Assembly (NCBI GenBank): GCA_017531225.1
Contig: JAFXLL010000011.1
Location: 122,769-186,768, forward strand
Length of the DNA: 64,000 nt
Direction: 5' to 3'
From: Bacteroidales bacterium
GTDB lineage: Bacteria; Bacteroidota; Bacteroidia; Bacteroidales; F082
How positions within the stretch are numbered: position 1 is the stretch's first letter; every line of letters starts with the position of its first letter. Position numbers and translations under genes: made by a program. The notes beneath the pieces are model-generated. The model searched no databases. It saw nothing but the letters and a program-made list of their open reading frames with translations, and was not told the origin of the DNA. This document shows positions 1 through 64,000 of the stretch, piece by piece.

Positions 1-1798
1 CGATGCTCTGGTTGGCCTTGGCTTCGTCAGTCATCTGATAAGCATCCCAAGCGATGTTGAGGCCACCGAGGTCAGCGATGTTCTCACCAAGGGTGAGCTC
101 ACCATTGATGTGGTTGCCGCGGAGTTCAAACTCGTTGAAGAGTTTCACGAGTTGTTGTGTGCGCTCTTTGAAGAGGGCAGCGTCTTCTTCGGTCCACCAG
201 TTATTGAGGTTACCTTTTTCGTCGTATTTGCAGCCCTGGTCGTCGAATCCGTGGGTCATTTCGTGACCGATCACCACGCCGATACCACCGTAGTTGACGG
301 CATCGTCAGCGTTTTGGTTGAAGAACGGAGGTTGAAGGATGCCAGCAGGGAACACGATCTCGTTCATCTCTGGGCTATAGTAAGCGTTTACAGTCTGAGG
401 TGTCATGAACCATTCCTCTTTGTCAACAGGTTTGCCGAGCTTGGCCATTTCGATTTCGTTTTCGAAACGGATGGCGCTGTGGATGTTTTGGAAATAGGAT
501 TCAGGAGTAACGATGTATTTTGAGTAATCCTTCCATTTGTTGGGATAACCCACTTTCACGTTGATGCAGCTAAGCTTGTTCAGGGCCTTGTCCTTGGTCT
601 CGTCGCTCATCCAATCGAGGGCCTTGATGCGTTCGCCAAGGGCGACTTTGAGGTTGGCTACGAGGCCTTCCATGCGCTCTTTGGCGGCAGCGGGGAAGTG
701 CTTTTCAACGTAGATCTGTCCGATGGCTTCGCCCAGGCATCCGTCAGTGGCGTTGAGCACGCGGCGCCAACGGGGCTGTTGCACTTCTTGGCCGTAGAGG
801 TAGTTGCTGTAGAAGTTGAAGTTTTCGGTCACGAAATCATCGCTCAGCATGGAGGCGCTTCCAGTGATGATCTTCCAGGTCAGATAATCCTTGATGGTGC
901 TGAGATCGGTGTTGAGGATGATGCCGTCGAGGGATGCGATGAAGTCAGGCATACCTACGTTGAGGCTCTCAAATTCAGGAGCACCGGCTTGGTTGAAATA
1001 AGTAACCCAGTTGAAATTCGGGGTGCTGTTTTGTAACTCAGCAAGAGTGCGCATGTTGTAGGTGCGATCGGGATCGCGGCGTTCCACACGGCTCAGTGAG
1101 TTCTTAGCCAGTTGAGTCTCGAGGTTGAGGATGGCTTGTGCCTTGGCAGTGGCGTTTTCGGCGTCCACACCGACCAATTGGAACATCTTGGAGACGTGCT
1201 CAACGTACTTGTCGCGCATCTCTTGTGATTCCTCAGTGAGGTAATCATCACGATCCGGCAGGCTCAGTCCACCTTGATACAGGTGCATGATGACCATGTC
1301 AGCGTTTTTCGGATCGGTGCTGGGGCCAGCGTAGAAGAAGCCGCCGAAGCCATCGCTGTGCAGCTTGCCCATCAGCTCGGCCAGTTGTGTCTTGTCATTC
1401 AGACCTTCCACCATCTCGAAATAGGGAAGGAGCTCGGTGTAACCACGCTCGTTGATGGCCACGGTGTCCATGCCGGCATTGTAGAAGTCGCGGATCTTCT
1501 GAGCCACGCTACCTTCAACGGCATTGGAATCGGCCGACACCTCTTTAATGATGTCTTGGATGAGTTGCTCGTTGTGCTGATCGATCTCAGTGAAGGCGCC
1601 ATAAGTGGTGTACTCCTCTGGTATTGGATTGTTTTTCAACCAGTTGTTGTTGCAATAACGGAAAAAGTCATCAGCGGGGTTGATGCTTAAATCCATGTTT
1701 TTCAAGTCGATAGCTGGAGTGCCTTTCTCTTCTTTCGGAGAGCAACCCCCAGCAATCATTGTTCCTGCTACCATCATAGCGATAAATGCTTTTTTCAT
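1..1798 (-). CDS. pepO: M13 family zinc endopeptidase (neprilysin/PepO-like), lipoprotein, 3' end cut by window
   Basis: The reverse strand reads open from ATG at 1798 to the window edge, so about 599 residues are present and the C-terminal part is missing. Residues 1-19 form a lipoprotein signal (MKKAF start, lipobox AGGC with Cys19), placing the enzyme on an outer membrane surface. The zinc motif HEMTH lies at bases 251-265, followed by the second M13 motif ENIADLGG, so both zinc-ligand sites of the gluzincin fold are present. M13 enzymes cut short peptides. The start lies 15 bases after the dnaX reading frame, with no promoter visible between, so it may be cotranscribed with dnaX. Confidence 0.93.
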   Translation of the reverse strand, partial: MKKAFIAMMVAGTMIAGGCSPKEEKGTPAIDLKNMDLSINPADDFFRYCNNNWLKNNPIPEEYTTYGAFTEIDQHNEQLIQDIIKEVSADSNAVEGSVAQKIRDFYNAGMDTVAINERGYTELLPYFEMVEGLNDKTQLAELMGKLHSDGFGGFFYAGPSTDPKNADMVIMHLYQGGLSLPDRDDYLTEESQEMRDKYVEHVSKMFQLVGVDAENATAKAQAILNLETQLAKNSLSRVERRDPDRTYNMRTLAELQNSTPNFNWVTYFNQAGAPEFESLNVGMPDFIASLDGIILNTDLSTIKDYLTWKIITGSASMLSDDFVTENFNFYSNYLYGQEVQQPRWRRVLNATDGCLGEAIGQIYVEKHFPAAAKERMEGLVANLKVALGERIKALDWMSDETKDKALNKLSCINVKVGYPNKWKDYSKYIVTPESYFQNIHSAIRFENEIEMAKLGKPVDKEEWFMTPQTVNAYYSPEMNEIVFPAGILQPPFFNQNADDAVNYGGIGVVIGHEMTHGFDDQGCKYDEKGNLNNWWTEEDAALFKERTQQLVKLFNEFELRGNHINGELTLGENIADLGGLNIAWDAYQMTDEAKANQSI

Positions 1799-1813
1799 GT
1801 GTATAAGTAAATT

Positions 1814-3616
1814 TTATAGGTCTCCTTCTAATTTAAGTTCAATCTGTAACTTCCTGAGTTCGGGATGGGCTTCGGCCAACTTCTCGAATTTTTCCTTGTC
1901 GGTATAGGCTTCGATGGCCGCGGGTTTATCCATCACCTCAGGAATCAGGTCGTATTGGTTGTTGTGTAATGTGTTTTTCAGGTGGCTGCGCAGTGCGGTC
2001 ATGCCCTCGGCGTCACTCTCGAATAGTTTGTTGTCGACATGGAAATGGATTTCCTTTTCACCTTTCAACTCAGGCTTGTATTTGCCCAAGCCTGCGGCAA
2101 AGTTCGGTGAGATTTTCTTGTATTTGCTGACGAAGTCATTCCATGAGGCTTCGAGCTGTTCTTGTGTAAATGGGGTGTCCCATTTAGGCTCTTCCTGCTC
2201 ATCTTGCTTGTTGGCTTGCTCCAGGCTGTTGGTGATGGAGATGGTGCTGCCACCGCCACGTTGACGCTGACGAGGTTCGCTGACCGAATGGGAGCTAACG
2301 ACGGGAGCTGGTTCCGTAGCTGGAACAGGCTTAGGTTGCGGTTGTGGTTGTGGTTGTGGTTATGGTTGTGGTTGTGGTTGTGGCTGAGATTGCGGTTGTG
2401 GTTGTGGTAGTGGTTGTGGCTGTGGCTGTGGCTGCGGTTGTGGGTTTGGCTTAGGAGTGGGAGCACTGACAGTGGCTTGGGGCGGATTAACTCCGCCCAG
2501 CGTAGGGTTTGGCGCTGCAGGTGTTTGTGCAAATGCACACATTTTCATCAAGTTGACCTCCAAGTGAAGCCTCTTGTTGCCGGCATTTCGGTAGTCGATG
2601 TCGCATTGATTGTTGATATCCAACGCCTTGACCAGTTGAGGCAAGGGATAGCGGGCTGATTGCTCAATGTAGCGTTGCCTTAGCTGCTCACTGACCTCGA
2701 GCAATTGCGTGGTGGCAGCGTCCTTGCTCACCAGCAGGCTCCTCAGGTGGTTGCCCATGCCGGTGATGAAGTGCTGCGGCTCGAAACCTTTATTAATGAT
2801 GTCATTGACAACCAGCAGGATGTCGCTGGTGTTGCCTTGCAGCACATCGTCCACAATGCGGAAGTAATAGTCGTAATCGAGCACGTTGAGATTGTCGATG
2901 ACGGCTTTATAGGTGATGTTCTTTCCGGAGAAACTCACCATCTGGTCGAAGATCGAAAGTGCGTCACGCAAGGCTCCATCAGCCTTTTGGGCAATGATGT
3001 TTAGGGCCTCAGGCTCGGCATCGATGCCTTCCATCTGGGCTACATGGGCCAGATGCTTCTCAATATCTTCGATAGTAATACGCTTAAAATCAAAGATTTG
3101 GCATCTTGAAAGGATGGTGGGGATGATCTTGTGCTTCTCGGTAGTGGCGAGGATGAACTTGGCATACGCCGGCGGCTCTTCCAAGGTCTTCAGAAAGGCG
3201 TTGAAAGCCGCTGTACTGAGCATGTGGACCTCATCGATAATATACACCTTGTACTGACCGATTTGTGGGGGAATGCGCACCTGTTCCACCAAGTTACGGA
3301 TGTCCTCAACGGAGTTGTTGGAGGCGGCATCGAGTTCATAGATGTTGAACGACGCATTGTTGTTGAAGGCACGGCACGACTCACATTCGTTGCAGGCCTC
3401 CATGTTTTCGGTAGGATGGAGGCAGTTGATGGTCTTGGCCATGATACGCGCACAGGTGGTCTTGCCCACACCACGTGGACCGCAGAAAAGGAAAGCTTGA
3501 GCTAAGGTGTTGTTGCGAATGGCGTTCTTCAATGTGGTGGTGATGGACTGCTGCCCGACCACCGTGTCGAAGGTTGAAGGCCTGTATTTTCTCGCTGATA
3601 CGATGAAGTTTTCCAT
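1814..3616 (-). CDS. dnaX: DNA polymerase III subunit gamma/tau, interrupted by an in-frame TAA
   Basis: Clamp-loader ATPase. From ATG 3616 (MENFIVSARKYRPS) the protein shows Walker A GPRGVGKTT at residues 46-54, the four-Cys zinc module after KTINC, Walker B DEVHML and the sensor region LSRCQ. It runs into a Pro-Gln linker and meets TAA at 2360-2362, giving 418 residues. The same frame continues after the stop without interruption to 1814, encoding more linker and a typical C-terminal tau domain; the full product would be about 600 residues, normal for Bacteroidota. I chose ATG 3616 because the longer GTG start at 3652 would lie upstream of the -7 box. The stop may be a real nonsense change, a device making a gamma-like short form, or an assembly error. 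Confidence 0.9.
2341..2443 (-). repeat. Hexanucleotide repeat coding for Pro-Gln linker in dnaX
   Basis: On the minus strand the tract is made of CCACAA/CCGCAA/CCACAG units and encodes alternating Pro and Gln. One CAA unit reads TAA at 2360-2362. Six-base units keep the frame when they expand or contract, so slippage would alter linker length but not phase. Low complexity also makes this the most error-prone part of the gene in assembly. Confidence 0.85.
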
Positions 3617-3641
3617 AGTTGTCTCAGAGTGTTTCAAACCA

Positions 3642-3649
3642 CAAAAATA
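3642..3649 (-). promoter_or_regulatory. -7 box (TATTTTTG) for dnaX
   Basis: Matches the Bacteroidota -7 consensus TAnnTTTG and lies 26 bases upstream of ATG 3616. No clear TTTG -33 element was found at the expected distance. Confidence 0.55.
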
Positions 3650-3691
3650 CACTTTTTTTCGGCATCCTTGACTTTGTCCGCTTTTTTTCCG

Positions 3692-3699
3692 TAAGTTTG
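3692..3699 (+). promoter_or_regulatory. -7 box (TAAGTTTG) for the 3717 gene
   Basis: TAnnTTTG match 17 bases before ATG 3717, with TTG at 3668-3670 at a 21-base spacing as possible -33. It is divergent to the dnaX promoter, so both genes share a roughly 100-base control region. Confidence 0.5.
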
Positions 3700-3716
3700 C
3701 TCAAAATTCAAGTGTT

Positions 3717-5009
3717 ATGCTGATCCTAGTTCCCAAGATAACCAACCGACTTCAATATACGCTCGACTTCGTTTTCGGCACCGTGTTAGGAGTGGATTAC
3801 GAGCTGACTACCAAGAAAGAGGCATTTCGCGACTTTGAGGGCTTGAAGATGAGCTATGGCCCCAATCCTTTGTGGGATGAGCCATTCCAAAAATCGGTGA
3901 ACATGCTCTTTGAGAGAGATATCTATGAACAGGATCTGAAACCATTTGATTTCTTGGATGTTAAGGGAATTTTTCCCGTTTACAACCAACGTTCCCTGAT
4001 GCCTTTCGATGTGCTTGCCGCCGTGTTTTTTCTGATTACGAGATACGAGGAATACCTGCCTCAGGTGCGTGACCAATATGGGCGTTTCACTCCTCAGTCG
4101 TCGTGCCTTTATGGCATGGGCGTTTTGGCTAAGCCAGTGGTTGACATTTGGATCTATGAATTTGCGAAACGTCTTCATATTGAGGATATTATAAAGCAGA
4201 GAAGCTATTCGTTCCTGCCGACCTACGATGTGGATGCGGCATGGGCTTACCTGCATAAGGGCTTCTTTAGAACGACTGGCGCTTATGTCAGAGATGTATT
4301 AAAGGGTGATTGGGAAGAGATTAGGCATCGTAACCGAGTGATTTTCAAGCATGAGCCTGATCCTTTCGATAGCTTCGAATACCAATTCCAATTGCAAGAG
4401 GAGTATCATCTGAAGCCGATCTATTTCATCCATTGCGGCGACTACGATACCAACGACAAGAGCATTTCCATCCGTCAGGACGCTTTTAGGGCGCTGATCA
4501 AGAGGATAGGGGACTATGCCGATGTGGGCATTCATCCTTCGTTCTCATCTTACCTTGATCCCGTGCGGCTTCAAACCGAGGTGGAGCGGCTCTCGTCAGT
4601 GCTGAATCGTGAAGTGACGAAGAGTCGGCAGCATTTCCTGCGCATGACCATGCCAAGGAGCTACCAAAGATTGATCGAACTCGACATTCACGACGATTAC
4701 ACCATGGGCTATGCATCGCAGGTTGGCTTCCGTGCGGGTACTGCTACCGCTTTCCATTTTTATGACCTCGAGAGCGATGTCGCCACTTCGTTGACGATAC
4801 ATCCTTTTGCCGTTATGGATGGAACTTTAAAGGATTACTTAAAACTAAGTAATGCAGATGCTTATAATGAGATAGTTAAAGTAGTGGATGAAGTGCGGAA
4901 AGTGAATGGAACCTTTATCTATTTGACGCATAACGAGACCCTCGGTGGTGAAAAACGATGGGTGGGATGGCCTGAAATGTACCGTCAAATTATAGAATAT
5001 GCCCAATGA
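3717..5009 (+). CDS. Polysaccharide deacetylase-like protein with N-terminal DUF7033-type region
   Basis: A 430-residue protein without signal peptide. The N-terminal half (about 1-150) resembles the conserved region found before deacetylase domains in Bacteroidota. The second half contains LPTYDVDAAW (about residues 168-177, the Asp motif), HPSFSS (about 269-274) and a C-terminal histidine strand ending TLTHNE, the pattern of NodB-like carbohydrate esterase 4 enzymes that remove acetyl groups from polysaccharides. It overlaps the next gene by ATGA, so the two are translationally coupled and probably act in one cell-surface glycan pathway. The substrate cannot be read from sequence. Confidence 0.75.
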   Translation: MLILVPKITNRLQYTLDFVFGTVLGVDYELTTKKEAFRDFEGLKMSYGPNPLWDEPFQKSVNMLFERDIYEQDLKPFDFLDVKGIFPVYNQRSLMPFDVLAAVFFLITRYEEYLPQVRDQYGRFTPQSSCLYGMGVLAKPVVDIWIYEFAKRLHIEDIIKQRSYSFLPTYDVDAAWAYLHKGFFRTTGAYVRDVLKGDWEEIRHRNRVIFKHEPDPFDSFEYQFQLQEEYHLKPIYFIHCGDYDTNDKSISIRQDAFRALIKRIGDYADVGIHPSFSSYLDPVRLQTEVERLSSVLNREVTKSRQHFLRMTMPRSYQRLIELDIHDDYTMGYASQVGFRAGTATAFHFYDLESDVATSLTIHPFAVMDGTLKDYLKLSNADAYNEIVKVVDEVRKVNGTFIYLTHNETLGGEKRWVGWPEMYRQIIEYAQ

Positions 5010-5917
5010 TCAATTATCTAACCAACGAACAAATCGATAAATCCCGATGGGATGACTGCGTGGCCCATGCCGTTAATGGCAATGTCTACGCTTTCTCATG
5101 GTATCTGGATATCGTGCATCCGGGATGGGAAGCGTTGGTTGAAATGATTGATGGTAACTATGTGACTATTATGCCTGTTACGAAAAAGAAAAAATACTTG
5201 ATTCACTATCTTTGCCAACCTTTTTTCGTACAGCAATTGGGCGTTTTTTCAAGGCAGCCGATCACGGAGGAAACCACCGTGGCTTTTCTGAAATCCATCC
5301 CAAGGAAATACCGTCTTGTGGAGATTCGACTCAACGAAAACAACCCACTTCCCAAGGAGGCCAAAGGGGTGGAATGGCACCGCAATCATCTCCTGAATTT
5401 GAATAAGGATTACACTTTATTATCAAATGATTATCATGAAAATACAAAGCGTAATCTAAAGAAATCATTGAATTACGGATTGGCACTGGTTTGCGACGCT
5501 GATATCCAGGAGATCATCGGCCTTTTTCGTGAAAACCGAGGCGCTTCCGTCGCACATTGGGGCGATGCTGAGTATGCCCGATTAAGCCATCTGACCGAAA
5601 CAGCCCTAGTTTCTGGGAATGCCTTTGTTTATGGAGTTAAATCATTGAATAATAATGAGATAATATGCGGAGCGCTATTCATGAAAAGCCATAATCGGAT
5701 TACGTTTCTCTTTTCCGGTAACAATGCATTAGGGAAAGAATCACAAGCCATGACTTTTTTGATTGACCAGGTGATTCGTGAGTATGCTGGTCAACCCTTA
5801 GTGCTTGATTTTGAGGGCTCTGACGATGAAAACCTTGCTCGTTTTTATCATGGTTTTGGCGCTGATCCCATCATGTATCCCGGCTTTACCTATCGTTGTT
5901 TTAACCCATTGCGGTAA
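5006..5917 (+). CDS. GNAT/FemAB-like acyltransferase, hypothetical
   Basis: 303 residues, starting inside the stop of the deacetylase gene (ATGA overlap). The fold signature is that of double-GNAT/FemAB-like transferases: an N-terminal half with the WYLDIVHPGWEAL region and a C-terminal half containing NTKRNLKKS (about residues 145-153) and the closing LDFEGSDDENLARFYHGFGA pattern, which resembles peptidyl- or aminoacyl-transferases of cell-wall or lipid modification. No signal peptide or membrane segment. Coupling to the deacetylase suggests modification of a surface polysaccharide or lipid. The specific donor and acceptor are unknown. Confidence 0.6.
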   Translation: MINYLTNEQIDKSRWDDCVAHAVNGNVYAFSWYLDIVHPGWEALVEMIDGNYVTIMPVTKKKKYLIHYLCQPFFVQQLGVFSRQPITEETTVAFLKSIPRKYRLVEIRLNENNPLPKEAKGVEWHRNHLLNLNKDYTLLSNDYHENTKRNLKKSLNYGLALVCDADIQEIIGLFRENRGASVAHWGDAEYARLSHLTETALVSGNAFVYGVKSLNNNEIICGALFMKSHNRITFLFSGNNALGKESQAMTFLIDQVIREYAGQPLVLDFEGSDDENLARFYHGFGADPIMYPGFTYRCFNPLR

Positions 5918-5933
5918 AAAACATTGATAATCA

Positions 5934-5964
5934 TTTGCAAAATACAATATTTGTTGTAATTTTG
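5934..5964 (+). promoter_or_regulatory. Promoter of upp
   Basis: TTTG at 5934-5937 and TAATTTTG at 5957-5964 with a 19-base spacer, an exact match to the Bacteroidota housekeeping promoter. It excludes the TTG start at 5935 and supports ATG 5983. Confidence 0.8.
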
Positions 5965-5982
5965 TGTCAAACTCTTAGCATT

Positions 5983-6645
5983 ATGATTGAAGTAAAAAAC
6001 CTTGAGAAGCTCGACAGCCTGTTCAATCCCATTATGGCTGAGATTCGTGACGCTGAAATTCAGCAGGATCGCATGCGTTTCCGCCGCAATCTGGAACGTA
6101 TTGGCGAGATTATGGCCTATGAAATCAGTAAGACTATGGAATACACGACCAAGGAGGTGGTGACACCGCTTGGCGTAAAGGAAGTCAAGGTGCTGGCCGA
6201 ACAGCCTGTATTGGCTACGATTCTGCGTGCAGGTCTGCCTTTCCACAATGGCATGCTGAATATGTTTGACAAGGCTGACAACGCCTTTATCGCTGCCTAT
6301 CGGAAATACGACATGAACGACGATTCTGAGATCCGAGTGGAGTACTTCTCCGCACCAGATATGGATGGCCGAGTGCTGGTGATCTGTGACCCATTGCTTG
6401 CCACGGGCGAGTCCCTGGTGAAGACCATCGAAGGATTGCTGGGGGACGAGATGCAACCAAAACATATCCATGTGGCGGTAGCCGTGTCCTCTTCTGACGG
6501 ATTGGAGCACCTGAAACTCAAGATGTCACGTTGGCCAGTCACCATTTGGGTGGGCTCCGTTGACGACGAATTGACTGCAAGAGCATACGTGGTGCCTGGG
6601 CTCGGTGATGCCGGAGATTTGGCTTTTGGTGAAAAACATAGTTGA
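5983..6645 (+). CDS. upp: Uracil phosphoribosyltransferase
   Basis: 220 residues from ATG 5983. The enzyme salvages uracil with PRPP to UMP in the cytosol. The 5'-P/PRPP-binding loop is visible as VLVICDPLLATGESLVKT (about residues 127-144), and the upstream ILRAGLPF motif and the C-terminal VPGLGDAGD uracil-binding segment are typical of the family. Length matches the usual 210-220. The gene has its own promoter and is followed after 18 bases by a transporter gene, which is probably cotranscribed. Confidence 0.92.
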   Translation: MIEVKNLEKLDSLFNPIMAEIRDAEIQQDRMRFRRNLERIGEIMAYEISKTMEYTTKEVVTPLGVKEVKVLAEQPVLATILRAGLPFHNGMLNMFDKADNAFIAAYRKYDMNDDSEIRVEYFSAPDMDGRVLVICDPLLATGESLVKTIEGLLGDEMQPKHIHVAVAVSSSDGLEHLKLKMSRWPVTIWVGSVDDELTARAYVVPGLGDAGDLAFGEKHS

Positions 6646-6663
6646 TAATCAAATAATTACGAT

Positions 6664-7998
6664 ATGAATCGTGACGGATTTGGTTCAAAGCTCGGCGTGA
6701 TTGCTGCAGCAGCGGGATCGGCTGTAGGCTTGGGCAATATTTATAGGTTCCCCTGTGAGTTGGGAAACAATGGCGGCGGAGCGTTTCTGCTGGTTTATCT
6801 GTTGATTGTGTTGTGCTTGGGCGTCCCTGTGATGTTGAGCGAGTTGATTATCGGCCGACGGACACAGAAGAATCCCATTGGGGCGTTCAGGACGCTGAGA
6901 CCCAAGTCGGCATGGCCGGCCATTGGCTATATGGGCGTATTTGGCGCCTTTATCATTATGGCTTTCTATTGTACGATCGCAGGTTGGACCCTGGAGTATG
7001 TCGTCAAAGCTGTCGGCAACCAGTTCCAAGGCAAGGATTTGGCAACGATTGAAAAGGATTTCGGCGACTTCCATAATATGGGTTGGAGAAATGTCCTTTG
7101 GGAGAGCATCTTTATCTTTATCACAGCGTTTGTGGTGTTTAAGGGTGTCGCAAACGGCATTGAGAAGTATTCCAAGGTGTTGATGCCCTTGTTGCTGGTC
7201 ATTCTCATTGTTTTGGGCGTCCGGTCCATGACTTTGCCTGGTGCAAAAGAAGGATTACGCTTCTTGTTCCATCCTGACTTCTCAAAGATTACGGGCTCTG
7301 TGCTCATTAGTGCTTTGGGACAGGTGTTTTTCTCACTCAGCATGGGCATGGGCGTGTTGATTACCTACGGCTCTTATATCAAAAAGGATGACAACCTCGC
7401 ATCCACGGCGCTTTCAGTCACCTTGTCGGATACCTTGGTAGCCGTGCTGGCTGGTATCGTCATCTTTCCGGCCGCATTCTCTTTCGGTGTCAATCCAAAA
7501 GAGGGGATGGGGCTGGTGTTCTGTACGTTGCCGATGATTTTCAATCAGATGGCCGGAGGTTATTTCTTCTGCGTCATCTTCTTTGTGCTTCTTGCCGTGG
7601 CGGCTCTGACCTCCACGATTTCACTGCTTGAAGTCATCGTAGCCTATTTTGTTGAGGAGTTGCATATGTCACGCCGCTGGGCTACGGTCATTGCCGCTGC
7701 CGGTTGCGCGGTGTTGGGCATCTTCGCTTCCTTGAGCCTCAAGGATGGATCCAGTTTCACCATTGCCGGTATGTCGCTCTTCAATAGTCTCGACTTCCTT
7801 TCCGCCAAGATACTGCTGCCAATAGTAGCGTTCTTCATCGTGCTCTTTGTGGGCTGGATTTTGGGCAAATCGGCATTTTTCGAGGAAATCACCAATGGTG
7901 GAGGCCTCAAGATGTCCATCAAGGGTATTATCTTCTTCATTATCAGGTATCTGGCTCCGTTGGCCATTGCCGTTATCTTTGTCACAGGGTTCCTTTAA
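6664..7998 (+). CDS. Sodium-dependent transporter, neurotransmitter:sodium symporter family
   Basis: 444 residues, about 11-12 hydrophobic segments. The N-terminus carries the family signature for TM1, with GSAVGLGNIYRFPC (residues 18-31) supplying Na+ and substrate ligands around an unwound helix, then the NGGGAFL turn. Such proteins take up amino acids with Na+. Substrate is not predictable. The length is short but normal for bacterial 11-TM members. It follows upp by 18 bases and ends convergently, overlapping the opposite-strand gene by 4 bases. Confidence 0.88.
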   Translation: MNRDGFGSKLGVIAAAAGSAVGLGNIYRFPCELGNNGGGAFLLVYLLIVLCLGVPVMLSELIIGRRTQKNPIGAFRTLRPKSAWPAIGYMGVFGAFIIMAFYCTIAGWTLEYVVKAVGNQFQGKDLATIEKDFGDFHNMGWRNVLWESIFIFITAFVVFKGVANGIEKYSKVLMPLLLVILIVLGVRSMTLPGAKEGLRFLFHPDFSKITGSVLISALGQVFFSLSMGMGVLITYGSYIKKDDNLASTALSVTLSDTLVAVLAGIVIFPAAFSFGVNPKEGMGLVFCTLPMIFNQMAGGYFFCVIFFVLLAVAALTSTISLLEVIVAYFVEELHMSRRWATVIAAAGCAVLGIFASLSLKDGSSFTIAGMSLFNSLDFLSAKILLPIVAFFIVLFVGWILGKSAFFEEITNGGGLKMSIKGIIFFIIRYLAPLAIAVIFVTGFL

Positions 7999-8750
7999 TA
8001 ACAAACGTATTCTTTTAAAAGAGGATTGACATCGCCAACGATGTCTTTGAGTTGTGTCCAATCCTTGATGAGACCTTTGCGCTCGCGATGATTCACGATG
8101 GCTTTCACCTGCTCGTATTCGAGGTAGGGATGGCGTAATAAGGCCTTGAACTCGTCATGGTTGACTTTGATTTTAGTGATCTCGTTGGCTTCCAGTATGA
8201 TATATGGTTTAATCGCTTCAAACCTTGCGGTGTCCATGCCTCTGATTTCGTAAAGCTGTTCCATGCTGACAAAACCACCGAGTCGGCTCCTGTAGCGGTG
8301 GATGCGACTGGCCATGACTTCGCCTATCTGTGGCAAGGCTACCAATGCCGTTGAATCAGCTTGGTTGAGGTCTAAAATCGGGATGCTTTTTACCTCTTTA
8401 GGATAGCTTTTACTTTCATTTCCAGCATATTGTGAGGCTTGTTTAGGTTTGCTGTCGTGATAGTTCGATTTGGGTTTATGGCTTTCAGGTTTTTGCTCTG
8501 TCACGGAAATGGGGGCGGTCTTTTTCTCAGCTTCATAACGTTCTTTGCGGAGCGCTTCTTCTTGGACGGCAATCAGTGAATCCAGGTTGTGGAAGGCCAT
8601 TCTCTCTTTTTTGGTAAGCTTTATGACGGGTCTGAAAACGCTGAAAGCCAATAGGATGGCAATGAGAGTTAGCAAGCTGATGACGGCGATGCGCTCTCCT
8701 TTGTTGAGAACAATAAGGCCTTTGTTGATACGCTTTTTTGAGGGTTTCAT
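7995..8750 (-). CDS. Helix-hairpin-helix (ComEA-like) membrane-anchored protein
   Basis: 251 residues. A single membrane segment (about residues 19-44, IAVISLLTLIAILLAF) follows a basic N-terminus. A Lys/Glu-rich linker is followed by two HhH units: LDLNQADSTALVALPQIGEVMASRI (starting near 126) and the second centred on KALLRHPYLEYEQVKAIVNHR (about 205-225). This is the common Bacteroidota ComEA-type architecture, proposed to bind DNA non-specifically at the envelope; a role in DNA uptake is inference only. A -7 box lies at 8770-8777. Confidence 0.8.
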   Translation of the reverse strand: MKPSKKRINKGLIVLNKGERIAVISLLTLIAILLAFSVFRPVIKLTKKERMAFHNLDSLIAVQEEALRKERYEAEKKTAPISVTEQKPESHKPKSNYHDSKPKQASQYAGNESKSYPKEVKSIPILDLNQADSTALVALPQIGEVMASRIHRYRSRLGGFVSMEQLYEIRGMDTARFEAIKPYIILEANEITKIKVNHDEFKALLRHPYLEYEQVKAIVNHRERKGLIKDWTQLKDIVGDVNPLLKEYVCY

Positions 8751-8769
8751 CTTAATGATTTTAGTGGTC

Positions 8770-8777
8770 CAAAAATA
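8770..8777 (-). promoter_or_regulatory. -7 box (TATTTTTG) for the HhH gene
   Basis: TAnnTTTG match 20 bases upstream of ATG 8750 on the minus strand. The -33 element is not obvious. Confidence 0.5.
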
Positions 8778-8858
8778 TCCGTTAATCCGCTCAAAAAAGT
8801 ACTTATTCGATGATTATTCAATGAATAATTTTCGACAACGGACAATTGAAAAATTGTG

Positions 8859-8866
8859 TATCTTTG
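8859..8866 (+). promoter_or_regulatory. -7 box (TATCTTTG) for the 8888 gene
   Basis: Exact TAnnTTTG match 22 bases before ATG 8888. It supports ATG 8888 over the in-frame start at 8846, which would be upstream of the transcript. Confidence 0.6.
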
Positions 8867-8887
8867 CAAGTTTTATCGTTTGATGCC

Positions 8888-10153
8888 ATGAAAAAGCACC
8901 TCCTGTTGATCGTCTGCTTGTTGTTCTTTGCCTTTTCGGCGAAGGCCGCCTACTTGTTTATTCCCATGGATAACACCCAGACTAACCACCTGAAAGCATA
9001 CGGCGTAGCCTTTTTCGTGCTACAACGCGAAGTGGAGATCAGTTGGCTGCTGAACTACAAAGGGGGGAGTTACCTGATTCCGTATCATGAGATGTTTGAA
9101 CGGGAATGCAAGATGCGCAACGTATCTTATCAAGTCATTGCCGATGCGCAAGCCAACGCCATTTTGGCTCAGATCGCCGATCCTGGCGTCAATATGGATG
9201 AGATGAAGCTGCAGAAGGCACCCAAGGTGGCCGTGTATGCCCCCAAGAATTCACTTCCTTGGGATGATGCCGTGACCCTTGTGCTGACATATGCTGAAAT
9301 ACCTTACGATATAGTGTATGACGACGAGGTGTTGCAAGGCTTGTTGCCGTCGTATGACTGGTTGCACCTTCACCATGAGGACTTTACTGGTCAGTACGGC
9401 AAGTTCTGGGCCAGGTACCACAACTATCCTTGGTATCAGGAGGATGTCAAGCTGCAAGAGGCCACAGCGACTCGTTGGGGATTCAAGAAAGTGTCGCAAC
9501 TGAAGTTAGCCGTAGCCAAGAAAATCAGGGAGTTTGTGGCTGGTGGTGGCTATATGTTCGCCATGTGCTCTGCGCCTGACAGTTTCGACATTGCTTTGGC
9601 TGCCGAGGGACTCGACATTTGTGATTATATGTTCGACGGCGACCCCATCCGTCCGGGTGACCCGCAACGGCTCAACTATGACAACTGCTTCGCTTTCACC
9701 GACTTCAGCGTGTCCACCAATCCTCAGGAATATGAGGTTTCCAATATCGATATACCGCAAACTCGCATTAGAAGCGTCAAAGAAAGCAACGACTTTTTCC
9801 TGCTATTTGACTTCTCGGCCAAATGGGATCCGGTGCCTACCATGCTGACCCAATGCCACGAGAGGCTGATCAAAGGATTTATGGGGCAGACTACCGCATT
9901 CAGGAAGGCTTTTGTCAAACCAAGTGTCGTCGTGCTGGGCGACAATGCGGCATTTGAAGAAGATAGGTATATCCACGGCAACTTTGGCAATGGTTTTTGG
10001 ACCTTCCTTGGGGGCCACGATCCGGAGGATTACCGGCATCTGGTGGGCGACCCGCCGACGGAACTCGACATGTATCCTAATTCTCCCGGTTATCGACTCA
10101 TTCTCAATAACATACTGTTTCCTGCAGCAAAGAAAAAGGAACAAAAAACCTAA
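8888..10153 (+). CDS. Exported protein with class I glutamine-amidotransferase-like fold, function unknown
   Basis: 421 residues from ATG 8888. A signal peptide (KKHLLLIVCLLFFAFSAKA) precedes a mature protein beginning AYLFIPMD. The middle contains KVAVYAPKN, then YDWLHLHHEDFTGQYGKF, and a turn GGGYMFAMCSAPDSFDIAL (about residues 218-236) that looks like the nucleophile elbow of a GATase1/ThuA-like flavodoxin fold. From memory, close Bacteroidales homologues are often labelled asparagine synthetase B, but I see no ATP-pyrophosphatase motif, so that name looks wrong. It ends in a basic AAKKKEQKT tail. It is monocistronic; the downstream protease has its own promoter. Confidence 0.7.
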   Translation: MKKHLLLIVCLLFFAFSAKAAYLFIPMDNTQTNHLKAYGVAFFVLQREVEISWLLNYKGGSYLIPYHEMFERECKMRNVSYQVIADAQANAILAQIADPGVNMDEMKLQKAPKVAVYAPKNSLPWDDAVTLVLTYAEIPYDIVYDDEVLQGLLPSYDWLHLHHEDFTGQYGKFWARYHNYPWYQEDVKLQEATATRWGFKKVSQLKLAVAKKIREFVAGGGYMFAMCSAPDSFDIALAAEGLDICDYMFDGDPIRPGDPQRLNYDNCFAFTDFSVSTNPQEYEVSNIDIPQTRIRSVKESNDFFLLFDFSAKWDPVPTMLTQCHERLIKGFMGQTTAFRKAFVKPSVVVLGDNAAFEEDRYIHGNFGNGFWTFLGGHDPEDYRHLVGDPPTELDMYPNSPGYRLILNNILFPAAKKKEQKT

Positions 10154-10160
10154 AAAGGCA

Positions 10161-10189
10161 TTGTTTTTGTAAAAAAATCCGTATTTTTG
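10161..10189 (+). promoter_or_regulatory. Promoter of the C10 protease pair
   Basis: TTG at 10161-10163 and TATTTTTG at 10182-10189 with an 18-base spacer. An A-rich untranslated leader of about 45 bases follows before ATG 10242. Confidence 0.6.
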
Positions 10190-10241
10190 TCACCTTGTAA
10201 ATTTAAATAACGCCAAAAGAAAATTACAAATAACAATAACA

Positions 10242-12518
10242 ATGAAAAAACTGTCTTTACTTTGGCTCACATTGGCACTCTTTACGAGTTTTGCCTATGC
10301 TGCTCCCATTGATGTGAACATGGCTAAAAGCTATGGCCAGAACTATGTTTGGCACACTCTGGGACAAAAGTCTGCTGATCTCTCGTTAGCTTACACTCAA
10401 GCCACAGAGGCTGGCGTTGACGCGCTTTACATCTTCAATCACGAACACGGTTATGTTGTGGTCGCTGCCGACGACCGTGCACATCCCATTCTTGGCTATT
10501 CCGAGGATCAGGCTTTCGATCCGAACAATATCCCTGAGGGATTGCGTTACTATCTTGGCTTTTATGCTCGTCAGATCCAGTATGCCATCGACAACAATCT
10601 GCCCATGGACGCTGAGATTGCCGAAGAATGGTATCTGGTGGGGAAGGAGGGTGTTACTTCCAGAACCCGAATGGAAAAGGCTGTGAATCCTCTGTTGACA
10701 ACCACTTGGGATCAGGGTTGGCCTTACAACTACTACGCTCCGGCATGCAGCAGCTATTGGACCAACAATCACTGCTATGCAGGCTGCGTGGCTTGCTCGA
10801 TGAGCCAAGTGATGAAGTTCTGGAATTGGCCTGAGACCGGCGTGGGTGAACATTCCTACAATACCAGTTCCTATCCTGGCAATGGCGCCACCTTGTCGGC
10901 CAATTTCGGGGAGGCGACTTATAACTGGGCAATTATGCCTAACCAGCTTGGTTCACAAGCCAATGATGCCGCTTTGGCTGTGGCTCTGTTGATGTATCAC
11001 TGTGGTATCGCCGTGGATATGGATTTTGCACCCGGTGGCAGTGGCGCTCATACGGAAGATGTCGGTCCAGCACTGATCGAACATTTCAGATATGGCGCCT
11101 GTGCCGAAATAAAGTCACGTGATTCCTATACGAGAACTCAGTGGGAAGATATGTTGATCGCACAGTTGGACCGTGGTATTCCTTTTGTTTATGCCGGTTC
11201 TGACACTGATGGCGGCCATGCTTTCAATCTTGATGGCTACAACAACAACCGCATGTTCCATTTCAACTGGGGATGGAGCGGTTCCTACCAAAATACCTAT
11301 TACCAGATTGATGCCTTGAATACCGGTAATGGCAACTTCAATTTGTATCAAAGGGCTGTGTTTAACATTCTTCCTGATTACATCTACGATGCCATGGTTC
11401 CGGCGATCGAGACGCTTGAAGTCGGTGTGGCTGATGCCCTTACCAAGACGGTGAATGTGTCGTTCACAGTGCCATCGGTCTCCATGTCTGGTGCCGATTT
11501 GGAATCCATTGCAAAAATCGAACTGAAACGTAACGGTACGGTTATTCAAACCTACACCAACCCAACACCAGGTGAGCAACTTGTTTACCAAGATGAGCTT
11601 TCTGAATACGGTAGCTACGAATACTCAATCGTCGGTGAGAACAACGGATTCGACGGCGAGGCTTTCTCACAAGTGGTGATTGTTGGCCCAAGCTGCACAT
11701 GGAAATTCGTCTGCCAAACCACCAACTTCCAAGGCTGGAACGATGGTAAGCTGCAGGTTGTGGATGCCAACGGTATTGTTTTCAAAGAGATCACGATGAC
11801 TTCCTCATCTCCATTGAGTGAAAAGGTCCAGTTCCCAGAAGGCAACTTCTCTCTCGTGTGGAGGGCTCCTGTAACTGAGGTTTCCTCAATTACCATCACT
11901 CTGAAGAACTCAGCCAATCAGCAGGTATATACCTTTACCGGTTCATCAACACAGTTGAATGGTACGATCTACACTGACACCAATGATTGCCCGAACTGCA
12001 CTGCTCCCACCGAATTCACGGGAACCGTCGCAGCCAATGGAGCTCTGCTGACATGGCAATGCGACTACACACCTTCAAAGTTCAAGATCTACAGAAGCAA
12101 TGATGGTGAGGATTATGCTGAGATAGCTACTGTTGAAGGCAGTGTCCACGAGTATCTTGATGAGGTTAAGGGCGTTGCTCAATACTATAAGGTCACAGCT
12201 TACAGCTCAGCTTGCGAATCGAATCCCGCCATTACTCCTGACAACCTCGATTATGTGGTGGTGATGGTTCCGTTGACTGTCGGTGATAGTCAAATGGCAA
12301 CTCGCATCTATCCTAATCCTACCTTTGGCAATATGACCATCGAAGCTGGCGCATTGACCTCGGTGACCGTTTATAACCTTGTCGGACAGATTGTTTATGA
12401 AGAAGCTACTCAGAGCGACAAGAGCGTGATCAACATGAAGGCTCTCGGTTCTGGCATGTATCTTGTGAAAATCGTCTGTGCCGAAGGAACCATCACTCAA
12501 AAAGTGACTGTTTATTGA
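10242..12518 (+). CDS. C10 family (streptopain-like) cysteine protease with T9SS sorting domain
   Basis: 758 residues. The signal peptide ends near Ala20-Ala21. A Spi-like pro-domain follows (DVNMAKSYGQNYV, residues 24-36). The peptidase domain has catalytic Cys182 in CYAGCVAC and His326 in GGHAF, then FNWGWSG near 341-347. About 380 residues of beta-rich fibronectin-like modules come next. The last about 75 residues (IYPNPTFGNMTIEAG... KVTVY) are a type A T9SS C-terminal domain, so the protein should be exported through the outer membrane and cleaved or anchored. An extra Cys185 replaces the usual Thr after GCVA. It is followed after 35 bases by a paralogue. Confidence 0.9.
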   Translation: MKKLSLLWLTLALFTSFAYAAPIDVNMAKSYGQNYVWHTLGQKSADLSLAYTQATEAGVDALYIFNHEHGYVVVAADDRAHPILGYSEDQAFDPNNIPEGLRYYLGFYARQIQYAIDNNLPMDAEIAEEWYLVGKEGVTSRTRMEKAVNPLLTTTWDQGWPYNYYAPACSSYWTNNHCYAGCVACSMSQVMKFWNWPETGVGEHSYNTSSYPGNGATLSANFGEATYNWAIMPNQLGSQANDAALAVALLMYHCGIAVDMDFAPGGSGAHTEDVGPALIEHFRYGACAEIKSRDSYTRTQWEDMLIAQLDRGIPFVYAGSDTDGGHAFNLDGYNNNRMFHFNWGWSGSYQNTYYQIDALNTGNGNFNLYQRAVFNILPDYIYDAMVPAIETLEVGVADALTKTVNVSFTVPSVSMSGADLESIAKIELKRNGTVIQTYTNPTPGEQLVYQDELSEYGSYEYSIVGENNGFDGEAFSQVVIVGPSCTWKFVCQTTNFQGWNDGKLQVVDANGIVFKEITMTSSSPLSEKVQFPEGNFSLVWRAPVTEVSSITITLKNSANQQVYTFTGSSTQLNGTIYTDTNDCPNCTAPTEFTGTVAANGALLTWQCDYTPSKFKIYRSNDGEDYAEIATVEGSVHEYLDEVKGVAQYYKVTAYSSACESNPAITPDNLDYVVVMVPLTVGDSQMATRIYPNPTFGNMTIEAGALTSVTVYNLVGQIVYEEATQSDKSVINMKALGSGMYLVKIVCAEGTITQKVTVY

Positions 12519-12553
12519 TCAATAGGTTTAATTATTAACTAATACAAACGAAA

Positions 12554-15127
12554 ATGAAAAAGTTATTTATTTTAGCCGTTGCCGCTATGATCGGTATGGG
12601 CACCGCTTTTGCGGGACCAGTCGATGTTAACACGGCTAAGGCGCTCGGACAAAAGTATTTCCAAGCGAAATTTGAACTGACAAGAAGCGTTGACCTGCAA
12701 CTGTATTACACAGTGACCTCTGACAACGGTGTTCCATGTGCCTACGTCTTCAACAAAGGAAACGAAGGCTTCGTGATCGTTGCTGCATCTGACAATGTGC
12801 GTCCTATCCTTGGTTATTCTAACCATGGCGCTTTCGATGCCACCAACCCTTACAATGGTGCCATGTATATGCTTGAGACTTACAAAAACAGTATCAGCTA
12901 TGCTATTGAGAAAGAACTCAAACCTACTCCTGAAATTGCTTCTCAGTGGCAGTCATTGCAGAACTGCGGTAAGCTGAACAATAAGAGAGCTGCCGTGGTT
13001 GGACCACTCGTTCAGACCAAATGGAATCAGAACAGCCCTTACAACCTTTATGCACCACCAACTCAGGGTGGACATCAGGGTGCTGGTGGACGCTGCTATG
13101 CAGGTTGCGTTGCCACAGCAATGAGCCAGGTGATGAAATACTGGGATTGGCCAATCCAAGGTGAAGGCAGCCACGGATACAACTGCGTTGGTTATGGTCC
13201 TACCTATTATCAATATGGTTATCAGTATGCCAATTTCGGTGAAACCACCTATCATTGGGATCTTATGCCAAATACTTTAAGTAACGCATCTGATGAACAG
13301 ATCGATGCTGTTGCTACTTTGATGTATCACTGCGGTGTGTCAGTGGATATGACCTTTGACTGGGACGGTAGCGGTTCCTATTCAGACCTCGTTCCTGGCG
13401 CTATGGCTTCCTATTTCGATTATGACTACTGCCAGAAGAAGAGCAGAAACTCCTATTCTTTGACCAACTGGGTTGCTATGCTGAAAGCTGAATTCGACCT
13501 CGGTCGTCCTGTGTATTATTCAGGTCAATCCTCTGAGGGCGGTCACGCTTTCGTTGCCGATGGTTATGACGAGGAAGACTTTATCAGCTTCAACTTCGGA
13601 TGGAGCGGTTCTGACGATGACTTCTATGCCGTTGACGCTATTGACTATGCATCACAGGCTGCAGCTATCTTCAACTATGTTCCTAGCCATGTTTACAACA
13701 ACACGGTTCAGGCTCCTACCAATGTCACTGCAGTTAAGACAAGTGATGTTGCTCAAGAGGCTACCATCACCTGGACTAACCCAACCAAGACCATCAATAA
13801 CCAGACTATTTCATCAATCGACCAGATGGTGGTGACCAGAGATGGCAAAGTGATCTATACCGTTGACAACCCAACTCCTGGCGCAAGCATGAGCTTCGTG
13901 GATCAGAACGTTCCTTGCTACAGCACTTTCGTTTACAGAGTGTATGCTGTTTTGAATGGCGTCAATGGCGCTTATGGTTCAGCTTCTGAGTCATTTGGCC
14001 CGACTTGCGATTGGAAAGTCATCGCTACCTCAACTAACATGTCTGGATGGAAGAGTGCTTACCTCATTTCTTACGATGGCACTGGCCGTGAAATCGACAG
14101 ATTCACCATGACAAGCAGCAATCCTGCCTCCTATAACATGCCGATGACCCTTGGTAAGGTGTACTTCGCATGGAAAGCTGGTTCAGAAAGTGTGTCAATC
14201 ACCTTCAAGATTAAGGATGCCAGTGGAGCAGTCGTTTATGAATATGAAGGTATGTCCGGCGATGTTCCGGAAGGCGTGCTGTATGAAGGCAACAATGGTT
14301 GCGGCAATGCAGCTCCTACCCAAGTTCCTGGTGAGGTGACTATTGCCAATGTCGGTGAAGATATCGTTCTTTCTTGGGAAAATAAAACCGACTACGGTAT
14401 GAATGTGTATCGCGACGGATTGCTTTGCGCATTGGTCCATGGAAATGAATACGTGGATGAGTCTCCTGTAGTTGGCGGTCACTGCTACCGGATTTGCTAT
14501 CTTACCGACGGCGGTGAATCACCATTGTCAAACGAAGTGTGCGCTACTGCCGGTGAAGGATGTGATGCTGCACGTAATGCTTGGTTCTATCGCCAAGACA
14601 ATGGCAAACCTGTTATTACTTGGGAAGCTCCTGAAGTCTCCGATGGTCTTAGCGGATATTGGATTTACAGAAAAGACGGTGAAGATGGTGAGTACAACCA
14701 GATCAAGATCTTGGGCTCAAACAAGGTGGAATATAAGGAAACCAAGAGTCTCACCGTGGGTACATGGTATTACTACAGAGTGGTAGCCTACTATAGAGAC
14801 ATTGAGTGCTATGCAGCTCCTGCTAAATCAATGTATACCAATGAGTATTATGTGGCTGTGTATTATGATGGAACAGTGGGTGTCAATGAAAACACCACCA
14901 ACAACGTCAACCTCTATCCTAATCCTGCCAACGACAGCTTTACCATTGAGGCTGAAAACATCCAACACGTGATGGTTTACAACACTATCGGTCAGTTGGT
15001 CCACAGCCAGGATTGCGAAGGCAACAGCACCGTGGTTAACCTGAGCGGTGTTGACACCGGCATCTACATGGTGAAGGTGGTTACCGCCAATGGTGAGTCT
15101 ATCCAGAAGGTTTCTGTGATCAGATAA
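12554..15127 (+). CDS. C10 family cysteine protease with T9SS sorting domain, tandem paralogue
   Basis: 857 residues with the same plan as the preceding gene: signal peptide (to about Ala20), pro-domain DVNTAKALGQKYF, catalytic Cys185 in CYAGCVATAM, His331 in GGHAF, FNFGWSG, then several fibronectin-like modules and a C-terminal domain beginning LYPNPANDSFTIEAE. It is about 100 residues longer than its neighbour because of one more beta module. No promoter is visible in the 35-base gap, so the two are likely cotranscribed and arose by tandem duplication. A strong terminator follows. Confidence 0.9.
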   Translation: MKKLFILAVAAMIGMGTAFAGPVDVNTAKALGQKYFQAKFELTRSVDLQLYYTVTSDNGVPCAYVFNKGNEGFVIVAASDNVRPILGYSNHGAFDATNPYNGAMYMLETYKNSISYAIEKELKPTPEIASQWQSLQNCGKLNNKRAAVVGPLVQTKWNQNSPYNLYAPPTQGGHQGAGGRCYAGCVATAMSQVMKYWDWPIQGEGSHGYNCVGYGPTYYQYGYQYANFGETTYHWDLMPNTLSNASDEQIDAVATLMYHCGVSVDMTFDWDGSGSYSDLVPGAMASYFDYDYCQKKSRNSYSLTNWVAMLKAEFDLGRPVYYSGQSSEGGHAFVADGYDEEDFISFNFGWSGSDDDFYAVDAIDYASQAAAIFNYVPSHVYNNTVQAPTNVTAVKTSDVAQEATITWTNPTKTINNQTISSIDQMVVTRDGKVIYTVDNPTPGASMSFVDQNVPCYSTFVYRVYAVLNGVNGAYGSASESFGPTCDWKVIATSTNMSGWKSAYLISYDGTGREIDRFTMTSSNPASYNMPMTLGKVYFAWKAGSESVSITFKIKDASGAVVYEYEGMSGDVPEGVLYEGNNGCGNAAPTQVPGEVTIANVGEDIVLSWENKTDYGMNVYRDGLLCALVHGNEYVDESPVVGGHCYRICYLTDGGESPLSNEVCATAGEGCDAARNAWFYRQDNGKPVITWEAPEVSDGLSGYWIYRKDGEDGEYNQIKILGSNKVEYKETKSLTVGTWYYYRVVAYYRDIECYAAPAKSMYTNEYYVAVYYDGTVGVNENTTNNVNLYPNPANDSFTIEAENIQHVMVYNTIGQLVHSQDCEGNSTVVNLSGVDTGIYMVKVVTANGESIQKVSVIR

Positions 15128-15150
15128 GCCTAACGGCTTTCGATAAAAAA

Positions 15151-15176
15151 GCGCCTCAATCGAGGCGCTTTTTTTT
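15151..15176. terminator. Bidirectional intrinsic terminator
   Basis: Perfect 7-bp stem GCGCCTC/GAGGCGC with loop AATC, flanked by eight T on the plus side and six A (T on the minus strand) on the other side. It ends the protease transcript and, on the minus strand, overlaps the folA stop codon. Confidence 0.85.
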
Positions 15177-15663
15177 ATTTCCGTTCCCAAACTTCAAAAC
15201 GGTAGGAGTAATCTACCTGCGGGTCATCGTCGATGACCTCCAAATCAATCAAATCCCAGTTTTCGAAATTGATGTATGGGAAATAGGTATCGGCCTCAAA
15301 CTCCTTGTCAATGCGTGTAAGGTAGAGCCTGTCGACCTTGGGAAGAAACTGCTCATAGATGATGCCGCCACCCATGATGAAGACTTCTTCTTCGTCTTGA
15401 ACCATGTCAATGGCTTCGGCAATGGAGCCGGCAAGCTCAAAGCCTTCTGGAGCTTGTTCCAGACGAGTGGAGATGATGATATTGCGGCGATGGGGTAACG
15501 CTTTCTGCCCAGGCAGTGATTGCCAAGTGTTGTAGCCCATGATGACGGTATGCCCCGAAGTCACCTGCTTGAAGTGCTTCAGGTCGTTGCTGTTATGCCA
15601 AATCAGTTGGTTGTCCTTGCCGATAGCCCTGTTTTTGGCCATCGCCACTATTATTGATAACAT
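15175..15663 (-). CDS. folA: Dihydrofolate reductase
   Basis: 162 residues. It regenerates tetrahydrofolate with NADPH. N-terminal LSIIVAMAKNRAIGKDNQLIWH (from residue 2), the VIMGYNTWQSLP nucleotide-binding strand and EVFIMGGG (about residues 92-99) are the standard motifs. The stop lies in the bidirectional terminator. It is the last gene of a minus-strand operon and follows thyA by 30 bases, the usual partnership because thymidylate synthase oxidises the folate that this enzyme reduces. Confidence 0.95.
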   Translation of the reverse strand: MLSIIVAMAKNRAIGKDNQLIWHNSNDLKHFKQVTSGHTVIMGYNTWQSLPGQKALPHRRNIIISTRLEQAPEGFELAGSIAEAIDMVQDEEEVFIMGGGIIYEQFLPKVDRLYLTRIDKEFEADTYFPYINFENWDLIDLEVIDDDPQVDYSYRFEVWERK

Positions 15664-15693
15664 TACTTTTATCTTTTATCTCTTATCTCTTAT

Positions 15694-16521
15694 CTAAATA
15701 GACACTTCTCCCTTGATCGCCGGGTAAGGATCGTAGTTCTCAAGTTTGAAATCTTCGTATTTGAAATCAAAAATGTCTGTGACTTCCGGGTTGAGCAGCA
15801 TGGTGGGCAACGGGCGTGGGGTTCGCGCCAGTTGGGTCTTTACCTGCTCAATGAGGTTGTTGTAGATGTGGACATCGCCGAAGGTATGGACGAATTCGCC
15901 GGGTTTCAAGCCGCAAACCTGAGCCATCATCATGGTGAGGAGGGCGTAGGAGGCGATGTTGAAGGGCACGCCGAGGAACACGTCGGCGCTGCGTTGGTAA
16001 AGCTGGCATGAGAGCTTGCCATCGGCCACGTAGAACTGGAAGAAGGCATGGCATGGGGGTAAAGCAGCCTTTCCAGCGGCTACGTTGGCGGCAAAATTCT
16101 TTTCATGCTCGTCGGGCAATACGCTCGGATTCCAAGCTGTGACGATGTGTCGGCGGCTGTTGGGGTTGGTCTTGATGCTCTCCACCACCTCTTTGATCTG
16201 GTCGATGCCTTCGCCGTTCCAATTGCGCCATTGGGCACCGTAAACGGGACCGAGGTCGCCATTGGCATCAGCCCATTCATCCCAGATGCTGACTTTATGG
16301 TCGTGCAAATACTGGATGTTGGTGTCGCCTTTGAGAAGCCATAGCAACTCGTAGATGATGGATTTCAGGTGAACCTTTTTGGTGGTCACCAAAGGGAATC
16401 CCTCCGAGAGGTCGAATCGCATCTGGTAGCCGAACACACTGATGGTGCCGGTACCCGTGCGGTCGCCTTTCTGGACGCCGTGGTCAAGAATATATTGGAG
16501 CAGATCGAGGTATTGTTTCAT
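15694..16521 (-). CDS. thyA: Thymidylate synthase
   Basis: 275 residues; methylates dUMP to dTMP using methylene-tetrahydrofolate. Motifs: GDRTGTGT near residue 19, the arginine-rich SRRH segment, catalytic Cys in [30 protein letters not shown] and the final [13 protein letters not shown]. Full length against about 264-280 for the family. It lies 3 bases downstream of the nucleoside permease gene and upstream of folA. Confidence 0.96.
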
Positions 16522-16524
16522 AGC

Positions 16525-17805
16525 TTAAGCCTGCTCTGGGGTGTGCTTGTATTTGAACAGGATGGCGAAGAGGATGCCGATCACAAAGGCAAAGGCAGCG
16601 AACACATACCAAGCCGTTGACCAGCCGTTCATCACGTTGAAGGTCGGGTCGGCCATCGAGGGGTTGAACACGAAATGGTTGACAATCGCTTGGGCGCAGA
16701 GCGAACCGATGGTGGCGCCGAAGCCGTTGGTCATCATCATAAAGACGCCTTGTGCGCTCGAACGGATGCTGACGTCAGTGTTTTGGTCCACAAAGAGTGA
16801 ACCGCTGATGTTGAAGAAGTCGAAAGCCACGCCGTAAACGATCATGGAGAGGATCAGCAGTACGAGGCCGAAGCCGGTGGGGCTGCCAGCACCCAGGAAG
16901 AAGAAACGCAAAGCCCAAGCCACAAAGGCGATGAGCATCACTTTCTTGATACCGAAACGTTTCAGGAAGAAGGGAATCAAAAGGATGCAAAGGGTCTCCG
17001 ACACCTGTGAGATGGAGGAGAGGAACACGTTGTTCTTCACAGCGAAAGCGTTGGCATATTGGGGATCAGCTCCGAAAGCATCAAGATAAGGAGTGGCAAA
17101 GCCGTTGGTCACCTGCAGGCACATGCCGAGGAGGAAGGAGAAGATGAAGAACACGCACATCTTGGATTCCTTGAAAAGGGCAAAGGCGCGCAGACCGAAG
17201 GTGTCGATGAACGACTTGCTTTCCACGTTCTTGTTGACGGGGCAGTTCGGCAGGGTAAACGAATAGAAGCCAAGGATGATGCCCCAGATGGAAGAGACAA
17301 ACAGCTGCATGTGGTTATCCTTGAAACCCGTGAAGTTGACGATCCACATGGAGAGGATGAAGCCGATGGTGCCGAACACACGGATAGGAGGGAAGGCCTT
17401 CACGGTATCCAGACCAGCTTGATTCAAGGCGTTGTATGATACAGAGTTACCCAAGGCGATGGTTGGCATGAAGAAGGCCACACTCAAGGCATAAAACGGG
17501 AACAGTTGTCCGAACTTGATGTCAGTGCCGTATTTCATTCCCATGTAACCCGCCAAGGCCATAAAGATGGCGGCGAGGAAATGGCAGATGCCGAGGAGTT
17601 TTTGTGCGGGAATCCAACGGTCGGCCACGATGCCCATCAGGGCGGGCATGAACAGCGATACGATGCCTTGGATGGCGAAGAACTTTCCAATGTTGGCACC
17701 CATGCCGATGCGGCCCAAGTAGATGCCCAATGAACAAAGATAAGCTCCCCAAACGGCAAAGATCAGGAAGTTCATCACAATCAGTCTGAATTTAATGCCT
17801 TTCAT
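16525..17805 (-). CDS. Nucleoside:H+ symporter, MFS (NupG/XapB-like)
   Basis: 426 residues with about 12 hydrophobic segments. N-terminal MKGIKFRLIVMNFLIFAVWGAYLCSL and the GIVADRWIPAQK loop after TM2 match the nucleoside:H+ symporter (NHS) branch of the major facilitator superfamily. The gene sits 12 bases after the DUF151 nuclease gene and 3 bases before thyA, which fits uptake of nucleosides feeding thymidylate metabolism. The specific nucleoside cannot be read. Confidence 0.85.
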   Translation of the reverse strand: MKGIKFRLIVMNFLIFAVWGAYLCSLGIYLGRIGMGANIGKFFAIQGIVSLFMPALMGIVADRWIPAQKLLGICHFLAAIFMALAGYMGMKYGTDIKFGQLFPFYALSVAFFMPTIALGNSVSYNALNQAGLDTVKAFPPIRVFGTIGFILSMWIVNFTGFKDNHMQLFVSSIWGIILGFYSFTLPNCPVNKNVESKSFIDTFGLRAFALFKESKMCVFFIFSFLLGMCLQVTNGFATPYLDAFGADPQYANAFAVKNNVFLSSISQVSETLCILLIPFFLKRFGIKKVMLIAFVAWALRFFFLGAGSPTGFGLVLLILSMIVYGVAFDFFNISGSLFVDQNTDVSIRSSAQGVFMMMTNGFGATIGSLCAQAIVNHFVFNPSMADPTFNVMNGWSTAWYVFAAFAFVIGILFAILFKYKHTPEQA

Positions 17806-17817
17806 ATAAAAATTGTG

Positions 17818-18405
17818 TTAAGATTTGCTGTTGATTAAATCGCGGAGTTGAGCGGCTTTCTCGTAGTTTTCCTCGTCGATAGCCATCTGGAGTAGTTTCT
17901 GAAGCTGTTCAACTGTCAGGTTGTCAAGGGTGTCGGTCTGCTCTTCGGGTTCTTCTGGCACCTCTGGCTCGGGTGTCGCATCCATGTCCTTCACATCATC
18001 CATCTCGATGCCGGCGTCGTTCATCACATTCTCGTATGCTGAGATGGGGCAGCGGAACCTGACGGCCAATGCGATGGCGTCAGAAGGTCTCGAGTCGATC
18101 ATGGTGATGTCGTCGCCCTGTCTGCAGATGAGCATGGCGTAGAACACTCCTTCAAGGAAACGGGTGATAACCACTTCGATTAGCTCAATGCCATATTGCT
18201 CGGCAAACTTCTTGAAGAGGTCGTGGGTGAGCGGTCGTGAATTGGGCTCGCCTTCCAGTCCCATGGCGATGGATTGAGCCTCGTTGCTGCCAATGACGAT
18301 GGGCAAACGGCGCATGGAATGTTTGTCGCCCAAAATCAGCACGTATGCCCCGCTGGAGGACTGGCTATACAAAAGCTCTTTGATTTCCAATTGAATCTTG
18401 TTCAT
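17818..18405 (-). CDS. Bifunctional nuclease (DUF151) with C-terminal UvrB/UvrC motif
   Basis: 195 residues from ATG 18405; a TTG start at 18411 is less likely. Residues about 1-135 are the DUF151/BFN domain (LPIVIGSNEAQSIAM, MIDSRPSDAIALAVR). A Pro/Glu-rich linker (EPEVPEEPEEQ) leads to a UVR motif, LQMAIDEENYEKAAQLRDLI, near the end. This fusion is common in Bacteroidota; RNase/DNase activity is reported for plant homologues. First gene of the operon with the permease, thyA and folA. Confidence 0.85.
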   Translation of the reverse strand: MNKIQLEIKELLYSQSSSGAYVLILGDKHSMRRLPIVIGSNEAQSIAMGLEGEPNSRPLTHDLFKKFAEQYGIELIEVVITRFLEGVFYAMLICRQGDDITMIDSRPSDAIALAVRFRCPISAYENVMNDAGIEMDDVKDMDATPEPEVPEEPEEQTDTLDNLTVEQLQKLLQMAIDEENYEKAAQLRDLINSKS

Positions 18406-18450
18406 AGTCAAAACAATAGGTGTAGTAAAGACCTATTTCCCTTCAAAAGA

Positions 18451-18458
18451 CAAAAATA
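18451..18458 (-). promoter_or_regulatory. -7 box (TATTTTTG) for the thyA-folA operon
   Basis: TAnnTTTG match on the minus strand, 46 bases upstream of ATG 18405. A TTTG at 18476-18479 with a 17-base gap may serve as -33. Confidence 0.5.
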
Positions 18459-18518
18459 GAAAAAAATCTTCATTTCAAAAAGAAAAATCCATCGGGGTCA
18501 TTTTTTTTGAAAAATGTT

Positions 18519-18548
18519 TTTGGTTTTGCCGATTTGTTCCTAATTTTG
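18519..18548 (+). promoter_or_regulatory. Promoter of hppA
   Basis: TTTG at 18519-18522 and TAATTTTG at 18541-18548 with an 18-base spacer. ATG 18604 follows after an AT-rich leader of about 50 bases. It is divergent to the thymidylate operon promoter. Confidence 0.65.
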
Positions 18549-18603
18549 TAAGCTTAAACGCAGAATGGATCTTGAATTTTTTAATCTTTAAATAAATCTA
18601 TTT

Positions 18604-20811
18604 ATGAGTCTTTCAGTCGTTTATTGGGTGTTGGCCGCCTCTATTTTGGCGCTGGCATTCGCTTTCTTCTTCTTCAAATCGATGATGAAAGAAGACGAAG
18701 GCACTGATTTAATGAAAAAGATTGCAGCTCACGTCCGTAAGGGCGCTATGGCCTACCTGAAGCAACAGTACAAGGTGGTCATCATCGTCTTTGTCGTGTT
18801 GGCAATCGTGTTTTACGTCATGAGCCTGTTCCATTTGCAGAACGGTATCGTTTGGTTCGCGTTCCTGACGGGTGGTTTCTTCTCGGGCTTGGCTGGTTTC
18901 TTCGGCATGAAGACCGCCACTTACGCTTCGGCTCGTACAGCCAATGCAGCTCGTCGTTCCCTGAACAGCGGTCTTAAGGTCGCTTTCCGTTCAGGTGCTG
19001 TGATGGGTCTTGTGGTTGTGGGTCTTGCACTGCTCGACGTCTCCGTTTGGTTCCTCGTGTTGAAAGGCACCAAGCTGCTCGCTATGGTGGGCGCTGAGGC
19101 TGACCTTGTGACGATCACCACCACCATGCTGACCTTCGGTATGGGTGCTTCCACTCAGGCTTTGTTTGCCCGTGTGGGTGGCGGTATCTACACCAAGGCT
19201 GCTGACGTCGGTGCTGACCTCGTTGGTAAGACCGAGTTCAACATCCCTGAGGATGACCCGCGTAACCCTGCTACCATCGCCGATAACGTTGGTGACAACG
19301 TCGGTGACGTGGCTGGCATGGGCGCTGACCTTTATGAATCATACGCTGGTTCCATCCTGGCTACTATGGCACTGGGTGCTTCCGCTTTTGCTACTTCAGC
19401 CGTTGAAGGTTTGCAGATGAAGGCTGTGCTCGCTCCAATGCTCATCGCTGCCGTGGGTGTGCTCCTTTCATTAATAGGTATCTTCCTGGTTCGCACCAAA
19501 GAGAACGCCGGCATGAAGGAATTGCTGGGTGCCCTCGCTCGTGGAACCAACACTGCTGCCGTGTTGATCGCTGCTGCTACCTTCGGCATCTTCGCCTGGT
19601 TGTTTGGCACCGACACCAACCAATGGTGGCAAGTCTCCTTGTCAGTCGTCGTCGGTCTGCTGGCTGGCGTCATCATCGGCAAGGCTACTGAATATTACAC
19701 TTCACAGAGCTACAAGCCCACTCAGAAGGTGGCTGAAAGCTCCAAGACAGGTCCCGCTACCGTGATCATCTCCGGTCTGGGTCTGGGTATGCTCTCCACC
19801 GCTATCCCGGTGGTCACCGTGGGTGTGGCTATCATTCTGGCTTACCTCTGCGCTAACGGCTTCAGCCTGCAGTTCAATGCTACTAACCTCTCCATGGGTC
19901 TTTATGGCATCGGCATCGCCGCTGTGGGTATGCTTTCCACTCTGGGTATCACCTTGGCTACCGACGCTTACGGCCCCATCGCCGACAACGCTGGCGGTAA
20001 CGCTGAGATGAGCGGCCTCGATCCTGAGGTTCGTAAACGCACCGATGCCCTCGATGCTCTTGGCAACACCACTGCTGCCACTGGTAAGGGCTTCGCCATC
20101 GGTTCTGCCGCTCTGACCGCTCTCGCCCTGTTGGCTTCATACGTTGAAGAAATCAAGATCGCCTTGGTCCGTGTGGGTCAAGACCTGCCGAATGGCGTCG
20201 AAGCAGCTAAGGCCTCGTTGATCGACTTCATGGAGGCTTACAACGTCAACTTGATGAACCCTGTCGTTCTCGTTGGTGTGTTCATAGGTGCCATGATGGC
20301 CTTCGTGTTCTGCGGCATGACCATGAACGCTGTGGGTCGCGCTGCTCAGAAGATGGTTGAAGAGGTTCGCCGTCAGTTCAGCACCATCAAGGGTATCCTT
20401 GAAGGTAAGGCTGAGCCTGACTACGAGCGTTGCGTGGCCATCTCCACCAAGGGCGCTCAGCAAGAAATGCTGGTTCCTTCAATCCTTGCTATCATCGTCC
20501 CGATCCTCACCGGTGTTATCCTCGGTGTTCCTGGCGTCCTCGGTCTGTTGATCGGTGGTCTTGCCACTGGCTTCGTGATGGCTGTGTTCATGGCTAACTC
20601 AGGCGGTGCTTGGGACAATGCCAAGAAGTATGTCGAGGAAGGTAACTTTGGCGGCAAGGGTTCTGACAACCACAAGGCAACCGTCGTTGGCGACACCGTC
20701 GGTGACCCATTCAAAGATACGTCAGGTCCTTCACTGAACATCCTCATCAAGCTGATGAGCATGGTATCCATCGTGATGGCTGGTTTGACCATCACCTGCC
20801 ACCTGCTCTAA
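18604..20811 (+). CDS. hppA: Membrane-bound, K+-dependent pyrophosphatase (probably Na+-pumping)
   Basis: 735 residues, about 16 membrane segments. It hydrolyses PPi and pumps Na+ and/or H+. The substrate motif DNVGDNVGDVAGMGADLYES (about residues 222-241) and the acidic C-terminal motif GDTVGDPFKDTSGP are complete. In the segment GNTTAATGKGFAIGSA the position that is Lys in K+-independent enzymes is Ala, the known mark of K+-dependent enzymes, many of which pump Na+. The cytoplasmic loop GGGIYTKAADVGADLVGK is intact. The ion pumped cannot be settled from this alone. The next genes are antiporters. Confidence 0.95.
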   Translation: MSLSVVYWVLAASILALAFAFFFFKSMMKEDEGTDLMKKIAAHVRKGAMAYLKQQYKVVIIVFVVLAIVFYVMSLFHLQNGIVWFAFLTGGFFSGLAGFFGMKTATYASARTANAARRSLNSGLKVAFRSGAVMGLVVVGLALLDVSVWFLVLKGTKLLAMVGAEADLVTITTTMLTFGMGASTQALFARVGGGIYTKAADVGADLVGKTEFNIPEDDPRNPATIADNVGDNVGDVAGMGADLYESYAGSILATMALGASAFATSAVEGLQMKAVLAPMLIAAVGVLLSLIGIFLVRTKENAGMKELLGALARGTNTAAVLIAAATFGIFAWLFGTDTNQWWQVSLSVVVGLLAGVIIGKATEYYTSQSYKPTQKVAESSKTGPATVIISGLGLGMLSTAIPVVTVGVAIILAYLCANGFSLQFNATNLSMGLYGIGIAAVGMLSTLGITLATDAYGPIADNAGGNAEMSGLDPEVRKRTDALDALGNTTAATGKGFAIGSAALTALALLASYVEEIKIALVRVGQDLPNGVEAAKASLIDFMEAYNVNLMNPVVLVGVFIGAMMAFVFCGMTMNAVGRAAQKMVEEVRRQFSTIKGILEGKAEPDYERCVAISTKGAQQEMLVPSILAIIVPILTGVILGVPGVLGLLIGGLATGFVMAVFMANSGGAWDNAKKYVEEGNFGGKGSDNHKATVVGDTVGDPFKDTSGPSLNILIKLMSMVSIVMAGLTITCHLL

Positions 20812-20830
20812 TTAGTTTAGAAGTTAGAAT

Positions 20831-20868
20831 TGAGAGGTGAGAGGTTTTTCCTTTCACCTCTCATTTTT
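20831..20868 (+). terminator. Stem-loop with T tract after hppA
   Basis: Perfect 10-bp inverted repeat TGAGAGGTGA/TCACCTCTCA around a 13-base loop, followed by five T. Several further copies of TCACCT run up to ATG 20905, so the region may also act as a leader of the antiporter genes. Confidence 0.6.
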
Positions 20869-20904
20869 CACCTATCACCTCTCACCTTTAAACTCTCACC
20901 TTTT

Positions 20905-23187
20905 ATGGAATCGTTACCAGCATTATTCTCCGATCTCGCATTAATACTTGTTACCGCCGGTATCACTACGGTTATTTTTAAGTGGTTGAAACAACCGCTT
21001 GTTTTAGGCTATATCATCGCAGGTATATTGATTGGACCTTATTTTCCATGGTTCCCTGTGGTCGGTGATCATGAGAGCGTGGAGACTTGGAGTGAGATTG
21101 GTATGGTGTTCCTGCTGTTTGCCATCGGATTGGAGTTCAGCTTCAAAAAGCTGAAGAAACAAGCAGGTACGGTGGGTATCACGGCACTGACGGAGTTGGT
21201 GTCCATGTGCGTCATCGGATTCCTGTTGGGTAAGCTGTTGGGCTGGTCACGGATGGATTGCATCTTCCTTGGAGCCATGCTTTCCATGTCGTCAACGACC
21301 ATTATCGCCAAGGCTTTCGAAGACTTGAAGATGAAAGGGGAGAAGTTCACCGGTAGCGTCATCGGTGTGCTGGTGGTCGAGGATTTGGCTGCCATCTTGA
21401 TGATGGTGATTTTGTCAACCCTGGCGGTCAGTACCACCCTGAATGGTAGTGAACTGCTGTATAGCGTGATCAAACTGGTGTTCTTCCTGCTGGTATGGTA
21501 TGTGGGTGGCGTGTTTATCATCCCAACCATCTTGAAGTGGACACGTAAGTTTATGTCGGAAGAGACCTTGACCGTGTTTGCCGTAGGCCTATGCTTCTCC
21601 ATGGTATGGTTGGCCAACAAAGCAGGTTTCTCCTCAGCTCTTGGCGCATTCATTATGGGTTCCATCTTGGCTGAGACTCTTGAGGCTGAGATGATCCATA
21701 AACTCACCACACCCATCAAAAACCTGTTCGGAGCCCTGTTCTTTGTCTCGGTAGGTATGATGGTCAACCCGGTTATCCTGGTGCAATACTGGTGGCAGGT
21801 CTTGGTCATCACCGTAGTGGTGGTCGTGCTCAAGTCTTTGAGCTCTGGCATTGGTATGCTGTTCTCGGGCGACAACTTGCGTAACTCGGTCCGTGCAGGC
21901 GTGTGCTTCGGTCAAATTGGAGAGTTCTCATTCATCATCGCCACGGTGGGTATCAGCTTCGGCGTCATTGACAACTTCATGTATCCCATCATCGTTTCGG
22001 TGTCTATCATCACTACGTTCCTCACACCTTATTTGATTAAAGGTGGCGACCCGTTGTATCACTGGATCGAGCGCAAATTCCCTGACAAATTTGTGAAATA
22101 CCTGGAGAACAAAGATAAAAAAATCAAGAAAAAGAACGGTAAATGGGTGACTTTCAGATCGTTTATTATCGGTCATTTTAAAAGCATTGTCATTTATTCG
22201 TTCCTCGTTTTTGCCTTGATGCTCATCTGTTTCTCCTTACTCTCCTTGTTGATCGGTCATACGAGCATACCAATGTCCATCACGGTCTTGATCTCCTTAG
22301 CCGTCACTTTGGTGGTGACATCGCCGCTTATCTGGGCTCTTGGCTATAAGCGCGAACTGGAACGCGACACGATCGACAGTATCATGAAAAAGGAAGCAAG
22401 CCGTCGGATCGTCAGATTTGTCTATATCCTGCGTTTTATTTTGGCATGGTTCTTAGCTTTTTTGGTGATCCGTCACTACCTGGACGATAAATTCTGGCAG
22501 TCCGTCGGAATCCAAATGAACTCGATTATCATGGCAACTGTAGCGGCATTGGCATATATGCTTTTGATGCGTGGCATCAGTCCGGCCATGAAATGGTATG
22601 AGCGCATCGAAGCTCGTTTTCTTGATAACTTCAATAAGCGTCAGGCCCAACATTCGTTCATATTGCCCACGGTGCTGCAAGACAACTTCACGATGGAGAA
22701 GATGAGCTTGAGTCCAAAAAGCACCTATATTGGAAAGAGCATTCGCCATTGCGACTTCTATTCCGCATACAATATCACTGTGGTTTGTGTGGAGCGTGCT
22801 GATGAGTTTTATGACCTGCCAAGGCGCGATTTTGTGCTGTTCCCGTCTGATATCATCACATTCCTGGGCACTGAGGAAGAATTGGGTAAACTGAGACCTT
22901 TCGTGGAAGTGGAGGATGAAGTGCTTGTGAAAGAACGTCCTGTAAGCGAGATGGAGATCCACTATTCAGTGGTGAGTGAGGGAAGCAATTATTTAGGCGT
23001 TTCGTTGCACGACACCGATCTCCGCAACCGCTATAACGCCTTGGTGATTGCCGTTGAGCGTGATGACGACTTTATCCTGAATCCAGCACCGTCAGTAGTG
23101 TTCCAGAAAGACGATACGGTGTGGTTTGTGGCCACTGAGGCAAAAGCGGAAGCATTGCTGAAGGAAGCCTATGTAAATGAACAATAA
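20905..23187 (+). CDS. CPA2-type cation:proton antiporter with C-terminal RCK_C domains (copy 1)
   Basis: 760 residues from ATG 20905. An upstream in-frame start at 20830 would add 25 low-complexity residues encoded by the terminator and repeat region; ATG 20905 aligns exactly with the start of the paralogue (MESLPALFSDLALILVTAG). Residues about 1-390 form a 12-13 TM Na+/H+ exchanger domain (VVEDLAAILMMV, GAFIMGSILAET, QIGEFSFI). Four further membrane segments follow (about 430-580), then two RCK_C/TrkA_C-like domains. The cation could be Na+ or K+. Confidence 0.87.
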   Translation: MESLPALFSDLALILVTAGITTVIFKWLKQPLVLGYIIAGILIGPYFPWFPVVGDHESVETWSEIGMVFLLFAIGLEFSFKKLKKQAGTVGITALTELVSMCVIGFLLGKLLGWSRMDCIFLGAMLSMSSTTIIAKAFEDLKMKGEKFTGSVIGVLVVEDLAAILMMVILSTLAVSTTLNGSELLYSVIKLVFFLLVWYVGGVFIIPTILKWTRKFMSEETLTVFAVGLCFSMVWLANKAGFSSALGAFIMGSILAETLEAEMIHKLTTPIKNLFGALFFVSVGMMVNPVILVQYWWQVLVITVVVVVLKSLSSGIGMLFSGDNLRNSVRAGVCFGQIGEFSFIIATVGISFGVIDNFMYPIIVSVSIITTFLTPYLIKGGDPLYHWIERKFPDKFVKYLENKDKKIKKKNGKWVTFRSFIIGHFKSIVIYSFLVFALMLICFSLLSLLIGHTSIPMSITVLISLAVTLVVTSPLIWALGYKRELERDTIDSIMKKEASRRIVRFVYILRFILAWFLAFLVIRHYLDDKFWQSVGIQMNSIIMATVAALAYMLLMRGISPAMKWYERIEARFLDNFNKRQAQHSFILPTVLQDNFTMEKMSLSPKSTYIGKSIRHCDFYSAYNITVVCVERADEFYDLPRRDFVLFPSDIITFLGTEEELGKLRPFVEVEDEVLVKERPVSEMEIHYSVVSEGSNYLGVSLHDTDLRNRYNALVIAVERDDDFILNPAPSVVFQKDDTVWFVATEAKAEALLKEAYVNEQ

Positions 23188-23205
23188 ACTTTACCCCTAT
23201 AAACT

Positions 23206-25467
23206 ATGGAATCCCTACCCGCGTTATTTTCCGATCTTGCTCTAATACTCGTTACCGCTGGTGTTACCACCGTGATTTTCAAATGGTTGAAACAGCCTGT
23301 GGTATTGGGTTACATCATCGCCGGTTTCTTGATCGGTCCCAACTTCGAATGGTTTCCTGTGATCAAGGACCACACCAGCGTGGAGACCTGGAGTGAGATT
23401 GGCATGGTGTTCATGCTGTTCGGTATTGGGTTGGAATTCAGTTTCAAGAAGCTGAAGAAAGTAGGAGGGACGGTGGGCATCACCGCCTTGACCGAGCTGG
23501 TGACCATGTGTTTGGTAGGATTCCTGTTGGGTAAGATATTGGGCTGGTCGCAAATGGAGTGCATCTTCCTTGGCGCCATGCTGTCTATCTCTTCAACGAC
23601 CATCATCGCCAAGGCTTTTGAGGATATGAAGCTGTATCGCGAAAAGTTCAGCGGTAACGTCATCGGAGAGCTTGTGGTGGAGGATCTGGAGGCGGTGCTG
23701 TTGATGGTGATTCTCTCAACTTTGGCTGTGAGCAAGACCTTCGACGGCATGCAGCTGGTGACCAGTATGGTGAAATTGGGATTCTTCTTGGTAGTTTGGT
23801 TCTTGGGCGGCATCTTCATCGTGCCTACGGTGCTGCGTTGGGCCCGCAAATTCATGTCGGAAGAGACTTTGACGGTGTTTTCCGTGGGCCTATGCTTCAT
23901 GATGGTTGTGCTGGCTAATTTAGCGGGTTTCTCGTCGGCTTTAGGCGCCTTCATCATGGGCTCTATCCTTGCTGAGACCCTTGAGGCCGAGATGATTCAC
24001 AAGCTTACCACCCCCATTAAAAACCTCTTCGGCGCCATCTTCTTTGTGTCGGTAGGTATGTTGGTCGATCCTCAAATCTTGGTGGATTACTGGTGGCAGA
24101 TCCTTGTAGTAACCATTGTGCTACTTGTCTTCAAGCCTATGAGTAATGTGGCCGGACGTATCCTGGCTGGTTTAGGCTTAAAACAGGCCATGCAGGGCGG
24201 CTTCTGCTTCTGCCAGATCGGTGAGTTCTCCTTCATCATCGCTACCTTGGGTCTCAACTATGGCGTGATCAACGAGTTCCTTTACCCGATCATTGTTTCG
24301 GTGTCCATCATCACCACCTTCATTACCCCGTATGCCATCAAGGCGGCTGTTCCTACTTACGAGTGGGTGACCCGTAGCTTCCCCAAACGTTGGATCGACA
24401 AACTGGAGAACAGCGATTTGGGCCTTAAGGTCAGAAGTGGCAAGAAGGTGAACATGGTCAGTTTTGTCACCCGTCAATTCAAGAATATCGTCATCTATCT
24501 GGCCATCATCATTGCGGTGATGCTGATCTGTTTCTTCCTGAGTACTTTCATCATGCGTTATGTGCCAGTGCCATGGAATTCGGCCATCAGCACGGCGTTT
24601 TGCCTGATAATGCTGTCGCCTTTCCTTTGGGCAATGGGTTTCAAGCATACCTTGGCCAACACCACCAAAAAGTTGATGGAAGCCAGCAAGTTCAACAAGA
24701 CGCTTATTCTCATTGTGTTTGTCATCCGTTTCATCATCGTTTGGGTGACGGCATGCAGTGTGATTCGCCATTTCCTGAATGAGCCTTTCTGGAGTATCCT
24801 GCACATTGGGTCGCCTTGGTTCCGCTTCATCAATGTCGGCTTCGGATTGATCTATGCCATCATGTTGCGTGTGCTCAGTCCCGCCATGCGATTCTACAAG
24901 CGCATTGAGCAGCGCTTCATGGATAACCTCAACAAGCGTCAGCAGTCACAGGTGTTTGCCATCCCTGAGATCTTGCAGGAGAACTGCCATTTGCAGAAGA
25001 TGACGTTAAGCCCTGATAGCGTTTATTCCGGAAAGTTGATCAAGGACACGGACTTCCGTGATAATTATAACGTGAGCGTGGTGAGTGTGGAGCGTGGCAA
25101 ACACGTGTTTGAGCTGCCTAAGTCCGACTTCCAGTTGTTCCCGTTCGACAAGCTTACCTTTGTGGGCCATGAGGATCATTTACGTCTGCTTCAAGGTAAG
25201 ATTGAGGTCTTTGACGAGCAGTTGATTCAAGAGCATGAGGAGAGCGAAGTCGACCTCTTCAAGGTAGAGGTGAAGCCCGGCAGTCCCTTTGTGGATGTGG
25301 CTTTGATGGACTCCGGCCTTGCCGATAAGTTCGATACTATGGTGATCGCCATTGAGCGTGACGGACAGTTTATCCTGAATCCTTCAGCGCGTATTACTTT
25401 CCAGCCTAACGATCTCGTTTGGTTCGTTGCCCAAAAGGACAAAGCTGAAATCCTGATGAGTGTATGA
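23206..25467 (+). CDS. CPA2-type cation:proton antiporter with C-terminal RCK_C domains (copy 2)
   Basis: 753 residues, a tandem duplicate of the preceding gene, 18 bases downstream of it. The membrane domain is nearly identical in layout, but the helix motif reads VVEDLEAVLLMV where copy 1 has VVEDLAAILMMV, and GLGLKQAMQGGFCF replaces the corresponding loop, so ion preference or regulation may differ. Two RCK_C-like domains occupy about 610-753. It overlaps topB by ATGA. Confidence 0.87.
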   Translation: MESLPALFSDLALILVTAGVTTVIFKWLKQPVVLGYIIAGFLIGPNFEWFPVIKDHTSVETWSEIGMVFMLFGIGLEFSFKKLKKVGGTVGITALTELVTMCLVGFLLGKILGWSQMECIFLGAMLSISSTTIIAKAFEDMKLYREKFSGNVIGELVVEDLEAVLLMVILSTLAVSKTFDGMQLVTSMVKLGFFLVVWFLGGIFIVPTVLRWARKFMSEETLTVFSVGLCFMMVVLANLAGFSSALGAFIMGSILAETLEAEMIHKLTTPIKNLFGAIFFVSVGMLVDPQILVDYWWQILVVTIVLLVFKPMSNVAGRILAGLGLKQAMQGGFCFCQIGEFSFIIATLGLNYGVINEFLYPIIVSVSIITTFITPYAIKAAVPTYEWVTRSFPKRWIDKLENSDLGLKVRSGKKVNMVSFVTRQFKNIVIYLAIIIAVMLICFFLSTFIMRYVPVPWNSAISTAFCLIMLSPFLWAMGFKHTLANTTKKLMEASKFNKTLILIVFVIRFIIVWVTACSVIRHFLNEPFWSILHIGSPWFRFINVGFGLIYAIMLRVLSPAMRFYKRIEQRFMDNLNKRQQSQVFAIPEILQENCHLQKMTLSPDSVYSGKLIKDTDFRDNYNVSVVSVERGKHVFELPKSDFQLFPFDKLTFVGHEDHLRLLQGKIEVFDEQLIQEHEESEVDLFKVEVKPGSPFVDVALMDSGLADKFDTMVIAIERDGQFILNPSARITFQPNDLVWFVAQKDKAEILMSV

Positions 25468-27245
25468 TCGTTTGTATCGCGGAGAAACCGAGTGTAGCGC
25501 GTGACATCGCGAAGGTGCTGGGTGCCAACCAGGCCCATGATGGCTATATGGAAGGCAATGGCTACCAGGTGACTTGGACGTTCGGACACCTTTGCACCTT
25601 GAAGGAACCGCAGGATTACACGGATCAGTGGAAGGCCTGGGCTTTGACCCGTCTGCCGATGATTCCTCAGCGTTTTGGCATCAAGTTGATTGCCGACAAG
25701 GGCGTGGAGAAGCAGTTTAAGATCATTGAATCGTTGTTCCAGAAGGCTGACAGCATCGTGAACTGCGGTGATGCCGGCCAGGAGGGAGAGCTCATCCAGC
25801 GTTGGGTGATGCAGAAGGCCTTGGTGAAGTGTCCCGTCAAGCGCCTCTGGATCTCGTCGTTGACCGAAGAATCCATCCGTGAAGGCTTCAAGACCTTGAA
25901 GGATCAATCGGAATACCAATCCTTGTATGAAGCAGGCTTGTCAAGAGCCATTGGCGATTGGCTGTTAGGCATGAATGCCACCCGACTCTATACCTTGAAG
26001 TACGGTCAGAACCGGCAGGTGTTGTCGATCGGACGTGTTCAGACGCCCACTTTGGCGTTGATCGTGAAGCGCTATCAGGAGATCCAGAACTTCAAGCCCG
26101 AGGCTTATTGGGTGCTGTCTACAGTGTATCGCGACACTACTTTTACGGCCACTAAAGGCAAGTATGGTTCCGTTGAAGACGGCCAAAAGGACTTGCAGAG
26201 CGTTGAAGGGAAAGAGTTTACCGTAACGGATATTGATACCAAGAAAGGCAAGGAGGCGCCGCCGAAGCTGTATGACTTGACTTCGTTGCAGGTGGAGTGT
26301 AACAAGAAGTATAACATGTCGGCCGAGCAGACGTTGCAGACCATCCAGAGCCTTTACGAAAAGAAATACACTACCTATCCTCGTGTCGATACCACATATT
26401 TGAGCGACGATATCTATCCGAAGTGTCCCGATATCTTGTCAAAACTCGCCAATTATGCCGAGCTGACGGCTCCGTTGGCAGGCAAGAAGCTGCCCAAAAG
26501 CAAGAAGGTGTTCGACAACAGCAAGGTCACTGACCACCATGCCATCATTCCAACGGGTGTGGTGCCACAGGGCTTGTCCATGGCCGAGAGTCAGGTGTAT
26601 GACGAGGTTTGTCGCCATTTCATCGCCGTGTTTTATCCTGATTGCCAGTTTGCCACGACTACCGTCTTAGGTAAGGTGGAAGAGGTGGAATTCAAGACTT
26701 CGGGCAAGCAGATCCTTGATCCGGGTTGGCGAGTTGTCATCAAGCCGGTGAAGCAGGACGAGGAGAAGAAAGAAGGGCAGGAGGATGAGGAAAAAACGCT
26801 TCCCATCTTTGAGAAAGGCGAGCATGGTCCTCACAAGCCACAATTGACTGAGAAGTGGACTACGCCTCCAAAACCATATACTGAAGCTACCTTGCTTCGT
26901 GCCATGGAAACGGCAGGTAAGCTTGTGGATGATGAATCCCTCCGCGAGGTGATGAAGGAAAATGGCATTGGCCGTCCGTCCACTCGTGCTGCCATCATCG
27001 AGACCCTTTTCAAACGCAACTATATCCGTAAGGTTCGCAAGAGTTTGGAGCCCACGCCCACGGGCATCGAGCTCATCGGCTTGATCCATGAGGAGTTGTT
27101 GAAGAGCGCTGAACTCACTGGCATCTGGGAAAAGAAACTCCGTGAGATCGAGCAGCACAAATACGAAGCTCGACAGTTCATCGAGGAACTGAAGCAGATG
27201 GTTGTGCAGATTGTCAATCAGGTGATGCGCGACGGCTTTAACTGA
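25464..27245 (+). CDS. topB: DNA topoisomerase III
   Basis: 593 residues. Type IA topoisomerase: Toprim domain MIVCIAEKPSVARDIAKVLG at the N-terminus with the acidic NCGDAGQEGELIQR motif (about residues 98-111), SIGRVQTPTLALIV, the active-site Tyr in YTTYPRVDTTYLS (about 297-309) and HHAIIPT. The protein ends soon after GIELIGLIHEELLKS with no C-terminal zinc ribbons, so it is a short form. The start overlaps the antiporter stop, and the end overlaps the convergent pncB gene by 8 bases. Coupling to antiporters has no evident functional meaning. Confidence 0.93.
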   Translation: MIVCIAEKPSVARDIAKVLGANQAHDGYMEGNGYQVTWTFGHLCTLKEPQDYTDQWKAWALTRLPMIPQRFGIKLIADKGVEKQFKIIESLFQKADSIVNCGDAGQEGELIQRWVMQKALVKCPVKRLWISSLTEESIREGFKTLKDQSEYQSLYEAGLSRAIGDWLLGMNATRLYTLKYGQNRQVLSIGRVQTPTLALIVKRYQEIQNFKPEAYWVLSTVYRDTTFTATKGKYGSVEDGQKDLQSVEGKEFTVTDIDTKKGKEAPPKLYDLTSLQVECNKKYNMSAEQTLQTIQSLYEKKYTTYPRVDTTYLSDDIYPKCPDILSKLANYAELTAPLAGKKLPKSKKVFDNSKVTDHHAIIPTGVVPQGLSMAESQVYDEVCRHFIAVFYPDCQFATTTVLGKVEEVEFKTSGKQILDPGWRVVIKPVKQDEEKKEGQEDEEKTLPIFEKGEHGPHKPQLTEKWTTPPKPYTEATLLRAMETAGKLVDDESLREVMKENGIGRPSTRAAIIETLFKRNYIRKVRKSLEPTPTGIELIGLIHEELLKSAELTGIWEKKLREIEQHKYEARQFIEELKQMVVQIVNQVMRDGFN

Positions 27246-28431
27246 TTTCCAGCGTCTTCTTGCAGATCTCGATTTCCTCGGGATCGCCAGTGTATTTGCC
27301 GTGGTCGTCGGAGAGTTTCACCACCTTCTTCCAGGTACGTTTCTCAGTAATCTTGGCAGCCGTAAGTTTCACCACGATGTTCATGGCCTTCACGTTGTCG
27401 ACGTCGCAGGTGAGATGGGTGCCGATGCCGTAGGAGTCCATCATGCGGCCGTTCACGGCCTCGTGGATGGCGATAGCCTCATCCACGTTCAGCCCATTGC
27501 TGAAGATGATGGATTTATGCGATGGATCGATGCCCAACTCATGGTATTTGGCGATGATCTCTTCCAGAGCTTCATAATTGTCGCCACTGTCGACGCGGAG
27601 ACCGTCAAATAACTTTGCATGTAGCATAGTGAAGTTCTGGAAGAAAGCCTTGCGGGTATAGGTGTCATAAAGGAACACGCCCAAGCTGCCGGCATACACC
27701 TCCTGCCAGTAATCCATGGCGAGGTAGTTGGCCTCGTTGTAGCCATAGAGCGAACAGGTCTCAATGAACTGATGGCTCATGGTGCCAATGGGGGTGAGGT
27801 CGTACTTCATAGCCAGCAACACATTCGAGGTGCCCACGAAGCAGGTCTTGGTGAACTGCTTCTGTGCCTCGATGAAACTGCGAATCACCATGTCCTGATG
27901 CTCGAACGAGAAACGGCGGCGGGTGCCAAAGTCGCTAAACTTCACGCCATTGCCAATCAGGCGGATGCCTTTGTCGTACGATTTCTTATATTCCTTTTCG
28001 GCATCGTAATGCTCAAACTCGCCTTTCAGCTCATGCGAGAGCTCCGAAACGGTAGCCAGGATCGGCATCTCCCAAAACACGGTGCGCCACAGCAGTCCGG
28101 TGACGGTGATGTGGAGATGGCCCTCAGCGTCTTGTTCCACCTCGACTTCCGATGACTTCAGTTTGAAGCCTTTCAGGAAGGTGAAGAACCACAGCGGGAA
28201 GTAATAGCATTTCTGTTTCATGAAACGCGCCTCTTCGTCAGTGATTCGGAGGTCTTCCAGCATCTTGAATTGCTCTTTCAGCTTTTCAGCGAAGCCTTCG
28301 GGGTAAACGGAGTTGTTGCGGTCCACAAAGGTGTATTGACCCATGGCGCGCGGGAACTTCTGTAGATAGGCGTAGCACACGCTAAACGTGTACAAATCGT
28401 TGTCTAACAGGCTGTTGATGATTCTTCTCAT
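27238..28431 (-). CDS. pncB: Nicotinate phosphoribosyltransferase
   Basis: 397 residues. It converts nicotinate and PRPP to nicotinate mononucleotide in NAD salvage. Typical features: LLDNDLYTFSVCYAYLQKFP at the N-terminus, GTRRRFSFEHQ (about residue 167, with the phosphoribosyl-binding residues), GTSNVLLA and the MSHQF motif with the phosphorylated-His region, then DSGDN and IIFSNGLNVDEA. Last gene of the minus-strand phosphate-transport cluster, 3 bases after the second DUF47 gene, suggesting cotranscription. Confidence 0.93.
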   Translation of the reverse strand: MRRIINSLLDNDLYTFSVCYAYLQKFPRAMGQYTFVDRNNSVYPEGFAEKLKEQFKMLEDLRITDEEARFMKQKCYYFPLWFFTFLKGFKLKSSEVEVEQDAEGHLHITVTGLLWRTVFWEMPILATVSELSHELKGEFEHYDAEKEYKKSYDKGIRLIGNGVKFSDFGTRRRFSFEHQDMVIRSFIEAQKQFTKTCFVGTSNVLLAMKYDLTPIGTMSHQFIETCSLYGYNEANYLAMDYWQEVYAGSLGVFLYDTYTRKAFFQNFTMLHAKLFDGLRVDSGDNYEALEEIIAKYHELGIDPSHKSIIFSNGLNVDEAIAIHEAVNGRMMDSYGIGTHLTCDVDNVKAMNIVVKLTAAKITEKRTWKKVVKLSDDHGKYTGDPEEIEICKKTLEIS

Positions 28432-28434
28432 GGC

Positions 28435-29088
28435 TTATAGTTTGCTGATGATACTTCTGATTTTATCTGAAATGTATTTCACCGAATTGGTAGCGTTTTC
28501 AAGCACTTGCACCATATCCTTGCGCTTGATGATCTCGGTGAGGCTGTAGTTCTGTTGGAACAATTTGCTGATATAATTACCGTAGAGCTCGTCGTTGTCG
28601 TGCTCAAGGGTCTTGATTTCATGGCAAAGACGGCCGATTTCCCTGCGTTTGCTGGGGTTTGAGATGTGGGGGAGACGGTTGATGATGTTGCTCAGGCTTT
28701 CTGCCGCAAACATGATATTCTCCGCCATGGTGGTCAGGCCTTCGTCGACCTCGATGAAACGGCGGGTGACGATGATGTTACCGCAGTCGTCGATACGGTC
28801 CATGAAGTCGTCCATCAACTCGGCCAACTCGTGGACGTCCTCGCGTTGGAATGGAGTCAGAACGGTGCTGAAGAGCGTGCTGTGGAACTCGTCCAACACG
28901 TTGTCGCCGCCTTTCTCGCAGGCCTTGATTTCAGCCTTCAGGCTTTGCAGCCGCTCGATGTCGGTCTCCAGGAGCATCTGCCGCAGGAGTTTGGAACCCT
29001 GGGCGATGTATTCTGCCTGCTTCTCGTAAAGCGGATAAAAACGCTTTTCCTTGGGGACGAATTGCTGGAAGAAACTGTTGAGACTCAT
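28435..29088 (-). CDS. DUF47 (PhoU-like) phosphate transport regulator, copy 2
   Basis: 217 residues, largely helical. N-terminal LNSFFQQFVPKEKRFYPLYEKQA and the internal REDVHELAELMDDFMDRIDDCGN motif match DUF47/YkaA proteins, which accompany PiT transporters and are thought to regulate them, as PhoU does for Pst. It follows the PiT gene by 4 bases. It is a paralogue of the gene at 30160-30810, but clearly diverged. Confidence 0.88.
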   Translation of the reverse strand: MSLNSFFQQFVPKEKRFYPLYEKQAEYIAQGSKLLRQMLLETDIERLQSLKAEIKACEKGGDNVLDEFHSTLFSTVLTPFQREDVHELAELMDDFMDRIDDCGNIIVTRRFIEVDEGLTTMAENIMFAAESLSNIINRLPHISNPSKRREIGRLCHEIKTLEHDNDELYGNYISKLFQQNYSLTEIIKRKDMVQVLENATNSVKYISDKIRSIISKL

Positions 29089-29092
29089 GGCG

Positions 29093-30160
29093 TTAACGGG
29101 TTAAGAAGTGAAACAACAGGTTCAATACGCCGCCGATGACCAAGGGCACGGGGATGGTGAGGATCCAGGAGAGCACGATGCGTCGCGCAGTGACCCATTT
29201 GACGGATTTCATGCCGTCGGTCAGGCCTACGCCTATGACGCCGCCGGTGATGGTGTGCGTGGTGCTCACGGGGATGCCGAGGAATGAGGTGGCGATCAAA
29301 GTGGTGGCGCCTGCAAACTCAGCGGAGAAGCCGCGTACTGGAGTGATCTTGGCCAAGCCGCCGCCCATGGTCTTGATGACGTTCTTACCGCCAATCAAGA
29401 TGCCTAACGACATGATGATATAACACATTACGGCAAGGATGTCAGGGATGTGGAAGCCCTGGCTGCTGTCGTAGAAGTTGCCGATGAACGACTTCATCTC
29501 GGGGCTGACGCCTGCCGTGGTGAACACGCTGGCCATCAGCACGGCGATGATACCCATGGTCTTGGGCGCGTCGTTGGAGCCGTGGCCGATGCAGAAGGCA
29601 GCCGTGGAGAAATGCTGCAGCACCTTGAATATCTTATCCACTTTTTTGCGGGGCTTGTTCTTGAAGATCTTCAGGAAGAGACATTCAAGGAAGAAGCCTA
29701 AGAAAAGCCCAATCAAAGGAGAAAGGACGATGAATGCCAAGGTGATAACGATGGGCTTCATGTGAAGCACGTCGCTGCCGTTGACGAACCAAGCTGCGCC
29801 GATGATGCCGCCGATGAGGGCGTGTGAGGTGGAGATGGGCATGCCGCTCTTGGTGCAGACCCACACCCAGATGGCAGCGCCGACGAGGGCCGATAGGATC
29901 AGGTAAGGGTCGATGACGCTTTGCTCGGCGAAGTTGGCCATGGTGTTACCCACGGCAAACTGCTGGTTGAGCACCAGGCGGATGATGAGGAAGGCGGCGA
30001 ACTCCCAAAACGAGGCCCAGATGATGGCCTGCACGGGTGTCATCACCTTGGTGGCGATGATGGTGGATATGGAGTTGGCCGCGTCGTTCATGCCGTTCAG
30101 GAAGGTGAAGACGAAGGCAAGGACGATGGATAGGATGATGGCTATGGTCAGGAGGTTCAT
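29093..30160 (-). CDS. pit: Inorganic phosphate transporter, PiT family
   Basis: 355 residues from ATG 30160; the upstream GTG 30163 is less likely because ATG forms a TGATG overlap with the DUF47 stop. About 10 membrane segments. Two PiT signature repeats are seen: FLNGMNDAANSIST (about 20-33) and the C-terminal GVSTTHTITGGVIGVGLTDG pattern, with a matching STSHALIGGIIGA in the first half. It takes up phosphate with H+ or Na+. The DUF47 genes on both sides are likely partners. Confidence 0.92.
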   Translation of the reverse strand: MNLLTIAIILSIVLAFVFTFLNGMNDAANSISTIIATKVMTPVQAIIWASFWEFAAFLIIRLVLNQQFAVGNTMANFAEQSVIDPYLILSALVGAAIWVWVCTKSGMPISTSHALIGGIIGAAWFVNGSDVLHMKPIVITLAFIVLSPLIGLFLGFFLECLFLKIFKNKPRKKVDKIFKVLQHFSTAAFCIGHGSNDAPKTMGIIAVLMASVFTTAGVSPEMKSFIGNFYDSSQGFHIPDILAVMCYIIMSLGILIGGKNVIKTMGGGLAKITPVRGFSAEFAGATTLIATSFLGIPVSTTHTITGGVIGVGLTDGMKSVKWVTARRIVLSWILTIPVPLVIGGVLNLLFHFLTR

Positions 30161-30810
30161 CACGATTCTTTTATGATCAACAGTTTCACGATGCCCGTGA
30201 CGTCTTTCGCACGGTCGGTGGTGTCTTCCACCACCTGGGCTATCTCCTTATATTTCAACAGCTCGATCTCGTCTTTTTCGTTCTCGAAAAGGTAGGTGAT
30301 GTAGTCGCCGTAGATGTCGTCAACCACATGCTCGATTTGGGTGACCTTGTCGCAAAGGTCGCCGATCTGCTTGTGGTTTTGACTGAGATGTTCCAGTAGT
30401 TGGAAGATTTGAATCATGGTGCTGGCATCCTCGTGGATGTTGTCCACAATCTCCTTGATCTGCTTGTCGATCTTCTTGGGGCTATACATCAAGATGGTCT
30501 TGGCCGAATGGTTGATGAAGTCGAGGAACATGTCAAGCTTCATGGCGAGGGCGTTCATGTCCTCACGGTCGAATGGGGTGACGAAGGCTTCGTTGAGCTC
30601 GACGTAGAACTCGCGCAGCAGCTCGTCGCCCGTGGTTTCCTGTTTCTTGATCATGCGGGTGAGCAACCGGCGCTCTTCGGGATCCTCGCTCTTGACGAGC
30701 TCCTTGAGGTATTTGGCGGCGACTTGAGCTGCCTCGGCCTGTTGCAGGTAGGTGGGGAAGAAGTGCTTTTCGCGGCTGCTTCCTCGGGTGAATAAATTAT
30801 TCAGTGCCAT
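30160..30810 (-). CDS. DUF47 (PhoU-like) phosphate transport regulator, copy 1
   Basis: 216 residues from ATG 30810. NLFTRGSSREKHFFPTYLQQAEAA and the motif REDMNALAMKLDMFLDFINHS identify the DUF47 family. First gene of the operon DUF47-PiT-DUF47-pncB; its stop overlaps the PiT start. A -7 box lies at 30831-30838. Carrying two DUF47 proteins around one transporter suggests two different regulatory partners or a heteromer. Confidence 0.88.
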   Translation of the reverse strand: MALNNLFTRGSSREKHFFPTYLQQAEAAQVAAKYLKELVKSEDPEERRLLTRMIKKQETTGDELLREFYVELNEAFVTPFDREDMNALAMKLDMFLDFINHSAKTILMYSPKKIDKQIKEIVDNIHEDASTMIQIFQLLEHLSQNHKQIGDLCDKVTQIEHVVDDIYGDYITYLFENEKDEIELLKYKEIAQVVEDTTDRAKDVTGIVKLLIIKES

Positions 30811-30830
30811 TTTCAAAACATTTCATCGAG

Positions 30831-30838
30831 CAAAAATA
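30831..30838 (-). promoter_or_regulatory. -7 box (TATTTTTG) for the phosphate operon
   Basis: TAnnTTTG match 21 bases upstream of ATG 30810 on the minus strand. Confidence 0.5.
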
Positions 30839-30878
30839 GGAAAAACAATCTTAAAACACTACAAATAAAACTTTTTTC

Positions 30879-30908
30879 TTGACTTTATGATTTTTTGCAC
30901 TATCTTTG
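30879..30908 (+). promoter_or_regulatory. Promoter of the sigma factor gene
   Basis: TTG at 30879-30881 and TATCTTTG at 30901-30908 with a 19-base spacer. The transcript has a leader of nearly 100 bases containing an AGGAGG near 30947 that is not followed by a usable start codon; coding begins at 31005. Confidence 0.7.
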
Positions 30909-31004
30909 CATAAAATTTCGTGTTTAACCAACCCATAGGAGGACAATTTATCGAACGATTTTACCCTGAATAACAGGCGCTAAGCCATTAAAAAACAGGG
31001 CCGT

Positions 31005-31592
31005 ATGTCCGAAACAAATAGAACTGATAAAGAGTTGATCGATGGCTACAGAGGTGGTTGTCTATCAGATTTTGAATTGTTGGTTGGTCGTTACCAGGAT
31101 CAAATCTATAATTATGTGTTCTCTTTGGTGAGAGACCGTCAGCTGTGCGACGACATTTTCCAGGACACTTTTGTGAAGATCATCCGTGTGATCAAGGCTG
31201 GTGTTTACAAGGACGAGGGGAAGTTTATCCAGTTTGCCATGCGTATCGCCCATAATTTGGTGATTGACCATTTCCGCAAGGAGAGCCGTATCCCGATGGT
31301 GGAGTCATCGAGTGAGGATTATAATTATGTCGACAATGCCCCCATTACTGACCCGTCGGTGGAGCAGGGGATGATTGTGGATCAGATCCACAGTGACTTG
31401 CGTAAGATGATTGAGTTGCTTCCTGCCGAGCAGAGAGAGGTGCTTCGCATGCGCATTTATGACGATTTGAGTTTCAAGGAGATTGCTGATCTCACCAAGG
31501 TGAGCATCAACACGGCATTGGGACGCATGCGTTATGCATTGATCAATTTGCGCAAGATGGCTGAGATGAACAATGTCAGCTTGAGTTATTGA
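31005..31592 (+). CDS. RNA polymerase sigma-70 family factor, ECF type
   Basis: 195 residues. Region 2 covers about 25-95 with LCDDIFQDTFVKIIR and the FAMRIAHNLVIDHFRKE core-binding and -10 segments; region 4 covers about 135-185 with LPAEQREVLRMRIYDDLSFKEIADLTKVSINTALGRM, a complete HTH. No anti-sigma gene is adjacent. Closely similar factors are widespread in Bacteroidota. The long leader may carry post-transcriptional control. A 47-residue gene follows 86 bases downstream. Confidence 0.92.
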   Translation: MSETNRTDKELIDGYRGGCLSDFELLVGRYQDQIYNYVFSLVRDRQLCDDIFQDTFVKIIRVIKAGVYKDEGKFIQFAMRIAHNLVIDHFRKESRIPMVESSSEDYNYVDNAPITDPSVEQGMIVDQIHSDLRKMIELLPAEQREVLRMRIYDDLSFKEIADLTKVSINTALGRMRYALINLRKMAEMNNVSLSY

Positions 31593-31678
31593 TGTTTTGA
31601 AAAAAGTTTTTGGCTTGGCACAATAATAGGCATTAGTTTCCGTTTTAAGGTTGAAAGTTCAATCAAAACCAAACGCCT

Positions 31679-31822
31679 ATGACGGAAAGTGCTACTCTCG
31701 ATTACCATGAACCCATGTTGAAACCAAGTCAAGCCGTGCTGAACTTCATTTTCAGTTACGCAGCAGCCTACGAGGCGGTCGAAAACGATCTGATTGGCCG
31801 AGTGGAATTCATGAAAAACTAA
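31679..31822 (+). CDS. Small hypothetical protein (47 residues) downstream of the sigma factor
   Basis: ATG 31679 to TAA 31822. The product starts MTESATLDYHEPMLKPSQ and ends RVEFMKN; the middle (AVLNFIFSYAAAYEAVENDL) is predicted amphipathic helix. It is bounded by the sigma gene upstream and a strong terminator 7 bases after its stop, which supports a real transcript end here. I recall small proteins of similar size in this position in other Bacteroidales, but could not check. Function unknown. Confidence 0.6.
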   Translation: MTESATLDYHEPMLKPSQAVLNFIFSYAAAYEAVENDLIGRVEFMKN

Positions 31823-31828
31823 ACTAAG

Positions 31829-31852
31829 GCACCCTTCGGGGTGCTTTTTTTT
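31829..31852 (+). terminator. Intrinsic terminator after the small protein
   Basis: Stem GCACCC/GGGTGC closed by a UUCG-type loop (TTCG) and followed by eight T. Confidence 0.9.
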
Positions 31853-31861
31853 GATAAAACG

Positions 31862-31891
31862 TTGCGAAGTCAGGAATTTGGTGTATCTTTG
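31862..31891 (+). promoter_or_regulatory. Promoter of a short transcript
   Basis: TTG 31862-31864 and TATCTTTG 31884-31891, spacer 19. No protein gene with a proper leader follows on this strand; an intrinsic terminator lies about 130 bases downstream. Confidence 0.6.
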
Positions 31892-31895
31892 CAAT

Positions 31896-32026
31896 GTCTG
31901 AATTCGCCCAGGCCTCCGCATCTTGCCCGATGATTGCGTGGTGGCAGCTAACAGACAGGCTGTGGCAAGCAGCTTCGCAGCAGGGGCGACTGCAAGAAAA
32001 AGAAAAGGGGCTCATGCCCCTTTTTT
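31896..32026 (+). ncRNA. Candidate small RNA, about 130 nt
   Basis: It is bounded by a consensus promoter (31862-31891) and an intrinsic terminator (32007-32026). The interior is GC-rich compared with the flanks and can form hairpins, for example GCTG/CAGC around 31970 and GCAG/CTGC around 31975-31995. An ATG at 31894 opens a frame that runs through the terminator and across the opposite gene, so I do not consider it coding. No match to tmRNA, RNase P, 6S or the conserved SRP RNA loop was recognised. Confidence 0.4.
32007..32026. terminator. Bidirectional intrinsic terminator
   Basis: Stem GGGGC/GCCCC with loop TCAT, six T on the plus side and a T-rich run on the minus side. It ends the candidate small RNA and the minus-strand gene at 32026-32457. 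Confidence 0.8.
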
Positions 32027-32457
32027 CATTTCCGTTCCCAGATGAGCGGAATCTTTTCCAAATCGCACAGCTTGATGGCGTGAACCGTGGTGACGAGCCA
32101 AAAGTTTTCGTTTTTGTCATAATGGAGATGAACGGCCGCGATATGGTTGATGTTTTCCAGTAAAACGGCCAATATCAGCGATAGCGGTTTGTTGCCCAAT
32201 CGAATCTGGTTATAGTTTTTGGCCACAAACTCAGCGTATCCCTCCTTGGTGATGCCCAGTTGATTCAATTGTTCTTCCAACTCATCGATATGCCTATGGT
32301 TGTGCTTCACCATGTTGTTTTCGCTTGACCGAATATCCCTGACTACAACTGGGAGATCCATGAACTCGTTAATCTTGTTAAGTGCCGCTATAGGTAACTT
32401 TCCGATGCTCTTATATTGTTTGTTGAGTTTTACTCTATTCTTGCTATGCTTAGACAT
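32026..32457 (-). CDS. PBECR-like putative nuclease domain protein
   Basis: 143 residues from ATG 32457; the frame extends upstream to 32487 but that part overlaps the -7 box. A basic N-terminus (MSKHSKNRVKLNKQYKS) is followed by a compact domain containing VKHNHRHID, then VAKNYNQIRLGNKPLSLIL, WLVTTVHAI and a final PLIWERK. This resembles the barnase/EndoU/colicin E5-D/RelE-like (PBECR) nuclease folds, in which a conserved His sits before a strand ending in a basic residue. The assignment is by eye only. It stands alone, with no recognisable partner antitoxin, at the left border of the accessory island. Confidence 0.45.
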   Translation of the reverse strand: MSKHSKNRVKLNKQYKSIGKLPIAALNKINEFMDLPVVVRDIRSSENNMVKHNHRHIDELEEQLNQLGITKEGYAEFVAKNYNQIRLGNKPLSLILAVLLENINHIAAVHLHYDKNENFWLVTTVHAIKLCDLEKIPLIWERK

Positions 32458-32484
32458 AATAGTTTTATTTTTTATATTTGCTTG

Positions 32485-32492
32485 CAAAAATA
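32485..32492 (-). promoter_or_regulatory. -7 box (TATTTTTG) for the PBECR-like gene
   Basis: TAnnTTTG match 28 bases upstream of ATG 32457. It supports that start. Confidence 0.5.
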
Positions 32493-32623
32493 ATATAAAA
32501 TACCTAAAAATGTATTAATAATAAAAACATATTTAAATAAGGTTGATTTTCAATATCATGGTATGATAAAGAAATACTAATCTTATAAGTACCCGCAACC
32601 CCCGAAATGTTTCATAAGATTTG

Positions 32624-32653
32624 TTGAACTTTAGGGGAAAAATTGTATCTTTG
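32624..32653 (+). promoter_or_regulatory. Promoter of the restriction-modification operon
   Basis: TTG 32624-32626 and TATCTTTG 32646-32653 with a 19-base spacer, 28 bases before the GIY-YIG gene. No other consensus promoter is seen before 43594, so all six genes to the YgjP-like protease may be one transcript. An inverted repeat ATCTTAT/ATAAGAT lies just upstream (about 32579-32620). Confidence 0.7.
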
Positions 32654-32681
32654 AGGTCACTTTTAAAACCTAGAGATACAA

Positions 32682-33371
32682 ATGAACCATAATAGCAATA
32701 CGCCAGCCTCTGGCAATACTGGCTATGTGTATATTCTAACCAATCCCAGCTTTAAGGAGGATTGGGTGAAGATTGGTAAAAGCTCTCGTCCTGTAGATGT
32801 GCGCTCCAAGGAATTGGATAACACTGCCGTGCCGTTACCTTTTGAGATATTTGCCACGTTGAAAACATGTAAATACAACGAGGTTGAAAAGATGGTGCAC
32901 AAGATGATTGACCGTCTGACAGATCTTCGTATTCGCCAGAATAGGGAGTTCTTTAATGTGCCGCCTCAGGTGGCGCTCGACATCCTTCGCGATATTGCCA
33001 ATGCAATTGATGATGCCGTGGTTACCCTTTACAAGGATAATCAACCTGTTCCAGAAGGAGAGGAGTGTCCCAAGGAAAAACGTGAGATCAAGCGTGGACG
33101 TTTCAAATTTAGTATGGTTGACATTCCTATTGGTGCCATGATTACTTTTATTCCTACTGGCATTCAGGTGAAGGTGGTCAGCGACGACCAAATTGAATAT
33201 GAAGGCCGGATTTTCAAGCTTTCTCCGTTTGTAGGTACGTTTATGCCTGCTGAAAAACGTAATACTTCGGGCGCTTATCAGGGCGCAAAATACTTCTCTT
33301 ATAAAGGGAGGGTGCTGGATGATTTGAGAAAAGAAAGAGAACTCGATAGAGAAAACAATGAAAACAGTTGA
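32682..33371 (+). CDS. GIY-YIG (T5orf172/MUG113-type) protein with RAMA-like C-terminal domain
   Basis: 229 residues. Residues about 14-105 form the GIY-YIG core: GYVYILTNP, VKIGKS, the Arg of RPVDVRSKEL, and a terminal FFNVPP segment. After a short linker, about 145-215 (IPIGAMITFIPTGIQVKVV ... IEYEGRIFKLSPF ... YFSYKGRVLDDLR) looks like the RAMA-type domain that accompanies adenine methylases and restriction enzymes; this second call is inference. First gene of the operon with the PIN-like membrane protein and hsdMSR, 14 bases upstream of the former. It could be a nuclease acting on modified DNA or an accessory restriction effector. Confidence 0.75.
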   Translation: MNHNSNTPASGNTGYVYILTNPSFKEDWVKIGKSSRPVDVRSKELDNTAVPLPFEIFATLKTCKYNEVEKMVHKMIDRLTDLRIRQNREFFNVPPQVALDILRDIANAIDDAVVTLYKDNQPVPEGEECPKEKREIKRGRFKFSMVDIPIGAMITFIPTGIQVKVVSDDQIEYEGRIFKLSPFVGTFMPAEKRNTSGAYQGAKYFSYKGRVLDDLRKERELDRENNENS

Positions 33372-33385
33372 AGAGTAAGATAACT

Positions 33386-35335
33386 ATGGATAAACTACTA
33401 GCTACATATTCTCTTTTAGGGTATTTGAAAGAAACATCTTCGTCAAAAGCAGCTATTACAGAGTTATATTCTCCCTTGGTAAAAAAAGCCATGTCTGAGT
33501 ATGCTTTGGAACATGGTCTTACTGAATACAAGGGACGCTCTTTAAAAGAGATTAGTGACAAGGTGTTTTCTATATTCGATATTAGGATTCCATTACCAAT
33601 ACTTGGTAAAATACTTGAAGCTATTGAGCAGGAGATTGATGATAAGAATGTTTTCGCCCTTTATAAAGATGGTGCATTCATAATTAAAAGCTATGTATTC
33701 AATAGTATTGATGAGTTGTTTGAACAGGAGGGACAGAATATAGAACTGCTTGAAACTGATTATAAATCGTATTGTGTTGATAATGGATACGATTACAATT
33801 TCGAGGAATTAAAGACTTTTATTCTTGCCCAACAAATAGAATTATTCACTGATAGTAAATCAGACTTGCTAGACTTAAATTATTTTGTTCCCAAATATGT
33901 TTCCGAAAAGATGCAAGATTCGATAATTTTCGGTGTGATGAGCAAAATATATTTGGGAAGTATTATAGAATCTTATTTGAGACAAAATATTACAAAGAAA
34001 GTCACTGATGCTGAGCTATTATTAGACACGAATTTCTTTATTAGTTTGATAAATCTTAATACTGAAGATGCTTATCATACATGTAATCAAGTGTATGATC
34101 TATGTCATCAACTGGGCTATAAATTTAGTATGCTGTACAGTACGTATGACCAGATACAAGTATTACTCAGCAATCGCATCAATGATTTTGCAAATAAGGA
34201 TTATATTGGTGCGGTGAAATGCGCTGATGTGTTTAGTGCGTGCATTCGGAGAAATATAGACAAGACCACACTTGAGAGAATAAAAGATAATGTATTTAAA
34301 ACAATTGGAGAGAAAGGTATTACTATCATAAAAGAAGCTCAGATTAGGGACATTGTCGAGAAAGCTAGTAAATCAAAAGAGTATAAAGATTTGATTCAAA
34401 GCAGGCAAAACAATAGAGAAAGTGCTCTTAATGATATTGTGGCAAGGTATTATGTTGAGAAAAAAAGAGGGCAAAATGTTAAAGAATTTGTTGATGCCCA
34501 ATGCTGGTTCCTTCATAACTCATATTCTCCATACGATTTTAGCTATGGTAAAAGAATTCATGATAGGTATTTGATAAGTGCTAATGAATTATTGGTGTTG
34601 TTATGGTTGTCTAATCCGGCACAGGGACAAAACATTTCAATTAATGATATAACCAAAGGAGGGCTGGCTTCTTATGTGACAAAATATAGAAGGTCCAAAA
34701 TGCCAACAAGAGAGACCTTGAAAATAATAAAGAAACGAGCTGATGATGCTTTGTCAATAGGCAGTATTACCGAAAAAGATAGTTTTAATTTATGCATTCG
34801 AATGGCTGAAGGCCATTTAACCCAGAAAGAAGTCGACGAATCACTGCTTGCAAATAATGTGACGGATGAACAGTTCGCTAAAAAGTTGAAAGAATATACT
34901 AGTGAGGAAGAAAACATCAAATTAAAACAGAAACATGATGCAGAGGCAGAGATAGAGGGCCTAAATAAAAAAATAGAGGAAAAGGATTTACAAATACAAA
35001 GCTTAAACGAACGCCTCGAATCATTAGAAAAGGCCGAATATCAAAAAGATAAAGATGAGTTCGTTAATTCAAAAATGCGTAAATTGGCCAAGGATACTTG
35101 GATAAATGTTTTTGTGATCCTAGCTATTTGTGCATTGTGTTGTATCAATGAGTTTTATAAGTCCGTACTCCCGACATGTTGGTCTATTGTTGTTGTGGTT
35201 ATTGTGGTATTGGCAACTACATTTGGGCCTATGCTTTTAAGAAAAATAAAAGTTAAAGACTATTTCTACCGGAAAGGATTACGGAAACGATTAGAAAAAG
35301 AATTTGACGATAGTCATAACACGAAAAGCAATTAA
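33386..35335 (+). CDS. PIN-like domain protein with coiled coil and two C-terminal membrane segments
   Basis: 649 residues from ATG 33386. The first about 200 residues are a helical region without recognised domain. A PIN-like nuclease centre follows: LLLDTNFFISL with Asp214, then ALNDIVARYYV (Asp350) and VDAQCWFLHNS (Asp370), the expected acidic pattern. A long coiled coil (about 505-560) leads to two membrane helices (about 572-588 and 597-617) and a basic tail. It stops 2 bases before hsdM, so it is translated with the restriction operon. A membrane-tethered putative RNase next to HsdM is unusual; an abortive-infection back-up role is speculation. Strongly AT-rich codon use. Confidence 0.7.
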   Translation: MDKLLATYSLLGYLKETSSSKAAITELYSPLVKKAMSEYALEHGLTEYKGRSLKEISDKVFSIFDIRIPLPILGKILEAIEQEIDDKNVFALYKDGAFIIKSYVFNSIDELFEQEGQNIELLETDYKSYCVDNGYDYNFEELKTFILAQQIELFTDSKSDLLDLNYFVPKYVSEKMQDSIIFGVMSKIYLGSIIESYLRQNITKKVTDAELLLDTNFFISLINLNTEDAYHTCNQVYDLCHQLGYKFSMLYSTYDQIQVLLSNRINDFANKDYIGAVKCADVFSACIRRNIDKTTLERIKDNVFKTIGEKGITIIKEAQIRDIVEKASKSKEYKDLIQSRQNNRESALNDIVARYYVEKKRGQNVKEFVDAQCWFLHNSYSPYDFSYGKRIHDRYLISANELLVLLWLSNPAQGQNISINDITKGGLASYVTKYRRSKMPTRETLKIIKKRADDALSIGSITEKDSFNLCIRMAEGHLTQKEVDESLLANNVTDEQFAKKLKEYTSEEENIKLKQKHDAEAEIEGLNKKIEEKDLQIQSLNERLESLEKAEYQKDKDEFVNSKMRKLAKDTWINVFVILAICALCCINEFYKSVLPTCWSIVVVVIVVLATTFGPMLLRKIKVKDYFYRKGLRKRLEKEFDDSHNTKSN

Positions 35336-35337
35336 CA

Positions 35338-37791
35338 ATGGCAATCAAGAAATCACAATTATATAGTATGCTGTGGGAGGGCTGCGATGCGCTCCGCGGC
35401 GGTATGGATGCAAGTTTATACAAGGATTATGTGCTGGTCATGCTGTTTTTGAAGTATATCAGCGACAAGAAAAAGGCTGGAGACGAGGATATGATGGAAG
35501 ACTTGCCTGACGATTGCACCTTCGATGAGATTCGCAAGCTGAAGCATAAGAATGATATTGGTGAGCAGATCAATGTGAAGTTGGCAAAAATCGCCAGTGC
35601 TTTCGGACTTGACAATGTGTTTGTCAATGCCGACTTCGACAATGAAGACAAGTTGGGCAAAGGAAAGGATAAGGTCGATACCATCACTGGACTTGTTGAA
35701 GTCTTTGAAAACAAAAATCTTGATTTCGGTACCAACCGCGCTGGTGATGACGATTTGATAGGTGATGCTTACGAATACCTGATGCGCAATTTTGCCTCAC
35801 AGTCGGGAAAGTCTAAAGGACAGTTCTATACTCCTGCCGAGGTAAGCCGTTTGATGGCTCGCATTATTGGCATCAGCAAAGACCATCGTCCGCAAATAAA
35901 CATCTACGACCCGGCCTGCGGTTCAGGTTCGTTGTTACTTCGGGCCAGAGACGAGGCTCCCAAAGAGGGTGTAAATGTAGGCATCTATGGGCAGGAGAAG
36001 GATCTTTCTACCATAAGCATGGCCAAGATGAACATGATTCTGCATGGCATGATGACGGCAGACCTGCAACAAGGTGATACGTTGAATACACCTTTGCATA
36101 CTCATGGTGTCAAGCTTGACCAGTTTGACTATGTGGTTGCCAATCCTCCGTTCTCCCTGAAGAAGTGGATGAAATCGGCTAAAGAAGATGACGTTTATGG
36201 ACGGTGGAAAAAGGACATTGGCGTACCACCAACATCCAAAGGTGATTATGCTTTCCTGTTGCATATCATTGAGTCAATAAAACCAGACGGCATGGGTGCC
36301 TGTATCCTGCCTCATGGCGTGTTGTTCCGTGGTTCGGTAGAAAAGGGTGAGGCTGAAGCCAAAATCAGGAAACATCTGATTGACAAAAAGGTGATACGTG
36401 GCATTATCGGACTTCCCTCAAACCTATTCTATGGCACGGGTATTCCTGCCTGCATCATCATTATTGACAAGAAATACGCGGCAACCTCAAAAGGCATCTT
36501 TATGATGGATGCTAAAGAGGGGTTCAAGAAAGACGGTGCAAAGAACAGACTTCGTGAGCAGGATATCCGACATATCAGTGATGCGTGGGAGGCTGAAAAG
36601 AAGATAGACCACTTTTGCCGCTTGGTGGAATGGGAAGAAATAGAACGCAACGAATACAATTTGAACATTCCACGCTATATCACTCCTCGCTCTACAGAAG
36701 TTGAGCAAAATCTCTATGCCCATATTCATGGAGGCTTGCCTTTGACTGATGTCGATTCCTTGGAAACGCTGTGGAATGTATGCCCGTCGCTACGTGACAA
36801 GATATTTGAGCCATACGAGAACGAAGGCTATATGCAACTAACTCAAAAAGCCGATAGTCATTTGGCCCAGCTTATCGAACAAGATGAAAGCTATAAACAA
36901 CAAGCCGACAACTATAACAGTGCCTTTGAGACATGGCATCAGTTTATGCGCGAGGAATTGAGAACGTTGGGTGTTGGCAGTGTGCCCCGCAAGGCCATCA
37001 TCCGTTGGAGTGATGAAATACTGCGCATCTTTAAGTCCAGTCGTTCACTGGTTGATGCATACGCTGTCTATGATGAATTGATGACCTATTGGAATGAGGT
37101 GACGATGCAAGATGACCTGTATCTGATTAGTCGCGATGGTTGGAAGGTAACAGTGGAGTTGCCCACCAACAAGAAAGGTGAAGTAAAGAAAACCTACAGC
37201 TATGAGGACTTAACCTGCGATCTTGTGCCTTCCTCAATCCTTGTCAATCGTTATTTCGCCAAGGAACAAGCCGATGTGATAAATACTCGGCAATTGATAG
37301 AGGCAGAACAGGTGGCTATGGAGACCATTACAGAGGAATACGCTGATGCTTTTGAGGATATTGAGAGCGACAAGGTGAATGCAAAGTTTTGCAAAGCCGT
37401 TGGCGTTTTGTTGAAGGAAGGTAAGAAACATCCTGCTGACAATGCGGATTACATACCTGTTTGGGAGGACTTCTTGAAGCACTTCAAGGAGCAAGAGCAA
37501 TTAAAGAAGGAATTGAAAGAAAAGGTTGCCCGACTAACTGCAAATGTCTTAAAGAAGTATAAAATTTTGACGGAAGAAGAAATACGCACGATGGTGTTCG
37601 ATGACAAGTGGATGCCCGACATGCAGAGTCGTCTGCAAGCCTTGATGACAGCTGAACATCAAAACATCATCACCTCTATCACGGCATTGAACGAACGATA
37701 TAAGGTGACGCTGCCAGAGATGGAAGACGACGTGAACTGCTATCGCGATATCGTGAAAGGTTATCTACATGAAATGGGGGTTGATTTTTAA
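35338..37791 (+). CDS. hsdM: Type I restriction-modification methyltransferase subunit, long form
   Basis: 817 residues. HsdM N-terminal helical domain (residues 1-130), then the N6-adenine methyltransferase with SAM motif DPACGSGS (191-198) and catalytic NPPF (269-272), preceded by GQFYTPAEVSRLM. It modifies adenine in the host's recognition site together with HsdS. Normal HsdM is about 500-540 residues; here about 300 helical, charged residues follow, including a coiled-coil-prone LKKELKEKVARLTANVLKKY. The extra region probably contacts HsdS or HsdR, but its role is unknown. Confidence 0.95.
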   Translation: MAIKKSQLYSMLWEGCDALRGGMDASLYKDYVLVMLFLKYISDKKKAGDEDMMEDLPDDCTFDEIRKLKHKNDIGEQINVKLAKIASAFGLDNVFVNADFDNEDKLGKGKDKVDTITGLVEVFENKNLDFGTNRAGDDDLIGDAYEYLMRNFASQSGKSKGQFYTPAEVSRLMARIIGISKDHRPQINIYDPACGSGSLLLRARDEAPKEGVNVGIYGQEKDLSTISMAKMNMILHGMMTADLQQGDTLNTPLHTHGVKLDQFDYVVANPPFSLKKWMKSAKEDDVYGRWKKDIGVPPTSKGDYAFLLHIIESIKPDGMGACILPHGVLFRGSVEKGEAEAKIRKHLIDKKVIRGIIGLPSNLFYGTGIPACIIIIDKKYAATSKGIFMMDAKEGFKKDGAKNRLREQDIRHISDAWEAEKKIDHFCRLVEWEEIERNEYNLNIPRYITPRSTEVEQNLYAHIHGGLPLTDVDSLETLWNVCPSLRDKIFEPYENEGYMQLTQKADSHLAQLIEQDESYKQQADNYNSAFETWHQFMREELRTLGVGSVPRKAIIRWSDEILRIFKSSRSLVDAYAVYDELMTYWNEVTMQDDLYLISRDGWKVTVELPTNKKGEVKKTYSYEDLTCDLVPSSILVNRYFAKEQADVINTRQLIEAEQVAMETITEEYADAFEDIESDKVNAKFCKAVGVLLKEGKKHPADNADYIPVWEDFLKHFKEQEQLKKELKEKVARLTANVLKKYKILTEEEIRTMVFDDKWMPDMQSRLQALMTAEHQNIITSITALNERYKVTLPEMEDDVNCYRDIVKGYLHEMGVDF

Positions 37792-37802
37792 AGTAGATTG
37801 TT

Positions 37803-39647
37803 ATGATTGAAACAAAATTCAAACAGACGGAAATAGGATTAATTCCTAAAGATTGGGAAATAATCCCCTTGAGAGACGTTGCAGAAAACTACACCGGATT
37901 AACTTATTCTCCAGATAATGTCCATTCTTATGGAACACTTGTGCTTCGTTCATCAAACATTCAAGGTTTTCAATTATGTTTTGATGATAACGTTTACGTA
38001 ATAATGGATATCCCACAAAGAGCTATTGTGAGGAATGAAGATATTTTGGTATGTGTTCGTAATGGAAGTCAACAACTTATTGGAAAATCTGCAAAAATTA
38101 CGCCTGAAGCTGATGGAATGGCTTTTGGGGCTTTTATGACAATATTACGGCCTAAGAATATTGACGGAGATTTTCTTTTGTATGTATGGCGCTCCAGAAT
38201 TATTCAAAAACAAATTGAAGAAGTTTTGGGTGCCACTATCAATCAGATTACAAATGCAGATTTAAAGAGTTTTATTGTTTTAAACCCAAGTCCAAGGGAG
38301 CAAAAATCAATTGCAAATGCCTTATCAAATATTGACAATCTGATTTCTTCTCTTTCAAAGACAATAGAGAAGAAACGTTTGATTAAGCAAGGGGCTATGC
38401 AGCAGCTGCTGACTGGAAAGAAACGCTTGCCTGGATTTGATGGGGAATGGGAAAAACATAAGATTGGAGATTTTTTATCCATTTTGAAAGGATACGGTCT
38501 ATCAAAATCTCATCTTGTACAAGACGGGGAAAACAAGTGCATATTATACGGTGAGCTTTTTACAAAGTATGATTACGAGATAAAAACTTGTATTAGCAGA
38601 ACAGACTCGGACGAAGGGTTGCTATCGGAGTGTGGAGATATATTAATGCCAGGCTCAACTACTACAAATGGAATTGATTTGGCTAAAGCTGTTTCCGTGT
38701 ATGAAAGTAACATCCATTTGGGAGGAGATATTGTTGTTTTACGAGACAAAAAGATTGTTGAATATGAACCGTATTTTGTGAGTGCACAAATAACGGAACT
38801 ATGCAAACAGGCAATTGAGCAATCCTCTCAAGGCATTACTATTATTCACTTGAATACTCGCGAATTGCGAAACGTTGAAATTATACTTCCTTTGGCTCGT
38901 AAAGAACAGCTGGCAATAGCCAATGTTTTGCGAACGATGGATAACGAAATCGAATCCCTTGAAGAGGAGCGAGATAAATATATCCGACTGAAAGAAGGAA
39001 TGATGCAAAAACTGCTGACAGGGCAAATAAGATTGGTAGAAGCAGAAACGAAACAAAAAGACCTTCCGAAAGCAAAAGCGGCAAATGTTTACTTCAAGAG
39101 AAGCGTCTTGGCAGCAGAGATAGCCGACCGTCTTTGCGAGGAACGAACCTTCGGACATGTGAAGATGGAAAAGCTGATATTCCTGACAGAGCATCTTTGC
39201 CACATCGACATAGACTCCCACTATCACAGGGATGCTGCAGGCCCATACGACAATAGAGCCCTTCGTTCCATTGATAGCCAGATGAAGAAACAAAAGTGGT
39301 TTGAGGCAAAGAAAGAGGATAAGGGTTACAGGTATATACCCATGCAGAATAGAGGCGGACATAAGAAGTATTTCGAGAAATACTACGCTGATAGTATGCC
39401 TATGTTTGAGAAGATAATCGACACTTTTAGATCCAGCACGACGGAACAATGCGAGATTGTCGCGACACTCTATAGCGCATGGGATGATTTGTTGCAAAGC
39501 CATAAGTCCTTTACGGATGATGATATACTGAACGAAGTCCTGAATAACTGGCATGAATCAAAGAAACGCATCAGCCGTAACCGCTGGCAAACAGAACTTG
39601 ACTGGATGCGTGTCAATGGTTTTGTGCCTCAAACAGAGAACAACTAA
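37803..39647 (+). CDS. hsdS: Type I restriction specificity subunit fused to a Panacea/DUF4065-like C-terminal domain
   Basis: 614 residues. Residues 1-411 are a standard HsdS: target recognition domain 1 (about 12-170), conserved helix to MQQLLTGKKRLPGF (199-212), domain 2 (about 215-365) and second helix to MMQKLLTGQIRLV (400-412). The extra 425-614 contains FGHVKMEKLIFLTEHL, DAAGPYDNRALRSIDSQM and a helical tail; the first part matches the style of the SocA-like Panacea domain, known from antitoxins and proteolysis adaptors. The DNA target is set by the two recognition domains and cannot be read. 12 bases separate it from hsdR. Confidence 0.92.
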   Translation: MIETKFKQTEIGLIPKDWEIIPLRDVAENYTGLTYSPDNVHSYGTLVLRSSNIQGFQLCFDDNVYVIMDIPQRAIVRNEDILVCVRNGSQQLIGKSAKITPEADGMAFGAFMTILRPKNIDGDFLLYVWRSRIIQKQIEEVLGATINQITNADLKSFIVLNPSPREQKSIANALSNIDNLISSLSKTIEKKRLIKQGAMQQLLTGKKRLPGFDGEWEKHKIGDFLSILKGYGLSKSHLVQDGENKCILYGELFTKYDYEIKTCISRTDSDEGLLSECGDILMPGSTTTNGIDLAKAVSVYESNIHLGGDIVVLRDKKIVEYEPYFVSAQITELCKQAIEQSSQGITIIHLNTRELRNVEIILPLARKEQLAIANVLRTMDNEIESLEEERDKYIRLKEGMMQKLLTGQIRLVEAETKQKDLPKAKAANVYFKRSVLAAEIADRLCEERTFGHVKMEKLIFLTEHLCHIDIDSHYHRDAAGPYDNRALRSIDSQMKKQKWFEAKKEDKGYRYIPMQNRGGHKKYFEKYYADSMPMFEKIIDTFRSSTTEQCEIVATLYSAWDDLLQSHKSFTDDDILNEVLNNWHESKKRISRNRWQTELDWMRVNGFVPQTENN

Positions 39648-39659
39648 AATCCATTTGTT

Positions 39660-42600
39660 ATGCCATACGACGACTATATAACCAAAAGTGAGCGCAAGAC
39701 ACAGGAGCATGTGTTAAGGCTTATAAAAGACAGATTGCCGGACTATCAATATATCGGCAATCTGAAAGAAGAGGAGAATACCAATTTGCGGGAAGAGTCC
39801 TTGATGGCTTTTTTGACGAAGCGAAGCGAGCAGAAATTGACAAGTGAGCAGGCAAAGTCGGCTATTAGGAAACTGAAAGAGGAGATAGCGCAGTGTTCCA
39901 ACTTCGAAACGCTGATGGAAACCAGCGAAAAGGTTTATGAACGGTTATGCTATGGCGTCAGTATCCACAGGGGATTGAATGAAACCGACTTGACCGTGCA
40001 TCTAGTTGACTGGAAGAATCCGAAGAACAATATCTTTGAGATTGCCGAAGAGGTAACGGTTAGATGTGATGGTTTGACAGTGACAGAACATCGTCGTCCT
40101 GACATTGTGGTTTATATCAACGGCATCGCAATGGTAGTGCTTGAGTTGAAACGGCAAGGTGTTCCTGTAGCCGAGGGCATACGTCAGAACTATCGCAACC
40201 AGCAATCTGGTTATATCCCACAGTTCTTTACCACCTCACAACTTTGCATGGCTGGCAATCCAAGTGAGGGGTTGTTCTATGGAACTACATGCACACCACA
40301 GAAATACTATTTGCATTGGAAAGAACCTACAGGTATCAGTGATGATGAACAGCTTGATAAGCCAACATTTGCCGATGTTCAGAATGAGTTGGACCGTTCA
40401 GTATTGCAGATGTTGGAACCTACTCGGCTGATACATTTCATTCAATATTGCGTTATTTATGATGGCGGTACAAAGAAGGTGGCTCGTCCCAATCAATTCT
40501 TTGCCCTTCGTGCAGCCATTCCTCGCATAGAGAGGAAGGACAGTGGAATTATCTGGCATTCACAAGGCTCGGGCAAGAGCCTCACGATGGTATGGCTGGC
40601 AAAATGGATTAAACAGAATATTGAGAATGCAAGAGTAGTTATTATTACAGACCGTGATGAACTTGACAAGCAGATTACCAATGGCTTGCGTAATTCGGGC
40701 TTGCTTGACTTGAAGAATCATGACATTGGTTTCTACCATGCCAAGAGCGGTAATGACCTGTTGACAAAGTTGGATGCTACGGCACCGTGGCTGATTACTA
40801 CCCTTATTCATAAATTTGGTGCTCCCTCGGATAAAGAGAATTTAGCCGATTATCAAAAAGCAGGAAAGCGTTCTATAGATCAATACATGAAGGAAGTAGC
40901 AGAGAAGTTGCCTGTGGATTTCAAGGCAAAGGGAAATCTGTTTGTGTTCATTGACGAATGTCACCGCACACAAGGTGGAATGTTACATAAGGCCATGAGG
41001 ATGATTATGGGCGAAAACGTCATGATGATTGGTTTCACGGGTACGCCATTGCTGAAGAAAGGTGAACGCAAGACAAGTCAAGAAAATATTGGTCGCTATA
41101 TTCATTCATATCGCTTCAATGAGGCAGTGGAAGATGGCGTTATTTTGGATTTGCGCTACGAGGCGAGGAATGTGGAGAAAGAACTGCAAGATGCAGAAAG
41201 ACTAAATGCACTCTTTGAAGTGCATACCCAGCAACTTACACCAAAGGCCAAAGAGGCACTAAAAGACAGGTGGGCACAATTACAGAATATCTATAGCAGT
41301 GACCAACCCATGAGAAGAGTCGTTGCCGACATCCTGTTTGATATGGAAACGAAGCCGGCATTGACAGGCGGCTATGGTAACGCCATGTTGGTTTGTGAAA
41401 GCATCTATGAGGCATACAAGTATTGGTCTTTGTTCAAGGAAGAGGGCTTCGCCACTCATTGTGCCGTTGTTACTAGCTATGAACCCGATATCAATTTGGC
41501 CTCTGGTTTTGCTGATGAAAAGAAAACGGAGGAAGAACTGAAATATAAGTGGTCGAAGGAGATGATGGGCGAGCGCACCCCTGAACAATTTGAGGAATGG
41601 GCAAAAGACCAATTCATCAACCGCCCTGCCGAAATGAAGTTGCTCATTGTGGTAGATAAATTGTTGACGGGTTTCGATGCTCCTACTGCAACTTATCTCT
41701 ATCTTGACCGAAAGATGATAGACCACACTTTATTCCAAGCTATTTGTCGAGTAAACCGACTGAATGGCGAAGAGAAGGAGTTTGGTTATATCGTTGACTA
41801 CAGGGGTTTGTTCAACTTTATTGAAGGAGCCATTGAGAGTTACACAAATGGCGAAACTACTGAAGGCTTCCAAAAGGATGAAATAGCCGAACTATTGCAG
41901 TCCCGATTGAAGAAAGGACGTGAAGAATTGGAAAAGGCTTTGCAAAATGTTGAGCGATTGTGTGAGCCGGTAGAGATGCCTCGGAAATTGGATAACTTCT
42001 TCGACTATTTCTGCTTCAAGCCTGATACACCTGCCGATGAACAGGCCGCAGAGGTGATTAAGAATGCGACAAAGCGTGAGGATTTCTATAATGCTGTAAA
42101 CCGATTGTCTCGCCGCTATGCTGCCATTGCGATGGAGATGGAAGAAGCAGGTTTTACAAAAGAAGAAGCAGAAAGCATTTATCGGAAGGTGAAAGATTAT
42201 GATGAGTTACGTCACGCTTTAATGCAACGCAGTGGCGACTATGTGGACATGAAGCTGTACGATGCGCAAATGCGTAGTCTGCTTGACCGATATATTATAG
42301 CTCCTAGAAGTGAGAAATTGGCAGAATTGAATGATTTCTCTTTCTTGGATATTATCAATATCAATGAAGTGACGGGAGAAGTTGATGTTGACGAACAAGC
42401 AGAACAAGAATTAGGTGGTCAGCGAGGCGTTGCGGAAACCATGACTGCGAATGTGCGCCGTGTTGTTAATCGTAAACGTGAACAAAACCCTGAAGAATAC
42501 AGACGTTTTTCTGACCGTATCAATCGTTTACTGGAAGAATTGCGGCAGGGTGTCATAGAATACAAGGAGTTTTTGAAGCAGATTAAGAAGATTGGTGAAG

Positions 42601-42863
42601 AATTGAGGCAAGGCAATGTTGTAGATGTTCGCCTCGACACTGCCGCAAAGAGAAATCTGTGTGATAATTTGGGAGGAAACATAGAACTAACCTTAAGGGT
42701 ATATGAGATAGCTAAACAGTTTGCTCAACCTAGATTCAGGCAGAACAAGCAAATCAAGAAGCAATTGTTAAGACAGATAGAGAAAGCTTTGAGAGGAGAG
42801 GGGTTTGAAGCAGAGAATGTTTTAGGGATTATTACTGCCCACACTATAGAATTTCCTGATTGA
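39660..42863 (+). CDS. hsdR: Type I restriction endonuclease/translocase subunit
   Basis: 1067 residues. The N-terminal PD-(D/E)XK nuclease is visible as RRPDIVVY ... MVVLELKRQ (about residues 145-168). The SF2 motor has Walker A SQGSGKS (about 301-307), DECH box FVFIDECHRT (about 428-437), GFTGTPL, and in the second RecA lobe LLIVVDKLLTGFDAP and AICRVNRL. A C-terminal helical domain binds HsdM. It cuts unmodified DNA after ATP-driven translocation. All key motifs are intact. Its stop overlaps the next start as TGATG. Confidence 0.95.
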   Translation: MPYDDYITKSERKTQEHVLRLIKDRLPDYQYIGNLKEEENTNLREESLMAFLTKRSEQKLTSEQAKSAIRKLKEEIAQCSNFETLMETSEKVYERLCYGVSIHRGLNETDLTVHLVDWKNPKNNIFEIAEEVTVRCDGLTVTEHRRPDIVVYINGIAMVVLELKRQGVPVAEGIRQNYRNQQSGYIPQFFTTSQLCMAGNPSEGLFYGTTCTPQKYYLHWKEPTGISDDEQLDKPTFADVQNELDRSVLQMLEPTRLIHFIQYCVIYDGGTKKVARPNQFFALRAAIPRIERKDSGIIWHSQGSGKSLTMVWLAKWIKQNIENARVVIITDRDELDKQITNGLRNSGLLDLKNHDIGFYHAKSGNDLLTKLDATAPWLITTLIHKFGAPSDKENLADYQKAGKRSIDQYMKEVAEKLPVDFKAKGNLFVFIDECHRTQGGMLHKAMRMIMGENVMMIGFTGTPLLKKGERKTSQENIGRYIHSYRFNEAVEDGVILDLRYEARNVEKELQDAERLNALFEVHTQQLTPKAKEALKDRWAQLQNIYSSDQPMRRVVADILFDMETKPALTGGYGNAMLVCESIYEAYKYWSLFKEEGFATHCAVVTSYEPDINLASGFADEKKTEEELKYKWSKEMMGERTPEQFEEWAKDQFINRPAEMKLLIVVDKLLTGFDAPTATYLYLDRKMIDHTLFQAICRVNRLNGEEKEFGYIVDYRGLFNFIEGAIESYTNGETTEGFQKDEIAELLQSRLKKGREELEKALQNVERLCEPVEMPRKLDNFFDYFCFKPDTPADEQAAEVIKNATKREDFYNAVNRLSRRYAAIAMEMEEAGFTKEEAESIYRKVKDYDELRHALMQRSGDYVDMKLYDAQMRSLLDRYIIAPRSEKLAELNDFSFLDIININEVTGEVDVDEQAEQELGGQRGVAETMTANVRRVVNRKREQNPEEYRRFSDRINRLLEELRQGVIEYKEFLKQIKKIGEELRQGNVVDVRLDTAAKRNLCDNLGGNIELTLRVYEIAKQFAQPRFRQNKQIKKQLLRQIEKALRGEGFEAENVLGIITAHTIEFPD

Positions 42864-43594
42864 TGGAACTGAACGGAATAGAGATAGCAGTAGAACGGAA
42901 AGATATAAAGAATTTGCATTTGGCGGTATATCCTCCAGATGCCCATGTTCACGTGTCTTCTCCCAAATACTTGGATGACAATGATATCCGTTCATTTATA
43001 ATCTCAAAATGGGAATGGATTGAAGAAAAGCGAAAGGAAGTGCTTGAACAAGCAAGACAAACCGAACGAAATTATGTGACAGGCGAGACCTACTACCATT
43101 TCGGGCAACGTTATCGTCTTCGTGTCGAGGAAAAGCCGAGATGTAGTCATGCAATACTCAAACAAGGCGATTGGTTAATAATGACAGTTCAACCAGGGAC
43201 GACAACCGAACATCGTGCCGAGGTGCTAAGAGAATGGCAAAGGAGAGAATTAAAATCGTTGCTGTCAGAGTTGGTTGCAGAATGGAGTCACAAGATGGAA
43301 GAGTCTGATGTTACATGGGAAGTTAAATTAATGCGTTCCCAATGGGGTAGTTGCATCAACAAGAAAAGGCATCTAATCTTCAATTTGGAACTTGCAAGGG
43401 TTCCTCGTTCCTGTATTGAATATGTTGTGGCACACGAATTGACCCATTTAAAGGTCAAGAATCATAATAAAATGTTTGAAGCCATTCTAACCCACTATCT
43501 CCCTCAATGGAAATTGAGGAGAAAGGAATTGAATGAATTTATTGCATTACCGATGGAAAGAGATGCCGCGGGTGAAGTTATAAAAAATTGTTAA
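42863..43594 (+). CDS. YgjP-like (DUF45/SprT-type) metallopeptidase
   Basis: 243 residues from ATG 42863, which overlaps the hsdR stop by one base, so it is translationally coupled. Zinc motif VVAHELTHL with a downstream His in KNHNKMFEAI fits the gluzincin-like M48/WLM branch (YgjP). The N-terminal half has the beta-rich lead-in LHLAVYPPDAHVHVSSP and the GQRYRLRV segment found in the family. Such genes are often the last gene of type I restriction operons; why is unclear. It might process or clear restriction subunits, by inference only. A promoter for a separate unit lies just after it. Confidence 0.88.
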   Translation: MELNGIEIAVERKDIKNLHLAVYPPDAHVHVSSPKYLDDNDIRSFIISKWEWIEEKRKEVLEQARQTERNYVTGETYYHFGQRYRLRVEEKPRCSHAILKQGDWLIMTVQPGTTTEHRAEVLREWQRRELKSLLSELVAEWSHKMEESDVTWEVKLMRSQWGSCINKKRHLIFNLELARVPRSCIEYVVAHELTHLKVKNHNKMFEAILTHYLPQWKLRRKELNEFIALPMERDAAGEVIKNC

Positions 43595-43661
43595 TGATAC
43601 AATATATGGTTTTAATTTTTAACTAACATTTACTGTTATTTAAATATTTATTATCTTTGCA

Positions 43662-43669
43662 GGCGAAAA
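43662..43669 (+). promoter_or_regulatory. -7 box (TATCTTTG) for the Xre-ImmA gene
   Basis: TAnnTTTG match 40 bases upstream of ATG 43710. The leader contains only a 6-codon frame (from 43670) and no toxin-sized gene. Confidence 0.55.
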
Positions 43670-43709
43670 TGCTTTACAAATGGATTTGACTTTTGCATTT
43701 TGATGAGCC

Positions 43710-44825
43710 ATGGCACAAAAGAAGAAATTTAGAGCAGTGTACGCTTTCCATCCAGGTACTACGTTGAGGGAGAAACTGGACGAAATGGGAATGAGCGTGA
43801 AAGAATTCGCTGTAAGGACCTCAAAACCCGAGAAAACTATCAATGCAGTGTTGATGGGAGATAGCTCATTGACACCTGATATGGCTGTGGCATTTGAACA
43901 GATCACCATGATTCCAGCCCACATGTGGTTGAATCTTCAGCGAAATTATGATGAGTACGTAGCACGCCAAAAACGTGAATCCATCCTCAATGATGAAGAA
44001 ACCATTGCCTGGGCAAACTGCTTTCCATATCCTATTATGGCGAAACTGGGCTGGGTTCCATCGACACGCAAAACCAGCGAAAAAATCATAAACCTTTTGT
44101 CTTTTTTTAAAATCACAACAGCCAATGCTTGGGAAAACTTATTCCTAAATCAGGCACTGAAGTCGGAATTCAGGCTTTCATTGTCGGGTACTAAAGACCC
44201 TCACGCCATTTCTGCATGGCTGAGACAAGGGGAAATCTTGGCAGATAACATGAGTACAACGAATAGTTTTTCAGCGGAGCGATTGAAAGAAAAACTGCCT
44301 CAGATGTTGACATTGGTGCAGTTACAGCCGGATGGTTTCGAAACTCAATTGAAAGAGTTGTGCTCCGATGCCGGTGTGAAATTGATTTATATCAACCATA
44401 TTCCTCATGCTCCTGTGAATGGATGCGCCCGCTGGATCGATGACTCGCCATGCATTCAAATGACAGACCGTCAAAAGCGTAATGATGTGTTTTGGTTTTC
44501 CTTCTTTCATGAGATAGGGCATATTCTCATGCACGGGAAAAAGGATGTGTTTTTGGAGGATGTGGAGTATCTTGATCAACAAAAAGAAAAAGAGCTGGAA
44601 GCAGATCACTTCGCTTCAGAAACCTTACTTGATAAAAAGAAGGAGCAAGCCATCATTAGAGAGATATGCGGAAAGGCTGTTCAAGCTGATTTGATTATAC
44701 AATTGGCGAAGAAGTATCAAACTCATCCTGCAATTATTGTTGGCCGTCTTCAGCATTTACAGTTGTTGCCTCAAAACTCAGCCTTGAATAGTTTGAAAAC
44801 ATCAGTTAGCATTAAAAAAGACTAA
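43710..44825 (+). CDS. HigA-like HTH protein fused to ImmA/IrrE (M78) metallopeptidase
   Basis: 371 residues. Residues about 14-75 are an Xre HTH of the HigA type (PGTTLREKLDEMGMSVKEFAVR). The C-terminal half carries the M78 zinc motif FFHEIGHILMHGK (near residue 270), with the downstream acidic ELEADHFASETLL. M78 fusions of this kind cut or sense partner repressors in stress and mobile-element control. No HigB-like toxin lies upstream or downstream, so it appears orphan. It has its own promoter, and a terminator lies about 65 bases after it. Confidence 0.85.
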   Translation: MAQKKKFRAVYAFHPGTTLREKLDEMGMSVKEFAVRTSKPEKTINAVLMGDSSLTPDMAVAFEQITMIPAHMWLNLQRNYDEYVARQKRESILNDEETIAWANCFPYPIMAKLGWVPSTRKTSEKIINLLSFFKITTANAWENLFLNQALKSEFRLSLSGTKDPHAISAWLRQGEILADNMSTTNSFSAERLKEKLPQMLTLVQLQPDGFETQLKELCSDAGVKLIYINHIPHAPVNGCARWIDDSPCIQMTDRQKRNDVFWFSFFHEIGHILMHGKKDVFLEDVEYLDQQKEKELEADHFASETLLDKKKEQAIIREICGKAVQADLIIQLAKKYQTHPAIIVGRLQHLQLLPQNSALNSLKTSVSIKKD

Positions 44826-44831
44826 AAACAA

Positions 44832-44839
44832 TATCTTTG
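44832..44839 (+). promoter_or_regulatory. Possible -7 box (TATCTTTG)
   Basis: Just past the stop of the Xre-ImmA gene, 52 bases upstream of a terminator. No -33 TTG at the right distance. If active it would make a transcript of about 70 nt (44845-44913). Confidence 0.3.
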
Positions 44840-44890
44840 CTCTTCGCGGCTGTATTTGATTTAGTTAAAACTAGTAAGAATAGTAAAAAG

Positions 44891-44913
44891 GCCGTCCCGA
44901 TGGGCGGCTTTTT
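44891..44913 (+). terminator. Intrinsic terminator after the Xre-ImmA gene
   Basis: 7-bp stem GCCGTCC/GGGCGGC (one G-T pair), loop CGAT, then five T. Confidence 0.85.
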
Positions 44914-44982
44914 AGTATTATAGTGAAACATTTTGCTTGTTTTGTTACTTAGGGTTGTGTAACCCCTAAAACAAAGAATAAA

Positions 44983-45531
44983 ATGGGAACAAATGAAAAA
45001 GATGTTTTTAACTTTTTTGTCCAAAAACTTGAGTATGGTTGGTGCGATGTTGTGATTGTCATAAATGGCAAAGAAATCTCATTTTGCGCTAGTTATATTG
45101 GCGAGAACCCCTTGGCATCTTTAATTGACGCTTGCGCATCATTGAAGGATAAATTTGACGAATATGAAATCTTTTGGGAAGCAGAGCCTGGGAGGATGAA
45201 AATCGATATGAAGTTGGATGAGAAAGGTATGCTGCTATTTGACATAGTTAGAGTTGATGATGAAGGCAATGAAGAAAAATGGAGTGAGATTGTTCCATTT
45301 GATTTGGTTGTTAACGCTATCACATCCGAAGGCTTTAGGATCTTGAATTCTTATGGATTGTATGGCTATCGATGTTCATGGCAAGCTGATATTGATTTTC
45401 CATTAGCTAACTTGTTGAACATTTCGGGTGAATGCGATGAAATGTACAGGGAGAACGATCGTTGCACGGACGTTTTAAAAGAAATCCAAGTTCTACAAAG
45501 GCATATTAACAGGAATAATACTATATTATGA
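44983..45531 (+). CDS. Hypothetical protein, 182 residues
   Basis: Starts at ATG 44983. No signal peptide or membrane segment. An acidic, beta-rich sequence (VVIVINGKEISFCASYIGENPLASLIDAC, VDDEGNEEKWSEIVPFDLVV) with no motif I recognise; its look is that of small immunity-type or DUF proteins near polymorphic toxins, which is only an impression. It overlaps a 46-residue gene by ATGA, so the two are coupled. A small inverted repeat GGGTT/AACCC (44952-44965) sits before the start. Confidence 0.6.
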   Translation: MGTNEKDVFNFFVQKLEYGWCDVVIVINGKEISFCASYIGENPLASLIDACASLKDKFDEYEIFWEAEPGRMKIDMKLDEKGMLLFDIVRVDDEGNEEKWSEIVPFDLVVNAITSEGFRILNSYGLYGYRCSWQADIDFPLANLLNISGECDEMYRENDRCTDVLKEIQVLQRHINRNNTIL

Positions 45532-45668
45532 ATAATCTTATCGGCGTGCCGTTGCCTTGTGCTTACTCACATGAACAAATGGAAGCTTCGCTTATAGAAG
45601 CTGAGAATGATTTCCAGAACGGACAATATGTAAGTCATACTTCCATTTGTGAACGCTATGGCGTTTAA
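45528..45668 (+). CDS. Small antitoxin-like protein, 46 residues
   Basis: ATG 45528 overlaps the previous stop (ATGA); TAA at 45666-45668. Starts MNNLIGVPLPCAYSHEQME and ends SHTSICERYGV. The arrangement of an acidic helix (EASLIEAENDFQNGQ) followed by a short S/T-H...RYGV end resembles tiny antitoxin-type proteins of Bacteroidales, by memory only. If so, its usual toxin is missing: the next bases hold the repeat and the minus-strand RNA candidate. Confidence 0.5.
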   Translation: MNNLIGVPLPCAYSHEQMEASLIEAENDFQNGQYVSHTSICERYGV

Positions 45669-45689
45669 TAGCAATCGGAGTCCAGCGAC

Positions 45690-45766
45690 TATAAAAATAC
45701 GATAGGAGGGTTTCCCCTCCCTCGCAAGCGGCCACTCCGCAGAGCACCTCATTACTTTTGTAACGT
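45690..45766 (-). ncRNA. Candidate structured small RNA driven by promoter repeat copy 1
   Basis: Minus-strand sequence directly after a consensus promoter (45771-45801). It can form CTC-TGCG-GAG near 45735-45750 with flanking pairs, and a strong 6-bp hairpin GGAGGG-GAAA-CCCTCC near 45706-45721 closed by a GNRA tetraloop. A minus-strand frame through it has no leader and looks incidental. The 3' end is not defined: a short T run follows at about 45692-45696. Confidence 0.35.
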
Positions 45767-45768
45767 GT

Positions 45769-45822
45769 TGCAAAGATAAAATAGTTTTCTTTACACCGCA
45801 ACTGTTTTGTGGTTTTTTAGTC
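45769..45822 (-). repeat. Promoter-bearing repeat, copy 1
   Basis: About 54 bases, highly similar to 46547-46604 and in the same orientation. On the minus strand it contains TTG (45799-45801) and TATCTTTG (45771-45778) with a 20-base spacer, i.e. a full promoter. Shared blocks include GCAAAGATAAA, AGTTTTCTT and ACCGCAACTGTTTTG on the plus strand. Confidence 0.75.
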
Positions 45823-45905
45823 TGGTAACTGAGATTTTTAAAATCAAAAATAATGAATAAATAAAAATTATTTCATTATAACAATTAATATAGATAATTT
45901 TGTTA

Positions 45906-45913
45906 TACCTTTG
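45906..45913 (+). promoter_or_regulatory. -7 box (TACCTTTG) for the 45944 gene
   Basis: TAnnTTTG match 30 bases upstream of ATG 45944, in a very AT-rich stretch. No -33 element was recognised. Confidence 0.45.
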
Positions 45914-45943
45914 CAAAATGATTAATTGTTATTAGTGGGTATT

Positions 45944-46441
45944 ATGAGATCCATCTCTGCTAAAAATAAAGAGTTGATACTATTTAAAGGGACTCTTATA
46001 GACTTCGCAACAATGCTGTTGACTGATAGGAGAGGAGATGGTTCGGTGATTTGCCTTGGAGAAATACATGAAATTGTTGTTAAGGAGCTTTCGAAGAAAG
46101 GCGTTCAATTAGTTGACACACGTATTATTGTTGATCAACACGCAGTAACAAAATATTTTACCCATCCTAAGAATAAGAAAGGTGCGGCTTTACCAATTGA
46201 GGATTATGAACTTATTGAGACGGCAGCCAAAAGACCGCAAAAGATATACGAAGATGCCTCTCATGGTGAGTTGGTTTACATTTACTCTTATCCCTATAAA
46301 CCAGGGAAGATCCTCAAACTAGTTGTTCAGCCAAATTATTCTAGAAATGGAAAAACCTATAATAATATCAAATCATGGGGGATTATCCAGTCGGCTAATC
46401 TAAATAATCCAGCGCAATATCGATTGATTTGGACTGAATAA
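45944..46441 (+). CDS. PBECR2-like putative nuclease, stand-alone
   Basis: 165 residues from ATG 45944 (GTG 45935 is possible). The C-terminal two thirds have the pattern of barnase/EndoU/colicin/RelE-like nuclease domains: DTRIIVDQHAVTKYFTHP with a conserved His and Lys, LPIEDYELIETAAKRPQKIYED, KILKLVVQPNY and a final YRLIWTE. In known cases such domains are toxin tips of phage MuF or polymorphic proteins; here the domain is stand-alone with a short N-terminus (SAKNKELILFKGTLIDFA). Identification is by eye. The gene is followed immediately by a terminator. Confidence 0.5.
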   Translation: MRSISAKNKELILFKGTLIDFATMLLTDRRGDGSVICLGEIHEIVVKELSKKGVQLVDTRIIVDQHAVTKYFTHPKNKKGAALPIEDYELIETAAKRPQKIYEDASHGELVYIYSYPYKPGKILKLVVQPNYSRNGKTYNNIKSWGIIQSANLNNPAQYRLIWTE

Positions 46442-46442
46442 A

Positions 46443-46467
46443 AAAACGGGACCTAAATCCCGTTTTT
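46443..46467. terminator. Bidirectional intrinsic terminator
   Basis: Stem ACGGGA/TCCCGT with loop CCTAAA, flanked by A and T tracts that extend the stem and give T runs in both directions. It ends the 45944 gene on the plus strand and the tRNA-like transcript on the minus strand. Confidence 0.85.
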
Positions 46468-46468
46468 G

Positions 46469-46542
46469 AATCGGCGAAGGGAGTCGAACCCTCAATCTGC
46501 TAACCAGGAGCCTCGCTACCATGTTGCGACCATCAACCGATT
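46469..46542 (-). ncRNA. tRNA-like element, probably a decayed tRNA
   Basis: 74 bases on the minus strand. The ends AATCGGT and GCCGATT pair over 6-7 bp like an acceptor stem. A T arm is clear (GAGGG, loop TTCGACT, CCCTT). A D-like arm TCGC-AACATGGTA-GCGA has the GGTA of a D loop but sits 3-4 bases too far in. The anticodon arm is degenerate: only GCT/AGC can pair. It has a consensus promoter 5' and a terminator 3', so it is likely transcribed. It may be a pseudo-tRNA or integration-site remnant, or a novel tRNA-like RNA. Confidence 0.5.
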
Positions 46543-46546
46543 ACGC

Positions 46547-46604
46547 TGCAAAGATAAATCAGTTTTCTTAAAACCGCAACTGTTTTGAGGGATTTTTTTT
46601 AGTC
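46547..46604 (-). repeat. Promoter-bearing repeat, copy 2
   Basis: Similar to 45769-45822. Minus-strand promoter: TTG (46577-46579), 20-base spacer, TATCTTTG (46549-46556). It directs transcription into the tRNA-like element. Confidence 0.75.
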
Positions 46605-46619
46605 CATACAGAATATTTA

Positions 46620-46627
46620 TATCTTTG
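46620..46627 (+). promoter_or_regulatory. -7 box (TATCTTTG) for the EamA transporter
   Basis: TAnnTTTG match only 5 bases before ATG 46632, so the transcript would be leaderless or nearly so. No -33 TTG at the usual spacing. Confidence 0.45.
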
Positions 46628-46631
46628 CGCC

Positions 46632-47612
46632 ATGTTTGTCGGTGAACTGATTTCGTTGGGCGTGGCCCTGTCATGGACCGCCACCGCGTTGTTTGCGGAG
46701 GTGGGCTCTAAACGCATGGGCTCATTGCCATTCAACACCATTCGCATGACGATGTCGCTGCTGTTTCTCAGCGCCACCCTCTGGCTGGTGATGGGCGTGC
46801 CATATCCTCGTTACGCCGACGGTAGCACCTGGACCTGGCTGCTGCTCTCTGGCGTGGTGGGCTACGTCATCGGTGACTACTGCCTGATGCATGGCTACAT
46901 CCACATCGGCTCTCGTTTCGGTCAACTCTTCATGACCCTCTCGGCGCCCACTGCGGCTCTCACCGGTCGGCTGCTCCTTGGCGAACAGATGCGCCCGCTG
47001 GCCATCCTCGGCATGGTGATCACGCTGAGTGGTATCGCTCTTTCGATCCTCTCCAAAAGTGATAAATCCGACCATCACGGCATACAATTCAAGCTGCCTG
47101 CTAAAGGCATCTTCTTCGCCGCCATGGCAGGCATTTGTCAAGGCTTCGGTTTGGTGCTGAGCAAGGTGGGATTGACGCATTACGATGCCGCCCTCACGGC
47201 CGCAGGCATCTCGGGCGACACGGTCTTTGAAAACGCTGTGTTGCCGCTCCCAGTCAGCGTCAGCATGTCGTTCGCCGCTACCACCATCCGTGCTTATATT
47301 GGGTTGGTGGGCTTCTTTTTGGTGTTGGTGCTGTTCAACAAAGACGGCTTGGCTAGGTTGCGTCACGCCATAGGCGATCGTAAGGCTATGTGGTGTGTGC
47401 TGGCATCCACCATCTTCGGGCCGTTCATCGGGGTTAGCGCCTCGTTGCTGGCTACGCAATTCACCTCGGCGGGCATCGCCCAGACGCTCTTCGCGCTCAC
47501 GCCCGTCCTCATCATCGCCCCGGCTGCTATCCTGTTCCATCAGAAAGTGACACTACGTGAAGTCATCGGCGCCGTGATCAGCGTCGTCGGAGTGTGCCTG
47601 TTCTTCGTGTAA
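46632..47612 (+). CDS. EamA family (drug/metabolite superfamily) transporter
   Basis: 326 residues, about 10 membrane segments in two EamA repeats (about 1-137 and 155-326), separated by a hydrophilic loop (SKSDKSDHHGIQFKLP). The RFGQLFMTLSAPTAALTGRLLLGEQMRPLAILGMVITLSGIAL pattern is typical of the first repeat's end. Likely exports a small metabolite or amino acid; substrate unknown. GC-rich codon use contrasts with the AT-rich island just upstream, marking the return to core chromosome. Confidence 0.85.
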   Translation: MFVGELISLGVALSWTATALFAEVGSKRMGSLPFNTIRMTMSLLFLSATLWLVMGVPYPRYADGSTWTWLLLSGVVGYVIGDYCLMHGYIHIGSRFGQLFMTLSAPTAALTGRLLLGEQMRPLAILGMVITLSGIALSILSKSDKSDHHGIQFKLPAKGIFFAAMAGICQGFGLVLSKVGLTHYDAALTAAGISGDTVFENAVLPLPVSVSMSFAATTIRAYIGLVGFFLVLVLFNKDGLARLRHAIGDRKAMWCVLASTIFGPFIGVSASLLATQFTSAGIAQTLFALTPVLIIAPAAILFHQKVTLREVIGAVISVVGVCLFFV

Positions 47613-47657
47613 CGCAAAGCTCCCTTTTCTTTAATAATAAAATAAAATAGGTTTTGC

Positions 47658-47688
47658 TTGTTTTCCCGAGCGAAAAGCACTACCTTTG
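47658..47688 (+). promoter_or_regulatory. Promoter of the lysine fermentation operon
   Basis: TTG 47658-47660 and TACCTTTG 47681-47688 with a 20-base spacer, 47 bases before the first gene. No equally good promoter was found later in the operon, although repeats and inserted genes could carry their own. Confidence 0.65.
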
Positions 47689-47735
47689 CAGTCCTAATTT
47701 TAAGAATTCACAACAAATTCTAAACATAACAAATT

Positions 47736-48386
47736 ATGAACAAGCAGATTACATTGGAACAAGCCGTTGAGAAGGTTCACGACGGCATGACCATCATGAT
47801 TGGCGGTTTCCTCGGCGTGGGAAGCCCCGTTCAAATTATCGACGCCCTCGTCGCCAAAGGCGTGAAGGACCTCACCATCATCGCCAACGACACCGCTTAC
47901 GACGAAGTGGCTCACGGCAAGCTGGTGACCAACCACCAGGTGAAGAAGGCCATCGTGTCGCACACTGGCACCAACAAGCAGACTGCCCTCCAGAAGAACG
48001 AAGGCACCCTCATCGTTGAATACGTTCCTCAAGGCACCCTCGCAGAGCGCATCCGCGCCTACGGTGCAGGCCTCGGTGGCGTGCTGACTCCTACCGGCAT
48101 GGGCACCATCATGGCTGACGGCAAGCAAGTGGTCAATGTGGACGGCAAGGACTACCTCCTTGAGAAGCCTCTGAAGGCTGACATCGCTTTCCTGCGCGCC
48201 AACATCGTTGACGAATTCGGCAACATGGTGTTCCTCGGAACTACCAACAACTTCAACCCGCTGATGGCTACCGCCGCTGACTACGTGGTGGTTGAGGCCG
48301 AGAAGCTGGTGAAGGTCGGCGAGATCAAGCCTGAATGTGTCCACGCATCAGGCATCTACGTTGACGGAATTTATGTTGAGAAATAA
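47736..48386 (+). CDS. Butyrate/acetate-acetoacetate CoA-transferase subunit A
   Basis: 216 residues. Family I CoA-transferase alpha subunit: GMTIMIGGFLGVGSP (residues 17-31) is the CoA-binding Gly-rich loop, and GTLAERIRAYGAGLGGVLTPTG and ADIAFLRANIVDEFGN are characteristic. With subunit B it should move CoA from butyryl-CoA to acetoacetate, giving butyrate and acetoacetyl-CoA, the last step of lysine fermentation. Subunit B is not adjacent but lies about 10 kb downstream at 58350, an unusual split. First gene of the operon. Confidence 0.9.
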   Translation: MNKQITLEQAVEKVHDGMTIMIGGFLGVGSPVQIIDALVAKGVKDLTIIANDTAYDEVAHGKLVTNHQVKKAIVSHTGTNKQTALQKNEGTLIVEYVPQGTLAERIRAYGAGLGGVLTPTGMGTIMADGKQVVNVDGKDYLLEKPLKADIAFLRANIVDEFGNMVFLGTTNNFNPLMATAADYVVVEAEKLVKVGEIKPECVHASGIYVDGIYVEK

Positions 48387-48387
48387 G

Positions 48388-48476
48388 ACATCCGCCTTTG
48401 GCGGATGTTAGCTCTGTAGAAAAAAGGATTATTAATTTTCCCCCGTTTCCTACAGAGCTAGCATCCCTGCGGGATG
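48388..48476. repeat. Hairpin-rich intergenic repeat, copy A
   Basis: Two small hairpins (ACATCCGCC/GGCGGATGT at 48388-48408 and CATCCC/GGGATG at 48462-48476) enclose a longer inverted pair, TAGCTCTGTAG (48409-48419) with CTACAGAGCTA (48450-48460). The whole can fold as a three-way junction. A related copy, with the two outer hairpins swapped, lies at 60677-60815. It resembles REP/MITE-type elements; no transposase is encoded. Confidence 0.8.
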
Positions 48477-48511
48477 TGATTGACAAAACAAAAAATTAAA
48501 TAAGAGAACAA

Positions 48512-48904
48512 ATGGAATACAGAACAAAGATTAGACTTCGCATGAGTGCGAAGGATGCCCACTACGGTGGCAATTTGGTTGACGGTGCTCACATGGTTCA
48601 CCTCTTCGGTGACGTGGCTACCGAGCTTTTGATTATGCGTGACGGCGACGAAGGCCTGTTCTGCGCATACGACATGATTGAATTCAAGGCTCCTGTCTAT
48701 GCTGGCGACTTCATCGAAGCCGAAGGCTGGATCGACCGCGAAGGCAACACCTCTCGTCACATGATGTTTGAGGCCCGTAAGGTTGCCGTTGCTCGTCCTG
48801 ACATTTCTGCCTCAGCTGCTGACGAACTGGATGAACCCATCCTGGTTTGCCGTGCTTCAGGTACCTGTGTTACACCTAAAGATTGCCAAAGAAAGAATAA
48901 GTAA
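48512..48904 (+). CDS. kal: 3-aminobutyryl-CoA ammonia-lyase
   Basis: 130 residues, hot-dog fold. It removes ammonia from 3-aminobutyryl-CoA to give crotonyl-CoA. Features: [29 protein letters not shown] (from residue 13) and [21 protein letters not shown], typical of Kal. The length matches the family. It lies 2 bases before kce, which makes its substrate, and forms the expected kal-kce unit. Confidence 0.92.
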
Positions 48905-48906
48905 TT

Positions 48907-49740
48907 ATGGATAAACTGATCATCACTGCTGCTATCTGCGGTGCAGAAGTCACAAAGGAACAGAATCCCAATGTGCCTTATACCGTTGAAGAAATCGTGC
49001 GCGAGGCCAAGTCGGCCGTCGACGCCGGTGCCGCCATCGTGCATCTGCACGTCCGCTGGGACGACGGCACGCCCACCCAAGACCGTGGCCGTTTCCAAGA
49101 GTGCGAAGAGGCCATCCTGAAGGTGTGCCCCAATGTCATCCTCATCCCTTCGACCGGCGGTGCCGTCGGCATGACTCCCGACGAGCGTCTCCAATCGACC
49201 GACACCAACCCGTTGCCCGAGATGGCTACCCTCGACTGCGGTACCTGCAACTTCGGCGACGAGATCTTCGACAACACCATGCCGACCATGCGCGCCTTCG
49301 GCAAACGCATGATGGAACGCGGCATCAAACCCGAATACGAATGCTTCGAGATGGGTCACCTCGACACCATCCTCAACATGGCCAAGAAGGGTCAAGCCCC
49401 TGGCGCTCCCATGCAGTTCAACTTCGTGTTGGGCGTGCCCGGCTGTACTCCCGCCACCGTCGCCAACCTCTGCTGGCTCGTGAACGGCATCCCCGCTGGC
49501 TCCACTTGGACCGTCACCGGCGTAGGTCGCCATGCCTTCCCGATGGCCGCCGCTGCCATCGCCATGGGCGGTAATGTCCGCGTGGGCTTCGAGGATAACC
49601 TCTACCTCTCGAAGGGCGTGCTGGCTCAATCGAATGGTGAACTGGTCGCCAAGGTCGTTCGCATCGCCAACGAACTTGGTCGCCCGATTGCTACTTCCGA
49701 CGAGGCTCGCGAGATCCTTGGGCTGAAACCGCGTAGATAA
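48907..49740 (+). CDS. kce: 3-keto-5-aminohexanoate cleavage enzyme
   Basis: 277 residues, BKACE family TIM barrel. With acetyl-CoA it cleaves 3-oxo-5-aminohexanoate to acetoacetate and 3-aminobutyryl-CoA. Zinc ligands are visible: His46 and His48 in HLHVR, and the C-terminal acidic ligand in VGFED near residue 229. PSTGGAVGMTPDER (about 81-94) and ECFEMGH are also typical. Codon use is strongly GC-biased, as expected for a highly expressed fermentative gene. Confidence 0.94.
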   Translation: MDKLIITAAICGAEVTKEQNPNVPYTVEEIVREAKSAVDAGAAIVHLHVRWDDGTPTQDRGRFQECEEAILKVCPNVILIPSTGGAVGMTPDERLQSTDTNPLPEMATLDCGTCNFGDEIFDNTMPTMRAFGKRMMERGIKPEYECFEMGHLDTILNMAKKGQAPGAPMQFNFVLGVPGCTPATVANLCWLVNGIPAGSTWTVTGVGRHAFPMAAAAIAMGGNVRVGFEDNLYLSKGVLAQSNGELVAKVVRIANELGRPIATSDEAREILGLKPRR

Positions 49741-49773
49741 TAAATAATAGGATGAAGAATACGTTTTAGTTCA

Positions 49774-50244
49774 ATGAAAAAAATAGGTTTCTTTCTTTGC
49801 TTGTTAGTCATCGCATTAACAGCATGTGATCCTGGATTTGGTGTTGATTTCAAAATAGTCAACGATAGTAGTCACGATGTGGTGTTTACTTCCAATCCAG
49901 AATACCACAGCTTTTGGGAGAATCACCCTGGTGGTATCTTAGTTACACATGGAGAAGATTCCTTATTTTACCAAGGCTCTGGTTGGGATGAAGCGGAATT
50001 ATCTAAAGCCAAGGGGATTCTGTTTTACGATCAGGTATACGGAGATACGATAACCTTTATTTTTGATGATGGAAGGCGCTTGGTTTATATCCAAGAAGAA
50101 GGAGAAGGTCCGTATGATTTCGAGGGTGACCATTATACTTGGATTACCAAAGAAGGTCATCTAGGCCTTAAGTTTTATGATCAATACGGATGTCTCACCT
50201 ATACAATTACAGAAGAGGATTATGCCAATAGTATCGAGCCGTAA
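49774..50244 (+). CDS. Small lipoprotein of unknown function inserted in the operon
   Basis: 156 residues. The N-terminus is a lipoprotein signal (MKKIGFFLCLLVIALTAC, lipobox LTAC with Cys18). The mature part is acidic and aromatic-rich (FKIVNDSSHDVVFTSNPEYHSF, HPGGILVTHGEDSLFY), predicted beta-sandwich-like, without a recognised motif. Codon use is AT-rich, unlike kce and kdd on either side, suggesting a later insertion into the operon. The 89-base gap after it is almost pure A/C/T low-complexity sequence. Confidence 0.75.
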   Translation: MKKIGFFLCLLVIALTACDPGFGVDFKIVNDSSHDVVFTSNPEYHSFWENHPGGILVTHGEDSLFYQGSGWDEAELSKAKGILFYDQVYGDTITFIFDDGRRLVYIQEEGEGPYDFEGDHYTWITKEGHLGLKFYDQYGCLTYTITEEDYANSIEP

Positions 50245-50333
50245 TAATTGAACAATGTTCTTCATCAACAAAACGAACTATAAAAACAACAATTAAACAT
50301 TTAAACAATAAACAATTAAACAACAACAAAGCA

Positions 50334-51407
50334 ATGCAAAAACATGGTAACAAATACGGTACCCACCGTGTGATCGAACCCGTCGGCGTGCTGCCGCAAC
50401 CCGCTAACAAACTGAACAACAACATGGACGAGATTTGGGACAACGAAATCCTCATCGACGTGCAGACCCTGAACATCGACTCCGCTTCATTCACCGATAT
50501 CCACAACTACGCTAAGCAACAGGCTGGTCCTGGCGCAAGCGAAGAGAAGATCATGGAAGAGGTGAAGAAGGAGATGTTCCTTAACGTGGAACTGCAAGGC
50601 AAGCACCGCAACCGTCGTACCGGCTCTGGCGGTATGCTCCTCGGCAAGGTCGAGAAGATCGGCGACGCCCTGAAAGGCAAGATCGACCTCAAAGAAGGCG
50701 ACCGCATCGCTACTCTGGTCTCTCTGTCACTGACTCCTCTCCGCATCGACGAGATCCTCGCCATCCGTCCTGATGTTGACCAAGTGGACATCAAGGGTAA
50801 GGCTATCCTGTTCGAAAGCGGCATCTATGCCAAGATCCCGAGCGACATGCCTGAGAAGCTCGCTCTGAGCGCTCTCGACGTGGCTGGTGCTCCTGCCCAG
50901 ACCGCTAAGCTCTGCCAATATGGTCAGACCGTCGTCATCCTCGGCGCCGGTGGTAAGAGCGGTATGCTCTGCTGCTACGAAGCCAAGAAGCGCGTCGGCG
51001 TCACCGGTAAGGTCATCGGTATTGCCAACAGCCAGAAGTCAACACAGCGTATCAAGGACCTCGGCTTCTGCGACATCGTGGAAAGCGCCGCTGGCATGAC
51101 CCCAGTCCAGGTTTACGAACTCGTTGAAAAGCTGACTAACGGCAAGATGGCTGACGTCACCATCAACTGCGTCAACGTGCCGGATCAGGAAATGACCGCT
51201 GTGCTCTGCACCAAGGATGACGGTATCGTCTACTTCTTCTCGATGGCAACCAGCTTCACCAAGGCTTCCTTGGGTGCTGAAGGCATCGGCAGCGACGTGA
51301 ACATGATCATGGGTAACGGCTACACCAAAGGCCACGCCGAATTCACCCTGCAGGAACTCCGCGAAAGCCCGAAACTGCGTAAGATCTTTGAGGAACTTTA
51401 TGCTTAA
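50334..51407 (+). CDS. kdd: L-erythro-3,5-diaminohexanoate dehydrogenase
   Basis: 357 residues. It oxidatively deaminates 3,5-diaminohexanoate to 3-oxo-5-aminohexanoate with NAD(P)+. A medium-chain dehydrogenase-like layout is seen: a beta-rich N-terminal part with GSGGMLLGKVEKIG and the nucleotide-binding turn VVILGAGGKSG (about residues 201-211), followed by INCVNVPDQEM. The N-terminus KYGTHRVIEPVGVLPQPA is characteristic of Kdd. Its stop overlaps the kamA start (TAATG). Confidence 0.93.
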   Translation: MQKHGNKYGTHRVIEPVGVLPQPANKLNNNMDEIWDNEILIDVQTLNIDSASFTDIHNYAKQQAGPGASEEKIMEEVKKEMFLNVELQGKHRNRRTGSGGMLLGKVEKIGDALKGKIDLKEGDRIATLVSLSLTPLRIDEILAIRPDVDQVDIKGKAILFESGIYAKIPSDMPEKLALSALDVAGAPAQTAKLCQYGQTVVILGAGGKSGMLCCYEAKKRVGVTGKVIGIANSQKSTQRIKDLGFCDIVESAAGMTPVQVYELVEKLTNGKMADVTINCVNVPDQEMTAVLCTKDDGIVYFFSMATSFTKASLGAEGIGSDVNMIMGNGYTKGHAEFTLQELRESPKLRKIFEELYA

Positions 51408-52699
51408 TGGTCATGGCTGAATCAAGAAGAAAACAACTGTTTCCGAAAGTCACCGACGCACAGTGGAACGACTGGAAGTGGCAGGTGAAGAACCGTATCG
51501 AGACTCTCGATCAACTCAAGAAATATGTGAAGTTGACCAAGGAAGAGGAAGAAGGCGTCAAGAAGACCCTTTCGACCCTCCGCATGGCCATCACTCCTTA
51601 TTATCTGAGCCTCATCGATCCTAACGATCCTAACGATCCCGTCCGCCGTCAGTGCATCCCTACCGCATTGGAAACGCATCAGGCCGATGCCGACTTGCTC
51701 GACCCGCTGCATGAGGACGAAGACTCACCGACTCCCGGTTTGACTCACCGTTATCCGGATCGCGTGCTGTTCCTCATCACCGACATGTGCTCCATGTACT
51801 GCCGTCACTGCACACGCCGTCGTTTTGCCGGCCAGACCGACAACGAATGCGGTCCAGACCGTATCGAGAAAGCCCTCGAATACATCGAGAAGACCGAAAG
51901 CGTGCGCGACGTGTTGCTGTCAGGCGGCGACGCCTTGATGGTGAGCGACAAGAAACTGGAATACATCATCTCACGTCTGCGCCAAATCCCGCATGTGGAG
52001 ATCGTCCGCTTGGGCACCCGCACCCCTGTGGTCTGCCCGCAGCGTATCACGCCCGAACTGTGCGACATGCTGAAGAAGTACCACCCCGTGTGGATCAACA
52101 CGCACTTCAACCACCCGAACGAGGTGACCGCCGAGTCAAAGCGCGCTTGCGAGATGCTGGCCAACGCCGGTATCCCGCTGGGCAACCAAAGCGTGCTGCT
52201 CCGTGGCGTCAACGACTGTGTCCATGTGATGATGAACCTCGTCCATGAACTCGTCAAGATGCGTGTGCGTCCGTACTACATCTACCAGTGCGACCTCTCC
52301 ATGGGTCTGGAGCACTTCCGTACTCCCGTCTCCAAGGGTATCGAGATCATTGAAGGCCTCCGCGGCCACACCTCAGGCTTCTGCATCCCGACCTTCGTGG
52401 TCGATGCTCCCGGTGGCGGCGGCAAGACCCCAGTGATGCCTCAGTATGTGATCTCTCAAGCTCCTGGCAAGGTTGTGTTGCGCAACTTCGAAGGCGTCAT
52501 CACCACCTACACCGAGCCTACCGAGTACCACAGCGAGTGCAACTGCCCTGAGTGCCAAGCTGAGCGTCGTAAGAAGCAAGTGGCAGCCAACAAGGCTGTC
52601 GACGGTGTCATCTCTCTGCTGGAAGGCGAGCGCATGAACATCGAGCCGAAGGCCCTGAAGCGCCACGAACGCAACAAGAAACGCAATCAGAAGAAATGA
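51407..52699 (+). CDS. kamA: Lysine 2,3-aminomutase
   Basis: 430 residues from ATG 51407; an ATG at 51413 (MAESRRK) fits family starts equally well. Radical-SAM, PLP-dependent enzyme converting L-lysine to L-beta-lysine, first step of the pathway. The 4Fe-4S motif C128-x3-C132-x2-C135 (CSMYCRHC), DVLLSGGDAL, and the PLP-lysine motif PGGGGKTP are intact, as are the C-terminal Cys residues CNCPECQ for zinc. N-terminal WNDWKWQVKNRI is typical. It overlaps kamB by 4 bases. Confidence 0.96.
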   Translation: MVMAESRRKQLFPKVTDAQWNDWKWQVKNRIETLDQLKKYVKLTKEEEEGVKKTLSTLRMAITPYYLSLIDPNDPNDPVRRQCIPTALETHQADADLLDPLHEDEDSPTPGLTHRYPDRVLFLITDMCSMYCRHCTRRRFAGQTDNECGPDRIEKALEYIEKTESVRDVLLSGGDALMVSDKKLEYIISRLRQIPHVEIVRLGTRTPVVCPQRITPELCDMLKKYHPVWINTHFNHPNEVTAESKRACEMLANAGIPLGNQSVLLRGVNDCVHVMMNLVHELVKMRVRPYYIYQCDLSMGLEHFRTPVSKGIEIIEGLRGHTSGFCIPTFVVDAPGGGGKTPVMPQYVISQAPGKVVLRNFEGVITTYTEPTEYHSECNCPECQAERRKKQVAANKAVDGVISLLEGERMNIEPKALKRHERNKKRNQKK

Positions 52700-53709
52700 C
52701 CTTCATCGATGACATATTGAATTACGACAGCCTGTCCATCGTGGGCTTGCAGAAGAACACTGGGAAGACCGTGAGTCTGAACTACGTGCTCGACCGCCTG
52801 CCTATTGATAGGAAGCGTATTGCCGTGACTTCAATTGGCATTGATGGAGAGACCACCGACCAAGTGACCCGGACGCAAAAGCCGGAGATCTACCTGCGCC
52901 AAGGGATGTATTTCGGCACGTCCGAGATGCACTACCGCCAGAAACGCATCGTCTCGGAGCTGATCGATGTCAGCGACGAGAACACCTCACTGGGTCGCGT
53001 GGTGACGGCCAAAGCCCTGACAGGAGGCAAGATCCTCCTGTCGGGACCTTCGTCGGCCAGCGGACTGAAACGCTGGATGAAAGACATGCACCGTGTGGGC
53101 CTCGACCTTGTGATTATCGACGGGGCCTTGTCACGGTTGAGCCTCGCTTCGCCCGCCGTGAGCCAAAGCATGATTTTGGCCACGGGTGCGGCTTATTCCA
53201 CTAACATGACCACCTTGGTCAACCAAACGGCCTTCATCGTGGAGTTGATCAACATCCCGCTCACCAGTGAGGAGCAACTGAAACTGCTGATGCCCATCGA
53301 GAAAGGCGTGTGGTTCGTGGATTCGAACGGTGCGCTGCACGAGATCAAGACGGTGTCGTCGCTGTCGCAAGAAATCCACTTCGAAGGCATGGACGACTGC
53401 AAAACACTCTATGTGGCGGGCGCGTTGGTGGACGGCTTCCTTGAGAAAGTAAGGAAGAATCCAAAGCTGAAAACTACTGAGTTGGTGGTGCGTGATTTCA
53501 CCAAAATCTTCGTGACACCCCAGCAGTATCGGCTGTTTTTGAAATTAGGCGGAAAGATCCGCGTACTACAAAAAAGCAAGTTGATCGCGGTGACCGTCAA
53601 CCCGACCTCGCCCTTGGGCGTGGTGCTCGACTCCGACACGCTTTGTGCCAAGTTGACGGAAGCCATTCACTTGCCAGTGTATGATTTGATGAAAGAGCAA
53701 TGCAATTGA
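52696..53709 (+). CDS. kamB: Lysine 5,6-aminomutase reactivase subunit KamB
   Basis: 337 residues. A P-loop lies at residues 17-25 (GLQKNTGKT), followed by switch-like TSIGIDGE, and the body has GKILLSGPSSASG and LVIIDGALSR. Genes of this type sit next to a MutS-like gene in lysine-fermentation operons and, from prior work on such operons, the pair reactivates the B12 enzyme lysine 5,6-aminomutase by exchanging damaged cobalamin. It overlaps kamA by 4 bases and kamC by 10 bases, consistent with a complex. Confidence 0.85.
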   Translation: MTFIDDILNYDSLSIVGLQKNTGKTVSLNYVLDRLPIDRKRIAVTSIGIDGETTDQVTRTQKPEIYLRQGMYFGTSEMHYRQKRIVSELIDVSDENTSLGRVVTAKALTGGKILLSGPSSASGLKRWMKDMHRVGLDLVIIDGALSRLSLASPAVSQSMILATGAAYSTNMTTLVNQTAFIVELINIPLTSEEQLKLLMPIEKGVWFVDSNGALHEIKTVSSLSQEIHFEGMDDCKTLYVAGALVDGFLEKVRKNPKLKTTELVVRDFTKIFVTPQQYRLFLKLGGKIRVLQKSKLIAVTVNPTSPLGVVLDSDTLCAKLTEAIHLPVYDLMKEQCN

Positions 53710-55130
53710 GAGACCACATAGAATCACCTTGCGGACTGCGTTACGTGTTCGAGCAGCTTGAACTTCAAGCGGGCTACACCCGTCGTTGGATGCTCGATAT
53801 GCCCATGATGCGGACAGGGGAGGAGATTGCCCAATCATACGAGGTACTGCGCCAGTTCGTCGATTTCTTGGGTCGGGTGGACACACCTTATATTAATACG
53901 ATTCAGTTCCGTCTTCAAGGACTGAAGGACATCCGCACGACCATTAAGAATTTAGGCCATCAGGCGGTGCTCGACGACATCGAGCTCTTCGAGGTGAAAC
54001 ACCTGGCCATCTTGGCTGTGGATGTGGCCGATCGCATGAAGACCCATGGTTTGGATCAAGCTGTCGAGATTCCCGACTTGAACGAGGTGATTACCATTTT
54101 GGATCCCGATGGTCTAAAGATGGCTTCGTTCTATGTCTACGATTCGTATTGCCAAGAATTGAAAGAGCTGCGCATTCAGATGCGCCAGCATCCCGATCAG
54201 CAGGAAGACTTGCTGGCAGAGTGCGCTGAGATCGAGGAAGGCGTGCGCCGCGACCTGAGCAAGCAGCTGTATCGCTTTGCGAAGCCTCTGGAAGAGGCGC
54301 AGATGGCGTTGGCGAGGATTGACATGAATCTGGCCAAGGCACTACAGATGAAACAGTTGGGATTGTGTTTCCCGACCATTTCGAAGGATGACACCAGCCG
54401 TTACGAGGCGATGTTCCATCCGCAGGTGAAGGACGCTCTGGCACAGCGCAAACGTGCGTTCCAGCCAGTCACCCTCACTTATGGGCTAAAGCCCACTTTG
54501 ATCACGGGCGCCAACATGGGAGGAAAGACCGTGGTCCTGAAGACCTTGACGTTGTGCCAGTACCTGTTCCAATACGGTTTTGGCATTCCGGCACAATCGG
54601 CCGACATCGCCGTCAAGGATGAGGTTTTCTTCTGCATCGGTGACGAGCAGTCCATCGAGAAGGGGCTGTCGTCGTTTGCGGCAGAGATGAAGAACATCGA
54701 TGCCGTCATCAAGGCATCGCGCGAAAACAGAAAGATAGTGGCGTTGATTGACGAGCCGGCGCGCACCACCAATCCCACCGAGGGAACGGCTTTGGTGTCT
54801 GCCTTGGTGAAGGTGTTGAGGGGCGACAATGTGAGTCTCGTCATGACCACGCATTACGATATAGAGCCGACCGATGCCCATTGCCTGCGGGTGAAGGGTT
54901 TCGAGAACGGCACGATGAACTACGAACTCGTGGAGGTGCAAGACGGCGAAGTGCCGCACGAGGCGCTGAACATCGCCGAGAGTTTGGGGATTGACAAGGA
55001 GTGGATTGAGACGGCGAGAGAGATTCTAAATATACCGAATTCGGTATATTTAACCCCATCGAATTCGAGGGGTTTAAAATCCAAAGGGGTCGAATTCGAC
55101 CCCCTTGGAGAGAAAGGAGGAAATGAGTAA
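53700..55130 (+). CDS. kamC: Lysine 5,6-aminomutase reactivase ATPase KamC (MutS-like)
   Basis: 476 residues. The C-terminal half is a MutS-type ABC ATPase: Walker A TGANMGGKTV (from about residue 269), the signature-like LSSFAAEMKNI, Walker B VALIDEPARTTNP (near 346) and the switch TTHYD. The mismatch-recognition domain of MutS is absent, so this is not a repair protein; with KamB it is the aminomutase reactivase. The last about 35 residues (from ILNIPNSVYL) are encoded by a cluster of GAATTC palindromes and look like an unusual tail, ending just where the KilA-N gene begins (TAATG overlap). Confidence 0.87.
   Translation: MQLRDHIESPCGLRYVFEQLELQAGYTRRWMLDMPMMRTGEEIAQSYEVLRQFVDFLGRVDTPYINTIQFRLQGLKDIRTTIKNLGHQAVLDDIELFEVKHLAILAVDVADRMKTHGLDQAVEIPDLNEVITILDPDGLKMASFYVYDSYCQELKELRIQMRQHPDQQEDLLAECAEIEEGVRRDLSKQLYRFAKPLEEAQMALARIDMNLAKALQMKQLGLCFPTISKDDTSRYEAMFHPQVKDALAQRKRAFQPVTLTYGLKPTLITGANMGGKTVVLKTLTLCQYLFQYGFGIPAQSADIAVKDEVFFCIGDEQSIEKGLSSFAAEMKNIDAVIKASRENRKIVALIDEPARTTNPTEGTALVSALVKVLRGDNVSLVMTTHYDIEPTDAHCLRVKGFENGTMNYELVEVQDGEVPHEALNIAESLGIDKEWIETAREILNIPNSVYLTPSNSRGLKSKGVEFDPLGEKGGNE
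55027..55108. repeat. Cluster of three GAATTC-centred palindromes
   Basis: P1 55027-55052 is a perfect 26-bp palindrome centred on CCGAATTCGG. P2, about 55052-55074, is ACCCC-a-TCGAATTCGA-GGGGT with one bulged base. P3 55081-55108 is a 28-bp palindrome centred on TCGAATTCGA with one mismatched pair. They lie in the 3' end of kamC, directly upstream of the KilA-N gene, and P2 shares its core with a fourth palindrome inside that gene. Possible operators or cruciform elements. Confidence 0.8.
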
Positions 55131-55942
55131 TGGCAAAAATGACTGTTCAAGATACGAGTATTACGATTCTTTCAATAGACAACAAGGATTACATTTCCTT
55201 GACGGATATTGCAAGGCACAAGACAGATGACCCCAATGCTGCCATCGGGAACTGGATGCGTAACCGTAATACGATTGAGTATTTGGGTATTTGGGAAGCA
55301 TTATACAATCCCAATTTTAAACCCCTCGAATTCGAGGGGTTTAGAAAGCAAGCAGGATTAAACGCTTTCACTATGTCACCCAAAAAATGGATTGATGCCA
55401 CTGATGCCATTGGTTTCATTGTAAAGTCTGGAAGATATTATGGCGGCACATACGCCCACAAAGACATTGCCTTCAAGTTTGCCAGTTGGATTTCGGTTGA
55501 GTTTGAATTGTATGTTGCCAAGGAATTCCAACGCTTAAAAGAAGAAGAACAAAAGCAACTCGGTTGGTCGGTGAAGCGCGAGTTGGCAAAGATAAACTAC
55601 CATATCCACACGGATGCTATAAAAGAGAATCTAGTCCCAGAAGAGATTGACCGTTATCATGCCTCTTTGATTTACGCCAACGAAGCCGATGTGCTGAATG
55701 TGGCCTTGTTTGGTGTGACGGCCAAGGAATGGCGCGATGCCAACCCCGACTTGAAGGGCAACATCCGCGACTATGCCAACATCAACCAACTGATTTGCCT
55801 CTCGAACATGGAAAACCTGAACGCGGTCTTTATTAATAAAGGTATGCCGCAACGCGATAGACTGATCGAACTGAACAAAATCGCCATTCAGCAGATGAAA
55901 GTGCTGGAGGGCGTGAATGATAGAAAGCTATTGAAGAATTGA
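55130..55942 (+). CDS. KilA-N domain protein inserted between kamC and kamD
   Basis: 270 residues. The KilA-N domain covers about 10-140: LSIDNKDYISLTDIARHK, NWMRNRNTIEYLGIWEAL, KWIDATDAIGFIVKSGRYYGGTYAHKDIAFKFASWIS, a pattern known from phage and DNA-virus DNA-binding proteins. The C-terminal half (YHASLIYANEADVLNVALFG, ANINQLICLSNMENLNAVFI) is a conserved partner region of this bacterial family. It has no role in lysine breakdown; AT-richer codon use than its neighbours points to acquisition. It overlaps the kamC stop, is 38 bases before kamD, and contains palindrome P4. Confidence 0.85.
   Translation: MAKMTVQDTSITILSIDNKDYISLTDIARHKTDDPNAAIGNWMRNRNTIEYLGIWEALYNPNFKPLEFEGFRKQAGLNAFTMSPKKWIDATDAIGFIVKSGRYYGGTYAHKDIAFKFASWISVEFELYVAKEFQRLKEEEQKQLGWSVKRELAKINYHIHTDAIKENLVPEEIDRYHASLIYANEADVLNVALFGVTAKEWRDANPDLKGNIRDYANINQLICLSNMENLNAVFINKGMPQRDRLIELNKIAIQQMKVLEGVNDRKLLKN
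55318..55343. repeat. Perfect 26-bp palindrome inside the KilA-N gene (P4)
   Basis: Centre GAATTC at 55328-55333 with arms TAAACCCCTC/GAGGGGTTTA. It encodes FKPLEFEGF, a segment in the middle of the KilA-N domain. The core matches P2 upstream of the gene. Confidence 0.85.
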
Positions 55943-55980
55943 ACAATAAATCAATAATTTAAACAACATAAACTAGAAAT

Positions 55981-57534
55981 ATGGAAAGTAAATTAGGACT
56001 TGATTTTAAGAAAGTGGAGTATGCCAGAGGGCTGGCGAAGAACATCGCTGATGATGTGCAGGCCTTCTGCGAGCAATACACCACGGTGGCCGTGGAGCGC
56101 ACCCTCGCCCGACTGATGGGCATCGACGGGGTGGACGAAAGCGATGTGCCGCTGCCCAATGTGGTGGTGGACGCCATCAAGGACAAAGGCGTGCTCGGCG
56201 AGGGCATCCTGTTCTTCATCGCCAACGCCATGATCCAGACAGGCCTCAACCCACAACAAATCGCCGAGAAGGTGGCCAAAGGCGAACTCGACATCACCAA
56301 GGTGGTGACGCGCGACCAGAAACTGATTGCCGACACCCTGCAACCCGTCATCGACGAGAGCCTGACGCGCATCCGCACTCGCCGCGCACGCCGTGAGCAT
56401 TATCTCGAGACCATCGGCGAAGGCCCCAAGCCTTACCTTTACATCATCGTGGCCACGGGTAACATCTACGAGGACGTGGTACAAGCCCAGGCCGGTGCCC
56501 GTCAGGGAGCCGACATCATCGCCGTGATCCGCACCACGGGTCAGAGCCTCTTGGACTATGTGCCTTATGGCGCCACCACCGAGGGCTTCGGCGGTACCTT
56601 CGCCACGCAGGAGAACTTCCGCATCATGCGTAAGGCCCTGGATGAAGTGGGCGAGGAGGTAGGCCGTTACATCCGCCTCTGCAACTACTGCTCGGGTCTC
56701 TGCATGCCTGAAATCGCCATCATGGGCGCTTTCGAAGGCCTCGATGTCATGCTGAACGACGCCCTCTACGGCATCCTGTTCCGCGACATCAACATGCAGC
56801 GCACCCTCATCGACCAATACATGAGCCGTATCATTAACGGCTTTGCGGGCGTCATCATCAACACGGGTGAGGACAACTACCTGACCACCGCCGACGCCGT
56901 GGAAGCCGCACACACCGTGTTGGCCTCCGACCTCATCAACGAGCAACTGGCCAAGATTGCCGGTCTGCCCGAAGAGCAGATGGGCTTGGGCCACGCCTTC
57001 GAGATGGACCCGATGCTCGAGAACGGCTTCCTCATGGAGCTCGCCCAGGCACAGATGACCCGCGAGATTTTCCCCAACGCACCGCTGAAATACATGCCGC
57101 CCACCAAGTTCATGACGGGCAACATCTTCCGTGGCCACATCCAGGATGCCCTTTTCAACATCATCGGCATCTGGACGCACCAAGGTCTGCAACTGCTGGG
57201 TATGCCTACCGAGGCTATCCACACGCCGTTCATGAGCGACCGTTACCTCTCCATCGAGAATGCCCGCTACATCTTCAACAACATGAAGGACATCGGCGCA
57301 GAGATGGAGTTCAAGGAAGGCGGTATCTGCCGTCAACGCGCCCACCTGGTGCTCGACAACACCATCAAGCTGCTTGAAGAACTCGTGAAGGAAGGCCTGT
57401 TCACCGCTTTGGAGAAAGGTATCTTCGGTGATGTGAAACGTCCGAAGAACGGCGGTAAGGGTCTGGCTGGCGTGACGCTGAAAGCAGAGAATTATTTGAA
57501 TCCGTTTGTTGAACTAATGAAAGGGAAGAAATAA
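55981..57534 (+). CDS. kamD: Lysine 5,6-aminomutase alpha subunit
   Basis: 517 residues. It forms, with KamE, the adenosylcobalamin/PLP enzyme that converts beta-lysine to 3,5-diaminohexanoate. A TIM-barrel subunit: YARGLAKNIADDVQ near the start, DIIAVIRTTGQSLLDYVPYGATTEGFGGT (about 179-207), CSGLCMPEIA and MPPTKFMTGNIFRGH. Length is as expected (about 515). One-base overlap with kamE (ATAATG). Confidence 0.95.
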   Translation: MESKLGLDFKKVEYARGLAKNIADDVQAFCEQYTTVAVERTLARLMGIDGVDESDVPLPNVVVDAIKDKGVLGEGILFFIANAMIQTGLNPQQIAEKVAKGELDITKVVTRDQKLIADTLQPVIDESLTRIRTRRARREHYLETIGEGPKPYLYIIVATGNIYEDVVQAQAGARQGADIIAVIRTTGQSLLDYVPYGATTEGFGGTFATQENFRIMRKALDEVGEEVGRYIRLCNYCSGLCMPEIAIMGAFEGLDVMLNDALYGILFRDINMQRTLIDQYMSRIINGFAGVIINTGEDNYLTTADAVEAAHTVLASDLINEQLAKIAGLPEEQMGLGHAFEMDPMLENGFLMELAQAQMTREIFPNAPLKYMPPTKFMTGNIFRGHIQDALFNIIGIWTHQGLQLLGMPTEAIHTPFMSDRYLSIENARYIFNNMKDIGAEMEFKEGGICRQRAHLVLDNTIKLLEELVKEGLFTALEKGIFGDVKRPKNGGKGLAGVTLKAENYLNPFVELMKGKK

Positions 57535-58322
57535 TGAGTGAAGGTTTGTATTCAATGGAGGCCAAGGATTACGACAAAACCCTAGACCTCACCAAGATAA
57601 AGCCCTATGGCGACACCATGAACGACGGCAAGATGCAGTTGAGCTTCACCTTGCCCGTGCCTTGCGGCGCAGAAGCCATTGAAGCGGCCAAGCTGCTGCT
57701 GAAGAAGATGGGGTTGGAAAACCCCAGCGTGGTGTATTACAAGGAGTTGACACCTGGTTTCACTTTCGTTAACTGCTACGGCAGTTGCACCCACACGGTC
57801 GACTATTCGACCATCTACGTGCCGAAGGTGGAATCCACGACGATGGATATGTACGAGACCGACAAGTACATCAAGGAGAACATCGGGCGCAAGATCGTCA
57901 TCGTCGGTGCTTCGACGGGTACTGACGCCCACACCGTGGGTATCGATGCCATCATGAACATGAAGGGCTATGCCGGCCACTACGGACTGGAGCGTTATGA
58001 GATGATTGACGCTTACAACCTCGGCTCGCAAGTGCCCAACGAGGAGCTTATCGCCAAAGGCATCGAGCTCCACGCCGACGCGCTGCTCGTATCGCAGACC
58101 GTCACTCAAAAGGACGTCCACATTCACAATATGACCAACTTCATCGAGTTGATGGAGGCCGAGGGCCTGCGCGACAAGATGATCTGCTGCTGTGGCGGCG
58201 CCCGTATCACGCACGAACTGGCTAAGGAACTCGGTTTCGACGCTGGCTTCGGCATGAACACCTACGCCGACGATGTGGCTTCGTTTGTCGTTCAAGAAAT
58301 GGTTAAGAGAGGAATGAAATAA
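57534..58322 (+). CDS. kamE: Lysine 5,6-aminomutase beta subunit
   Basis: 262 residues. Cobalamin-binding Rossmann subunit: D131-x-H133-xx-G136 (DAHTVG) is the base-off cobalamin motif with the cobalt-ligating His133, and Lys144 in MNMKG corresponds to the PLP-binding lysine known in this subunit. N-terminal dimerisation region to about 100, then VIVGASTGTDAHTVG and the SQTVTQKDVHIHN loop. All catalytic elements are present. Confidence 0.95.
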   Translation: MSEGLYSMEAKDYDKTLDLTKIKPYGDTMNDGKMQLSFTLPVPCGAEAIEAAKLLLKKMGLENPSVVYYKELTPGFTFVNCYGSCTHTVDYSTIYVPKVESTTMDMYETDKYIKENIGRKIVIVGASTGTDAHTVGIDAIMNMKGYAGHYGLERYEMIDAYNLGSQVPNEELIAKGIELHADALLVSQTVTQKDVHIHNMTNFIELMEAEGLRDKMICCCGGARITHELAKELGFDAGFGMNTYADDVASFVVQEMVKRGMK

Positions 58323-58349
58323 CAACTCAATAACTAAATACAAAACACT

Positions 58350-59009
58350 ATGGAAAAAAATGAAATGAGAGAAGTAATCGCTAAGCGTGCAGCCAAAGAG
58401 CTTCACGACGGCGATGTTGTCAATCTTGGCATTGGCATTCCGACTTTGATCCCCAACTACCTTCCTGAAGGCGTCACTGTGACCCTCCAGACCGAGAACG
58501 GTGCCATGGGTATGGGCCCAACTCCTGAAGAAGGCAAGGAAGACAAGAACCTCATCAACGCTGGTGGTGGCGCCATCACGCTGCTGCCCGGTGCCTGCAC
58601 CTTCGACTCAGCTACATCGTTCGCCATCATCCGTGGCGGCCATGTGAATGTGTCGTTCCTCGGCGCCTTGCAAGTGGATGAGAAGGGCAACCTCGCCAAC
58701 TGGATCATCCCTGGAAAGATGGCTCCCGGTATGGGTGGTGCTATGGACCTCGTCGTGGGTGCCAAGCGCGTCATCCTGACCATGGAACACACCCAGAAGG
58801 GTGCTCCCAAGATCTTGAAGGAGTGCACACTGCCTCTGACCGCTGCCGGACAGGTGAACATGATCATCACTGAGATGGGCGTCATGGACATCACCCCAGA
58901 AGGCATCGTCCTGAAGGAGATTCACCCAGAGTTCACGGTTGAAGATGTGCAAGCTGCCACTGAGGCCAAGCTGATCATCAGCCCGAACCTGAAACCCATG
59001 GACATCTAA
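58350..59009 (+). CDS. Butyrate/acetate-acetoacetate CoA-transferase subunit B
   Basis: 219 residues. Beta subunit of family I CoA-transferase with the catalytic Glu in TENGAMGMGP (about residues 50-59) and the N-terminal GDVVNLGIGIPTL. It partners the alpha subunit at 47736, the two genes being separated by the whole aminomutase block. It lies 27 bases after kamE and 11 before the crotonase gene. Confidence 0.92.
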   Translation: MEKNEMREVIAKRAAKELHDGDVVNLGIGIPTLIPNYLPEGVTVTLQTENGAMGMGPTPEEGKEDKNLINAGGGAITLLPGACTFDSATSFAIIRGGHVNVSFLGALQVDEKGNLANWIIPGKMAPGMGGAMDLVVGAKRVILTMEHTQKGAPKILKECTLPLTAAGQVNMIITEMGVMDITPEGIVLKEIHPEFTVEDVQAATEAKLIISPNLKPMDI

Positions 59010-59020
59010 TCCCTACGGAG

Positions 59021-59800
59021 ATGGAATACACCTATCTGAAGATCGAGGAACACGACAATATCGCTGTCATGAAGGTGTCGGCGCCCAAGACCTTGAATGC
59101 CCTGAATACAGGCGTTTTCAAGGATATGGACAACTACCTGACCAAGTTTGACTGCAACAAGTTCCGTGTCCTCATCGTCACTGGCGACGGCGAGAAGAGC
59201 TTTGTGGCCGGTGCCGACATCAGCGAGATGGCCAACCTCAGCATGCTTGAAGGTCAAGCCTTCGGCGCTCGTGGCGCTGCCGTGTTCCGCAAGCTGGAAA
59301 CCCTGCATGTACCCGTGATCGCTGCCGTGAACGGCTTTGCCCTCGGCGGTGGCTGTGAACTGGCCATGGCTTGCGACATCCGCATCTGCTCCGAGAACGC
59401 CAAGTTCGGTCAACCCGAAGTGGGTCTGGGTATCATCCCTGGCTTCAGCGGTACCGTGCGTCTGGCACGTCTCGTGGGACAGGGGATGGCCAAGCAGCTC
59501 ATCTATACAGGCAAGGTCATCAAGGCTGACGAAGCTTTGCGCATCGGTCTCGTCAACGAGGTCGTTCCTCAAGCCGAGCTGATGAACCGCGCCTTCGAGC
59601 TGGCCAACCAGATTGCCGTCAACGCTCCTCTGGCCGTGAAAGCCGCCAAGCTCACCATCAACGAAGAGTACGACATGCCTGCCGATGAAGCCATCAGAAA
59701 TGAGAGCGTCATCTTCGGTCGCTGCTTCTCCACAGAGGATCAGAAGGAAGGCATGAAAGCTTTCTTGGAAAAACGTAAACCAAACTTCACAGGAAAATAA
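59021..59800 (+). CDS. Enoyl-CoA hydratase (crotonase)
   Basis: 259 residues, crotonase fold. CoA and oxyanion-hole motifs: FVAGADISEM (about residues 64-73), the oxyanion GFALGGGCELAMACD (about 105-119) and the second catalytic Glu region PEVGLGIIPGFSGT (about 133-146); both catalytic Glu positions are present. It hydrates crotonyl-CoA to 3-hydroxybutyryl-CoA or the reverse. With the next gene it links the lysine pathway to acetoacetyl-CoA, so butyrate can also be made from acetyl-CoA. Confidence 0.92.
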   Translation: MEYTYLKIEEHDNIAVMKVSAPKTLNALNTGVFKDMDNYLTKFDCNKFRVLIVTGDGEKSFVAGADISEMANLSMLEGQAFGARGAAVFRKLETLHVPVIAAVNGFALGGGCELAMACDIRICSENAKFGQPEVGLGIIPGFSGTVRLARLVGQGMAKQLIYTGKVIKADEALRIGLVNEVVPQAELMNRAFELANQIAVNAPLAVKAAKLTINEEYDMPADEAIRNESVIFGRCFSTEDQKEGMKAFLEKRKPNFTGK

Positions 59801-59824
59801 ACAACAATTTAAAATAGTAATAAT

Positions 59825-60661
59825 ATGAAAATCTGTGTTATCGGAACCGGTACAATGGCAAAAGGCATCGTGAAGGCTTTCGCCGCCCAGATGCCCGTCG
59901 TCATGAAGAGCCGTACCCAAGCCAGCCTCGATAAGGCTATGGCTTCCATTGCCAAAGGTTATGGCAAACTGGTGGAAAAGGGCAAGATGACCCAAGAGGC
60001 CGTCGATGCGCTGTTGAAGAACATCACCACCACCACCGACTATGCTACTTTCGCTGATGCTGACCTCGTCATCGAGGCCGCAGTGGAGGAGATGCAGCTG
60101 AAGAAAGAGGTCTTCATGGAGCTCGACAAGATCTGCAAGCCCGAGACCATCTTCGCTACCAACTCATCTTCACTGTCCATCACCGAGATCGCTGCTTGCA
60201 CCAGCCGTCCCGCTCAGTTCATCGGCATGCACTTCTTCAATCCCGCTGACCGTATGGCCCTCGTTGAAGTCATCAAGGGACAACTCACCAGCGATGAAGT
60301 CACCAAGTGCATCGTTGAACTCGCTACTTCCATCGGCAAACAGCCCGTGGAGGTGAAGGAAGCTCCTGGATTTGTCGTCAACCGCATCCTCATCCCAATG
60401 ATCAACGAAGCTGTGGGCATCCTCGCCGACGGTATCGCATCCGCTGAGGACATCGACAAGTGCATGATGCTGGGCGCCAACCACCCAATGGGTCCCCTCG
60501 CTTTGGCCGACCTCATTGGCAACGACGTCAACCTCGCCATCATGGAAGTGCTTTACAAAGAATTTGGCGATCCCAAGTATCGTCCTCATCCCTTGCTCCG
60601 CAAGATGGTGAGAGCCGGTCTCCTTGGTAGAAAGACAGGAGAAGGATTTTACAAATATTAA
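59825..60661 (+). CDS. 3-hydroxybutyryl-CoA dehydrogenase
   Basis: 278 residues. NAD-binding GTGTMAKG at residues 7-14 is a slightly altered GxGxMGxG loop (Ala and Lys in place of usual small residues). The catalytic His lies in [17 protein letters not shown] (about 133-149) and the C-terminal domain has [16 protein letters not shown]. It interconverts acetoacetyl-CoA and 3-hydroxybutyryl-CoA. No thiolase gene was found in this window, so that step must be encoded elsewhere. Confidence 0.92.
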
Positions 60662-60676
60662 AAAAGGAACCAAAGG

Positions 60677-60815
60677 CATCCCGCAGGGATGCTAGCTCTG
60701 TAACAACTGGACATCCCATCTATTTGCATCCGTAGGATGCTAGCCCTCGCTTCGCTCGGGCATGGTTTAATGGTGATCGGTATGTTACAGAGCTAACATC
60801 CGCCTCGGCGGATGT
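60677..60815. repeat. Hairpin-rich intergenic repeat, copy B
   Basis: Outer hairpins CATCCC/GGGATG (60677-60691) and ACATCCGCC/GGCGGATGT (60796-60815) flank a long-range inverted pair, CTAGCTCTGTAAC (60692-60704) with GTTACAGAGCTAA (60784-60796). Inside is another hairpin GCATCC/GGATGC (60726-60740) and CCCTCGC-TTC-GCTCGGG. Same elements as copy A at 48388-48476, with the two outer hairpins exchanged, i.e. inverse orientation, plus extra internal sequence. It fills most of the 186-base gap before the acyl-CoA dehydrogenase gene. Confidence 0.8.
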
Positions 60816-60847
60816 CAAACAAGATTTAAATTCTTAAACTACAAAAT

Positions 60848-61990
60848 ATGGACTTTAGTTATTCAAAGACAGAACAGTTGTTCTTGCAGATGATCAGATC
60901 GTTTGCTGAGAACGAAGTAAAGCCTTTGGCCGCCGAAGTCGATGATCAGGAACGTTTCCCAATGGAGACTGTCCAGAAGATGGGCAAGCTCGGTATCATG
61001 GGTATCCCGATCCCGAAGCAATATGGTGGACAGGGCGGTACCGTCCAGATGTACATCATGGCGGTCGAAGAGCTCTCGAGAGTGTGCGCCACCACCGGCG
61101 TCATCGTCTCGGCTCATACCTCACTGTGCATGGCTCCTATCTTGGAGAACGGCACCGAGGAACAGAAAATGAAATACCTGCCTAAGCTGGCTTCAGGTGA
61201 ATGGATCGGCGCTTTCGGTCTGACCGAACCCAACGCTGGTACCGACGCCGCCATGCAGCAGACCACAGCCGTTGACGCTGGTGACAAGTGGATCCTCAAC
61301 GGAACCAAGATCTTCATCACCAACGCTTCCTACGCCAACGTGTTCATCGTCATGGCTATGACTGACAAGTCAAAGGGCACCAAGGGCATCTCCGCTTTCA
61401 TCGTGGAGAAGGGCATGAAGGGCTTCAGCATTGGTAAGAAGGAACTCAAGATGGGTATCCGCGGTAGCGCTACCTGCGAGTTGATCTTCGAAAACTGCGA
61501 AGTGCCGAAGGAAAACCTCCTCGGACCTCTTGGCAAGGGCTTCACCATCGCTATGAAGACCTTGGACGGCGGCCGTATCGGTATCGCCTCACAGGCTCTC
61601 GGCATCGCTCAAGGTGCTATGGATGAGACCGTGAAGTACACCAAGGAACGTAAGCAGTTCGGCAAGTCAATCGCTCAGTTCCAGAACACCCAGTTCCAGA
61701 TGGCCGACCTTAAGACCAAGGTCGAAGCAGCTCGTCTGCTCGTGAGAAGCGCCGCCTGGAAGAAGGATATGGGTCTCCCATATTCAACCGATGCAGCAAT
61801 GGCTAAGCTGTTTGCCGCTGAAACCGCTATGGAAGTGACCACCAAGGCTGTTCAGTTCCACGGTGGCTATGGTTATACACGTGAATATCCTGTTGAACGT
61901 ATGATGCGTGATGCCAAGATCACTGAAATCTACGAAGGTACATCAGAGGTGCAGCGTATGGTTATCGCAGGTCAATTGTTCAAGAAATAA
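60848..61990 (+). CDS. bcd: Short-chain acyl-CoA dehydrogenase (butyryl-CoA dehydrogenase type)
   Basis: 380 residues. FAD enzyme reducing crotonyl-CoA to butyryl-CoA. Motifs: GAFGLTEPNAGTDAA (about residues 121-135), WILNGTKIFITNA (about 148-160), YTKERKQFGKSI and the C-terminal IYEGTSEVQRMVIA with the catalytic Glu. Followed directly by etfB and etfA, the arrangement of electron-bifurcating Bcd/Etf complexes, which couple this step to ferredoxin reduction by NADH; bifurcation here is inference. Confidence 0.94.
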   Translation: MDFSYSKTEQLFLQMIRSFAENEVKPLAAEVDDQERFPMETVQKMGKLGIMGIPIPKQYGGQGGTVQMYIMAVEELSRVCATTGVIVSAHTSLCMAPILENGTEEQKMKYLPKLASGEWIGAFGLTEPNAGTDAAMQQTTAVDAGDKWILNGTKIFITNASYANVFIVMAMTDKSKGTKGISAFIVEKGMKGFSIGKKELKMGIRGSATCELIFENCEVPKENLLGPLGKGFTIAMKTLDGGRIGIASQALGIAQGAMDETVKYTKERKQFGKSIAQFQNTQFQMADLKTKVEAARLLVRSAAWKKDMGLPYSTDAAMAKLFAAETAMEVTTKAVQFHGGYGYTREYPVERMMRDAKITEIYEGTSEVQRMVIAGQLFKK

Positions 61991-62005
61991 TAGGAGGGAA
62001 GCAGT

Positions 62006-62788
62006 ATGAATATTATCGTTTGTATCAAACAAGTTCCGGATACCACTGAAATCAAGATCGATCCGGTAAAGGGCACCTTGATCCGCGACGGCGTGCCGAG
62101 CATCATGAACCCTGACGACAAGGGCGGTCTCGAACTCGCTCTTCGCCTGAAAGACCAGTTTGGCGCCAACGTCACCGTCGTTTCGATGGGTCCTCCGCAA
62201 GCCGACGTCATCATGCGCGAAGCCTTCGCCATGGGCGCCGACCGTGCCATCCTGCTCTCCGACCGTAAGTTCGCAGGCTCCGACACCCTGGCTACTTCTT
62301 ACGCCATCGCCGGTCTCTGCCGTACTTTGGACTATGACATCATCATCGCAGGCCGTCAGGCTATCGATGGTGACACCGCTCAAGTAGGTCCTGAGATGGC
62401 CGAACACCTCGGTCTGCCTCAGATCACCTACGTTTGCGACGCCAAGCTGTTGTCCAATGGCAACCTGCAAGTCCACAAAGAGAACGAAGACAGCATCCAA
62501 GTTCTCGAAGTGGAAGGCAAGTGCCTGCTGACCGTGTTGGCCTCCGCATTTGAGCCACGTTACATGACCGTCAGCGGCATCGTCGAGGCCTACAACAAGG
62601 AAGTTGAGGTCTGGGGTGCCGATAAGATCGACTACGATGAGACCAAGCTCGGACTGAGCGGTTCTCCCACCAAGGTGTTCCAAAGCTTCCCGAAGGCCAT
62701 GAAGGCTCCAGGTGAGGTCCACGAGGTGAGCGATGAAGAAGCCGTTGAGCTGATCGTCAACAAACTGAAAGAAAAACACATCATCTAA
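62006..62788 (+). CDS. etfB: Electron transfer flavoprotein beta subunit
   Basis: 260 residues. MNIIVCIKQVPDTTEIKIDP at the N-terminus, MNPDDKGGLELALRLKD and the AGRQAIDGDTAQVGPEMAEHLG motif (about 113-132) define EtfB. It passes electrons between Bcd, NADH and ferredoxin or quinone carriers. It lies 15 bases after bcd and 11 before etfA; an AGGAGG-like sequence (taggaggg) precedes the start, one of the few good ribosome sites in the window. Confidence 0.95.
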   Translation: MNIIVCIKQVPDTTEIKIDPVKGTLIRDGVPSIMNPDDKGGLELALRLKDQFGANVTVVSMGPPQADVIMREAFAMGADRAILLSDRKFAGSDTLATSYAIAGLCRTLDYDIIIAGRQAIDGDTAQVGPEMAEHLGLPQITYVCDAKLLSNGNLQVHKENEDSIQVLEVEGKCLLTVLASAFEPRYMTVSGIVEAYNKEVEVWGADKIDYDETKLGLSGSPTKVFQSFPKAMKAPGEVHEVSDEEAVELIVNKLKEKHII

Positions 62789-62799
62789 AAGTTACAGCC

Positions 62800-63822
62800 A
62801 TGGAATTGAAAGATTATAAGAACGTATTCGTTTTCGCAGAACAGCGTGAAGGTAACATCCAATCCGTTGCTTTCGAACTTTTAGGAAAAGCCCGTGACCT
62901 TGCTGACGCCCTCGGCGAGAAGGTCGTGGCTATGTTGCTGGGTTACAATGTGAAAGATCAAGCCCAGAAGTTGATTGAATTCGGTGCTGACGAAGTCATC
63001 GTTGCTGACGTTCCAGAACTGAAAGACTACTTGAGCGAGCAGTACTCACAAGTGGTTGACCAGATCATCAAGGAGCGCAAGCCAAACATCGTGCTGTATG
63101 GTGCTACCACCATCGGCCGTGACATGGCTCCGCGTATCGCCGCACGTCTGAAGACCGGTCTGACGGCTGACTGCACCAAGCTCGAGGTGGTTGCTGACGA
63201 AAAGAGCAACAACGAGCTGCAGTTCCGCATGACCCGTCCCGCTTTCGGCGGTAACCTGATGGCTACCATCATCTGCCCGAACAACCGTCCGCAGATGTCA
63301 ACCGTGCGTCCTGGCGTGATGCAGAAGCGTCAACGCGAAGAAGGTCGCAAGGGTGTGGTCACCATGTTCGCTCCTCAGTTCGACACCACCAAGTTCAAAG
63401 TGAAACTCGTTGAGACCATCAAGGAAGACAAGACCGTGGTCGACATCGCTGATGCCAAGATTTTGGTTTCCGGTGGCCGTGGCGTCCAGAACAAGGAAGG
63501 TTTCGACAAACTTCAGGCTTTGGCCGATGTCATTGGCGGCGTGGTGTCATCATCACGTGCTATGGTCGACAACGGCGTGATGCCTCATGACCGTCAGGTT
63601 GGTCAGACTGGTAAGACCGTCCGCCCGAACCTCTATATGGCATGCGGTATCAGCGGTGCCATCCAGCACCTCGCTGGTATGGAAGAGTCCGACTTCATCA
63701 TCGCCATCAACAAGGATAAGTTCGCACCGATCTTCAGCGTCGCAGACCTCGGTATCGTGGGTGATCTCCACAAGATCGTCCCGATGCTCACTGAGCGCCT
63801 GAAGAAGGAAATCGAGAAGTAA
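62800..63822 (+). CDS. etfA: Electron transfer flavoprotein alpha subunit
   Basis: 340 residues. The C-terminal FAD domain has [43 protein letters not shown] (from about 250), and the N-terminal half [29 protein letters not shown]. No additional ferredoxin domain, so it is the basic form of the subunit. Last gene of the lysine-butyrate operon; the insertion sequence begins 38 bases later. Confidence 0.95.
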
Positions 63823-63867
63823 TCCTTTGGATGGATTGAAACGAAAGGGCTGCCAGAAATTGACCTG

Positions 63868-63905
63868 AACCCCGAAAGTTGGACAAAAAACTTTCGGGGT
63901 TTTTT
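63868..63905 (+). terminator. Long hairpin with T tract at the IS left end
   Basis: Perfect 13-bp stem AACCCCGAAAGTT/AACTTTCGGGGTT (63868-63880 and 63889-63901) with loop GGACAAAA, followed by more T. It is an intrinsic terminator formed by the IS end itself, which would block read-in from the etf operon into the transposase and also end the operon's transcript. Confidence 0.8.
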
Positions 63906-64000
63906 ATGTCAAGAAAGAGGAAAAAACACACGTATGAGGATCGGCTGAAGTACATGAAGATGCTGGAGCGAGGCTACAGTATCAACTACATTCACAAGCA
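63906..64000 (+). CDS. IS3-family transposase OrfA, N-terminal fragment
   Basis: ATG 63906 opens a frame that reaches the window edge (32 codons). The product begins [20 protein letters not shown] and continues [12 protein letters not shown], a basic N-terminus leading into a helix-turn-helix typical of IS3-family OrfA proteins. The rest is outside the window. Confidence 0.7.

What the first reader, a model, noticed from the sequence alone, without database searches (positions are those of the whole stretch)
55027..55942. KilA-N gene embedded in the kam operon with four GAATTC-centred palindromes
A phage-type DNA-binding protein gene separates kamC from kamD. Three long palindromes lie just before it and a fourth perfect 26-bp palindrome within its own KilA-N coding region, P2 and P4 sharing the core TCGAATTCGAGGGGTTTA. 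Such exact symmetry in two coding regions is unlikely by chance. The palindromes could be binding sites for the encoded protein (autoregulation or operon control), recombination sites used for the insertion, or cruciform/RNA hairpins affecting operon mRNA.
Basis: partly seen in the sequence, partly recalled or inferred. Interest (0 to 1): 0.72.

Follow-up and report, generated by a model that had tools for sequence, protein, structure and literature searches.

The report
Defence-like gene encoding its own binding site
A lone bacterial gene for a DNA-binding protein carries, inside its own coding sequence, a mirror-image DNA word that changes in step with the protein's reading head, which suggests that the protein recognises its own gene, possibly as the "self" mark of an anti-virus system.

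Summary
The four palindromes are real, and one is far more than a curiosity. The palindrome inside the KilA-N gene recurs at the same codon pair in all 156 distinct homologous genes of the main set (47-100% identity, 10-16 of 16 pairs). Its sequence differs between genes while symmetry is kept. Arm sequence tracks the predicted recognition helix of the encoded protein: residues 26-43 predict the arms better than residues nearer the palindrome, and C-terminal residues hardly at all (out of sample 79). One lineage lacks the in-gene copy but has the expected palindrome just upstream. I conclude that the palindrome is the protein's cognate DNA site, carried inside its own reader gene. At the kam locus reader plus site have been exchanged on a similar C-terminus. 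The protein matches PADLOC candidate defence family PDC-S22, and in some phages and satellites it lies in the lysogeny module. The closest known logic is BstA with its self-immunity element aba, although no sequence homology was found. Function (self-immunity or autorepression) is inferred, not shown. Upstream P1-P3 mostly represent other specificities and remain unexplained.

The parts
55130..55942 (+). KilA-N gene (270 aa), PADLOC candidate phage-defence family PDC-S22
   Evidence: ORF; PF04383 77 bits; PDC-S22 437.9 bits, residues 3-268; PHROG 2657 'transcriptional regulator'
55315..55346 (.). P4: in-gene palindrome (proposed cognate self site), within codons 62-73 (FKPLEFEGFR)
   Evidence: at the same codon pair in 156 of 156 homologous genes, 10-16 of 16 pairs; covariation score 0.390 against 0.140 shuffled
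55217..55252 (+). codons 30-41: loop plus first part of the predicted recognition helix, proposed specificity residues
   Evidence: highest excess mutual information with palindrome type outside the palindrome; best predictor windows outside the palindrome 26-37 and 32-43; AlphaFold2 helices 24-31 and 35-43
55358..55393 (+). codons 77-88: secondary correlated segment
   Evidence: window 74-85 predicts arms at 0.767; residues 79, 81, 86 in the mutual-information list
55130..55549 (+). reader domain (residues 1-140), exchanged together with P4 between relatives
   Evidence: third-position identity of residues 1-135 to L023, L027, L126, L185 (TATGGC) and L137, L180 (GGGGTC) 0.42-0.50, against 0.80-0.86 in residues 140-266; weaker contrast for L169 (0.67/0.84) and L197 (0.36/0.66), none for L196 (0.46/0.50)
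55577..55936 (+). C-terminal domain (residues 150-269), protein identity 0.90-0.98 among kam-locus copies of other types; function unknown
   Evidence: the Pfam match covers residues 7-138 only; no NCBIfam match and no PDB sequence match at E up to 1
55027..55052 (.). P1: upstream palindrome of TATACC type (not the gene's own type)
55049..55078 (.). P2: upstream palindrome, one half-site CCCCTC (own type), the other CCCATC
55080..55109 (.). P3: upstream palindrome of GGGGTC type (not the gene's own type)
53700..55130 (+). kamC frame, upstream operon neighbour (KamC model ends at residue 443)
55981..57534 (+). lysine 5,6-aminomutase alpha subunit gene, downstream operon neighbour

Best explanation
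SHOWN BY SEQUENCE: the KilA-N protein has an N-terminal reader (residues 1 to about 140, with a predicted helix-turn-helix) and a C-terminal part. INFERRED WITH HIGH CONFIDENCE (about 0.9): the palindrome is the DNA site that the encoded protein binds, presumably as a dimer, so reader and site travel as one unit and specificity can change without breaking the match. INFERRED WITH MODERATE CONFIDENCE (about 0.5-0.6): this is an anti-phage protein of the BstA kind of logic. The C-terminus does the defence work, and the in-gene site is a self-mark like aba: when DNA that carries the gene is present in many copies, as when the host element replicates, the site engages the protein and spares that element. 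Selection against other elements that borrow the mark would explain many specificities on one effector part.
For: Palindrome at the same codon pair in 156 of 156 distinct genes of the main set (5 of these were found by a palindrome pattern, and the other 151 also score 10-16). Symmetry 13.71 of 16 pairs against 8.74 (sd 0.15) after synonymous recoding. At other codon boundaries of the same genes a score of 10 or more occurs 108 times in 32,265. Reader-domain distance correlates with palindrome distance with C-terminal distance held constant (partial r 0.74, 0 of 999 permutations). Residues 30-41 predict the arms among proteins with C-terminal identity under 65% at 0.839, against 0.505 (C-terminus) and 0.474 (random). 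Residues 50-61, nearer the palindrome, predict worse (0.590) than 26-43 (0.83-0.85). In 22 viral-contig genes not used before: 0.747 against 0.420 and 0.449. L381 lacks the in-gene palindrome but has the CCCGTC type upstream, as expected from L387 and L305, which have similar helix motifs and carry CCCGTC in the gene. Reader exchange on a similar C-terminus. PDC-S22. Beside repressor and integrase in phage EW, Javan588 and Javan279. No second site within 6 mismatches in 3 of 3 complete elements scanned. BstA/aba precedent: DNA-based, cognate-specific, inside the locus (PMC8585504).
Against: No binding, defence or self-immunity was measured. No significant sequence homology to BstA: BLASTP E 1.9, hhalign probability 0.2% with a shallow profile. 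aba has direct repeats, not a palindrome. The gene here sits in a metabolic operon, and its checked neighbours are metabolic genes. Upstream sites are not enriched for the gene's own type. Co-resident copies do not clearly avoid a shared type: 3 of 29 pairs within one mismatch against 4.0 expected, P 0.41. In one search two of five covariation measures (pairs with double changes, pair types) do not exceed the shuffles. The structure model is middling (pTM 0.49). Javan97 and Javan625 do not have the repressor/integrase arrangement. PADLOC's PDC label means candidate, not proven defence (recalled meaning of the label).
Confidence: 0.6

Rival explanations
1. Autoregulation: the protein binds the palindrome in its own gene and blocks transcription there, keeping its own level low. 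In L381 the site sits in the leader just before a ribosome-binding-like sequence, a usual operator position. No defence role is needed.
For: Reader-site match; no second close site in the 3 complete elements scanned; leader position in L381, centre -31. It can hold together with the self-immunity reading.
Against: No promoter-like site above the shuffled number.
Confidence: 0.3
2. RNA hairpin: the palindrome acts in the mRNA as a stem-loop (translation control or stability), perhaps bound by the protein.
For: Arms vary but stay complementary; the L381 copy and P3 lie next to the ribosome-binding region; 16 of 17 places with the exact 20-mer in viral contigs are outside a KilA-N gene, several in terminator-like settings (judged by eye).
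Against: No excess of G-U over A-C mismatches (17 against 34 in the gene; 12 against 16 upstream); the AATT centre is kept, which a loop would not need; the signal sits on the predicted DNA-recognition helix.
Confidence: 0.05
3. Mobile or recombinogenic palindrome (REP-like, in-frame palindromic element, or cassette attachment site) that happens to sit in this gene.
For: Upstream arrays use a similar vocabulary, and the kamC-kamD junction is an insertion hotspot.
Against: Same codon pair of one gene family; patterns not dispersed in the own genome; 5 of 5 Bacteroidota places with the 24-mer, in 395 genomes, lie in KilA-N genes; none of the 30 best RhuM loci shows one; flanks change with the palindrome.
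Confidence: 0.03
4. By-product of protein constraint: the peptide FKxxEFxxF needs these codons, and symmetry is accidental.
For: The E and F codons at the centre are nearly invariant.
Against: Synonymous recoding removes most of the excess symmetry; in L381 the site lies outside the coding sequence with the expected type.
Confidence: 0.02

Closest known systems
BstA with its aba self-immunity element (Owen et al. 2021, PMC8585504)
   Same: Two-domain protein with a KilA-N(-like) N-terminus; gene often downstream of a prophage repressor; a short DNA element inside the gene's own locus, answered only by the cognate protein while the defence activity is broadly interchangeable (abstract and outline; passages; sections 13 and 15).
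   Different: No significant sequence similarity to BstA and a different PADLOC model (BstA against PDC-S22). aba spans the start codon and has terminal direct repeats; here it is a palindrome within codons 62-73. Homologues here include Bacteroidota, Bacillota and Gammaproteobacteria records. Defence and self-immunity are untested here.
PDC-S22 (PADLOC-DB 2.0.0 candidate defence family)
   Same: Window protein matches over residues 3-268 at 437.9 bits; so do 4 of 4 other homologues tried.
   Different: The library entry gives no description; nothing about an in-gene site or specificity code was seen there.
KilA-N / APSES DNA-binding domains (Mbp1, PCG2)
   Different: In PCG2 the wing makes most base contacts; here the specificity signal peaks at the second helix of the predicted helix-turn-helix.
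Type I restriction HsdS target-recognition-domain swapping (recalled)
   Same: A DNA-reading domain is exchanged on a constant partner part.
   Different: Here the recognised site is carried inside the exchanged segment.

Membership tests
KilA-N domain (PF04383) | score above the Pfam gathering cut-off | tested here: met
   77 bits against 23.8
PADLOC PDC-S22 | full-length match to the profile | tested here: met
   3e-132, residues 3-268, profile 6-273 of 281
PADLOC PDC-S22 | anti-phage activity | not testable with these tools
   candidate family only
BstA | sequence homology to BstA of BTP1 | tested here: not met
   BLASTP E 1.9; hhalign of A1 (54 rows) with A3 (22 rows) probability 0.2%, E 0.31, with a shallow A1 profile; the PADLOC BstA model is not listed for the window protein at E up to 10. 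A very remote relation is not excluded
BstA | KilA-N(-like) N-terminus plus separate C-terminal domain | tested here: met
   boundary near residue 140 from the identity profile; low-confidence stretch 140-165 in the model
BstA | gene beside a prophage repressor | tested here: inconclusive
   next to a repressor in Javan588 and Javan279 and one gene further in phage EW; an XRE regulator lies before it in Javan97; not in Javan625 or the window
BstA | cognate DNA element in the own locus | tested here: inconclusive
BstA | blocks phage replication by abortive infection | not testable with these tools
   needs experiment
REP/RAYT palindromes | dispersed copies and palindromes beside a Y1 transposase | tested here: not met
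   the patterns searched are not dispersed; 3 of 3 Y1_Tnp loci of the own genome lack them
In-frame palindromic elements of the Rickettsia RPE kind (recalled) | insertion into many unrelated genes | tested here: not met
   same codon pair of one family; 5 of 5 Bacteroidota places of the commonest 24-mer in KilA-N genes

The most novel reading that the evidence does not exclude
A second, apparently unrelated class of self-marking anti-phage protein: the defence protein's reading head and the DNA word that marks 'self' are encoded by the same stretch of DNA, so recombination creates new matched immunity types in one step. A residue-to-base code (for example D before the helix core with a G at the sixth arm base, 17 of 19 distinct D units) would let immunity groups be predicted from sequence across phyla. 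Arrays such as P1-P3 would be sites for several foreign types.
Probability: 0.4. Interest if true: 0.88.

Novelty: new variant of a known kind. Interest (0 to 1): 0.76.

Why it matters
[quoted passage not shown] This family offers 31 arm types among 150 proteins with matched reader sequences, so recognition and self/non-self logic become testable by simple swaps. It also shows a way in which a DNA-binding protein could change specificity without losing its target: the target is inside its own gene. It gives a mechanism-based hypothesis for a candidate defence family that is common in the window genome's taxonomic family (88 of 174 genomes searched hold a homologue or fragment).

Tried and rejected

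Literature: 10 searches in the open-licence PMC set; none of the listed titles or abstract openings describes a cognate palindrome inside KilA-N genes. Several lists were capped (for example 20 of 729), and subscription papers and preprints are not covered. Seen: PMC8585504 (abstract, outline, passages, sections 13 and 15) and PMC4333399 (passages, which include its abstract). Other papers were seen only in search listings.

Rows dropped before counts: one search keeps matches covering residue 55 or lower to 110 or higher, one row per identical gene (156); five of them (L164, L225-L228) had been found by a palindrome pattern, and without them 151 of 151 score 10-16. Regions for searches were my choice from the lists. 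Searches use 150 distinct full-length proteins of 151. One search uses 22 full-length genes where one search had 26 distinct sites from 55 loci; the matches in L354, L355 and L356 did not cover the site. One search typed 141 of 151 proteins by a helix pattern. The D-G Fisher value (2e-11) treats units that share ancestry as independent.
Full report
What is there. Four GAATTC-centred palindromes lie at 55027-55346. They include all 3 perfect palindromes of 18 bp or more in the 64-kb window, where a first-order Markov model gives 0.27. Three (P1-P3) lie between the end of kamC and the start of a lone KilA-N gene (55130-55942). The fourth (P4) lies in frame inside that gene. The gene interrupts a lysine-fermentation operon (KamB, KamC, lysine 5,6-aminomutase). 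The own genome (2.58 Mb, 14 contigs) has one KilA-N gene, and the two palindrome patterns searched are not dispersed in it.

The in-gene palindrome belongs to the gene family. Nearly all homologues came by routes that do not select for it: one search is a whole-protein search, and the peptide patterns lie outside it. Five of the 156 genes (L164, L225-L228) were found by a palindrome pattern; without them the result is the same. In 156 of 156 distinct genes (47-100% identity; records of Bacteroidota, Treponema, Lentisphaerae, Streptococcus satellites and others) the same codon pair is the centre of a palindrome with 10 to 16 of 16 pairs. Complementarity holds to position 16, apart from position 14 (0.45), and drops to 0.13 at position 17 (112 genes). 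At other codon boundaries of the same genes a score of 10 or more occurs 108 times in 32,265. Synonymous recoding of the same peptides gives 8.74 pairs (sd 0.15) against 13.71 observed over 85 distinct 32-mers. On those 85, 91.1% of cells pair and the covariation score is 0.390, against 0.140 (sd 0.007) shuffled and at most 0.130 when slid; the counts of doubly changed pairs and of pair types do not exceed the shuffles. Left-arm types include CCCCTC, CCTATC, TATGGC, TATACC, GGGGTC, GTGGTC, CTGGTC, CCTGTC, TGCCTC and GTTACG: 31 among 150 proteins, some differing by one base.

Leaving out the palindrome-coded residues, distance between N-terminal domains correlates with distance between palindromes (r 0.74). 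With C-terminal distance held constant the partial r is 0.74; none of 999 permutations reaches it (highest 0.15), and the reverse partial is -0.23. Residues with the highest excess mutual information outside the palindrome are 37, 40, 36, 30, 32 and 81. AlphaFold2 (pTM 0.49, so middling) places helices at 24-31 and 35-43, a helix-turn-helix whose second helix starts at these residues. When only proteins with C-terminal identity under 65% may serve as neighbours, residues 30-41 predict the arms at 0.839 identity; C-terminus 0.505, random 0.474. Sliding 12-residue windows outside the palindrome peak at 26-37 (0.832) and 32-43 (0.846), fall to 0.590 at 50-61, which is nearer the palindrome, and rise again at 74-85 (0.767) and at 110-133 (0.71-0.75). 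From residue 134 on they lie between 0.41 and 0.57. Linkage alone would not give this shape. Aspartate before the helix core goes with G at arm position 6 in 17 of 19 distinct D units, against 8 of 81 others (units share ancestry).

Independent checks. In viral contigs 26 further distinct sites have 12-16 of 16 pairs (in L302 the arms remain although the centre is no longer GAATTC). For 22 full-length genes among these loci, residues 30-41 predict the arms from the first set at 0.747, against 0.420 for the C-terminus and 0.449 at random. The prediction fails for motifs that the first set lacks (L314 and L340, 0.29 each). Phage EW and plasmids of Photorhabdus, Aeromonas and Streptococcus agalactiae also have the palindrome, with 14 of 16 pairs each. 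The Latilactobacillus gene (L381; also seen in viral contigs L383 and L384) is the one lineage seen without it: 3 of 16 pairs at the aligned site. It instead has TAAACCCGTCGAAATCGACGGGTTTA centred 31 bases before its start. Its helix motif PNDLIRNW resembles those of L387 (PNDAIRNW) and L305 (PDDLIRNW), whose in-gene palindromes are of this same CCCGTC type. So the type goes with the helix even where the site is not coding sequence.

Reader and site move together. At the kam locus, relatives resemble the window gene in the C-terminus but have other readers. L023, L027, L126 and L185 (TATGGC) and L137 and L180 (GGGGTC) have third-position identity 0.42-0.50 in residues 1-135 and 0.80-0.86 in residues 140-266. 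The contrast is weaker for L169 (CCTATC, 0.67 and 0.84) and L197 (TATACC, 0.36 and 0.66) and absent for L196 (GTGGTC, 0.46 and 0.50). Among relatives of the same type, L176 has 0.76 and 0.68, L190 0.62 and 0.83, L012 0.63 and 0.71.

Where it sits. Of 40 kamC-kamD regions taken, both ends were found in 28: the junction is empty (42 nt) in L194, L198, L199 and L205, 79 nt long in L187, and filled with 0.77-3.55 kb in 23. Besides KilA-N it holds a YhcG gene (PDC-S02, L166), a RhuM gene (PDC-S05, L188) and a GmrSD-like gene (L182), so it looks like a small hotspot for candidate defence genes. In phage EW and satellites Javan588 and Javan279 the KilA-N gene lies between the repressor side and the integrase. 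Javan97 has an XRE regulator before the gene but no integrase next to it, and Javan625 has neither. In three complete elements (EW 45 kb, Javan588 9 kb, Javan97 15.7 kb) the in-gene site has no other match within 6 mismatches of 24.

How it probably works. The protein matches PADLOC's candidate PDC-S22. BstA is a prophage defence protein with a KilA-N-like N-terminus; a 63-bp DNA element (aba) overlapping the start of its gene protects the prophage from it. aba acts as DNA, and each BstA tested answers only to its own aba although the defence is broadly interchangeable (PMC8585504). The present family repeats that logic: constant C-terminal part, exchangeable reader, cognate DNA word inside the own gene. 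I found no sequence homology to BstA (BLASTP E 1.9, hhalign probability 0.2%), so I file it as working like BstA/aba, not as a BstA. Autorepression through the same site is the main rival, and both may hold. An RNA hairpin is unlikely given the mismatch types.

What does not fit yet. P1-P3 and similar arrays (32 of 154 loci have upstream sites) carry mostly types other than the gene's own and stay well paired, so they are probably functional, but the self-mark model does not explain them. Co-resident copies do not clearly avoid sharing a type. The exact 20-mer of the commonest type also occurs outside KilA-N genes in viral contigs (16 of 17 places), several followed by T runs as in terminators (judged by eye).

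Noticed in passing
window 55027-55109; kam loci L166-L197: Upstream palindromes at kam loci often form arrays of 2-4 different specificity types with recurring centre positions (-35, -66, -90 and others). In L166, L188 and L182 they also precede YhcG, RhuM and GmrSD-like genes. Purpose unknown.
   Followed up: partly
kamC-kamD junction, L166-L205: The junction inside a lysine-fermentation operon is an insertion hotspot for candidate defence genes: YhcG/PDC-S02, RhuM/PDC-S05, GmrSD-like, KilA-N/PDC-S22.
   Followed up: partly
L170 820-915, L173 798-902, L178 1981-2085, L188 1897-1995 (coordinates in the orientation): KilA-N remnants that keep only the last 32-35 matched codons, in three of these loci (L170, L173, L188) right behind an upstream palindrome array.
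   Followed up: no
L149-L163, L165 (viral contigs): The same 20-bp palindrome occurs outside KilA-N genes, several times just after a stop codon and before a T run, as in terminators (by eye).
   Followed up: no
L207 and L208: Two related operons: one with a single GAATTC palindrome between genes, the other with two palindromes plus an extra lone gene (AlbA_2-like by eye) at the same junction.
   Followed up: no
L417-L480 (BstA genes): The short direct repeats around the bstA start codon seem to differ between BstA subtypes (CCCGCC, CCACC, GGTCAAC), by eye; a covariation test with the BstA reader is possible.
   Followed up: no
family of the window's genome: RhuM genes are very common: 137 of 174 genomes, up to 11 matches each.
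   Followed up: no
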